This document shows, piece by piece, positions 1-37,392 of a DNA stretch of 37,392 bases. Numbering within the stretch: the first letter of the stretch is position 1; the number at the start of each line of letters is the position of its first letter. Under the pieces are notes generated by a model. The model saw nothing but the letters and a program-made list of their open reading frames with translations. It was not told the origin of the DNA and searched no databases. Source of the DNA: a virus; the IMG/VR virus record IMGVR_UViG_3300046167_000319, positions 1-37,392 of that record; one strand, written 5' to 3'. The position numbers were made by a program, and so were the translations under genes.

Positions 1-623
1 TTGTTAGTTTATTAGGTTCAGCCTTCTGTAATCCTGCTGGAGAGTTTACTAAAGGTATGGGTTCTTTTAGAGGTAAAAAACACTTCATACACTTTGATAC
101 AGAGCAAGGAGATTGGCATTCACAAAGAGTGTTTAAGAGAGTTGAATGGATGAATAAAGGATTAAACTTAGATTTCTATCATACATTTGCTTTAAGAAAG
201 ATAGGTTATAAGGATAGGATAGATTTTATACAATACTACTTAGATTGTATGAGAGAAGAAGATAAGGAAATAGGTTTAATAGTTATTGATGGTATTGCAG
301 ATTTAGTTAGTGATGCTAACAACTTAGAAGAGTCTAATCTAATCGTACAAAAGATAATGGCTTGGTCTACTGTTTATGATTGCCATATCGTAACTGTAAT
401 CCACAGTAACTTTGGTTCAGATAAACCAACAGGACATTTAGGTAGTTTCTTAGAGAAGAAAGCAGAGACTCAGATACAATTAGAGAGAGATGAGAATAAG
501 TTTGGTTGTATAACAGTATCTTGTAAAAGAAGTAGGAATACACCATTTGAGTCTTTTGACTTTATATTAAATGAAAACGGTTTACCTAAGATAATTACTC
601 CTGATGAGTTACTTAGTTTTTAA
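1..623 (+). CDS. RecA/RepA-like replicative ATPase, C-terminal part (gene wraps around window end)
   Basis: This is the continuation of the gene that begins at 37158. The frame is open from base 3, and an artificial Met start at 57 would leave out conserved sequence. Joined, the protein has 285 residues (858 nt over both ends). Visible here are the strand after the P-loop (VSLLGSAFCN), then FIHFDTEQG, and a Walker B strand GLIVIDGIADLV, followed by VTVIHSNFG, the layout of AAA_25/RepA-type hexameric helicases and RecA-fold ATPases. It is expected to act on DNA in replication or recombination with the SSB-like and ERF genes just upstream (36034-37097). It ends 65 bp before the phosphoesterase. 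The family is clear; helicase versus recombinase activity cannot be decided from sequence. Confidence 0.85.
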   Translation, partial: VSLLGSAFCNPAGEFTKGMGSFRGKKHFIHFDTEQGDWHSQRVFKRVEWMNKGLNLDFYHTFALRKIGYKDRIDFIQYYLDCMREEDKEIGLIVIDGIADLVSDANNLEESNLIVQKIMAWSTVYDCHIVTVIHSNFGSDKPTGHLGSFLEKKAETQIQLERDENKFGCITVSCKRSRNTPFESFDFILNENGLPKIITPDELLSF

Positions 624-688
624 TCTGTTGATAAGTTATTAATTAATATTAAACAATAAACATTATATTTATAAAATAAGATACAATT

Positions 689-1405
689 ATGAAAGATTTT
701 AGACCAAGATTAAAAGGCAAGATATTAAAGGCTTATAAGAACCTAACTAAAGTAGAGAACAGAGTTCTTGTTATAGGTGATTTACACGAACCATTTTGTT
801 TAGATGGTTATTTAGATTTCTGTAAAGAGCAGTATGCTATACATAACTGTAACAAGGTTGTTTTTATTGGAGATGTTATTGACAATCATTATTCAAGTTA
901 TCACGAATCATCAGCAGATGGTTTAGGTGGTAAGTTTGAGTTAGAACAAGCAGTAGCTAAATTAGCTAAATGGTATAAAGCATTTCCTAATGCAGATGTT
1001 ACTTTAGGTAATCACGATAGAATAATAATACGTAAAGCACAATCATCTGATATTCCAAGTAAATGGATTAAGGAGTTTTCTGAGGTATTAGAGACACCTA
1101 ATTGGAACTTTGTAACAGAAGTTTATTACGATGGTGTTAGATATGTTCACGGAGATAAAAGTGGTAAGGCAAGAATGGCTGCTAAAAGAGATATGGTATC
1201 TACTGTATCTGGTCATTATCATACAGACTTTTATTGTGAATGGATGTTTGGAAAGACAAGAGCTATCTTTGGTATGGCAGTAGGTTGTGGTATAGACAGT
1301 AAGTCTTATGCAATGGGATATATGCAAGGAGGTAAAAAGGAAGCTATTGGCTTAGGTATTGTACTAGGTGGTCATACTGCTTTTAATGTAAAGATGGAGT
1401 TGTAA
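689..1405 (+). CDS. Calcineurin-like metallophosphoesterase
   Basis: 238 residues with the full set of metallophosphoesterase motifs in order: GDLH (residues 30-33), GDVIDNH (61-67), GNHD (107-110), VHGD (153-156) and GHYH (175-178). These ligate the two catalytic metal ions in this fold. Phage members act on phosphodiesters, including nucleic acids or cyclic nucleotides, but the substrate cannot be read here. The gene lies in the replication block and its stop overlaps the next start (TAATG at 1405), so it is probably cotranscribed and translationally coupled. A DNA repair or replication nuclease role is inferred from its neighbours. Confidence 0.85.
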   Translation: MKDFRPRLKGKILKAYKNLTKVENRVLVIGDLHEPFCLDGYLDFCKEQYAIHNCNKVVFIGDVIDNHYSSYHESSADGLGGKFELEQAVAKLAKWYKAFPNADVTLGNHDRIIIRKAQSSDIPSKWIKEFSEVLETPNWNFVTEVYYDGVRYVHGDKSGKARMAAKRDMVSTVSGHYHTDFYCEWMFGKTRAIFGMAVGCGIDSKSYAMGYMQGGKKEAIGLGIVLGGHTAFNVKMEL

Positions 1406-1806
1406 TGACAGAGAAATCTACTGTAGATTTATTAAATAATATTAAAGGGATTAACCTATCATTAGCATCGGACACTTATAGTTGTTACGATGCTTTTGAC
1501 GTTAATTACATAGTCGAAATAAAGAATAGAAGAAAGTATTATTCTGATAAAATTATTGAAGCTATGAAAATGTATAGAAATTATCAAGAAGCACAAATAA
1601 AGGGAAAGACGTTTTTATACGTTGTAACAGACGAAAAAGGAGTGTGGGTATTCAATATATCAAAGAACATATCATCTATCGTTAAAACACCTGTAAAAGC
1701 CTTTAAATGCCCTAAGACTACAGACTTTAATGACAACAGTAAAATAGATAAGTATTCTTATATACTACCTGAATCAATGGCTAAATATATAAAATATGAC
1801 TCATAA
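1405..1806 (+). CDS. PD-(D/E)XK-type nuclease-like protein
   Basis: 133 residues. The segment AFDVNYIVEIKNRRKYY followed by a helix and GKTFLYVVTDEKGVWVFN resembles the core of PD-(D/E)XK nucleases: an Asp at the start of one strand, then the E-x-K pair (VEIK) on the next. I see the motif but no closer family. It sits between a phosphoesterase and a RusA-like resolvase, which fits a DNA-processing role. It overlaps the next gene by 11 bp. Moderate confidence in the fold, low in the exact function. Confidence 0.55.
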   Translation: MTEKSTVDLLNNIKGINLSLASDTYSCYDAFDVNYIVEIKNRRKYYSDKIIEAMKMYRNYQEAQIKGKTFLYVVTDEKGVWVFNISKNISSIVKTPVKAFKCPKTTDFNDNSKIDKYSYILPESMAKYIKYDS

Positions 1807-2192
1807 GATTATATCCCCTCTATTTGTAACACTACCTAGAAAGACTGTAAAAGATAAGAGGATTGCTTTAAATATGAATACCTATAGGAACTTACATCAT
1901 AGAATAAGTAATGATGCTAAGAAAGCCTATTCAGAAGCTCTTAGAGAGCAGTTAAAGGACTTATCTATACAAACACCTGTCGAGGTAACTTATAAGGTCT
2001 ATAAAGGCCTCTAAAAGGCGTTTAGACAAAATGAATGTCATTAGTGTAGTGAGTAAGTTTTTATTAGACTCGATTACAGATTATGGTTGTTGGGAAGATG
2101 ATTCAGATGATTATATTAAAAAAGAAACCATATTACCTACAGAATTAGATAGAGAAAACCCAAGAGTAGAAATAATTATAAAAGAGATTTAA
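1796..2192 (+). CDS. RusA-like Holliday junction resolvase (frame broken by one extra base)
   Basis: The frame from 1796 stops at 2014 after TYKVYKGL. Removing one G at 2006-2007 joins it to a continuation that reads VYKASKRRLDKMN, then LDSITDYGCWEDDSDDYI and a tail NPRVEIIIKEI ending at 2192. That gives 131 residues with the arrangement of small RusA-family resolvases: a basic helix with D-x-x-N, then a cluster of acidic residues (DDSDD), then a C-terminal beta strand. RusA enzymes cut four-way junctions and other branched DNA. The stop overlaps the start of the next gene (TAATG). The break looks like a sequence error because both halves are conserved-looking. Confidence 0.7.
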
Positions 2193-2723
2193 TGTTAGAA
2201 AAATTAGCAGTTCATCAAGAGTTATGGATTAAGATGTTAGTGAATTTAGGATGTAAGATTGATGTAGCTGAAGACTTGGTTCAGGATATGTATCTTAGGA
2301 TGCATAGGCTTGTTAAGGATGAGAGTAGGAATTATGTACAAGGATGATATTAATAGGTACTTTGTATGGGTTACATTAAGGAATTTGTATTACTCTTACT
2401 TAAAAGATAAACGTAATAGTATTTTCTATGAGATATTAGAGAATGATGAGGTTGTTGAGAAGCAGTATGATGTGGAGGAAGATGATGCTTTTGAGAAGAT
2501 AATGAGTCAAGTAGAAAGTATAACATCTGGTTGGACTGTTTACGATAAGAGGTTATTTGAATTGTATTTTATACAAGGCTTATCTTTACGAGCTATATCT
2601 AAAGGAGCTAAGATAGGATTAACCTCTATACATAACTCTATACTAAACCAAAAAGCTATATTAAGAGAAAGTTTATCAGAAGATTTAATAGATTATTTTA
2701 ACCAAGATTTTGACAAGATATGA
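2192..2723 (+). CDS. Sigma-70/ECF-like transcription factor (frame broken by one extra base)
   Basis: Starts with the ATG overlapping the RusA stop. An N-terminal helical part (MLEKLAVHQELWIKM, then AEDLVQDMYLRMHRLV) resembles sigma region 2, in which EDLVQDxxLR is typical. After residue 45 the frame breaks; dropping one A at 2330-2331 restores it. The C-terminal part has LFELYFIQGLSLRAISKGAKIG followed by SIHNSILNQKAILRE, a region-4-like helix-turn-helix. The joined product is 176 residues. It is the only candidate regulator of transcription initiation in the window, and a non-host promoter class is present (see late promoter features), so it may direct late transcription; that link is inference. 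Confidence 0.6.
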
Positions 2724-3214
2724 AACCAGACAATTATTATTTAGAATTAGAAAAGAAAGGATACTATGAAACTATAGACAAAAGGTCTAAGGATTACAGA
2801 GAGTATAAGGAATGGAACAAGACTAAGGTGTCTAAGGATTATGAAGCACTTAAAGATAATGTTGCTAAGCAATCTGAAGGTGTTGGAGATACAGTAGCTA
2901 AGATTACTAAGGCTACAGGAGTAGATAAGTTAGTTAAGTTTATAGCAGGAGAAGATTGTGGTTGTGATGATAGGCAAGTTAAGCTAAACAAGTTATTTAG
3001 TTATAAAAAGATAAACTGTATATCTGAGGATGATTATACTTACTTAAATGATTTTATAAATAGCAATCCAAGAAAGGTAACTCATAATCAGAAAGTAAGA
3101 TTGATTAAAATACATAATAACGTATTCAATATGAATCAGAGAGTTACAAGTTGCGAACCTTGTATCATAGGAATTGTAAATAAATTAAAAAAGTATTTGG
3201 AAGTATATAAATAG
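2720..3214 (+). CDS. Conserved phage protein with Cys motifs, unknown function
   Basis: 164 residues, overlapping the sigma-like gene by 4 bp. Charged, helical N-terminus, then GVDKLVKFIAGEDCGCDDRQ around residue 85 and a CEPC pair near residue 145, so two paired-Cys sites that might bind a metal. From memory, proteins of this pattern follow sigma-like genes in other Bacteroidetes phages, but I cannot assign a function. The tight coupling with the upstream gene suggests a joint role. Confidence 0.6.
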   Translation: MKPDNYYLELEKKGYYETIDKRSKDYREYKEWNKTKVSKDYEALKDNVAKQSEGVGDTVAKITKATGVDKLVKFIAGEDCGCDDRQVKLNKLFSYKKINCISEDDYTYLNDFINSNPRKVTHNQKVRLIKIHNNVFNMNQRVTSCEPCIIGIVNKLKKYLEVYK

Positions 3215-3227
3215 TTTTGTAGTTTTG
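3196..3227 (+). promoter_or_regulatory. Bacteroidetes-type promoter
   Basis: TTTG at 3196-3199, a 20-nt spacer, then TAGTTTTG at 3220-3227, matching the Bacteroidetes -33/-7 consensus (TTTG, TAnnTTTG). It lies between the gene ending at 3214 and the small gene at 3250, so it should start a transcript for the exonuclease block. Confidence 0.7.
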
Positions 3228-3249
3228 CTTTAAATTAAACAGATATATT

Positions 3250-3390
3250 ATGAAGCAAACTAAAGAAGATAAATTAACCAAGTTCTGGAATCACAGAATC
3301 AATCCTGTTACAGGTTGGTTTGATGACAAGAGAATGCATAAGAAGAAAAAACCTAACAATAAACTACTGATTTATGAAAGTAATATTTGA
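3250..3390 (+). CDS. Small basic protein, unknown
   Basis: 46 residues, lysine-rich, with the segment FWNHRINPVTGWFDDKRMHKK. First ORF after the promoter at 3196. It overlaps the start of the exonuclease by 17 bp in another frame. Too short for family recognition; coding is supported by position and by the sensible start 23 nt after the -7 box. Confidence 0.5.
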   Translation: MKQTKEDKLTKFWNHRINPVTGWFDDKRMHKKKKPNNKLLIYESNI

Positions 3391-4111
3391 TGCAGATAGT
3401 TTAATCTATGCTTCTTGTTTTAAGAAGAAAGATGATAGAGAGTTTCCTGAAGACTTATTTGAGACAGATGTTAATGTTGCTTTCAATAAGTTTCAAGTTA
3501 GCTTTGAAAGGTTACTTGATTTCTTAGAAGAACAAGTGAATGTTGATGAGGTAGTATTTTGTAATGGTTCTAAGAATAACTTTAGGAAAGATATATCAGC
3601 TACCTATAAGTTAAATAGAACGCAAAAGAGACCAGAGATATTACCTCTACTTCACGATATGGTTAAGCTTGAATACAATTCTATTTATGGAGATGGTGTA
3701 GAGACAGATGATGTTGTAGCTACTCTATGGGCAGAAGAGGTAGAAAAGAATGGTATTGACTCTGTTGTTATAATGTCTTTAGATAAGGATTATAAGCAAT
3801 TCCCTTGTTGGTTTTATGACTACAACTACAAGAAAAGAGAGTTAGTTAAAATATCAGAGCAAGAAGCTAATGAGAACTTCTATTCTCAGATGATTGTAGG
3901 GGATTCAGCAGACAATATAAAGGTTTGTAAGGGTTATGGTAAGGTGTATGCTCAAAAGTTGTTTAAAGACGCTAAAAACAAGTATTCATTAATGAATAGA
4001 ACTTATAGACTTTATAAGCAGGTTTATGGAGATGATGCAAAAGCTATGTTTAATCAAGCTAAATCATTACTAACACTAAAAACAGATTGTTATGAGAACA
4101 TTAAGCGATGA
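3374..4111 (+). CDS. 5'-3' exonuclease / flap endonuclease (PIN-like, T5/T4 RNase H type)
   Basis: 245 residues. Metal-binding acidic motifs are in the expected order: FDADSL (residues 5-10), an arch segment with FRKDISATYKLNR (70-82), GVETDD (108-113), SLDKDYKQ (135-142) and VGDSADNIKVCKGYGKVYA (176-194), the last being the helix-hairpin-helix DNA-binding part. Enzymes of this family remove RNA primers and 5' flaps and can also degrade host DNA. Its place in the replication operon fits. The tail overlaps the next gene by 20 bp. Confidence 0.9.
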   Translation: MKVIFDADSLIYASCFKKKDDREFPEDLFETDVNVAFNKFQVSFERLLDFLEEQVNVDEVVFCNGSKNNFRKDISATYKLNRTQKRPEILPLLHDMVKLEYNSIYGDGVETDDVVATLWAEEVEKNGIDSVVIMSLDKDYKQFPCWFYDYNYKKRELVKISEQEANENFYSQMIVGDSADNIKVCKGYGKVYAQKLFKDAKNKYSLMNRTYRLYKQVYGDDAKAMFNQAKSLLTLKTDCYENIKR

Positions 4112-4334
4112 AGATAGGGATACTGTAGAATTGTACTTCTCGAATGCAATACTTGAGATGCAGGAAGGGTTACCTAAATACATTTTAGAGGACATTTTAG
4201 AATATTACGAAGAACAAGAGTTATACTTGGCTTGTGCTGGTATAAAAAAGGCTTTAGATTGGTATCAAACCAATACCTTTACTAAAGTATTACTTAAAAT
4301 AGAAGAAATAAAAGAAAACAATAAATTAAACTAA
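4092..4334 (+). CDS. Hypothetical acidic protein
   Basis: 80 residues, mostly helical by composition, with runs of Glu and Tyr (DILEYYEEQELYLACAGIKKALDWY). Starts inside the end of the exonuclease gene. No recognisable family. Operon position between exonuclease and the DnaA-C-like gene is all that can be said about its role. Confidence 0.6.
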   Translation: MRTLSDEDRDTVELYFSNAILEMQEGLPKYILEDILEYYEEQELYLACAGIKKALDWYQTNTFTKVLLKIEEIKENNKLN

Positions 4335-4344
4335 AACAAAAAAG

Positions 4345-4884
4345 ATGATAGATTACAACAAAAAAACAGCAGATGAATTAGCAAGAGATTTTGAATTATT
4401 AACAGGTATTGACTTGAATACTAACTCAAGGAAGACTGAAATAATGATTACAAGAACATTATTCTATAAAGTTCTAAGAGATGTTAATTATATGAACGAT
4501 AGAATGATTGCAGAATGGTTTAAAGAACGAGGATTAAAAAGAGATAGGTCTTCTATACTTCAAGCACTACAAAAAATAGGTATTTACTATAAAACATACC
4601 CATCATTCAGAGATTTTTATAATGTTTACTTTAATGATAAGGCTGAAGAGTTTTTTACAATAGAACAGACTCAAAAGAGAGTTTTAAAGGAGTCTAAACG
4701 TAATTTACATATAAACTCATTAAAAATAGGTAAAGATAGCTTAGAATTGCTTATAGACACTATTCCAGAGGATAGAAGAAATGAAATACGTGAACTGATT
4801 ACTATGAGAGTTAAATCTTGGTCTTGGAAGAGTAAAGATGAATGTCAAATAATAGAAGGAGAATCTATATTAGAATTACATTAA
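4345..4884 (+). CDS. DnaA C-terminal-domain-like DNA-binding protein
   Basis: 179 residues. Residues 28-85 (SRKTEIMITRTLFYKVLRD, then MIAEWFKERG and RSSILQALQKIGIYY) follow the pattern of the DnaA duplex-binding domain IV, where an R-x-x-x-x-x-R-x-L helix precedes a helix-turn-helix ending in a histidine/serine-rich recognition helix. There is no AAA+ module. A role in origin recognition or transcription control is possible. The C-terminal half is charged and not recognised. The assignment rests on motif resemblance only. Confidence 0.5.
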   Translation: MIDYNKKTADELARDFELLTGIDLNTNSRKTEIMITRTLFYKVLRDVNYMNDRMIAEWFKERGLKRDRSSILQALQKIGIYYKTYPSFRDFYNVYFNDKAEEFFTIEQTQKRVLKESKRNLHINSLKIGKDSLELLIDTIPEDRRNEIRELITMRVKSWSWKSKDECQIIEGESILELH

Positions 4885-4902
4885 CTTATTAATAAATAAA
4901 TT

Positions 4903-5106
4903 ATGAGAGGTACACAAACACATTACGAAAATGGCAAAGATTATGACATTATAGATGTTATTAGAGATTATGACTTGAATTTCTGTAGAGGTAATATAAT
5001 TAAGTATATTGCAAGAGCAGGAAAGAAGCAAGATGAACTACTTGACTTAATTAAGGCACAAGATTATCTCAATAGAGAGATAGAACTATTAAGGGAGGCT
5101 AATTAG
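4903..5106 (+). CDS. DUF3310 family small phage protein
   Basis: 67 residues: HYENGKDYDIIDVIRDYDLNFCRGN, then IIKYIARAGKKQDELLDLIKAQDYL. The pattern (Y-x-x-G, D-x-I, FxxGNxxKYxxRAGxK, DLxKAxxYL) is that of DUF3310, common in phage nucleotide-metabolism/replication regions; the biochemical role is not settled. Its last codons form the left arm of a terminator (5093-5117), so it closes this operon. Confidence 0.8.
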   Translation: MRGTQTHYENGKDYDIIDVIRDYDLNFCRGNIIKYIARAGKKQDELLDLIKAQDYLNREIELLREAN

Positions 5107-5117
5107 CTTCCTTTTTT
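5093..5117 (+). terminator. Rho-independent terminator overlapping the DUF3310 stop
   Basis: Near-perfect hairpin GGAGGCTAATTAGCTTCC (one G-T wobble) followed by six T. It overlaps the last codons and the TAG of the DUF3310 gene and separates it from the helicase promoter region. Confidence 0.8.
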
Positions 5118-5122
5118 AGTTT

Positions 5123-5144
5123 AAATGTTAAAGAAATGTTAAAA
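5123..5144. promoter_or_regulatory. Tandem 11-bp operator-like repeat
   Basis: Two head-to-tail copies, AAATGTTAAAG and AAATGTTAAAA, followed by a weaker third copy (ATTTGTTAAAA at 5144-5154). The same 22 bp occurs as an exact inverted copy at 34566-34587, also just after a terminator and before a promoter. The 11-bp period puts each copy on the same face of the helix, as expected for a regulator-binding site. Confidence 0.55.
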
Positions 5145-5180
5145 TTTGTTAAAAAGTATTTATAATCCAAAAAACTATTG

Positions 5181-5188
5181 TAGATTTG
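5181..5188 (+). promoter_or_regulatory. -7 box of a Bacteroidetes-type promoter for the helicase operon
   Basis: TAGATTTG matches TAnnTTTG and lies 38 bp before the helicase start. No clear TTTG stands at the right distance; the only upstream TTTG (5145-5148) is too far. The weak -33 and the adjacent tandem repeats suggest an activator-dependent promoter, which is inference. Confidence 0.5.
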
Positions 5189-5225
5189 TGTCATAATCAG
5201 GCAGATTGCCATAAAATAAATAATT

Positions 5226-6859
5226 ATGTTACATTACAAAATTTACGACAACCAAAAAAGAACTGCAGAAAAAGTGTTTAATTCAATTAGTCTTGGTAAT
5301 AGACGAATACACTTAGTAGCACCTACACAATCAGGTAAAACAGGAACTATTATCCATTTAGCTAATATGCTTCCTAAAGACAACTTCATTTTGACATCAG
5401 GAATGATGGACAATCATTTATTTAATCAGAATAGTTATATTGCAGAAGTAGCTGCTAACAACATTAGAGCTATAAAGATACATAACTTACTTAAAGAACC
5501 TAATCCTAAGAAGATAGTTAAAGACCTTAACATAAAGTATATTGTTATTGATGAGAATCACTTTGGTATAGGTGAGGAGTCAAGGTTAGATTTATTTATA
5601 AGAGACTTGCGTAACAACTGTCCTAATGTTGTTATTATATGGGTTGGAGCTACAGGTTACCAATTAATAAATAGTGATATTATTGATGATACTATACAGA
5701 TGGATGTTCCAAGTAATTACTATGGTGTAGCTGATATAATAAAATCAGGTAACGATTATAGACTCTAAAGATTTTAAGTATTTATCTGAGTTAGACTCTA
5801 AGATTAGAAAGAAGAATAAAGTAGATTATGGAGTAGTAGTTAATGATGATATGATAAGATTACTTGACCACTTAAAGTCTTTTAAAAATGGTTTAGGTAT
5901 TGTTAGAGTTCGTTCAAAAGCATCAGCAGAAGTTTTAAGACTTAGTTTAGTTAATAGATTTCCTTATGCAAAGGTTTTTGTTGCAGTATCTGGTAACGGA
6001 AGTTCATCTATTGCTGAATCAATAAAAGATGCTAAGATACTATGTAAGAATAAAAGAGTTATACTAATAGTATGTCAATCGTTAAAAGCTGGTATTGACT
6101 TAGGAGATGCAAAAGAATGTATTAGATTTATTGTAGAGACTTATAAGACCTGTGCATCTGTATCTCAAGGATTGGTAGGTAGAATATGTGGTTACCACAA
6201 TAATACATCTTGTTTATTTGTAGCAGACCCAGAAGCTATAGCTTTACAAGCTGCCTATGAGAATGACCTATAGAGTTGTTAATGAAGAATTTTTATCTAA
6301 TTGTTTCTCTGAAAACTCAAAAAGATTAGGCACTAACTTTTCATTTAAGAGTAAGTTTAATACCAAGAGTGAATATTATTATGGAGGTAGTGCTTATAAA
6401 GTTAGTTCAATATCAGAACTTAAAAGCGAATGGTTTGCTGGTTATAATGACAGATACCTTGACAAATTAGCTAAACTTATGACTAAGATTAAAGATAGTA
6501 ATGGTCAATATATTTTAAAGTCATCAGACTATCCTGAGAATACAGATAGAATAAATACTATACAAAGTGAGAAATTTAAGCATAGAAAACAATTTGATTT
6601 TTATGTAGGTAAAATGAGTGATAGAATTAACTTTACATCTATATTCCATAGGTTTGCTAATACCTCAGAAGGTAGAAGAAGAGGTGGTTTAAAGGGTGGT
6701 GAGTCTAATAAAGATTATGCTAAAGCAATAAAAGTTGGTATTTTGTATGATAATAACGACAAAATGTTTTATATTGCAGTCAGAGATTTACAAATGACAA
6801 AGAGACAACTTAACTTAAACATTACTAATAAAACTATTTTTAACCCATTAAATGTATAA
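5226..6859 (+). CDS. Superfamily 2 helicase (frame broken by two extra bases)
   Basis: Three frames read as one protein. 5226-5768 has Walker A APTQSGKTG (residues about 36-44), a DExH-type box IDENHFG and WVGATGY (motif III-like). One extra base at 5749-5752 shifts to the frame with DSKDFKYLSEL, GLGIVRVRSKASAE, CQSLKAGIDLGD and a motif VI-like SQGLVGRICGY. A second extra base (C at 6267-6268) shifts to RVVNEEFLSNCF and the C-terminal part ending at 6859. Total length 1634 nt equals 544 codons plus two bases, exactly as this predicts. Members unwind DNA at forks or remodel recombination intermediates. The last part could instead be a separate gene from an ATG at 6257, but joining is simpler. 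Confidence 0.75.
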
Positions 6860-6861
6860 TT

Positions 6862-7077
6862 ATGAGATTTAAAGAGATTACAGTAGAACTAATAGAGCAG
6901 TACTTAGATGGAGTACTGCACGGAGATGAGGAGCATAGAGAGTGGCTTACAGAAGCTACCTACGCATTCTTTGCAGAAGACAAGCCAATACCATCTCCTA
7001 GAGGCTCAGGAACTAAAGATAGGCTCTATAAAGAGATAGAAACACTTAGATTAAGAATAAAAGAATTAGAGAAATGA
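6862..7077 (+). CDS. Hypothetical protein
   Basis: 71 residues, helical and acidic, with a C-terminal heptad-like helix (LYKEIETLRLRIKELEK) that may form a short coiled coil. It lies 2 bp after the helicase and overlaps the next small gene by ATGA. No family recognised. Confidence 0.6.
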   Translation: MRFKEITVELIEQYLDGVLHGDEEHREWLTEATYAFFAEDKPIPSPRGSGTKDRLYKEIETLRLRIKELEK

Positions 7078-7205
7078 AAGAACTAATAGAAACACTACAA
7101 AAGATTGATACAGATTTTTATAACGGAGGTATTACCTTTGGTCAAAAGTATGACCTTATAAATGCTATTGAAGAGGTATTAAGAAACCAAGAATTTATTA
7201 AATAG
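7074..7205 (+). CDS. Small hypothetical protein
   Basis: 43 residues (MKELIETLQKIDTDFYNGG, then an acidic helix). The ATG overlaps the preceding stop (ATGA) and the next gene starts 5 bp on, so it sits tightly inside an operon, which is the main support for coding. Confidence 0.5.
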   Translation: MKELIETLQKIDTDFYNGGITFGQKYDLINAIEEVLRNQEFIK

Positions 7206-7210
7206 AAGTT

Positions 7211-7528
7211 ATGACAGAAGAACTAAAGAATAGGATATTATCAATAAGACCAGAATACTCAAGTAACAGTAATTCTATGCACCCACTTCCTGATGAGATT
7301 TCATTATACTATCAAGAAGATGATTACTTAATAGATTTAAGTTTAGATATACACGATGTGTTAAAGACAGAGGTTATGAAAGATGAGGAGGATTGTGAGT
7401 TATCAGATGCAGATGTTACTTTTATCTGTGGTTACCTATCTGGATTATTGCATTACGAAATAGAGCTTACTAAGAACTATTATGAGGCAGAACGTAACGA
7501 GCAAGGTAATTACTATTATTATACTTAA
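7211..7528 (+). CDS. Hypothetical acidic protein
   Basis: 105 residues, rich in Asp, Glu and Tyr; the C-terminus ends NEQGNYYYYT. Same operon as its neighbours. Strong negative charge could mean a small inhibitor or DNA-mimic type protein, but nothing specific supports this. No family recognised. Confidence 0.6.
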   Translation: MTEELKNRILSIRPEYSSNSNSMHPLPDEISLYYQEDDYLIDLSLDIHDVLKTEVMKDEEDCELSDADVTFICGYLSGLLHYEIELTKNYYEAERNEQGNYYYYT

Positions 7529-7540
7529 AAAACAATAGAA

Positions 7541-7783
7541 ATGTTAGATAAAATATTAGAATACTTTCCTGAAGAAGATTTACTAAAAGCTGATGGCTTT
7601 GATGATGCTATAATTGGGTTAGACAACAGTAGTATGAGGTTAATATATTCAAAGAATACTTGTATAGAGATACTTATTTCAGAAGGTATGACAGAGGAGG
7701 ATGCTTTAGAGTATTTTGAGTACAATGTTAGTTCAGCTTGGGTTGGAGATATGACACCTATTTGGTGCTTAGATGATTTGTAA
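7541..7783 (+). CDS. Hypothetical acidic protein
   Basis: 80 residues, acidic, with EEDALEYFEYNVSSAWVGDMTPIWCLDDL at the C-terminus (acidic helix, then a Trp-containing end). The plus strand is preferred over the minus-strand frame at 7525-7725, which lacks operon context. Last gene before the terminase unit. Confidence 0.6.
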   Translation: MLDKILEYFPEEDLLKADGFDDAIIGLDNSSMRLIYSKNTCIEILISEGMTEEDALEYFEYNVSSAWVGDMTPIWCLDDL

Positions 7784-7786
7784 AAA

Positions 7787-7818
7787 ACAAAATAACAACA
7801 CTTTAGTTATCATAATAT
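7787..7818 (+). promoter_or_regulatory. Late-type promoter motif before small terminase
   Basis: ACAAAA at 7787-7792 and, 18 nt from its start, AGTTATCATAATAT at 7805-7818. The terminase start codon lies inside the 3' end of the motif (ATG at 7817). Same two-part pattern as at 13786-13817 (minus), 15001, 23299, 24369 and 26542. Confidence 0.6.
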
Positions 7819-8203
7819 GAGTAATTCACAAGAGATTAAGCCAACAGATGGTAGAAAAGGGAATAGTCGTAAGAAATCTATTCCTAAGCTACCTGTACCA
7901 GAAAAAGAGAGGTCTAATAAACCTGCAATGAATACTGCAAAGAAGAATCGTAAGAAACAATATGCTAAAAAGGCTATTAAGAACGTATTTGGGAGCGAAG
8001 TAAACGCTTTTGAGAGTTTAGCTAAGAAAGCAGAAGAAGGTAGCTATAATCATATGAAATTGCTTATGGATTTTGCTTATGGAGATGATAAAGAAGAGGT
8101 TTCTAATAAAGTTCAAGCACCTACTATTAATTTCTTTGGAGATAGTATTGAAGGCAAGAAGATTAAAGATAAGATTATAGACGTAACACCAAAAGATGAA
8201 TAA
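7817..8203 (+). CDS. Terminase small subunit-like protein
   Basis: 128 residues, directly before the large terminase with an 8-bp overlap. Basic N-terminus (GRKGNSRKK, then KKNRKKQYAKKAIK), a helical centre (EVNAFESLAKKAEEGSYNHMKLLMDFAYG) and a C-terminal tail with APTINFFGDS, a layout common in small terminases, which bind the packaging site and recruit the large subunit. Sequence of this family is poorly conserved, so the call leans on position. The ATG lies within the late motif, so a leaderless or nearly leaderless mRNA is possible. Confidence 0.65.
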   Translation: MSNSQEIKPTDGRKGNSRKKSIPKLPVPEKERSNKPAMNTAKKNRKKQYAKKAIKNVFGSEVNAFESLAKKAEEGSYNHMKLLMDFAYGDDKEEVSNKVQAPTINFFGDSIEGKKIKDKIIDVTPKDE

Positions 8204-9408
8204 TATAAATATACACGAGAAATATATACCTATTTTCAAGAACGAAGGTAGGTATTTTGTTGTTACAGGAGGTAGGGGTAGTGGTAAATCATTTGGTATA
8301 AATGTATTCTTACTTAACTTAACCTATGAATCAGGACATAAGATACTGTTCTCACGTTACACGATGATTTCAGCACATACATCTATTATTCCTGAATTTA
8401 TTGAGAAGATTAACTTAATGGGAGTTCACGATGACTTTAGGATAACTAAAGATGAGATTATGAACCTAAAGACAGGTAGCTCTATTATATTTAAAGGTAT
8501 TAGAACATCATCAGGTAATCAAACTGCAGCACTTAAATCCTTGAATGGTATAACTACATTTGTAGTTGATGAAGCAGAAGAACTTGTAGATGAAAGTGTT
8601 TTTGATAAGATTGATTTCTCCATACGTTCACAAACTAAACAGAATAGAGTTATTCTTATACTGAATCCAACAACTAAAGAGCATTGGATATATCAAAGAT
8701 TCTTTCAGAACGAAAACGTATTGGCAGCATCTAATATGGTTAAGGGAGATGTTACTTATGTCCATACAACTTACAAAGATAATAAGACAAACTTATCTGA
8801 ATCGTTCTTAGGTAGGATATATGAAATGAAACGTAAGAGACCAGATAAGTATCAACACCAAATATTAGGAGGTTGGCTTGAGAAAGCTGAAGGTACTATT
8901 ATAAGAAAATGGAGAGTAGGAGACTTTATTCCTACAGAACTTACTTGCTATGGTCAAGGATTTTGGATTTTCAGCCGATTTAACGACACTTGTGAAGATT
9001 TCGGTAGATAAGAACGCAAGAAAGGTTTGGGTTAAGGAAATCTACGGAAAACCTAATCTAAACACATCTGAGATAGCAGGTATGAATAAACGAGAGTGTG
9101 GTATGGATTTAATTATCTGTGATAATAGTGAGCCACGTTTAATATCAGAGATGAAAACATTAGGTCTTAATATAAAGCCTACAATTAAGAAGAAAGGTAG
9201 TATATTATCAGGTATTGCTCTTATGCAAGATTATGAGATAGTAGTTGATAGAGGTTCTCACGGCATAATAAGAGAGCTAAACAACTATGTATGGAAAGAT
9301 AAGGGTGAAGCTCCAATAGATAAGTTTAATCACTTTATAGATGCTATTAGGTATGGTATGATGTACTTAATACAGGGAGTAAACTCTGGAGTTTATGTGA
9401 TAAGGTAA
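8196..9408 (+). CDS. terL: Terminase large subunit (frame broken by one extra base)
   Basis: N-terminal ATPase: Walker A GGRGSGKS (residues 25-32), Walker B FVVDEAEE (about 125-132) and a coupling motif ILNPTTKEHW. The frame from 8196 runs out at 9011; deleting one G at 8958-8959 joins YGQ to DFGFSADLTT, the first metal-binding motif of the RNase H-like nuclease domain. The nuclease continues with LIICDNSEP and FNHFIDAIRYG (motifs II and III). Joined length 403 residues, normal for a phage TerL. It packages DNA into the prohead at the portal. The frame break falls exactly at the nuclease motif and would separate the two domains if it were real. Confidence 0.9.
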
Positions 9409-9416
9409 TAATAAAA

Positions 9417-9522
9417 TGTTTAATATGAAGGGGGATAATTAATTTTGTCTCCCTTTTTTTGTTTAATATGATGGGGTATGTTTAATATAATGGGGTAAAA
9501 TTATGTTTAATATAATGGGGTG
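9417..9522 (+). repeat. 19-nt repeat array A (four copies)
   Basis: Copies of TGTTTAATATGATGGGGTA-type sequence at 9417-9437 (variant with extra G), 9460-9478, 9479-9497 and 9504-9522. The second and third are exactly head to tail. The same unit recurs at 10500-10592. They follow terL and precede the three-gene cassette. Iterons of an origin, a packaging/TerS-binding site or regulator sites are all possible. Confidence 0.8.
9428..9460 (+). terminator. Rho-independent terminator after terL
   Basis: Stem AAGGGGGA / TCTCCCTT (one G-T wobble), 12-nt loop, then a T run. It ends the terminase transcript. The left arm is made from the G-rich end of the first 19-nt repeat copy. Confidence 0.75.
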
Positions 9523-9584
9523 CAATTCATTATTATTCATACCAAAATTTAATAGTAGATTTATTTTGTTATATGAAAAAATTG

Positions 9585-9605
9585 TTGTAGACGTATGCAC
9601 CTGTT
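9585..9605 (+). repeat. 21-bp conserved block, copy 1
   Basis: TTGTAGACGTATGCAC followed by CTGTT. An almost identical block is at 10706-10726 (one base different). In both places it lies about 65-115 bp downstream of a 19-nt repeat array and about 20 bp before ACAAATTTA, so array plus block form a duplicated intergenic module. Confidence 0.7.
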
Positions 9606-9696
9606 TCCTTATTAAGTTATGTTACAAATTTACAATAGTGTTAAAAGATGGCAATTCATAAAAAAAGTTAAATTGCAAAGTTTTTTATTTTTTTTG

Positions 9697-9726
9697 TTGT
9701 GTAATTAAAAAAAAGATGTATATTTG
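9697..9726 (+). promoter_or_regulatory. Bacteroidetes-type promoter for the three-gene cassette
   Basis: TTG at 9697-9699, a 19-nt spacer, then TATATTTG at 9719-9726, 41 bp before the ATG of the gene at 9768. The rest of the 360-bp gap after terL holds the terminator, repeat array and 21-bp block described separately. Confidence 0.6.
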
Positions 9727-9767
9727 CCTCAGATAGCAATTAAGTTATCTATTAAAAACATTATAAT

Positions 9768-9971
9768 ATGAATATAAACATCCTTAAAGCAGTACAAATC
9801 TACACTACCAAAAAAGATTTTATTATCTACACTATTAAAGACAATACTATTGATAAAATGATTCTTACAAATGATTTGACAAGGCATAGAAAAAAGTTCG
9901 GCATTAATAGTGAGTTTCTGCTGACTGATATAGTAAAAAAACAATTAAGAATAATTAATATAAATTTATAA
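9768..9971 (+). CDS. Small basic protein, paralogue of the gene at 12561
   Basis: 67 residues: KDFIIYTIKDNTIDKMILTNDLTRHRKKF. The product of 12561-12764 has the same frame of residues (KDFICYSLNKDK, then ILTNDLYRHRNKY, and a shared KKQ near the end). Basic and possibly nucleic-acid binding. First gene of a cassette flanked by the two 19-nt repeat arrays. Function unknown. Confidence 0.6.
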   Translation: MNINILKAVQIYTTKKDFIIYTIKDNTIDKMILTNDLTRHRKKFGINSEFLLTDIVKKQLRIININL

Positions 9972-9975
9972 CGAT

Positions 9976-10242
9976 ATGAAATTGACAATAACAAAAGGTA
10001 ATTTTTTAGATTTCTATTTCAATTACGGACAAGATTGTGAACTAAAAGAAATTAGATTCGATTTGGCTGATGACATTATAAAAATTCTTTACGATAAAGA
10101 TAATGCGACAATATCAGTACAAAGTATATTTGACCAATGCAACAAGGATTCTATCAGAGGTTTTTATTGTGAGCAGTTAACCGATAATATAGAACAAGAA
10201 ATAGGGGATATATTTTCCAACTATGAAATAGAATTAATATAA
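9976..10242 (+). CDS. Hypothetical protein
   Basis: 88 residues, acidic: MKLTITKGNFLDFYFNYG, then FDLADDIIKILYDKDNA and a beta-rich acidic C-terminus (EQEIGDIFSNYEIELI). Starts 4 bp after the previous gene. I have the impression that similar proteins occur in other Bacteroidetes mobile elements, but I cannot name a family. Confidence 0.55.
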   Translation: MKLTITKGNFLDFYFNYGQDCELKEIRFDLADDIIKILYDKDNATISVQSIFDQCNKDSIRGFYCEQLTDNIEQEIGDIFSNYEIELI

Positions 10243-10254
10243 ATTTATAATAAT

Positions 10255-10449
10255 ATGGAATACACAAAAGATTTTCAACAAGTAATGGATTTTTTTAGAG
10301 ATACTACACCTAAACAGAAACAAATGTTTTTAAACTTAATCAGCAATGAACTAATGTTTTTTGATGGGAAAAATACTTATGAAATAGATAAGGAATTTTT
10401 TACCAATTTTAATGGCACATATCATCAAATTAATATAGTAAGGGAGTAA
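10255..10449 (+). CDS. Small hypothetical protein
   Basis: 64 residues (MEYTKDFQQVMDFFRDTTPK, then a helix MFLNLISNELMFF). Last gene of the three-gene cassette, closed by a clear terminator at 10469. No family recognised. Confidence 0.5.
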   Translation: MEYTKDFQQVMDFFRDTTPKQKQMFLNLISNELMFFDGKNTYEIDKEFFTNFNGTYHQINIVRE

Positions 10450-10468
10450 CGATATACAAAAACAAAGA

Positions 10469-10492
10469 AAGCCTTTAACGAGGCTTTTTTTT
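10469..10492 (+). terminator. Rho-independent terminator
   Basis: AAGCCT, 6-nt loop TTAACG, AGGCTT and a run of T. Ends the cassette 9768-10449 just before the second 19-nt repeat array. Confidence 0.85.
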
Positions 10493-10499
10493 TGCTTTA

Positions 10500-10592
10500 T
10501 GTTTAATATAATGGGGTGCGTTTAATATGAGGGGGTGTTTAATATGATACCCTATGTTTAATATGAGGGGGTATGTTTAATATGAGGGGGTA
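10500..10592 (+). repeat. 19-nt repeat array B (five copies)
   Basis: Copies of TGTTTAATATGAGGGGGTA-type sequence start at 10500, 10519, 10536, 10555 and 10574, almost perfectly spaced at 19 (once 17). The last two are identical and adjacent. The third keeps the A+T half but has TACCC in place of the G run. Direct-repeat arrays of this kind are typical of initiator- or terminase-binding sites. Confidence 0.85.
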
Positions 10593-10705
10593 TATTTTGT
10601 TATTTAGAATGATTCTTAATAGCTTATTCTTATTTAGATTGATTAAAAATAGCTTATTTATATTCATTATAAATAACGATATTATTTTTTTATATGGTTT
10701 ATTTT

Positions 10706-10726
10706 TTGTAGACGTATGCACGTGTT
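10706..10726 (+). repeat. 21-bp conserved block, copy 2
   Basis: TTGTAGACGTATGCAC followed by GTGTT; see 9585-9605. The similarity extends to TTATATG upstream and ACAAATTTA downstream in both copies. No coding frame uses it convincingly: the frames at 10539-10721 (minus) and 10573-10755 (plus) are low-complexity A+T runs. Confidence 0.7.
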
Positions 10727-11196
10727 CAGTTGTTAAAATTATAATACAAATTTAAACCATAGTAGTAATAGTATAAAACACTGAAAAATTATTTTTGTTA
10801 CATTTTTTTTGTTTTTTTGTACTAATTACAGTATTCTTAAAAAATTAACAAATCAACCTATTTAAGCCATATTGTCATAAAAAACTGACAGTTTTACAGT
10901 ATTTTTGTTGCATTTTTATTAAAAAAGTGTATTTTTTTAGCTATAAAATTGACTAAAATTTACTAAAATTACACTATTCGTAAAATTTTAACTAAAAACA
11001 CCTATCAAATTACAATATTCGCAATGAATTATTCTCAGTTTATTTAATGTTTTATTAAATTATAATTATATAAAATATAGTTTTATTATAAATATCATAA
11101 AAATTCGCATTTTAACACTTTTTTTGATGCAAAAAACCTTATAATTTGATATTTTTTTATAGGTTTGAATATTATTAATCATTAAAACATAAAACA
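10727..11196. other. Gene-free, repeat-rich A+T stretch
   Basis: No credible gene. Three copies of AATTACA-N-TATTC-KYAA stand at 10824-10840, 10967-10983 and 11008-11024; the first two are each followed by a similar AAAATTTTAAC-type tract and CACCTAT/AACCTAT. Two related segments contain TATTTTTG (10790-10797 and 10900-10907) followed by TTRCATTTTT. TAGGTTTG at 11160-11167 could be a -7 box for the gene at 11197 but has no good -33. A+T richness plus repeats fits an origin or DNA-unwinding region. Confidence 0.5.
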
Positions 11197-11463
11197 ATGG
11201 AAATTAAAATAGAAAATGACTACATTGGCTGGCTAGAAACAAATACAATTTTGTTTAGTTATACGGATGCTATAAACTTCTTGTTTAAACAATTAAAATC
11301 TAATAATAAATGGGGTTGGATAAAAAATGAATATCCAAAATCTGAATTTAATTTATATATAAAAACAGGTATTGATGAATACGATAATAATATATACGTT
11401 AAAATAGAAAGTTTTAAAATATCTAAATTAAGAAAATTAGCAAAATTAAACATAACTTTTTAA
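11197..11463 (+). CDS. Hypothetical protein
   Basis: 88 residues, basic C-terminus (FKISKLRKLAKLNITF), aromatic centre (SNNKWGWIKNEYP). First gene of a string of very small genes (11197-13188). The minus-strand frame here has no initiation context. Function unknown. Confidence 0.55.
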   Translation: MEIKIENDYIGWLETNTILFSYTDAINFLFKQLKSNNKWGWIKNEYPKSEFNLYIKTGIDEYDNNIYVKIESFKISKLRKLAKLNITF

Positions 11464-11504
11464 AAACAATAAAAATAAATAATACTAATTTAAAACTCAA
11501 AACA

Positions 11505-11624
11505 ATGAATAAACTAGAAAAATTAACTCAAAAATTATATAATTTAATAGAAGAAAATGTAAACGATGGTTTTACTCGTGCCGAAATGTATGATATAATA
11601 GAAGATATAGAAGAATTATATTAA
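11505..11624 (+). CDS. Very small acidic protein
   Basis: 39 residues ending EMYDIIEDIEELY, preceded by the ACAATG-type start context used by its neighbours (AAAACAATG). Helical and acidic. Coding is supported by the regular spacing of similar small ORFs. Confidence 0.4.
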   Translation: MNKLEKLTQKLYNLIEENVNDGFTRAEMYDIIEDIEELY

Positions 11625-11640
11625 TTTAAAACCCAATAAA

Positions 11641-11763
11641 ATGAATTTATACTTTTTATATTCAGAAAAAGAATTAAAAAAAGAATTGTATAATAATACA
11701 AAAAATAAACATCTTATAATAGATGAATTATATAGACGTCTTAAAAAATCAAAATTAAATTAA
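11641..11763 (+). CDS. Very small basic protein
   Basis: 40 residues, MNLYFLYSEKELKKELYNN then a basic helix (DELYRRLKKSKLN). Ends just before the hairpin at 11771. No family recognised. Confidence 0.4.
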   Translation: MNLYFLYSEKELKKELYNNTKNKHLIIDELYRRLKKSKLN

Positions 11764-11770
11764 TATAAAC

Positions 11771-11792
11771 AAAAGAGCGCATGCGCTCTTTT
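11771..11792. terminator. Perfect palindrome / bidirectional terminator candidate
   Basis: A perfect 22-bp inverted repeat centred on GCGCATGCGC with A4 on the left and T4 on the right, an isolated G+C island in very A+T-rich DNA. It could terminate transcription in both directions. The central loop would be small, so a protein-binding palindrome is the alternative. Confidence 0.6.
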
Positions 11793-11806
11793 ATAAAACC
11801 TAAACA

Positions 11807-11878
11807 ATGAAACAAATTAAAAAAGTAATTAAGGAAATTAAAAAAATAGCAAAAGCAATTCATAGTATAAAACGCTAA
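11807..11878 (+). CDS. Tiny basic peptide
   Basis: 23 residues, MKQIKKVIKEIKKIAKAIHSIKR, written here in two parts: MKQIKKVIKEIKK and IAKAIHSIKR. Every three to four residues a hydrophobic one, so a cationic amphipathic helix. The start context (AAACAATG) matches neighbours. Expression is uncertain. Confidence 0.3.
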   Translation: MKQIKKVIKEIKKIAKAIHSIKR

Positions 11879-11882
11879 AAAT

Positions 11883-12038
11883 ATGGAGTCAATACAAAAA
11901 TTAAGAGAATACGCAAATTTGAACGACGACTGGTACATTAATAGTCAATTAAATTTATTAGAAACAGAAATTAGCATTGCTAAAAACGAGGCTAAAATTG
12001 AAGTATTAAAACAAATTAATAATTATAAAAATAAATAA
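11883..12038 (+). CDS. Small hypothetical protein
   Basis: 51 residues, helical (LRE YANLNDDWYINSQ, then a Glu/Lys helix). The stop is 1 bp before the next ATG. No family recognised. Confidence 0.45.
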   Translation: MESIQKLREYANLNDDWYINSQLNLLETEISIAKNEAKIEVLKQINNYKNK

Positions 12039-12039
12039 G

Positions 12040-12559
12040 ATGAATAATAATATAAAATTTAAAGAAGTAACAATTTACGTAACGGGTGCGAACGGCGAAG
12101 TATTCGAGTATCATAAAAATAATGAATATCAAAATACCAAAAAAGAAGATATAATAAATATATTCAAATTAGAGCCTTTACACTATGCTACTGAATTAGA
12201 TGGTTATGATATGGCAAATATGAAAAGTTTTAATACTTATAACTGGGGAGCTCCTTTCACGCTTTGTGGTGTTGCAACTGAAGATATTTACGACGGAATT
12301 GCTATAGTTAACATACATTTAGGGGGGCGATGCTAGGGGTAACTATAGTGAACCTTATATTTGTGATGAACCTGAATCGTTATTTTTACAAAGTGCTTTT
12401 TTAGATGTTGAGTTGTCCAACGGTGAAACCTATAGTTTTGATTGTGATAATGGAGAAGCCTATTTTAATTTTGAAACTTTTGACCCTTATTATATAAACT
12501 TTGAAGATAGCTTAACAATCGAACAATTAACCGAACTTGAAGAAACTAAAAATATATAA
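12040..12559 (+). CDS. Hypothetical acidic protein (frame broken by one extra base)
   Basis: The frame from 12040 stops at 12336; removing one G from the run of six at 12322-12327 restores HLGGDARGNYSEPYICDE and continues to 12559, giving 172 residues. The protein is acidic and beta-rich, with a GGDARGNYSEP motif in the middle. I recall this GD-x-RGNY pattern in plasmid and phage hypothetical proteins but cannot assign a function. The largest gene of the accessory string. Confidence 0.6.
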
Positions 12560-12560
12560 A

Positions 12561-12764
12561 ATGTATAAACTAAAAATAAACTTTAAACTTAGACTAAAAT
12601 TAATTAATACCAACAAAGACTTTATTTGTTATTCACTAAACAAAGATAAAACGCAAATAGATAGCTATATCTTAACGAATGACTTATATAGACATCGAAA
12701 CAAGTACACAAATTTTAAGGCGCTTAGTTGCATTAAAAAACAATTTAATTCAATAACTTTTTAA
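12561..12764 (+). CDS. Small basic protein, paralogue of the gene at 9768
   Basis: 67 residues from the ATG at 12561, 1 bp after the preceding stop (an upstream in-frame start at 12537 would overlap it). Shares the KDFI-Y, ILTNDL-x-RHR-x-K and KKQ pattern with 9768-9971. Very basic. Function unknown. Confidence 0.6.
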   Translation: MYKLKINFKLRLKLINTNKDFICYSLNKDKTQIDSYILTNDLYRHRNKYTNFKALSCIKKQFNSITF

Positions 12765-12776
12765 ACTTATAATAAT

Positions 12777-13040
12777 ATGAAAAAAATATATAAATTGACA
12801 GCAACAAGAATAGATAGTAATTTTATTTTTGAAGAGTGCTATTTTACATCTAAAAACAAAGGAGTTAAGAGTATGGAGTATATTAAAAACCACCTCATTA
12901 ATAAATACACATATTTAGATAAAAGCAATGTTCAAAAATATAATACATTTAATGCTATTCAAACATATATAATCGATGATACATTTAATGTATCTTTAAT
13001 AGAACACAATATAAAAACATTAACAATAAAATACATTTAA
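12777..13040 (+). CDS. Hypothetical protein
   Basis: 87 residues, basic, beta-rich start (MKKIYKLTATRIDSNFIFEE). It follows the paralogue at 12561 as 9976 follows 9768, with the same TTATAATnATATG leader, but I see no convincing sequence match between 9976 and this gene. No family recognised. Confidence 0.5.
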   Translation: MKKIYKLTATRIDSNFIFEECYFTSKNKGVKSMEYIKNHLINKYTYLDKSNVQKYNTFNAIQTYIIDDTFNVSLIEHNIKTLTIKYI

Positions 13041-13044
13041 AGAT

Positions 13045-13188
13045 ATGAAACGAAAAGAAATAATTAATACAATATTGGATTTGTCAGGTGAGGAATTCGA
13101 AACTAAAAACGATATATTGGATTTGGCTTATGAAAATAAAAAACAATTAAAAAAAAGATTAATAACTATAAACAATTACATACCATAA
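13045..13188 (+). CDS. Small hypothetical protein
   Basis: 47 residues with a helical Lys-rich end (ENKKQLKKRLITINNYIP). Starts 4 bp after the preceding stop and is followed by a terminator at 13208, so it closes the small-gene string. Confidence 0.45.
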   Translation: MKRKEIINTILDLSGEEFETKNDILDLAYENKKQLKKRLITINNYIP

Positions 13189-13207
13189 CATTTTTATCTA
13201 TAAATTT

Positions 13208-13244
13208 AACCTATTATGATTCATTTTGTAATAGGTTTTTTTTA
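13208..13244 (+). terminator. Rho-independent terminator
   Basis: AACCTATTA, 12-nt loop, TAATAGGTT, then a run of eight T. Ends the accessory transcript coming from the left and also marks the left edge of the gene-free region. Confidence 0.85.
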
Positions 13245-13785
13245 TGCAATTATTTTTGTAATTACTTGGTATTGTATGGGGGTATAATACAGGAATTTAA
13301 ACCGATATTCAAAACTCATTTTAAGACGTTTTAAGACACTCAAATATCAAATCTATAGTAGTATACCACCTGCAGGGTGATAATGGCGTAGAATGGAGAT
13401 TTAAATTGTGTAGTATGTCACTTCTATGAATTCAAACCTAAGTCAAATATCTTTTCGTTTAAAACTGACATATCAATTTTGAAAATATAATAATTAGTCC
13501 AATACTGATTATAGTCTAATATCTTTTTGTTATAAATAGGTAATTTAATTTTGAAAATATAATTATATGCTCGATGGTTAGATATGCACCCTCCTATAAT
13601 CTTAATGTATGTTAGTAGTTAGCTAACTGATATAACTGGTTATGCTCGTTAGTTTGAATATCTATTGGGTGCTACGAAGATTATAAAGGTTATAGATGCA
13701 ATTACTAAGGAGACTTAATGTATCTGAACCAATAGCCTTACGATTGTGACTAAAGTTTGGTAGGTTAGAGAGAACTACAACTCTG
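13245..13785 (-). ncRNA. Candidate structured RNA under a late-type promoter
   Basis: About 540 bp without a credible reading frame on either strand. A full late-type promoter motif points into it from the right (13786-13817, minus). Visible structure: two related direct repeats of about 52-55 bp (13442-13496 and 13514-13565, sharing AATATCTTTT and AATTTTGAAAATATAAT), a tandem TTTTAAGAC pair near 13320, a hairpin CACC/GGTG near 13375, and two long-range pairings, GCACCC (13586-13591) with GGGTGC (13667-13672) and TATAATCTT (13595-13603) with AAGATTATA (13677-13685), whose order makes a pseudoknot. The strand is inferred from the promoter; one hairpin (13269-13290) pairs better on the plus strand. 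No known RNA family recognised. Confidence 0.4.
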
Positions 13786-13817
13786 TATATTAAGATAACT
13801 AAATAATTTATTTTTGT
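13786..13817 (-). promoter_or_regulatory. Late-type promoter motif on the minus strand
   Basis: Reading leftward: ACAAAA (13817-13812), then 17 nt from its start AGTTATCTTAATATA (13800-13786). The stretch around it is nearly identical to the motif at 26542-26573, including the spacer AATAAATTATTT. No gene on the minus strand follows it, only the structured region 13245-13785. Confidence 0.6.
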
Positions 13818-13865
13818 TTGTGTATAATGTTGTATTATAAATAAATAGTATAGTATAGTTATTTA

Positions 13866-14027
13866 CTATAGATTTTTCTTATACTTATCAAATATCATTA
13901 TATCGTGGTATTGGCTTTTGTTTAGTTTAAGACTTAGTAGGTCTTGTTTAGCTTCTTTTCTTTTGTTGCTTATAGGTAATCTATCTATAAGTTGTTGTAG
14001 TTTCTGTATTAGTTTTCTTCTGTTCAT
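13866..14027 (-). CDS. Small basic protein
   Basis: 53 residues on the minus strand: MNRRKLIQKLQQLIDRLPIS, then a Lys-rich helix ending FDKYKKNL. Last gene of the four-gene minus-strand operon, 10 bp after the membrane protein. Possibly helical and nucleic-acid binding; no family recognised. Confidence 0.5.
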   Translation of the reverse strand: MNRRKLIQKLQQLIDRLPISNKRKEAKQDLLSLKLNKSQYHDIMIFDKYKKNL

Positions 14028-14037
14028 AATGATTGTT

Positions 14038-14323
14038 TTAGTTTGTTAAATATAATATTATGTATGCTATTGCTACATTTAAGTTTACTGCTACTAAGTT
14101 CCATTGTTTAGCTACAAATACTTGAGGTATTGATACTATACCTGCTATTATGTATGTAACCATACCTATTTTATCTGGTAGTAGGTGTGGAGACATCATC
14201 ATAAATGAAGTTCCCATATATCCTAATCTACTTGATAGTCTTTCTACAGGTGTTAGTTTCTTCTTTCTAACTAAATTAGTTAGTGGAATATTCTTTATGT
14301 CTATTTATTATTTTATTAATCAT
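14038..14323 (-). CDS. Small membrane protein (frame broken by one extra base)
   Basis: Minus strand. From ATG at 14323 the frame reads MINKIIN and then breaks; removing one base near 14300-14306 gives DIKNIPLTNLVRKKK, then ERLSSRLGYMGTSFMMM and two hydrophobic stretches (GMVTYIIAGIVSIPQVFV and LVAVNLNVAIAYIILYL) ending at 14038. The joined product is 94 residues with two likely membrane helices and a basic cytoplasmic N-terminus. It starts 1 bp after the upstream gene's stop. A holin-like or membrane-anchored accessory role is possible. Confidence 0.55.
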
Positions 14324-14324
14324 C

Positions 14325-14690
14325 TTAATCAAGTCTTAAAAAATCAGATTCAGCATACTTTAAGAACCATTCTCTATTGTTCTCATATTTATCTACTACT
14401 GCTTCCAGCATTACTAACTCTTCTATCTGGTATGATGATATTTTATCTACAAGTGATTCTATCTTGTTTAAGATATTAGTTGTCATCTCAGGGTCTGTTT
14501 TATAGACACTATCAAACTCTTCTCTTACGATAGGTTCTAATATAGTATTAGTTCTATTTATCTGTTGCTTTAGGCTTTGTTTGTATCTATTGGTAGCTAC
14601 AAGCTCTTCATTAGACTCTAATAGTAATTGTGATAGCAATACTGACTTTAGGTATGCAATCTGTTCTTTGGTTGTTTGTTGTTTACTCAT
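14325..14690 (-). CDS. Hypothetical helical protein
   Basis: 121 residues, minus strand, nearly all helical by composition (KEQIAYLKSVLLSQLLLES, then TNILNKIESLVDKISSYQIEELVMLEAVVDKYENN). Coiled-coil-like. Second gene of the minus-strand operon. The opposite-strand frame at 14150-14479 is a shadow. Function unknown. Confidence 0.6.
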   Translation of the reverse strand: MSKQQTTKEQIAYLKSVLLSQLLLESNEELVATNRYKQSLKQQINRTNTILEPIVREEFDSVYKTDPEMTTNILNKIESLVDKISSYQIEELVMLEAVVDKYENNREWFLKYAESDFLRLD

Positions 14691-14700
14691 AATTATTGTT

Positions 14701-14949
14701 TTAGTATTTATCTATTATTCCTTCTATATTCTTAAACCTCTCTTTTAGTTGATTCCTCATAAACGACCTTCTAACGCCATCATCTCTCTTTACTGTGTCT
14801 TTACATTCGGTAACTTTATCGAAGTAATGAGGTTGCTTTAAATCAAATGTAGAGATAGTTTCTACTACTCTATAGATTCTATTTGTATCTAAACATTTAA
14901 ACTTAACAAACCTAATACTTAACTTCTCGTCTAAAATATTCATATTCAA
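14701..14949 (-). CDS. Hypothetical protein
   Basis: 82 residues, minus strand, basic, beta-rich start (LSIRFVKFKCLDTNRIYRVVET) and a basic C-terminal helix (RRSFMRNQLKERFKN). First gene after the consensus promoter at 14961. Function unknown; possibly DNA binding from its charge. Confidence 0.6.
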   Translation of the reverse strand: MNMNILDEKLSIRFVKFKCLDTNRIYRVVETISTFDLKQPHYFDKVTECKDTVKRDDGVRRSFMRNQLKERFKNIEGIIDKY

Positions 14950-14960
14950 TCTATCTAATG

Positions 14961-14991
14961 CAAATATAGTTAAATTATTTAATCTGACAAA
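14961..14991 (-). promoter_or_regulatory. Bacteroidetes-type promoter, minus strand
   Basis: On the minus strand TTTG (14991-14988), a 19-nt spacer and TATATTTG (14968-14961), a full consensus match, 12 bp before the ATG at 14949. Because it has the host-type form it should be active early, unlike the late-type motif facing the other way at 15001. Confidence 0.8.
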
Positions 14992-15000
14992 AAAATTAAC

Positions 15001-15032
15001 ACAAAAAAAATAAATTAAGTTATCTTAGTATA
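15001..15032 (+). promoter_or_regulatory. Late-type promoter motif before the tail operon
   Basis: ACAAAA at 15001-15006 and AGTTATCTTAGTATA starting at 15018 (17 nt from start to start), 14 bp before the ATG at 15046. It should drive the tail operon 15046-23292, in which no other promoter is evident. Confidence 0.65.
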
Positions 15033-15045
15033 ACAATGTTTATTT

Positions 15046-15753
15046 ATGAGTGATTTTAGTTTTGAAGTACCTGCAACATTAAGAGGTATAAAATTAAACC
15101 AATGGCAAAGGTATATTGATATTTACGAGAAGAATAAAGACGCAGAAGATACTGAGTTTTTAGACAAGAAGCTTTTAAGCATCTTTTGTAATATTGATTT
15201 TAAGGATATAGACAAGTTAGGATTAGAGGTGTTTTATAGCACTATACAACACATTTCTGACTTACTTAATCAAAAGATAGATTTAGTTCAAAGGTTTAGC
15301 TTAAAAGGTACAGATGATGTTGTTGTAGAGTTTGGATTGATACCTAACTTTGATAAGATGAGTTATGGAGAGTTTATAGACTTAGAGAAGTATATGTTTG
15401 ACAATAAGAATTATCATAAGGCTATGGCAGTTCTTTACAGACCAATTAAGTTCAGGAGTAAAGATAAGTATCTTATACACGATTACAAGGGTACAGAGTA
15501 TATGGCTGATATAATGAGAGACGCTCCATTAGACGCTGCACTTAGTGCAAGGGTTTTTTTTTATCGTTTAGCGACAAAATTAGGGAATTATACGATGGCT
15601 TATACACTCAAAGAGTTGCAGAAGAAACAGGAGGGTCGGCAGGACAAGCTTTCGGTAGAAAATGGGGAGACTATCAAGCAATATTTACTCTCGCTAGAGA
15701 AGATGTTAGAAGAATCGGAGAGGTTACAAGACTCCCTTTACACCAATGCTTAA
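15046..15753 (+). CDS. Tail assembly chaperone-like protein (upstream frame)
   Basis: 235 residues. The core (VEFGLIPNFDKMSYGEFIDLEKYM, then HKAMAVLYRPIKFRSKDKYLI and ARVFFYRLATKLGNYTMAYTL) has the look of the first tail gene in Bacteroidetes siphophages. A run of nine T at 15554-15562 (codons GTT TTT TTT TAT) is a slippery site; a -1 slip enters an open frame to 15821 (see next entry). This arrangement is the hallmark of G/GT-type tail assembly chaperones, which coat the tape measure before tail tube polymerisation. First gene after a late-type promoter. Confidence 0.65.
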   Translation: MSDFSFEVPATLRGIKLNQWQRYIDIYEKNKDAEDTEFLDKKLLSIFCNIDFKDIDKLGLEVFYSTIQHISDLLNQKIDLVQRFSLKGTDDVVVEFGLIPNFDKMSYGEFIDLEKYMFDNKNYHKAMAVLYRPIKFRSKDKYLIHDYKGTEYMADIMRDAPLDAALSARVFFYRLATKLGNYTMAYTLKELQKKQEGRQDKLSVENGETIKQYLLSLEKMLEESERLQDSLYTNA

Positions 15754-15821
15754 TGTATTTGGAATTTGTAAAAGAGAAATCAGAATTAGAAAGTAGAATG
15801 TTAAAACAAAAAATGAGATGA
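15546..15821 (+). CDS. -1 frame extension of the tail chaperone (probable programmed frameshift)
   Basis: Frame 0 is open from 15546 to the TGA at 15819-15821 and overlaps the upstream frame for about 200 bp. It has no ATG before 15748, yet reads as a good protein: QAFGRKWGDYQAIFTLARED, then VRRIGEVTRLPLHQCLMYLEFV and a Glu/Lys helix. Entry by a -1 slip on the T9 run would make a longer chaperone of roughly 258 residues. Its stop overlaps the next start (ATGA at 15818). The slippery site and the product are inferred from sequence. Confidence 0.6.
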   Translation, partial: CKGFFLSFSDKIRELYDGLYTQRVAEETGGSAGQAFGRKWGDYQAIFTLAREDVRRIGEVTRLPLHQCLMYLEFVKEKSELESRMLKQKMR

Positions 15822-16276
15822 CACACGTTTACGACATATTAGAAATCATAAAGGATGAGTTACTAACAAGTCCATCAGTGAATACTGTTACTTATGGGGA
15901 TTTAAGTGAGGTTGATTTAGATAAGACTACTATATTTCCATTATCACATATGTTGATAGATAGTGCTAATTACAAAGAGAGAACAGTTGTTTTTAATATT
16001 AATCTACTTTGTGCAGATATAGTTGATTACAATACTAAAAAGGCTAACCACGAATTGTTTTATGGTAATGACAACTTACAAGACGTTATGAATACTCAAT
16101 TCCAAGTTATAAACTCTTTAATAATGAAGTTGATGAGAGGAGATTTATTTGAGATGAATTATCAAGTAACTACACAACCAACTGCAGAGCCATTTAAAGA
16201 GCGTTTTGGTAACGAATTAGCAGGTTGGGGAGTAAACATATCAATAGAAGTTCCTAATGGAATAAGCATCTGTTAA
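15818..16276 (+). CDS. Tail completion/terminator-like protein
   Basis: 152 residues. N-terminal helix (VYDILEIIKDELLTSPSVNT), then alternating strands and helices ending GWGVNISIEVPNGISIC. This size and pattern fit tail terminator or neck proteins that cap the tail tube. It lies between the chaperone and a gp10-like gene, as such proteins do. The family assignment is by position and overall pattern. Confidence 0.5.
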   Translation: MTHVYDILEIIKDELLTSPSVNTVTYGDLSEVDLDKTTIFPLSHMLIDSANYKERTVVFNINLLCADIVDYNTKKANHELFYGNDNLQDVMNTQFQVINSLIMKLMRGDLFEMNYQVTTQPTAEPFKERFGNELAGWGVNISIEVPNGISIC

Positions 16277-16812
16277 TGGAAGGAGAGAACTTAAAATTAG
16301 CTTTAAGAGAAGTAGGTAAGCTTATAAGAAAGAACTTAAAACAAAAGTTTAAGGAGAAAGACTTTTATGCTTCAGGCGACTTAGATAAGTCTTTTAAGTA
16401 TAGAGTTCAAGACAATGAGCTATACATCTTTGGGGAACAGTATGCAAATGCTCTGTCTGGAGGTATAAAGAATAAAGGTAAGTATAGCCACGATATGGCT
16501 GATAAGTTAGCTAAGTGGGCAAAGGATAAGGGTATGAGACCTGTATTTAGGTTATATGAGAAAGATGTTGATGGGAAGTATAAACCTACAGGTAAGTTTA
16601 GAAAAGTTTATAAAAGTAGTTGGAAGTCTTTAGGTCTTGTTTTAGCAAAAAGTATTGCAGAAAAAGGTATATCTAAAAGATATAAATACAAAGGTAATAA
16701 GTTTATAGAAGCTATTAAGAAAGAAACTAAAGAAGAGATAAAGAAAATATTAAAGGAAGGTTATAGAAAAGATATAGCTGCTCAATTAAAAACATTAAAA
16801 GCAATTAAGTAA
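16276..16812 (+). CDS. HK97 gp10-like head-tail joining protein
   Basis: 178 residues, very basic: an N-terminal helix (LKLALREVGKLIRKNLKQKF), then YASGDLDKSFKYRVQDNELYIFG and YANALSGGIKNKGK, the usual core of HK97 gp10-type neck proteins (helix, SGxLxxSxxY, beta strands, YAxxxxxG). Ends in a long Lys-rich helix. Start and stop overlap both neighbours by one base. Confidence 0.6.
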   Translation: MEGENLKLALREVGKLIRKNLKQKFKEKDFYASGDLDKSFKYRVQDNELYIFGEQYANALSGGIKNKGKYSHDMADKLAKWAKDKGMRPVFRLYEKDVDGKYKPTGKFRKVYKSSWKSLGLVLAKSIAEKGISKRYKYKGNKFIEAIKKETKEEIKKILKEGYRKDIAAQLKTLKAIK

Positions 16813-18713
16813 TGGCAAATGTATTATTAAGAAGTCCATACCATATTTCAGAAGATATTGGTTCAGATTTATCAGCTAAATTAGAAATCACAATAGATGG
16901 TACTTTACAGTACACAATAGTAAAGAATAAGACTTCAAGTTCTAATTACGTACTATTTGAGATTTCTGAATTAGTAAGAGATTATGTAGATATAACTTAT
17001 AATGGTAACATAAACGATTCTGATTTGAATGTAGTTGTAAGTTATGTACTATCTGTATATCCACAAATAAATGCAGGAGGGTCGGCAACAAGTTCAAGTA
17101 CTACAACTTTTTTAGGTGTTGATGGCTATGGTTATTTTGAGGATGGTTCTAATCCAAGTGCTACTCAAGGTTATATGCAATCAAACGATATTATATATAC
17201 TTTATATGGAGAAGATATACGAATACCAGTAGATAGAAATGAAATAAAAGAAGTTACATATTTATACAAAGGTTTACAAACATTTAATAAAGTAGTGCCT
17301 TCAAGTAGTACAGAAGTATTTGAATATATTGAAGCAACTGATAGTTTTAAAGAACGAGTAATAGAAGATGGTGGAACTTACGAAGAAGGTAGTTGTATAA
17401 ATTCTTTCTTACAAAACAATGATTTATATTTAGTTGATAAAGTAGTTTTGGAAACTGGTTCTGAATTGCTTAAAAATGGAAGTTTTGAGAATGATAGTTA
17501 TTGGAATATTCAACCAACAGATAATATTTCTAATGGTGCTTTGAATATAAGCGGAGCAGGTTCAAGAGTTTCAAGTAGTTTTGTACCTAAAGCAGGAAAT
17601 AAATATACTGTTACATTTGAAATAACATCTTACACTTCTGGTTCAATAGCTGCGTTTACTAGTTCTGGTGGGGTTAATATAAGTGGTTCGCTTAATGAAG
17701 TTGGTGTATATACATACACTTTTACTCAAGGGGTAACTGGAAATAATAGATTTAATTTTTATACAAGTACTGGTTTTGTTGGTTCTATTGATAATGTATC
17801 TATAAAAGCAGAAGGTACTGAATTAATACCAAGTATAGATTTAACAAGTTATAGCAATGGCGTTGGTTGGTTTGCTAGTGGCAATACTCCTGCTAATACA
17901 ATTAGAACGAGTAATGTAGCTTCTCCTATTGGAGATGCATCAGCATATAACGTAACAAGTCCTTCTGGTAATGGAGGATATGTATCTACAACTGGAATTC
18001 AAGGAACAGATGGGGAAAAGGTTACTATATCTGTTTTTCTTAAAGGAACTGGAGATGTTCAAATTAAACTTCAAGAATTAGGGGATGATTATACAAACTA
18101 CTTTACCGAAACAATAACAATGACAAGTAATTGGGTTGAACACAAAGTTTCTGGGATTAAAGCAAGAGATGGGAATCCTTCAAGAATGGTTATAAGGTCA
18201 GCTGGAACAAGTGCTTTAGATGTTGATATTTGGCATCCTTCAGTAAGATTACCAGAAACTAAAATAGTAGATGTAGTAACGTTAGATGAATGTAAATACG
18301 AGCCTAAGAAGGTTAGCTTTATTAATCGTTGGGGTGCTTTACAAGACTTATGGTTCTTTAAGAAGTCAGTTGAGAGTATGAATGTTGAGAAAGAGTCTTA
18401 TAAGTCTAATATATTAGGTTATGATGGTACATACAGTACAAGTAATCACGTAAACAGAGATTTTAACGTAGTAGGTAAAGAGTCAGTTACATTAAGTAGT
18501 GGTTTCTTAGATGAAGAGTACAACAAAGTGTTTAAGGAGATGATGTTGTCTGAAAAGGTATGGATTACAAATGTTACTGAATCAGGAGAGCAAGTTTTAC
18601 CAATTAATGTTAAAACAGGAGATATTACTTACAAGACTTCTTTAAACGACAAATTAGTACAATATACAATACAGTTTGATAAATCATACGATACTATAAA
18701 CAATATTAGATAG
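16812..18713 (+). CDS. Tail structural protein with inserted carbohydrate-binding-like domains
   Basis: 633 residues. N-terminal part (to about 217) and C-terminal part (from about 484: DECKYEPKKVSFINRWGALQ and on) look like one tail protein. Between them is an insert of about 265 residues with a CenC-like CBM start (ELLKNGSFENDSYWNIQ), a jelly-roll pattern, then a second module (ISVFLKGTGDVQIKLQE, VEHKVSGIKA). Such modules bind sugars and could add host-surface contact to a tail protein. The insert is rich in Ser, Gly, Thr and Asn, unlike its flanks. The gene is tightly packed between neighbours. Confidence 0.65.
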   Translation: MANVLLRSPYHISEDIGSDLSAKLEITIDGTLQYTIVKNKTSSSNYVLFEISELVRDYVDITYNGNINDSDLNVVVSYVLSVYPQINAGGSATSSSTTTFLGVDGYGYFEDGSNPSATQGYMQSNDIIYTLYGEDIRIPVDRNEIKEVTYLYKGLQTFNKVVPSSSTEVFEYIEATDSFKERVIEDGGTYEEGSCINSFLQNNDLYLVDKVVLETGSELLKNGSFENDSYWNIQPTDNISNGALNISGAGSRVSSSFVPKAGNKYTVTFEITSYTSGSIAAFTSSGGVNISGSLNEVGVYTYTFTQGVTGNNRFNFYTSTGFVGSIDNVSIKAEGTELIPSIDLTSYSNGVGWFASGNTPANTIRTSNVASPIGDASAYNVTSPSGNGGYVSTTGIQGTDGEKVTISVFLKGTGDVQIKLQELGDDYTNYFTETITMTSNWVEHKVSGIKARDGNPSRMVIRSAGTSALDVDIWHPSVRLPETKIVDVVTLDECKYEPKKVSFINRWGALQDLWFFKKSVESMNVEKESYKSNILGYDGTYSTSNHVNRDFNVVGKESVTLSSGFLDEEYNKVFKEMMLSEKVWITNVTESGEQVLPINVKTGDITYKTSLNDKLVQYTIQFDKSYDTINNIR

Positions 18714-20798
18714 ATGCAGGAAATACAATTATACATAAAAGACCAAAGAGTTGATATGTTTGAGAAACAAAGCATAACTATAACAGATACTCTTAAGAAC
18801 GTTAAAGATATTAACAAGGTATTTACTGAATATTCTCAAACATTTTCTATTCCTGCAAGCAAAACAAATAATAAAGTATTTAAGCATTATTATAATAGTG
18901 ATATTGTTGGTGGATTTGATTCAAGAATAAGAGTTACTGCTAAAATAGAATTAAACTCAGTATTATTTAAAGAAGGTTATATTAAATTAGAGGGAGTTGA
19001 TTTAAGAAATAATAATCCTCATACTTATAGGATAACATTCTTTGGAAATACTGTTACTTTAAAAGAAACTTTAGGAGATGATAAATTACTAGAATTAAAT
19101 ACTTTAACCGATTTAAACAAAACATATGATGCTTCAAATGTAAAAGATTCTTTACAAGATGACCCAACTACAAATGATATTATTGTTCCATTAATTACGC
19201 ATACACAAAGGTTAAGTTTTGATTCTCATAGTTCAGCAAATGACCCCGGGAATATAGCTTATGACCAAGGACATCCTCACGGAGTTTTATATTCAGAATT
19301 AAAATATGCAATTAGATTGCATAAAATAATTGAAGCAATAGAGGATAAATATAGTCTATCTTTTAGTAATGATTTCTTTGTAAATACGAATGCACCTTAT
19401 TATAATCTTTTTATGTGGTTGCATAGAAAGAAAGGAGATGTTAAAAATTTAAATAAAGATGTAAATCCCCCTTCTTTAATTAGTGGTTGGGCAATATCTA
19501 GTGATTCAAGTACACAAACTGAAATGAGTACATCTTCAGTTTTTCGTATTTACGGAGAACGATATTATTACTCTGTAGTTAATTTTATTGCTACTCCAAA
19601 TAGTGCCTATGATGATGTTGAATATACAGTTTTAATTTATTTTAACGGCAGTCAAGTTTATAGTACTGGTACTATTACTGGTTCTAAAACTATTGGACAA
19701 ACTAATTTTTTTAATGATAATGGTGAAGGTAATTATTCTGTGTATATGCAATCAGATTCAACTATTGTTTTTGACACTATTCAATGGTCCGTAGAGTACG
19801 AACAAGAAGGTTATTATAATGATTTTTATTTTAATTATAAAACCTATACATTATCTAATTATCAATACACAAGTACTTTTGAATTTGATATTACTCAACA
19901 AATACCAGATATAAAAATAATTGATTTTTTAAGTGGGTTATTTAAAATGTTTAATCTTGTAGCATATATTGAAAGAGATAAAACAGAAATAACAGTTAAA
20001 ACTTTAGATAGTTTTTATTCTAGTCCTTCTGATGATTCTCCTTATGATATAAGTAAATATATAGATGTAAGTAGTAGTCAAGTAAATTCTGTTTTACCTT
20101 ATCGTGAAATAAATTTTAAACACGAAGATACAAAAACATTTTTAGCTGCAAGACACACTCAAATAACTGGTCAGAATTGGGGAGAATCACAGTTTAAATC
20201 TACAGGAGAAAATGGGGAAAAATTAGATGGTAGTATTTATAAAGTAAAAACGCCATTTGCACAAATGAAATACGAAAGATTAATTGATGAAAATACAAAT
20301 AATGGAGATGGTGTAACAACTGCACAATATGGTTATTTTGTAGACGATAATCAATCTTCTTATATCGGCAAACCTTTATTGTTTTATCCAATAAGAGTAA
20401 CAAGCGGAAATCAAATAGCTTTTTTAAATTCTCCAACAAGTCAAACATCTATTGACAGTTACATTATACCTTCAAATAGTGTTGCTTTATCTTCTGCAAC
20501 AAGTTCTTATACTATGAATTTTAGTAAAGAACCAAATGAATGGGGTGATTTAGAAGAGCCAATAGATGATGGATTTGATAATTCATTATTTGAAGCATAT
20601 TATAAAAATTATATTACAAGTGTATTTAATCCATTAAACAGACTTACTAAAGTAACTGCTTATTTACCATCAAAGATACTTTTAAAATACACATTGGCTG
20701 ATAGGTTTATAGTTTCAGGTAGGAGCTATAAGATAAACTCAATAAAAACAGATTTTTATACAGGTAAATCTGAAATAGAATTATTAAGCGACATATAA
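18714..20798 (+). CDS. Large tail/baseplate protein
   Basis: 694 residues. The N-terminus (IQLYIKDQRVDMFEKQSI, then TDTLKNVKDINKVFTEYSQT) matches a pattern I know from large tail proteins of Bacteroidetes siphophages, likely distal tail/hub components. The rest is beta-rich with many Tyr, Ser and Asn, and the end (LADRFIVSGRSYKINSIKTD) is again typical. Lies between the CBM-bearing protein and the tape measure. The exact place in the virion is not shown by sequence. Confidence 0.6.
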   Translation: MQEIQLYIKDQRVDMFEKQSITITDTLKNVKDINKVFTEYSQTFSIPASKTNNKVFKHYYNSDIVGGFDSRIRVTAKIELNSVLFKEGYIKLEGVDLRNNNPHTYRITFFGNTVTLKETLGDDKLLELNTLTDLNKTYDASNVKDSLQDDPTTNDIIVPLITHTQRLSFDSHSSANDPGNIAYDQGHPHGVLYSELKYAIRLHKIIEAIEDKYSLSFSNDFFVNTNAPYYNLFMWLHRKKGDVKNLNKDVNPPSLISGWAISSDSSTQTEMSTSSVFRIYGERYYYSVVNFIATPNSAYDDVEYTVLIYFNGSQVYSTGTITGSKTIGQTNFFNDNGEGNYSVYMQSDSTIVFDTIQWSVEYEQEGYYNDFYFNYKTYTLSNYQYTSTFEFDITQQIPDIKIIDFLSGLFKMFNLVAYIERDKTEITVKTLDSFYSSPSDDSPYDISKYIDVSSSQVNSVLPYREINFKHEDTKTFLAARHTQITGQNWGESQFKSTGENGEKLDGSIYKVKTPFAQMKYERLIDENTNNGDGVTTAQYGYFVDDNQSSYIGKPLLFYPIRVTSGNQIAFLNSPTSQTSIDSYIIPSNSVALSSATSSYTMNFSKEPNEWGDLEEPIDDGFDNSLFEAYYKNYITSVFNPLNRLTKVTAYLPSKILLKYTLADRFIVSGRSYKINSIKTDFYTGKSEIELLSDI

Positions 20799-20944
20799 TG
20801 ATAAGAGAAACATTAGAATTACTAAGAAACAACGAGTGGTTAATAGAAGATAAGGATATTAATATAGCTAAAGGACTATATGAATTACCTTCAAGTTTTA
20901 GAGAGTTAAAAACAAGTATAAAAAGAAAAAAACTAATAAGATAA
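20798..20944 (+). CDS. Small hypothetical protein
   Basis: 48 residues: MIRETLELLRNNEWLIEDKD, then a basic end (KTSIKRKKLIR). Start and stop overlap both neighbours by one base (TAATG twice), strong evidence of translational coupling and so of coding. Position just before the tape measure suggests a small tail-assembly factor. Confidence 0.55.
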   Translation: MIRETLELLRNNEWLIEDKDINIAKGLYELPSSFRELKTSIKRKKLIR

Positions 20945-23292
20945 TGGCTGAGGAAAGTAAAATTTTTTATAGAGTAATAGTACACGGAGAAGAAGGTTTG
21001 GCAACTATTCAGAAAATGAATGGTCAGTTTGTAAAAACGAAAGTACCTGTAGAGAATTTAAATCAAGAATTAGATAAATTAAATGGAACTTTATCTCTAA
21101 CTACAAGTCAGGCTGGTAGGCAAATGGCTAAGTTCAAGAAGTTAAGAGGAGATGTTCAGATTAACTCTAAAGAATATCAGAACTTAACTAAGAGTATGAG
21201 GATGTATCAAAAGCAAATTGATATGTCTACAGGAGCTACAGGGTCAGCTTCATCTGCTGCAATGGAACTTGGAAGGGTTGTCTCTGATATGCCTTATGGT
21301 ATTCGAGGTGTTGCGAATAACTTATCTCAGTTCGCTTCCCAAATGGCTTATGCTACTAAATCTACAGGTAGTCTTAAATTAGCAGTAAAAGATTTATTTC
21401 AAGCTTTAAGTGGTCCTTTAGGTATATTATTAGTTATTCAAGCAGTTATAGCTGCATTTGACAAATGGTCTGTTGCTAAAAAGGAAGCTAAAGAAGCTTC
21501 TGAAAAACTTAATAAAGCATTAAAGGAAGAAGTTGCAACACTTCAAGGTTTTGATGCCGTTTTAAAAAATGTAAACTCAACAATAGAGGACAGAAATAAT
21601 GCTATAATATCAGCTTCTATTAAGAGTAAGGATTTTAAAGAAGCATTGAAAGGCACAAATGGCTCATTAAGTGAACAAGAAAGAGCAATAAGGGATGTTA
21701 TAAACGCAAAGAAAGACCAAATAACTTTAGATGAAAAATTAATTAAGCTTAATAAATTAAACGAACAACTTAAAGATGAGGTTAGAGGTTTAGATGAATT
21801 AAAGGAAAAATTATCAGAATTAAAGGCACAGAGAAAAGAGGAATTAAAAGGTGTTGGAGCTGATAGAGCAAGAGCTATAATTTTATCTTATGAAAAAGAA
21901 ATTAGCTATTTAGATGACACTATAGTTAAACTTGAAGATAGAAAAGGTTTAATGAAAGAGATTACAGACCTCTATGTTATTCCGAGAGAAGTAATTAAGG
22001 GTTCTGTCGAATGGTATAAGAAAGAAATATCTTTAGCTGAACAAAAAAGAGACCAAATTTCTAAAGACAATATAGTTTATAAAGAACAGGAAGAGATAGT
22101 TAAGAATCTTAAAAAAGAGCTAGAAGCTATAACAGGTGTAGATGGTGGAAAAACTAAATTATTAGAATTTGAACCTTTTGATGAAACTGCAGAAAGATAT
22201 GAAGACGAACTAAGTAAACTAAACGAAAAAACAGAATTATTAGACGCTAAAAGTGAAGTAGAGAAATTAGAGATAAAAAAGAAATATCATTTAGCTCGAT
22301 TAGAAGCTCAACACCAAGAACATATAGAAAAGTACGAGCAAACTGCTGCTGAATATAGAGCTGACTTAGAGCTTTTCTTTAAACAAGAAGTGGCACGTAC
22401 AGAAATGACTCAAGAAGATGCTGATAAGAGATTAGCTATTTTTGATTCAAATACTAAAACACAAATTAGAAAATCTGAAGAGAGTTTCGGTGTTTTAATG
22501 GATATAACAAAATCTTATTATAATAATAGAATAACAGAGGCTAATTTCGCAGGTCAAAAGTTAATTGGAGATGGTAAAACACACGCTCAAAAAGAACAAG
22601 AAGACCTTATAAGACATTTAAAAACTAAAGCTGATTTATATAAATCTTATTCTGACACAGTTAAAGATGTTTTAAGTAGTATAGGAGACTTTGTTAGTGC
22701 TGAATTTGAAAGAGAATTAACTGTTGAGGAAAATAGAAATAACGAAACAAACAAAATTCTAAACGATAGATTACTTAATGAAAACCTATCTAAAGACCAA
22801 AGAGCTGATATTCAAAATCAAATAGCTCAAAATGATGAGAAATTAAGAATAAAAAAAGAACAAATAGCTCGTAAACAATTTAATGTAGAGAAAGCATTTA
22901 AAATAGGTATGGCTATAGCAGATACTGCTTCATCAGCATTAAAAGCTTACTCTTCTCAATTAAGTCCGTTTGATTTAACATCTCCTATAAGAGCTTTGGC
23001 AGCAGCTAAAGTGGCAACTGCTTTTGGTTTAGCGAATGTAGCTATGATTGCAAGAACTAAATTTCAGTCTTCACCACCATCAACACCTGCTAACGCAAGT
23101 CTTGGTAGTAGTGGAGGTACAACTGAACGTGCAGAGCCTTCGTTTAATGTAGTAGGTGGTTCTAGGGAGAATCAGTTATTAACTGCTATTCAATCTCAAT
23201 TTGACAAACCATTAAAAGCCTATGTTGTTTCAACTGAAGTTACAGACCAGCAACAATTAGATAGTGTTATTGTAAATACGGCAGGTACTTAA
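20944..23292 (+). CDS. Tail tape measure protein
   Basis: 782 residues, the longest gene. A hydrophobic stretch near residue 160 (GPLGILLVIQAVIAAF), then a long charged helical region with many Lys/Glu heptads, and a small-residue-rich part near the C-terminus (ASSALKAYSSQLSPFD, then IRALAAAKVATAFGLANVA). This is the usual make-up of tape measure proteins, which set tail length and help DNA entry. Last gene of the tail transcript; a new late motif follows at 23299. Confidence 0.85.
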   Translation: MAEESKIFYRVIVHGEEGLATIQKMNGQFVKTKVPVENLNQELDKLNGTLSLTTSQAGRQMAKFKKLRGDVQINSKEYQNLTKSMRMYQKQIDMSTGATGSASSAAMELGRVVSDMPYGIRGVANNLSQFASQMAYATKSTGSLKLAVKDLFQALSGPLGILLVIQAVIAAFDKWSVAKKEAKEASEKLNKALKEEVATLQGFDAVLKNVNSTIEDRNNAIISASIKSKDFKEALKGTNGSLSEQERAIRDVINAKKDQITLDEKLIKLNKLNEQLKDEVRGLDELKEKLSELKAQRKEELKGVGADRARAIILSYEKEISYLDDTIVKLEDRKGLMKEITDLYVIPREVIKGSVEWYKKEISLAEQKRDQISKDNIVYKEQEEIVKNLKKELEAITGVDGGKTKLLEFEPFDETAERYEDELSKLNEKTELLDAKSEVEKLEIKKKYHLARLEAQHQEHIEKYEQTAAEYRADLELFFKQEVARTEMTQEDADKRLAIFDSNTKTQIRKSEESFGVLMDITKSYYNNRITEANFAGQKLIGDGKTHAQKEQEDLIRHLKTKADLYKSYSDTVKDVLSSIGDFVSAEFERELTVEENRNNETNKILNDRLLNENLSKDQRADIQNQIAQNDEKLRIKKEQIARKQFNVEKAFKIGMAIADTASSALKAYSSQLSPFDLTSPIRALAAAKVATAFGLANVAMIARTKFQSSPPSTPANASLGSSGGTTERAEPSFNVVGGSRENQLLTAIQSQFDKPLKAYVVSTEVTDQQQLDSVIVNTAGT

Positions 23293-23298
23293 AATAAA

Positions 23299-23331
23299 AC
23301 AGAATAAAACAAAAAAAGTTATCATAGTATA
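23299..23331 (+). promoter_or_regulatory. Late-type promoter motif before the head operon
   Basis: ACAGAA at 23299-23304 and AGTTATCATAGTATA at 23317-23331 (18 nt start to start), 12 bp before the protease ATG at 23344. Confidence 0.65.
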
Positions 23332-23343
23332 AATAAATTAAAT

Positions 23344-24237
23344 ATGGAAGAATTAGATATAATAGAATTATTTATAGACGAATCAAGAGAAGAAGATGGA
23401 ATTGATGCAATATCATTAGTAGAATTTCCAGCTATTGAAGAGAACTTTGTAGCTTTAAGTAAGCATAAAGTAGAGTTTAAAACTGTTGATTCAGAAAAAA
23501 GAATAATAGTTGGTTTAGCATTAGTACCAAATAAGCTCATATACAGACGTAGAGGCGATTATGAGTACAATATAACGTTCTCTACCGAAACTGTAAGAAA
23601 AGCGTCTGAGCTATACTTAAAACGCCTTAAAAACAATAATACAACATTAGAACACGCTGAATTTACAGGAGGTGTCTCTGTTATAGAATCTTGGATAGTG
23701 GAAGACCCTGAGAAAGATAAAACTGCTTTATACGGATTAAATGCAGTAGAAGGTGCTTGGGCAGTTACTATGAAGATAGATAATGATGAGGTATGGGAAG
23801 ATGTTAAGCAAGGTAAATACTTAGGATTAAGTATTGAAGGTATGTTTAGCGATAACGTAGAAGATATTGAAGAGGTTGAAGCAAGTAGTGTATTAGAAGA
23901 GATAAAGAAACTATTAACCGAAGATGTAGAATTAAAGTCTTATAGTGATTATCCACAAGGTGCAACTAATAATGCTAAGAGAGCATTAAAATATAAGAAA
24001 GAGAATGGAAGTTCTTGTGGTACAAGTGTTGGCTGGACAAGAGCAAGTCAGTTAGCTAACAGAGAACCTTTAAGTAGAGACACTATTGCGAGAATGGCAT
24101 CATTTAAAAGACATCAGCAACATAAAGACGTACCTTATTCAGAAGGTTGTGGTGGTATTATGTGGGATGCTTGGGGTGGTTCTGCAGGTGTTAATTGGGC
24201 AATATCTAAACTAAAAAAGATAGACAATGAGAGCTAA
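23344..24237 (+). CDS. Prohead maturation protease, S78-type, with C-terminal extension
   Basis: 297 residues. Residues 75-125 (ITFSTETVRKASELYLK, TLEHAEF, VSVIESWIVED) match XkdF-like phage proteases with His104 and Ser116 as probable catalytic residues. It should process the scaffold and capsid proteins encoded next. From about residue 205 there is a second module (SDYPQGATNNAKRALKYKKE, SCGTSVGWTRASQLANRE, RMASFKRHQQH, GGIMWDAWGG), which I know as a conserved C-terminal block in phage capsid proteases; its role is unknown. Confidence 0.8.
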   Translation: MEELDIIELFIDESREEDGIDAISLVEFPAIEENFVALSKHKVEFKTVDSEKRIIVGLALVPNKLIYRRRGDYEYNITFSTETVRKASELYLKRLKNNNTTLEHAEFTGGVSVIESWIVEDPEKDKTALYGLNAVEGAWAVTMKIDNDEVWEDVKQGKYLGLSIEGMFSDNVEDIEEVEASSVLEEIKKLLTEDVELKSYSDYPQGATNNAKRALKYKKENGSSCGTSVGWTRASQLANREPLSRDTIARMASFKRHQQHKDVPYSEGCGGIMWDAWGGSAGVNWAISKLKKIDNES

Positions 24238-24361
24238 ATATTGTAAATGTAAGAATACTTATTCTATTGATTGTGATAAGTACTCAAAGAAAAGAAAATG
24301 CAATGCAGACGAGTACTGGAAGCAAGGCATAGGTTCAATTCACAAGCAAGAAGAAGAGTAA
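24227..24361 (+). CDS. Small Cys-rich protein
   Basis: 44 residues with CKCKNTYSIDC and a fourth Cys ten residues on (KKRKCN), so a possible one-zinc knuckle. Overlaps the end of the protease by 11 bp. Function unknown; the Cys spacing suggests a real small protein. Confidence 0.5.
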   Translation: MRAKYCKCKNTYSIDCDKYSKKRKCNADEYWKQGIGSIHKQEEE

Positions 24362-24368
24362 AAATACG

Positions 24369-24400
24369 ACAGTAAAATTTTAAATAGTTATATTAATATA
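24369..24400 (+). promoter_or_regulatory. Variant late-type promoter motif before the scaffold gene
   Basis: ACAGTA at 24369-24374 and AGTTATATTAATATA at 24386-24400 (17 nt start to start), 11 bp before the scaffold ATG. Differs from the consensus at C7 of the second element but keeps spacing and the TATA end. Confidence 0.45.
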
Positions 24401-24411
24401 AACCAATAAGT

Positions 24412-24888
24412 ATGAAAGCGACAGAAATCCTTAATAATGTCAAAGAGCTTTTAAATCTTTCTAAAGAAGAGATAAAAGTTGAAGACATTGCAGTTGAAGA
24501 ATCGGTAGAGTTATCTACAGAGGAAGTAACTGAAGAAGTAAAAGAGGAAGTAGAAGAAGTTGTACTTGCTGAAGAGCCTAAAGAAGAGGTTGTAATCGAG
24601 GAGGAAGTTGAAGCTCCTGCTATGAGTTACGCTACTTCTGAAGATTTAGCAGCAGTAAAATCAGAACTACTTTCTATGATTAAAGCATTAATCGAAGATA
24701 AACCAATGGGAGAATCTAAAGAAGTTCCTCAAGAGTTATCTAAACAAGAAGAAGTTGAATTATCTGAAAATGTAGAAGAAGTTGTACATTCTCCAGAGGC
24801 TCAAATCGAAAAGAAAAAAAGTTTATTATCAAACCCAAACAAATCTATGACTATCGAAGAGAGAGTTAATAGAATGTTATTCAATTAA
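24412..24888 (+). CDS. Scaffold-like protein
   Basis: 158 residues, extremely Glu/Val-rich (EEVTEEVKEEVEEVV and similar), then a short helix (EDLAAVKSELLSMIKALIE) and a basic-to-mixed C-terminus ending ERVNRMLFN. Size, charge and position between protease and capsid fit a scaffolding protein that is cleaved and lost during head maturation. Confidence 0.65.
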   Translation: MKATEILNNVKELLNLSKEEIKVEDIAVEESVELSTEEVTEEVKEEVEEVVLAEEPKEEVVIEEEVEAPAMSYATSEDLAAVKSELLSMIKALIEDKPMGESKEVPQELSKQEEVELSENVEEVVHSPEAQIEKKKSLLSNPNKSMTIEERVNRMLFN

Positions 24889-24900
24889 AAATTATATAAA

Positions 24901-25839
24901 ATGGCTACTACTACAGACATCGTAAACTCAAGTTACTCAGGAGAATCGGCAGGAAAATACATTTCTGCAGCTCTATTATCAGGTAACACTATTGCAAATG
25001 GTGGATTAACTATCCGACCAAACGTAAAATTTAAAGAAGTTGTTAAGAGATTGGAATTAGATGGAATCACTAAAAATGGTTCTTGTGATTTCAATGACAC
25101 TTCAACTTTGACTTTAACTGAAAGAATCCTTGAACCAAAGGAATTACAAGTTAATTTAGAACTATGTAAGCAAGATTTCCGTTCTGATTGGGAAGCAATC
25201 TCAATGGGATATTCTGCATTTGACAACTTACCATCTTCTTTCCAAGACTACTTAATCTCTTATGTTGCTGCTAAAGTAGCACAAAAGAATGAGCAGAATT
25301 TATGGGCAGGAGTTGATGGAGAAGGTTCATTTGATGGTTTCTCTACTTTATTAGCTGCAGATACTGATTTACCAGCTGCACAAGCTATTACAGGAACTAC
25401 TGTAACTGCTGCTAACGTAGTAGATGAATTAGGAGCAGTAGTAGATGCAATTCCTTCTGCTTTATATGGTAGAGATGATTTATTCATCTATGTTTCTCAA
25501 AACATCTTTAGAGCTTACAAGAGAGCTTTAGGAGGATTCCAAGCTAACGGACAAGGTGCTGCAGGTGTAGGTTCTCAAGGAAACAACCAAGACATCAACA
25601 TCTTATACTTTGATGGTGTAAAAATCTTTATGGCTAACGGATTAGCAGCAAATACTGCTATCGCAACTACTAAAGATAACTTACAATTTGGAACAGGTTT
25701 ATTATCAGACCACCAAGAAGTAAAAGTATTAGATATGAGTCTGACTTAGACGGATCTCAGAACTGTAAGAATCATAATGAGATTTACGGCAGGTGTACAA
25801 TACGGAGTTGTTGAAGACATCGTAACTTACGGAATCTAA
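24901..25839 (+). CDS. Major capsid protein (C-terminus disturbed by extra bases)
   Basis: Reads to a TAG at 25747; the same frame resumes after the stop and runs to a TAA at 25839. Removing CT at 25741-25742 and T at 25764 gives MSDLDGSQNVRIIMRFTAGV, then QYGVVEDIVTYGI, a normal end for this capsid family; total 311 residues. Earlier features: CDFNDTSTLTLTERILE, ELQVNLELCKQDFR and a Gly/Ala-rich domain near residues 200-250. HK97-like fold expected. This is the only gene with three extra bases clustered in about 24 bp. A terminator follows at 25864. Confidence 0.85.
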
Positions 25840-25863
25840 GATTCAAAATAAATAAACAGAAAG

Positions 25864-25894
25864 AGGGTAGGGTAATTACTGCCTACCCTTTTTT
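25864..25894 (+). terminator. Rho-independent terminator after the capsid gene
   Basis: AGGGTAGG, 10-nt loop, CCTACCCT and T6. It would lower expression of the tail tube gene relative to the capsid unless readthrough occurs, since no strong promoter is visible at 25895-25922. Confidence 0.85.
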
Positions 25895-25922
25895 ATAACT
25901 AATAATTAAAAATATAAATACT

Positions 25923-26480
25923 ATGCTTGTGATTTATAACAACAGGTAGAACAGAACCTTGTAAAGATAGTGTTGGAGGAATCAATGCTGTTTATTTTGT
26001 AAATTTTGGAGATATAACCGGTATTACATATGATGCTTCAGATGAAGATGTAATTGATGGTGTTGTTGGTACTCCAAGCTGCTTACAAATACGAGGTTAG
26101 AGGAAACTCTACCTATACAGAAAACATTCAATCAAGTAGAGAGAATGGAACTACTGCTTTCGAGCAAGTGTTAGAATTGACACTTAAAAAATTAACTAAA
26201 GAAGACCACAAAGCAATTAAATTATTATCTTTCGGAAGACCAAATATTCTTATCGAAGACAATAACGGAAATGCATTTTTAGCTGGAGCTGAATACGGAA
26301 TGGATGTAACAGGAGGAACTGTTGTAACAGGAGGTGCTATGGCTGATATGAGTGGTTATACTTTGACTTTTACAGGTATGGAGAAAAAAACCTGCTAATT
26401 TCATATACAACAATGGAGAAGGTGCAGTTGCAAATATTGATGATGCAGGATTTACTATTATACCTACACCTACACCTTAA
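25923..26480 (+). CDS. Major tail tube protein (frame broken by three extra bases)
   Basis: Four frame segments read as one protein: start MLV, then (after an extra base at 25933-25937) TTGRTEPCKDSVGGINAVYF and VNFGDITGITYDASDEDVIDG, then (extra A at 26076-26077) YKYEVRGNSTYTENIQSSRE with FEQVLELTLKKLTKEDHKAI and GGTVVTGGAMADMSGYTLTF, then (extra A in the run at 26384-26390) PANFIYNNGEGA to the TAA at 26480. The 558 nt minus three gives 185 codons exactly. This is the common tail tube of Bacteroidetes siphophages. The C-terminus ends in a PTPTP tail. Confidence 0.8.
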
Positions 26481-26502
26481 TCCTTAACAATTCAATTAAA
26501 CT

Positions 26503-26531
26503 AAACCCTACCATTTTGGTGGGGTTTTTTT
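26503..26531 (+). terminator. Rho-independent terminator after the tail tube gene
   Basis: AAACCCTACC, loop ATTTT, GGTGGGGTTT (one T-G wobble) and a T run. Confidence 0.85.
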
Positions 26532-26541
26532 ATTAAATAAA

Positions 26542-26573
26542 ACAAAAATAAATTATTTAGTTATCATAGTATG
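26542..26573 (+). promoter_or_regulatory. Late-type promoter motif before the portal unit
   Basis: ACAAAA at 26542-26547 and AGTTATCATAGTAT at 26559-26572 (17 nt start to start). The ATG of the next gene is at 26571, inside the motif, as at 7817. Confidence 0.65.
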
Positions 26574-27005
26574 TTAATATTACAACCGACATCAGGAGAG
26601 AAGACAATTACGATTGCACCAAGAACTTTGTTTACCAATAGCTTCGAGGGAAGAGTTTTGTCTGATAATGGAATTTACGAAGAATCTACTTGTTTAACAG
26701 TATTTCAAAGTAGAGATTATTCTATGAATATAAGAAGAGATGGAGATGGTAAAGAAGAGACAATAACAAATCTTTCTATAAGTGGTATTTCAAACTTTAC
26801 GAATGTTATATTTAATCCAACAATACTTGAAGAAGACTCTACTTATTATTTAGAGATAACTAAAGATAGTGAGCTTTGGTATAGAGATAAGATATACGTA
26901 ACATCTCAGACTGCTTCAGAAAGAGTAACTGAGAAACACGAGATAGGTAATGGCACAATATACAAGCCTTATAGTACAGTAGATGATAACACATACATAA
27001 TATAA
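26571..27005 (+). CDS. Conserved structural-region protein, unknown
   Basis: 144 residues, beta-rich: MLILQPTSGEKTITIAPRTL, then SRDYSMNIRRDGDGKEE and YYLEITKDSELWYRDKIYVT. I know this pattern from the gene before the portal in related phages; a head-decoration or connector role is a guess. The start must be the ATG at 26571 since the N-terminal strand begins there and the next Met is at residue 53. Overlaps the portal start by one base. Confidence 0.55.
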   Translation: MLILQPTSGEKTITIAPRTLFTNSFEGRVLSDNGIYEESTCLTVFQSRDYSMNIRRDGDGKEETITNLSISGISNFTNVIFNPTILEEDSTYYLEITKDSELWYRDKIYVTSQTASERVTEKHEIGNGTIYKPYSTVDDNTYII

Positions 27006-28772
27006 TGAGTTCAAATAAGAAAAATACAGTTAGTAAAGAATATAAAGATAGCATTAGAGTTGTCAATATGTCTTCTTACCAAGTTCCTACAATCAAAGAG
27101 GTTCACAATAAAGAGTGGGTTGCATTTGGAGATGATAATGATTATTTTGATAATCTTATAGATAGGTATCTTGATAGTCCCTACTAATGGTAGATGTATT
27201 AATGGTATTGTTGATATGATTTATGGTAGAGGATTAGAGTCTACTAATTCAGACTTATTTCCTGAAGATTATGTTAGAATGAAGAAGTTGCTTAGACCAA
27301 GAGAGGTTAGAAGACTTGTTAATGACTACAAGTTATTAGGGCAAGGTGTTATGCAACTAACATACAATAAAGCTAAAACAAAGATACTAAAGGTATCTCA
27401 CTTTCCTATGGAGACCCTTAGAGCTGAGAAGGCTACTAAAGGTGTTATAAAGGCTTATTACTATCATCCTTCTTGGAAAGACTGTAAGAACTCAGATAAT
27501 CCTAAAAGAATACCTACATTTGGTAATGGTAGTAAATCTCAAGTAAACGAGCTTTATGTATTTAAACCTTATAGAAGTGGTTTTTATTACTACTCTACAG
27601 TAGATTATCAAGCATCTTTACAATATAGTGAGTTAGAAGCAGAGGTATCTAACTATCATTTATCGAATATCGAAAATGGCTTACAACCGAGTTTATTTGT
27701 AAACTTTAACAATGGGATACCTAATTCTGAGACTCAACAAGCAATAGAGAGTAAGATTAATCAGAAGTTTAGTGGAAGTTCTAATAGTGGTAAAGCTATT
27801 ATTGCTTTTAACGAATCAGCAGAAACTAAAGCAGACATAGAGGCTATACACTTACCAGATGCTCACGCTCAATATCAATTCTTATCTGATGAGGCAAGAG
27901 AGAAGATAATGTTAGGACACGGAATTGTATCTCCAATACTTTTAGGTATTAAAGACAATACAGGTTTTGGTAATAATGCAGAAGAATTAAGAACTGCATC
28001 TGTACTAATGGATAACGTTATTATCAGACCATTTCAAGATGGTATTATCTACGGATTAACAGAGATACTTGAATTTAACAAGATATATCAAGATTTATAC
28101 TTCGTAACTTTACAACCAATCGAATTTACAGAGTTAGATAACGTATCTACTAAAATTAGAAAAGAAGAAGAAACAGGAGAGAAATTATCTGCTGAAGACA
28201 ATAAAGACTTCTCAGAGGATGAAGGAGATGATATGATTAATCAATTAGAAGCTCTAGGAGAGGTTTTAAGCGATGATTGGGAAGTTGTGCATAGTGAGAT
28301 ATACCAAGACGAGAATGAGTCCGTTAAAATGGCTGAAATCAAGTATTCTGATAAAGCATCTTCTGAAGACGATGGTGTGTATAAAATAAGATATGCTTAT
28401 ATGCCAGAGAGAAAGTCTCCTAACAGTAGAGATTTCTGTAAGAGAATGGAGTTACTAACGGGTAGAAAAGTAGTATTTAGAAAGGAAGATATTAATATGA
28501 TGTCTTTTAGAGGTGTAAACAAGGAGTTAGGTCATAAAGGCAGAAACTATAGTTTACTAAAATATAAGGGCGGAAAAAACTGCCACCACTATTGGGAGTT
28601 AAGAGTTTACAAGAAGAAAGATGGTAAGCAAGTTGATTCAGCTAATGCTTATGGAGATGGTTTAAAAGAACCTAACAATCCAAGTGAGATGGGAGAAAGA
28701 ATGATAGATAGAGCAGATAAAGGTGCTTATCGAAGTACTTTAAATAAAATAAAAAAGACTTTAGGTATATGA
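27005..28772 (+). CDS. Portal protein with fused C-terminal domain (frame broken by one extra base)
   Basis: 27005-27187 ends after RYLDSPY; removing one C from the CCC at 27179-27181 gives LDSPTNGRCINGIVDMIYGR and a 588-residue product. Portal features: RREVRRLVNDYKLLGQGV-type segment, SNIENGLQPSLFVNFNNG, GHGIVSPILLGIKDNTGFGN. The dodecameric portal is the DNA gate. From about residue 440 an extra domain (YAYMPERKSPNSRDFCKRME, KVVFRKEDINMMSFRGVN, GGKNCHHYWELRVYKKK) with a CHH motif is fused, possibly metal binding; similar tails occur in portals of related phages. Confidence 0.85.
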
Positions 28773-29281
28773 AAGCATTATTCATAACAATACAAGATTT
28801 AAAGGCTAAGTCAATAATTAGTGGTAGTACTGATGCTGACAAGCTAATTCACTTTATTGAGGTAGCACAGGATATACATATCCAAAATTATTTAGGTGGT
28901 AATTTATATGATAAGTTACAAGCTTTGATAATATCGGGAGATATAGACTTACCTGCTAATAGTGATTATAAGAGCCTTAGAGACGTTTATATTAAGCCAA
29001 TGTTAATATGGTTTACTCAAGCAGAGTACTTTCCTTTCTCTATGTTTAAAATCGATAATGGAGGTATATCGAAGCATAGAGGGGAAGACTCTGACTCTGT
29101 TAATTATAGTGATGTAGATAGAATGATGAGTAAGATAAATGATAGAGCAGAATTTTATACTAAGAGGTTCTTAGATTATATCTGTTTTAATAGTAATAAG
29201 TATCCTGAGTACAATAACAATAGTAATGGAGATATGTACCCTGATAAAGACGCTAATGATTTTTCAAGTTTTGTTTTATAA
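28769..29281 (+). CDS. Head-tail connector-like protein
   Basis: 170 residues, overlapping the portal by 4 bp. ALFITIQDLKAKSIISG, then DADKLIHFIEVAQDIHIQNYL and LGGNLYDKLQALI with a helical centre: the pattern of the small helical adaptor that follows the portal in Bacteroidetes phages and joins portal to tail. The C-terminus is Asn/Asp-rich. Confidence 0.6.
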   Translation: MKALFITIQDLKAKSIISGSTDADKLIHFIEVAQDIHIQNYLGGNLYDKLQALIISGDIDLPANSDYKSLRDVYIKPMLIWFTQAEYFPFSMFKIDNGGISKHRGEDSDSVNYSDVDRMMSKINDRAEFYTKRFLDYICFNSNKYPEYNNNSNGDMYPDKDANDFSSFVL

Positions 29282-29400
29282 TGGATAGTAAAAAAAAGAC
29301 ATATAAGACAAAAACAGTTAACATAATAAAGCTAAATACTTTTTATAATAGTTTTAGTAAAGAGATTAAAAAAGAGAAAAATGGCAAACGAAATATATAA
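29281..29400 (+). CDS. Small basic protein
   Basis: 39 residues, strongly Lys-rich (MDSKKKTYKTKTVN and KEIKKEKNGKRNI). TAATG overlap with the connector gene and 20-bp overlap with the next gene support coding. Function unknown. Confidence 0.45.
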   Translation: MDSKKKTYKTKTVNIIKLNTFYNSFSKEIKKEKNGKRNI

Positions 29401-29572
29401 CAGTTCTTGGTGGGGTAGTCCAACTGCAACTGGTTGGGGAAATATTTATTATGAATATGCTTTTCCAAGTGAAGGGTCAAGACTTTTAGGTTTATTAGAG
29501 GCAAGAGCAACGTATTATGAGAATGCTACTTCTTCACTTGCAATATTAACTGATTTAGAAAACTGTGAATAA
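29381..29572 (+). CDS. Small fibre-region protein
   Basis: 63 residues, aromatic and Gly-rich (SSWWGSPTATGWGNIYYEYA). Directly before the first fibre gene with a one-base overlap. Might be a short fibre-associated or adaptor protein. No family recognised. Confidence 0.5.
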   Translation: MANEIYNSSWWGSPTATGWGNIYYEYAFPSEGSRLLGLLEARATYYENATSSLAILTDLENCE

Positions 29573-30933
29573 TGAGTAATTTATTAGAAAAAGCGAGTAT
29601 AATAACTACACCAACTGCATATAGTGATGGGGTTTTACATAGTGTTAAGCCAAGTGAAAGTCCTTATGCTGATTTTACATTTACAAGAAACGATGCAGGA
29701 ACAAGAGTAAACGCAAGTGGTAATATAGAAAGCGTAGGAGTTGATTTACCAAGAATAGATTATAGAGGTGGTAGTGGTAGTTGGTTATTAGAACCACAAG
29801 CTATAAATACTGCAACTGATTCAAATGATTTTACAACGGGCAATATATTTGAAGGGGGTGGTAATCCAACTTTTACATCTGCTACTTTAACATCTGCACA
29901 AGCTACTTCTCCTGACGGTACTAATAATGCGTGGAAGTTAGCAGATAACAATGATGGGAATACTGGTCAATGTGCTGTAAATTATTTTAATACAGATGTT
30001 ATATCTGAAAACTATAATACGGTTTCTTTATTTGTTAAAAAACAAGGTGATAATGATTGGATGTATATTAATAATGTTGGGTATGATACAACAAGTAGAA
30101 GTTGGTTTAATATTTCAAACGGAACTTTAGGAAAAGTTGCAAGTGGTCATACTGCAAGTATTGATGATTATGGAAATGGTTGGTATAGAATAGCAATTAC
30201 ATTTACAACAGAGATTGATTTAAATGGTGGTGTTAATATTAGATTAGCAACATCTAATAATGGTACATTTATTTTAAGAGATGGAACAAACGGAGTTTAC
30301 ATTTACGGACTTCAAGCAGAATCACACGCTACAAGACAATACGCAACTTCATACATTCCTACAAGTGGTTCACCACAAACAAGAGGAGCAGATTCAGCAA
30401 CAGATGCAGGTAGTAGTGATTTAATAAATTCAACAGAAGGGGTGTTTTATGCTGAATTAAAAAGTATTGCTGAATTTGTAAACGAGGGTTCATCTATAGG
30501 TATTAATAATGGTAGTGCTCAAAGTAGAATTAATATTTTTAAAACACCTACTAATAATAAACTATTAATTCAAGTAAGAGCCCAAAACAATTCAGTTAAT
30601 TTCGGTTATACTTCAACTACAACAAACGTTGATTTTGAAAAAGTTGCTATTAAATGGAAGTCTGGGGATTATGCAATTTGGATTAATGGGGTTGAAGTCA
30701 AAACAAGTACAAGTACTATTTTACCAATAGGTTTAAATAGAGTTAATTTTAATGGATTTGGTACAACTTTCCAACCATTTCAAGGAAATATAAAATGCGT
30801 AGCAGTATTCAAAGAAGCATTAACAGATGCAGAATTAACTTGTTTAACAACACCAAATATATCAAGAATATTTAATGATAGAGTTTTATGGGATGGAGGA
30901 ATAATAGAAAGTTTAGAATGTGTAACGCTTTAA
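29572..30933 (+). CDS. Receptor-binding/tail fibre protein with lectin-like domain
   Basis: 453 residues. N-terminal block DFTFTRNDAGTRVNASGNIE, LLEPQAINT; a central module (TSPDGTNNAWKLADNNDG, VSLFVKKQGDNDWMYIN); then HATRQYATSYIPTSGS and a C-terminal ConA/LamG-like domain (STEGVFYAELKS, KVAIKWKSGDYAIWINGVEV, LTDAELTCLTT). Such proteins bind host surface sugars. It shares frame and motifs with the next gene, so the two are paralogues. Ends in a Cys-containing strand. Confidence 0.7.
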   Translation: MSNLLEKASIITTPTAYSDGVLHSVKPSESPYADFTFTRNDAGTRVNASGNIESVGVDLPRIDYRGGSGSWLLEPQAINTATDSNDFTTGNIFEGGGNPTFTSATLTSAQATSPDGTNNAWKLADNNDGNTGQCAVNYFNTDVISENYNTVSLFVKKQGDNDWMYINNVGYDTTSRSWFNISNGTLGKVASGHTASIDDYGNGWYRIAITFTTEIDLNGGVNIRLATSNNGTFILRDGTNGVYIYGLQAESHATRQYATSYIPTSGSPQTRGADSATDAGSSDLINSTEGVFYAELKSIAEFVNEGSSIGINNGSAQSRINIFKTPTNNKLLIQVRAQNNSVNFGYTSTTTNVDFEKVAIKWKSGDYAIWINGVEVKTSTSTILPIGLNRVNFNGFGTTFQPFQGNIKCVAVFKEALTDAELTCLTTPNISRIFNDRVLWDGGIIESLECVTL

Positions 30934-30963
30934 TAAAATAATAAATAATATAATAAATAAAAT

Positions 30964-32145
30964 ATGGCAACACCAAGTATAACAATGATACCAAGCGGTT
31001 ATAAATCTCAAAAGGTTTATTCTGTACTTCCTACTAATGGAGATGGAGATTTAACCTTTGATAGAAATAATATAGGTACAAGAGTAAATAAAAACGGTTT
31101 AATAGAACAAGTATCAACAGATGTTCCAAGATTGGATTATTCTGATGGGAGTTGTCCAAGTCTATTATTAGAACCTTCAAGTACTAATTTAGTTATTGGT
31201 TCAGCAGAGGGGAATTATGGAGGTGGACAATCAAGTGCAACTAACACTATAAGTCCAGATGGAACAAATAATGCTTTTATACCAACTCCAGACTATGTTT
31301 ACAGAAGATACGAAGAAATAATACCAGCAGGAACTTACTCAAATGGTCAAAAACTTACATACTCTTGGTACAGAAAAAGAATATCAACACCAACTGGAGT
31401 TTCAAGAACTGGAGATTTAAACATAAAAAGTCTTGTAAATTTAACTGAATTAGAAACAAGTAATGCAACTCAAATAGAATCAAACATAAATGGTTTTGAT
31501 AGATTTCAAGCAGTTGTAGAAATTATAGATGGTTCTTTAGAATCAATATTTAGAGCATATTTTGGTGATGTTGTAGAAGTAGGTAATTCAAGTGTAGCTT
31601 ATTTCGGACATCAATTTGAAGCTTTACCATACGCAACTTCATATATTCCAACAACAACTGGTTCAGCATCAAGAGGTGTAGATTCAGCTTCTAAAGATGG
31701 TTTAAGTTCTTATATAAGTTCAACAGAAGGAGTTTTGTATGCTGAATTAAAAGCACTTTCTTCAGAATCCACTAATCAAAGATGGATATATATTGGAGAT
31801 GGGAGTATAGATAATTTTGTAGCCATTGTGTATATGCCTACATCAAACGAATTAGTAGCATACGGTTTAAATGGAGGTAATTCATCTCTTTATATCAGTA
31901 CAACAAATTATAATTTGACTGATGATTTAAAAGTTGCTATTAAGTGGAAAGAAAATGATTCACAACTATATATAAATGGTTCTCTTATAGATACAGATAC
32001 AGATACACAAGATTTTAATTTTACATTTAGTGAATTAAGATTAGAAGGAAGTGCTGCTAATAAATTCTACGGAAAAGTAAAAGATTTAAGAGTTTATAAT
32101 ACTGCATTAACAGATTTAGAATTACAAGAATTAACAACAATATAA
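30964..32145 (+). CDS. Second receptor-binding/tail fibre paralogue
   Basis: 393 residues. Same order of blocks as 29572-30933: LTFDRNNIGTRVNKNGLIEQ, LLLEPSSTNLV, ISPDGTNNAFIPTPD, YATSYIPTTTGSASRGVDSA, STEGVLYAELKA, KVAIKWKENDSQLYINGSLI, LTDLELQELTTI. The first and last parts are best kept, the centre differs, as expected when receptor-contact regions diverge. Starts 30 bp after the first fibre gene without its own promoter. Confidence 0.7.
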   Translation: MATPSITMIPSGYKSQKVYSVLPTNGDGDLTFDRNNIGTRVNKNGLIEQVSTDVPRLDYSDGSCPSLLLEPSSTNLVIGSAEGNYGGGQSSATNTISPDGTNNAFIPTPDYVYRRYEEIIPAGTYSNGQKLTYSWYRKRISTPTGVSRTGDLNIKSLVNLTELETSNATQIESNINGFDRFQAVVEIIDGSLESIFRAYFGDVVEVGNSSVAYFGHQFEALPYATSYIPTTTGSASRGVDSASKDGLSSYISSTEGVLYAELKALSSESTNQRWIYIGDGSIDNFVAIVYMPTSNELVAYGLNGGNSSLYISTTNYNLTDDLKVAIKWKENDSQLYINGSLIDTDTDTQDFNFTFSELRLEGSAANKFYGKVKDLRVYNTALTDLELQELTTI

Positions 32146-32148
32146 ATT

Positions 32149-32502
32149 ATGGGATTAAATATAGGTAAGTATAGATTCAATTCAAAAGAACAAGCAGAAT
32201 CTAAAATAGAAGGTTTAGGGATAGAACAAGATGAAAACGGTAACAACTATCCAACTCACAAACATACAATCACAAAACTTGGTTATGAGGTTTTAGAGAA
32301 AGCAGTATATGATGGAGAAGAAGTAATATCTGAAACAGTATTTGGAGAAGGTTATTTAGTAGATGTTCTTTGGAGAGATTTAGAAGCTGATGAAGATGAA
32401 GAAATAGACCACCCTTATGGTTGGAAGTCTTATGAGGTGGATATTGAAAACGAAGGAATACACGGATTTTTAGGTCTTAAATACCAAGACTTGAAATTTT
32501 AA
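32149..32502 (+). CDS. Fibre-associated hypothetical protein
   Basis: 117 residues, acidic, with GKYRFNSKEQAESKIEGLG and VDVLWRDLEADEDEEIDHPY, ending in HGFLGLKYQDLKF. Starts 3 bp after the second fibre gene. I have seen this type next to fibres and lysis genes in related phages but know no function. Confidence 0.55.
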   Translation: MGLNIGKYRFNSKEQAESKIEGLGIEQDENGNNYPTHKHTITKLGYEVLEKAVYDGEEVISETVFGEGYLVDVLWRDLEADEDEEIDHPYGWKSYEVDIENEGIHGFLGLKYQDLKF

Positions 32503-32514
32503 CAATCTGCTGCT

Positions 32515-32667
32515 ATGGATATGAATGATTTGAAAATTGGATTTATAAACTTTTCTGCATTTACAGTAAGTTTTACAAATATTGAAATGTGGTTAAAATT
32601 AACATTATTAACAGTTACTATTGTTTATACTGTTATGAAGATTATTAAGCTATCAGAAAAAGAATGA
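32515..32667 (+). CDS. Small membrane protein, holin-like candidate
   Basis: 50 residues with one strong membrane helix (WLKLTLLTVTIVYTVMKII) and a short charged C-terminus. Its stop overlaps the start of the endolysin (ATGA at 32664), which makes a lysis role likely; it may be a holin, antiholin or spanin-like partner. An alternative start is the ATG at 32521. Confidence 0.5.
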   Translation: MDMNDLKIGFINFSAFTVSFTNIEMWLKLTLLTVTIVYTVMKIIKLSEKE

Positions 32668-32987
32668 GTAAGTACTTTAAGAATATAGAGGAAAATATGA
32701 ATGTTGATTTTCTTGCTAAATTAGATGAAGCAAGAGAATACGCTAATATACCTTTTATTATAAATTCTGCTTACAGAGGTCCAGAACATCCGTTATCAAT
32801 TAAAAACCCTTCATCAAGTCATATTAAAGGTTTAGCAGTAGATATAAGTGCAAAGGATAGTAGAACACGCTTTTTAATATTAGATGCTTTATTAGCAGTT
32901 GGATTTAATCGTATAGGAATAGCAGATACATTTATTCACGTTGATTCAGATTTAGATAAATCACAAAATGTAATTTGGACATATTAA
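32664..32987 (+). CDS. M15-type peptidase, probable endolysin
   Basis: 107 residues. Zinc-site residues of the M15 (D-Ala-D-Ala/L-Ala-D-Glu) fold are all present: SSSHIKGLAVDI with His53 and Asp60, and FIHVD with His92 and Asp94; SAYRGPEHP precedes. No signal peptide, so it would need a holin to cross the inner membrane. It cuts peptidoglycan peptides. Shorter at the N-terminus than most homologues because the FDSPDxxGSG segment is missing. Confidence 0.8.
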   Translation: MSKYFKNIEENMNVDFLAKLDEAREYANIPFIINSAYRGPEHPLSIKNPSSSHIKGLAVDISAKDSRTRFLILDALLAVGFNRIGIADTFIHVDSDLDKSQNVIWTY

Positions 32988-33007
32988 GAGGATTATTTCA
33001 TTCAGTT

Positions 33008-33124
33008 ATGTTTATTATGGGAGCAATCATAAGAACAGATTGTGTGAAATATCCAAAGATATTAGTATTATGTACTTGGTTTGTTCATTTAGTTTATATC
33101 ATTACGGGTATATTTTTTAGGTAA
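33008..33124 (+). CDS. Small membrane protein
   Basis: 38 residues with a hydrophobic segment (YPKILVLCTWFVHLVYIITGIF). A TTG start upstream in frame would add 11 residues. Between the endolysin and other lysis-region genes. Function unknown. Confidence 0.4.
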   Translation: MFIMGAIIRTDCVKYPKILVLCTWFVHLVYIITGIFFR

Positions 33125-33178
33125 TTAAGTAATATTATATCATATCGGGTATAATTCAATTTTAAACAAGAGTAAATT

Positions 33179-33316
33179 ATGGAAATAAACTTAATTTTAT
33201 TAGTGCCAGATGCAATGATTATTGGTTGGCAATATTATAAACCTGATGAACAGTTCCAATACTCAGAAGTTAATTTATTTTTGTTCTTTGGACAATTACA
33301 AATAAGATGGGAATAA
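33179..33316 (+). CDS. Small lysis-region protein
   Basis: 45 residues: MEINLILLVPDAMIIGWQYY, then SEVNLFLFFGQLQIRW. Two hydrophobic stretches separated by a charged turn. I recognise the pattern from lysis regions of related phages without a known function. It ends one base before the holin start. Confidence 0.5.
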   Translation: MEINLILLVPDAMIIGWQYYKPDEQFQYSEVNLFLFFGQLQIRWE

Positions 33317-33317
33317 T

Positions 33318-33761
33318 ATGAATATATTTAAGATAATAGGAGACCTTTTAGGTATAGGTAAAGATGCTTTAAAGAATAGAGCTGAATTAAAGCGTTTAAA
33401 GGCACAACAAAAACATTCTATACTAGAGGCTCAAACAAAGGCTCAAGTGGACAGAATACTATCTAATACTGATTCAGATAATCAGATTGATTTAATTACT
33501 GCACAAGATAAACGATACACTTTAAAAGATGAGATTGTTACTTACTTATTTCTTATTCCTGTTGTTATAGCTACAGTATCTCCTTTTATAATAGCTTACA
33601 AAGAATCTAACTTTACTAACTTAGCACAAGATATAAGAGTTTCTTATGAGAACTTAGATTGTTTACCTAATTGGTATAAATATGTTTTAGGTGCTATAAT
33701 CATTGATGTACTTGGGTTTAGAAGTTTTGCAAGGAAACTAATTGAGAAATATATTAAATAG
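33318..33761 (+). CDS. Holin, three-helix (3TM) type
   Basis: 147 residues: N-terminal amphipathic helix (MNIFKIIGDLLGIGKDALK), a charged helical linker, then YTLKDEIVTYLFLIPVVIAT with membrane helices and a C-terminal WYKYVLGAIIIDVLGFRSFA. This is the layout of 3TM holins, which open the inner membrane and release the endolysin. Last gene before a gene-free stretch. Confidence 0.65.
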   Translation: MNIFKIIGDLLGIGKDALKNRAELKRLKAQQKHSILEAQTKAQVDRILSNTDSDNQIDLITAQDKRYTLKDEIVTYLFLIPVVIATVSPFIIAYKESNFTNLAQDIRVSYENLDCLPNWYKYVLGAIIIDVLGFRSFARKLIEKYIK

Positions 33762-34039
33762 ATTATACATAAAATTATACATAAAGTAAATAAATGTATA
33801 AAATAATTTACAAATAGTTTTTTTATTTAAGAATAAATATATAACTTCGCAATTTATTAATACTTCACTATTATAAAAATAGTTATAAAAAAATAATAAT
33901 TAATATTATATTATATTAAAAAATAATAGTAAAATATTATTAAGAATAAATATAAGACATCTGACCCCTATTCAATAAAAAAAATACATACTTATTAACA
34001 AAAAGTCTTTTATAAGAGATATTTTAATTATCTTTACGT
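33762..34039. other. A+T-rich gene-free spacer
   Basis: 278 bp of almost pure A+T with no credible gene. TTATACATAAA occurs twice at 33763-33785, and AAGAATAAATATA twice (near 33829 and 33941). Neither a clear terminator nor a host-type promoter is visible. Confidence 0.5.
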
Positions 34040-34496
34040 ATGCCTTTGAGGAAGATACATAAACGTAAGAAGGATAGTTTTTCTTTGCATAAAGTAGAAT
34101 ATACAGATACTTATACAGAGGAAATGGATTGTGAAGGTTTATCAGTGCTTAAATGGAGTATGTTTGATAGTCCTGATAAGTTAGGTAGTGGTAAGTATTT
34201 TATGGAGAGTGAACCTGTATTTATATTAGATGAGATATTTAGGAAAGAAAGATTATCTGGTTTTATATTGCAGGGATATGTAAGTAAGAACTTATGGAGA
34301 TAGGATTGCAGTACCATATAATAGTGGTCATAGAGTTGGTAAGTCTATAAAGTTTAAGTGTATCAATAAGATTAAGAGATTAAAGTTTATAAGAGGTTTA
34401 ATACAGTATGGTATAGAGAGAATCCAAGTTACTAATGAGTGGATATATTTCGATACAGATAACTACTTAAAAGACCCTGAATTCATTTGCGTTTGA
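34040..34496 (+). CDS. M15-fold-like protein with lost zinc ligands (frame broken by one extra base)
   Basis: The frame from 34040 stops at 34303; removing one A at 34286-34290 gives GYVSKTYGDRIAVPYNSGH and a run to 34496, 151 residues. FDSPDKLGSG (residues 42-51) is the usual opening of phage M15 enzymes. NSGHRVGKSIK corresponds to SSSHIKGLAVD of the endolysin, with His97 kept but the Asp replaced by Lys104, and WIYFDTD replaces FIHVDSD, so the second His is Tyr. Thus probably inactive as a peptidase and perhaps a peptidoglycan-binding or regulatory protein. The alignment is by eye. Confidence 0.55.
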
Positions 34497-34538
34497 TTTT
34501 GTTTTTTTTTGTTTTATGTTTTTTTTGTTTTTAGATTA

Positions 34539-34566
34539 GAGAGGTGTAAAAGCCTCTCTTTTTTAT
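34539..34566 (+). terminator. Rho-independent terminator at the end of the late region
   Basis: GAGAGG, loop TGTAAAAG, CCTCTC and T6. Nearly the same stem-loop as the terminator at 37105-37135. Confidence 0.85.
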
Positions 34567-34587
34567 TTTAACATTTCTTTAACATTT
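34566..34587. promoter_or_regulatory. Operator-like repeat, inverted copy of 5123-5144
   Basis: On the minus strand it reads AAATGTTAAAG then AAATGTTAAAA, identical over 22 bp to 5123-5144. It overlaps the expected -33 region of the promoter at 34606, where a bound protein would affect initiation. Confidence 0.55.
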
Positions 34588-34613
34588 ACTTTAAATAATT
34601 ATTTGTATATTTG
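34585..34613 (+). promoter_or_regulatory. Early promoter for the small-gene/recombination operon
   Basis: -7 box TATATTTG at 34606-34613; the -33 is weak (TTTA at 34585-34588, spacer 17). The gene at 34636 starts 22 bp later. The overlap with the 11-bp repeats suggests regulation here. Confidence 0.6.
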
Positions 34614-34635
34614 CATAGAACATTAAAACAGTATT

Positions 34636-34875
34636 ATGGATATAACAGAATATTTACTATCTACACAAGCAAATGAAGATAGATTAGAACAATCAATAAA
34701 ACAATTAGGTATGCACAACGAACCATTAAAGATTACATTAGAATTTTACAACAAGAAAATATCAACTGAAGTAGACAGTTCAGATTTAACCATAGATGAA
34801 CTTCACGATTTATGGATTGATATTGTCAGAGCTATGGGATATGCAGAAAAAACAATAGAAGAATTTTATGAGTAG
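34636..34875 (+). CDS. Small early acidic protein
   Basis: 79 residues (ITEYLLSTQANEDRLEQSIK, then ELHDLWIDIVRAMGYAEKTI). First gene after the early promoter, so likely among the first made; early small acidic proteins often counter host functions, but nothing specific is visible. Confidence 0.6.
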   Translation: MDITEYLLSTQANEDRLEQSIKQLGMHNEPLKITLEFYNKKISTEVDSSDLTIDELHDLWIDIVRAMGYAEKTIEEFYE

Positions 34876-34914
34876 AAATACCAACATAAAAGATAAAAAC
34901 TAAAGATAATAGAA

Positions 34915-35043
34915 ATGACAGAACAAGAAAGAAACTTAATTAGAGATGCAATGATGTTTGCAGTAAAAGATATGACTGGTAGGGTAATGCGTGAAGCTAC
35001 TGTACAAAGTATGATAGATGACTTTTATGATGAGTTAAGCTAA
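34915..35043 (+). CDS. Small early protein
   Basis: 42 residues, MTEQERNLIRDAMMFAVKDM then an acidic end. The leader AAAGATAATAGAAATG resembles the leaders of its neighbours. No family recognised. Confidence 0.5.
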   Translation: MTEQERNLIRDAMMFAVKDMTGRVMREATVQSMIDDFYDELS

Positions 35044-35088
35044 CATTAAAGATAAAAACAATAGATAACGATAGTAAAAACAAACACA

Positions 35089-35247
35089 ATGATAAGTACA
35101 GAGGCTTGGAATAAATTAAAAAAGCAAATAGAGTACCATTTAAAGCAAGATAATAACTTAACTGATATAACAATCAATTATCAAGTAAAGATACCAGAAA
35201 GAGGTACAAGAAACTATTTAGGGTTAAGTGTAAAGATAGATGAATAA
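35089..35247 (+). CDS. Small early protein
   Basis: 52 residues with a helix (EAWNKLKKQIEYHLKQ) and three strands (ITINYQVKIPE, YLGLSVKID). Stop lies 2 bp before the next ATG. No family recognised. Confidence 0.5.
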   Translation: MISTEAWNKLKKQIEYHLKQDNNLTDITINYQVKIPERGTRNYLGLSVKIDE

Positions 35248-35249
35248 TT

Positions 35250-35468
35250 ATGAAAGCAAAAGAAGAAGCAAAAGAGTTAGTTGATAAGTACAAGTACAGA
35301 ATTGTTAGAGGAGTAGAAATAGAGCAGATGACTATTAGTTTAGCTAAACAATGTGCATTAATCTGTGTAGATGAGATAATAAAATCTTTATGGCATCTAA
35401 AACATTCATTTACTTTTGATGAAATAAAATATTATGAAAAAGTTAAACGAGAAATAAATAAATTATAA
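35250..35468 (+). CDS. Small early helical protein
   Basis: 72 residues: Lys/Glu-rich N-terminus (MKAKEEAKELVDKYKYR), then ISLAKQCALICVDEIIKSL. Pattern seen in many phage early proteins of unknown role. Confidence 0.5.
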   Translation: MKAKEEAKELVDKYKYRIVRGVEIEQMTISLAKQCALICVDEIIKSLWHLKHSFTFDEIKYYEKVKREINKL

Positions 35469-35497
35469 TATAGCAAAAGAAAGAATAACAAACAATT

Positions 35498-35635
35498 ATG
35501 AACGTAGAAATAATAACAGTAGATTATCAAATTTATTTATTACCTTATTTAAAAATAACTACAAATAAGTTTTTGAATGGAAGGTATGAATTAATAATAG
35601 GATGGTTAAATAAAGAAATAATTATATCAATATGA
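35498..35635 (+). CDS. Small early protein
   Basis: 45 residues, hydrophobic-aromatic (VDYQIYLLPYLKI, LIIGWLNKEIIISI). Begins with the same 15 bases as the next gene (ATGAACGTAGAAATA). Its stop overlaps the next start (ATGA). Confidence 0.45.
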   Translation: MNVEIITVDYQIYLLPYLKITTNKFLNGRYELIIGWLNKEIIISI

Positions 35636-35787
35636 ACGTAGAAATATTTATAGTATCAATAGGATTAGGAGTGTTAGGTTTTGCATTAGGATTTGCAAAA
35701 GGTAGTGAAGTAATGACAAGTAGACATATCAGAGAATCATTTAGAGATGAGGGATATGATTATGAACAAGTTTCACGATGTAATTAA
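35632..35787 (+). CDS. Small membrane protein
   Basis: 51 residues with one N-terminal membrane helix (FIVSIGLGVLGFALGFA) and a polar C-terminal part ending EQVSRCN. Overlaps the preceding gene by 4 bp. An early single-pass membrane protein could act in exclusion, but this is a guess. Confidence 0.5.
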   Translation: MNVEIFIVSIGLGVLGFALGFAKGSEVMTSRHIRESFRDEGYDYEQVSRCN

Positions 35788-35796
35788 TAAATAAAA

Positions 35797-35828
35797 TTTG
35801 TGTATTAAAAAAATTAGTATTAGATTTG
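35797..35828 (+). promoter_or_regulatory. Bacteroidetes-type promoter for the recombination genes
   Basis: TTTG at 35797-35800, a 20-nt spacer, and TAGATTTG at 35821-35828, a full consensus match, 28 bp before the ATG at 35857. It should drive 35857 through the ATPase and into 1-3214. Confidence 0.8.
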
Positions 35829-35856
35829 CATCAGTAATAATTAAAACCAAAACAAA

Positions 35857-36030
35857 ATGAAAGATTTATTAGATTTTAAAAATGCTCAGATTACGGCATT
35901 ACAAAAGAAAGTATTTGAATTAGAGACTAAGGTGTCTACGTATGAAACGTACATCTTTGAACTAACAGATAAAGACTGCCCAACACAGTACAAGGATATA
36001 GTTAAAAATGAATTATTAAAAACAGATTAA
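35857..36030 (+). CDS. Small coiled-coil protein
   Basis: 57 residues; LLDFKNAQITALQKKVFELE and following residues form a heptad-like helix, then CPTQYKDIVKNELL. It stops 3 bp before the ERF gene and shares its transcript. May be a small partner of recombination proteins; unproven. Confidence 0.55.
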   Translation: MKDLLDFKNAQITALQKKVFELETKVSTYETYIFELTDKDCPTQYKDIVKNELLKTD

Positions 36031-36033
36031 ATT

Positions 36034-36580
36034 ATGACAATTTTAGAAAAATTACAGAAGATTCAGTTAGAGCTTAAAGCTCCAAAGAACCAAAGAAACA
36101 ATTTTGGTAAGTACAACTATCGTTCAGCAGAAGACATCTTAGAAGCGATTAAACCATACGAGGAGAAGTACAAAGTAGTATTTAAGATTAACGACAAGTT
36201 AGTTCAGTTAGGAGACCACGTTTGCGTAGATTCAGAAGCTAAGATTATTGACATTGAGTCTATAGATAGAGAAAGTTCAGTATCATCTACTGCACAAGCT
36301 ATTATAGATTTCCAAGCTAAAGGTATGCAAATGCCACAGAGAACAGGAGCTGCCTCTTCTTACGCTAAGAAGTATGCTTTAGGTAACTTATTGTTATTAG
36401 ACGATACTAAAGATAGTGATGCTACTAATAATCATTCTAAGAATACTAAGAGTACATTAAGCCAAACAAGTACTGACTTTCGATAAAGTAAAGAAGTACT
36501 TAAAGGATGGTGGTTCTATGGAAGCAGTAGAAGCAAGATACACTATGTCAAAAGAAGTTAAACAAATCTTAATTAAATAA
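36034..36580 (+). CDS. ERF-family single-strand annealing protein (frame broken by one extra base)
   Basis: The frame from 36034 stops at 36486; removing one T from 36478-36480 restores FDKVKKYLKDGGSMEAVEAR to a TAA at 36580, 181 residues. ERF features: NFGKYNYRSAEDILEAIKPY at the N-terminus and RTGAASSYAKKYALGNLLLL followed by DDTKDSD, the conserved C-terminal signature of the domain. ERF proteins anneal complementary single strands and serve phage recombination and genome circularisation. The SSB-like gene follows downstream. Confidence 0.85.
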
Positions 36581-36581
36581 T

Positions 36582-36729
36582 ATGAATAGTATAGAGTTAA
36601 AACCAACAGGTAACGAAGACCATTACAGACTTACTATTAATCGGAGTAGATGTAACTGGAGAACAAGAGAGAAGTGTATTCAGACACATTATAGAAACTA
36701 TAGATAACGGAATAGAAGTAGGAATATAA
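36582..36729 (+). CDS. Small protein in the recombination operon (frame broken by one extra base)
   Basis: From ATG 36582: MNSIELKPTGNEDHYRLTIN, then (dropping C at 36642) GVDVTGEQERSVFRHIIETI and DNGIEVGI to a TAA at 36729, 48 residues. The start is 1 bp after the ERF stop. The restored product is much more protein-like than the direct frame. Function unknown. Confidence 0.55.
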
Positions 36730-36758
36730 ATATTAACAATTAAATTAAAATTAGAATT

Positions 36759-37097
36759 ATGAGTTTACAATTAACAGGAACAATTAAATTAATCGGAGAA
36801 AAACAAGTATTTGACTCTGGATTTCAGAAAGTAGAATTTGTTATCACAACAAATGATGAGAAGTACCCTCAAGATGTTAAGTTTGAAATCGTACAAGATA
36901 AGGTAGATGACTTTATCAAGTACAATAAAGTAGGAGCATCTGTAGACGTTAGTTTCAACGTTAGAGGTAATGAGTACAATGGTAAATACTATGTGAGTCT
37001 TTCGGCTTGGAAAGTATTTAAAGCAGGAGTTAATGCACCAGCAACAGATATTGGTGTGCCAACAGAGGAGTTAGCAACTAACGATTTACCTTTCTAA
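36759..37097 (+). CDS. DUF3127-type single-stranded DNA-binding protein
   Basis: 112 residues, OB-fold pattern: LTGTIKLIGEKQVFDSGFQK, EFVITTNDEKYPQDVKFEIV, ASVDVSFNVRGNEYNGKYYV, then an acidic tail ending NDLPF like the protein-interaction tip of SSB (DDIPF). DUF3127 proteins are Bacteroidetes SSB-like proteins. It should coat single strands and recruit the ERF and ATPase proteins of the same operon. Confidence 0.85.
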   Translation: MSLQLTGTIKLIGEKQVFDSGFQKVEFVITTNDEKYPQDVKFEIVQDKVDDFIKYNKVGASVDVSFNVRGNEYNGKYYVSLSAWKVFKAGVNAPATDIGVPTEELATNDLPF

Positions 37098-37104
37098 ATT
37101 AGAT

Positions 37105-37135
37105 AAAGGGAGGTTTAAAAGCCTCTCTTTTTTTT
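37105..37135 (+). terminator. Rho-independent terminator after the SSB-like gene
   Basis: AAAGGGAGG, loop TTTAAAAG, CCTCTCTTT and more T (one G-T wobble). Close relative of the terminator at 34539-34566. It sits inside an apparent operon, so readthrough must feed the ATPase gene or an unseen promoter does. Confidence 0.8.
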
Positions 37136-37157
37136 ATTAATAAACAAAACAAAAAAT

Positions 37158-37392
37158 ATGACAGAACAAGAATTACAAGAACATAACGACCACATAATGT
37201 ATATGCAATCTATAGAAGAAGAATGTGCTATAGATATAAATAAAAAGATTGAACATCCACCTGTAGCGATTAGCTTTAAGAACAAAGAGGTAGTTACTAA
37301 AGATGGTAGTGTTAAAGAGTTTCCTATTCCTATTGGAACTTATGGTAACTTTAGCTTTATACAAGCACCTCCAAAGTCAATGAAAACATTTT
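37158..37392 (+). CDS. RecA/RepA-like ATPase, N-terminal part (continues at base 3)
   Basis: 78 codons plus one base to the window end. The frame ends in FSFIQAPPKSMKTF, the P-loop region (residues 70-77), where APPKSMKT stands for the usual GxPxxGKT, so both glycines of Walker A are replaced. The last base plus bases 1-2 make TTT, and the frame goes on with VSLLGSAFCN, giving 285 residues in total. The start is the ATG 22 bp after the terminator T run. An acidic N-terminus (QELQEHNDHIMYMQSIEEEC) precedes the ATPase fold. Confidence 0.85.
   Translation, partial: MTEQELQEHNDHIMYMQSIEEECAIDINKKIEHPPVAISFKNKEVVTKDGSVKEFPIPIGTYGNFSFIQAPPKSMKTF

Follow-up and report, generated by a model that had tools for sequence, protein, structure and literature searches.

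The IMG/VR record IMGVR_UViG_3300046167_000319 comprises 37,392 bases, and the whole of it was analyzed here (hereinafter, the window). Profile searches of the window identify a tailed phage (Table 1). By portal and tail protein, the sole cultured kin are the Nonlabens phages P12024S and P12024L, at 28-32% identity, whose hosts are Nonlabens/Persicivirga. Because these are the only cultured kin, a flavobacterial host is likely and, judging from these protein similarities, the phage family as a whole probably infects flavobacteria. A search of the GTDB genomes recovered neither a flanking protein of the locus described below nor the RNA-core pattern (one pattern was used) and hence provides no host or prophage link. 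Two features of the virion gene complement deserve mention. The large terminase is represented in the window by two overlapping ORFs (8196-9011 and 8950-9408, plus strand), and its relatives (for example, L105, L226 and L164) have a single ORF of 403-404 aa; the split reflects either a sequencing error or a real frameshift. The adjacent proteins encoded at 29572-30933 and 30964-32145 (plus strand) both match the tail-protein family phrog_5939, which suggests that a gene for a tail or fibre protein was duplicated in tandem.

Between a minus-strand ORF (13866-14027) and a plus-strand operon that ends at position 13188 lies a gene-free region that, read on the minus strand, is the subject of this analysis. 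In every contig that covers the neighbourhood, this element, referred to below as the RNA, and the tail operon occupy opposite strands, and the terminase is located on the other side. In a distant group of relatives, the start of the RNA is located about 90 bp from the first tail gene, in divergent orientation and within a common intergenic region; in the clade of the window, a few minus-strand genes separate the RNA from the tail operon. The RNA does not follow the neighbouring gene for a 121-aa protein, because relatives of this protein at 56-61% identity (L051-L085) occur without it. At the 3' end of the RNA, the terminator of the convergent plus-strand operon may stop both transcripts.

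Table 1. Features of the window that are relevant to the RNA locus (nt, RNA numbering, with nt 1 at the inferred start, 13785)
Feature	Position	Strand	Evidence
Terminase	8196-9408	+	Profile search
Tail genes	from ~15 to 23 kb		Profile search
Head protease-like gene	23344		Profile search
Portal	27171		Profile search
Erf-type annealing protein	36034		Profile search
SSB	36759		Profile search
AGTTATCWTARTA copy	7805	+	Before terminase block
AGTTATCWTARTA copy	15018	+	Before tail operon
AGTTATCWTARTA copy	23317	+	Before protease block
AGTTATCWTARTA copy	26559	+	Before portal block
Putative late-promoter motif copy, AAATAAATTATTTAGTTATCTTAATATA	13786-13819	-	Directly before the RNA; exact AGTTATCWTARTA at 13788-13800
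Whole conserved noncoding RNA, ~541 nt	13245-13785	-	blastn, alignments, no conserved ORF, conserved 5' and 3' boundaries
5' domain (~206 nt), covered by model R1	13580-13785	-	Covariation; R1 matches down to 95 bits
P1 hairpin (nt 3-5/14-16)	13770-13783	-	GC11/CG4 compensatory swap
P2 stem-loop (nt 26-29/54-57 and 34-37/50-53)	13729-13760	-	Inner stem: 4 of 4 pairs altered on both sides, pairing kept
P3/stem a hairpin (5' side nt 72-94, 3' side nt 121-142)	13644-13714	-	17 pairs
Stem b, 5' side, TATAATCTT (nt 101-109)	13677-13685	-	Partner of 13595-13603; matched variants
Stem b, 3' side, AAGATTATA (nt 183-191)	13595-13603	-	Matched variants
Stem c, 5' side, GCACCC (nt 114-119)	13667-13672	-	Matched variants
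Stem c, 3' side, GGGTGC (nt 195-200)	13587-13592	-	Matched variants
54-nt repeat, copy 1 (RNA order)	13513-13566	-	78% identical to copy 2
54-nt repeat, copy 2 (RNA order)	13441-13494	-	Repeat comparison
49-nt unit, TTGAATTCAT..TACTACACA..TACG	13387-13435	-	One copy in the window
Terminator of convergent plus-strand operon, hairpin plus T-run	13209-13243	+	Sequence; hairpin similarly placed in many homologues

The motif AGTTATCWTARTA is present in exactly 5 copies in the window, compared with 0.08 expected from shuffles, and none of 100 shuffled sequences reached 5. Four copies front virion gene blocks, and the remaining one, the minus-strand copy at 13788, fronts no ORF, just as the sequence-only reading of this DNA had described it: a full late motif without a gene. 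An additional copy with one mismatch precedes the next gene (24386), and a related motif is retained upstream of the homologous RNAs. From the genes that it accompanies, we infer that the motif is a late promoter, and the promoter motif common to this locus and the virion operons implies that the RNA is transcribed late from its own copy. Upstream of this putative promoter, many relatives keep an inverted repeat (13825-13865 in the window, ~735-765 in L101), with perfect 9-bp arms (GGACTATAT/ATATAGTCC) in L101 and degenerate arms in the window, which could be either an operator or a terminator that serves the genes upstream.

The 540 bp that follow the minus-strand motif had been noted to resist translation, and indeed, the longest ORF within 13245-13785 is 33 aa. 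No reading frame is common to 25 full-length homologues, in which the longest ORFs, of 18-67 aa, differ in frame and strand. The full-length homologues are 499-592 nt long, and both the 5' and the 3' boundaries are conserved among them; in most copies, the RNA ends with a conserved AATAATTGCA-like stretch followed by an A-run and the hairpin of the convergent operon's terminator. Single-sequence thermodynamic folding is no better than that of shuffled sequences (z 0.08 for the minus strand and 0.83 for the plus strand). With fold energy this ordinary, which is what AT-rich intergenic filler with an accidental pseudoknot-like pattern would display, chance could be excluded only by comparison. 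The conservation and covariation described below run counter to such an accident, and the compensatory changes refute it, leaving it with a negligible probability.

More than 40 IMG/VR contigs carry a conserved copy of the RNA. In a blastn search with a 671-base query, about 30 contigs match the region, most of them at 73-95% nucleotide identity, and an exact 18-mer of the pseudoknot matches 18 contigs. Applied to contigs fetched via a distant tail protein or short patterns, R1, the covariance model built for the 5'-terminal 205 nt of the RNA, detects divergent copies outside its training set with E-values of about 1e-14 to 1e-27; the weakest match, at 95 bits, is L164, a copy with 45% GC. An alignment (A4) includes 43 sources, 34 of them distinct in sequence. 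The check suggested along with the original observation, in which homologues adjoining the tail operons of other phages are sought by covariance, was thus positive: the same tail operon is found wherever the neighbourhood is covered. Among annotated phages (INPHARED), DNA searches yield only short AT-rich chance matches, and a literature search of partial coverage found no description of this RNA.

Compensatory changes are found in most helix blocks of the 5' domain, including both stems of the previously proposed pseudoknot. Across 15 sequences, P1, P2, P3/a and stems b and c are paired in 97.9% of 632 cells, with 14 pairs changed on both sides (all compensation counts refer to sequences, not to independent events). 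The covariation score is 0.257, compared with 0.123 in shuffled alignments, none of which (0 of 500) scored as high; when the partners are slid by 1-3 columns, only 36-42% of the cells pair and the score does not exceed 0.05. In the inner stem of P2 and the inner part of stem a, the sequence is exchanged wholesale with pairing kept; in the inner 6 bp of stem a, 5 of the 6 pairs are doubly compensated and pairing is 100%. The two arm pairs, with gaps of 3, 63 and 4 nt, are exactly where the sequence-only reading placed them, and both are conserved and compensated in homologues, which bears out the pseudoknot proposed there. Stem b exists in the matched forms TATAATCTT/AAGATTATA, TATTGTTTT/AAAACAATA, GTTATTTT/AAAATAAC and TGCTCT/AGAGCA and is short or imperfect in L029-L031 and L216. 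Stem c is invariant among the 15 sequences; its matched variants, which come from more distant copies and by eye represent about three events, are GATGCCC/GGGCATC in L245, L288, L306, L307, L222 and L195 (and, with one G-U pair, in L258), AACACCC/GGGTGTT in L187, and TGCGCCC/GGGCGCA in L164. The own-half pairing of stem c amounts to 214 of 238 cells; across 2000 shuffles, the mean was 191 and no value exceeded 204. Furthermore, G-U pairs occur at positions that are otherwise G-C or A-U (for example, CG to UG in 10 of 25), which suggests that selection acts on the RNA and not on a cruciform in the DNA. Comparison of the homologous sequences, then, establishes the boundaries, the noncoding character, helices P1, P2 and P3/a, and stems b and c.

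The loop of hairpin a holds the 5' halves of b and c, both of which pair downstream of a, and b crosses c. The resulting stem order, a-b-c-a'-b'-c', is that of an ABCABC 'pseudotrefoil', and each of the three stems shows compensatory changes. The third stem (a), crossed by both arm pairs, the boundaries of the RNA and the 49-nt unit are additions to what had been noticed originally. The three stems may form simultaneously, or they may alternate. The b-c linkers are 3-4 nt long in the clade of the window and 10-15 nt in other clades, and given these lengths, side-by-side packing of the stems is plausible. Multiple crossing stems are typical of ribozymes, and the crossing stems observed here would fit a self-cleaving or self-splicing RNA or a degenerate intron. 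However, there was no match to the Rfam models of group I introns, ribozymes, tmRNA or RNase P, and a search with the RNA and two divergent homologues at E<=10 gave only chance matches (miRNA, terminator-like), with no intron or ribozyme among them; moreover, the RNA does not lie within a gene and has neither an exon junction nor a homing gene. This explanation therefore appears very improbable.

The 3' part of the RNA consists of one or two units of about 54 nt and one or more 49-nt units. The two related direct repeats of about 52 bp recognized from the window sequence are, more precisely, 54 nt long (Table 1); L105 and L096 have a single copy. The 49-nt unit has the form TTGAATTCATTGAAnTG..TACTACACA..TTTACG across relatives and is present in two tandem copies, with a period of exactly 49, in L090, L026, L027 and L049. 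In this part, sequence is conserved rather than pairing, with little covariation, which makes the fold of the 3' domain, and even its membership in the same RNA, less certain. Two candidate helices were rejected: a hairpin inside the 49-nt unit that is only 71-82% paired and a long-range closing helix in the full-length consensus fold (nt 20-24 with ~470-474), in which 16% of the cells are broken.

The two parts of the RNA are separable, because three contigs retain 3' units without the 5' domain. In L024, the promoter and the 3' part are kept, and an 83-aa ORF (1914-2162, minus strand) is located at the place of the 5' domain, so that a small protein gene has apparently replaced the structured domain in this single contig. 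L028 (~950-1150) and L049 (6248-6350) contain 49-nt units only. In these two contigs, the units follow a gene for a 133-aa protein and what appears to be its terminator. L025 lacks the RNA altogether and has other genes at the site, including a 249-aa ORF (3967-4716, minus strand, beside the tail operon) that by eye resembles a Dam methyltransferase; in P12024S, an unfiltered model search detects no copy (best 9.9 bits). The absence of the RNA from L025 and of its 5' domain from L024, L028 and L049 indicates that it is accessory rather than indispensable to the virion programme.

The 3' units also bear on the main rival explanation, namely, that the region is a replication, packaging or DNA-level element, such as a phi29-like pRNA, a primer of the ColE1 RNA II type or a 3' protein-binding array. 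The status of main rival comes primarily from the fixed 49-nt period: the units are constant in length and period across divergent phages, with sequence conserved and pairing not, as would be expected of binding sites. These units persist without the 5' domain, and the element is found within a few kb of the terminase gene wherever a contig covers both. The replication primer transcript of ColE1, RNA II, is about 550 nt long with a structured 5' part. The phi29 packaging RNA, a component of the phi29-type motor, is a phage-encoded structured RNA used late, as the present RNA would be, but it is only 120-174 nt long; the phage analyzed here has a classical large terminase, and its RNA is absent from some relatives. 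Against a DNA-level role, the G-U intermediates and the compensated pseudoknot stems of the 5' domain favour RNA, and the complete lack of the element in relatives such as L025 and P12024S would not be expected of an origin or packaging site that is essential. The RNA contains the start or the end of many IMG/VR contigs (for example, L095, L099, L100, L102, L313, L092, L104, L039 and L037), and others run through it. Mixtures of strains with a common conserved block could explain such ends, which are probably assembly breaks at a block near-identical between co-occurring strains; the contigs that run through, together with the high conservation of the block, make assembly tangles likelier than physical genome ends. 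On balance, a replication, packaging or DNA-level element seems unlikely.

Taken together, the comparative evidence makes it highly probable that the region encodes a late, structured, stand-alone noncoding RNA of about 540 nt, in line with the large noncoding RNA suggested by the sequence-only reading. As for its mode of action, transcription would start at the motif copy, proceed away from the tail operon and end at the convergent terminator, and the product would act in trans as a folded platform. The pseudotrefoil formed by stems a, b and c would be a rigid binding or assembly core, and the repeat-rich 3' part, with its 54-nt and 49-nt units in variable copy number, would supply repeated binding sites. 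Such an RNA might build an RNA-RNA or RNA-protein assembly or titrate a host or phage protein during virion production. We favour this platform mechanism tentatively, at less than even confidence. A trans-acting platform fits best with the inferred late timing, elaborate core, variable repeats, lack of an encoded protein, lack of a phage antisense target above chance, and dispensability. Of its particular versions, self-assembly of the kind seen in GOLLD and ROOL is rather unlikely, and a protein-binding sponge or RNP has a still smaller chance.

A regulatory RNA that works in trans or as an antisense transcript by pairing with mRNAs of the phage or host, and that might, for instance, time the neighbouring tail operon, would be compatible with the late-promoter motif and with the divergent arrangement relative to the tail operon, across a common intergenic region in the distant group. 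We consider this improbable, given that perfect complementarity elsewhere in the window extends over at most 13 nt, which is within the range of Markov-shuffled RNA (12-16 nt), and that conserved pairing over ~205 nt exceeds the needs of a small regulatory RNA. Extending the platform reading, we would propose, with somewhat more reserve than the mechanism itself, that this is an undescribed class of large phage RNA, co-regulated with the virion genes and with a maintained ABCABC core, that forms, or serves as the scaffold of, a multimeric particle of RNA or of RNA and protein while flavobacterial phages produce their virions.

The topology of the core is rare. The ABCABC pseudotrefoil is the genus-1 subclass 1C, represented by 51 RNA sequences, compared with 1688 for the plain H-type, in a survey in which the average length of ABCABC pseudoknots was 73.6 nt (PMC3390330). 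The stem order in the phage RNA is the same; unlike the surveyed examples, however, the fold here spans ~115-130 nt inside an RNA of ~540 nt. With several compensatory changes, it lends itself well to testing structure prediction and cryo-EM.

Large structured RNAs have been described from bacterial viruses in only a few cases, two of which, GOLLD and ROOL, were recently found to form homo-oligomeric cages made solely of RNA, the purpose of which is unknown. ROOL (Rumen-Originating, Ornate, Large) is encoded by phages and prophages, is 659 nt long in the solved example and has several pseudoknots, no protein frame and an unknown function; GOLLD is a large phage-encoded RNA with one conserved and one less conserved part and with higher expression during lysis; both self-assemble (PMC12286853). 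The RNA described here resembles ROOL as a large phage RNA of similar size that is pseudoknotted and has no protein frame, and resembles GOLLD as a large phage RNA with one conserved and one less conserved part. The differences are nevertheless substantial. The original reading recognised neither type here. At the Rfam gathering thresholds, no family, GOLLD and ROOL included, matches anywhere in the window, nor do these two match the RNA or two of its divergent homologues at E<=10. ARAGORN finds no tRNA in the window, whereas GOLLD and ROOL are often, though not obligatorily, located near tRNA islands. The resolved part of the secondary structure shows no noted resemblance to ROOL. Compared with GOLLD, the RNA is shorter, and it is the 5' part that is conserved, as opposed to the universally conserved 3' region and variable 5' region of GOLLD. 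By model match, tRNA neighbourhood and the identity of the conserved part, then, the RNA is a member of neither class, and it is best treated as a new class in the loosely defined group of large structured phage RNAs, with GOLLD and ROOL as its nearest kind. As a third, unrelated class, with a late-promoter motif, a fixed site at the tail operon, natural losses and a replacement, it offers a comparative handle on the role of such RNAs.
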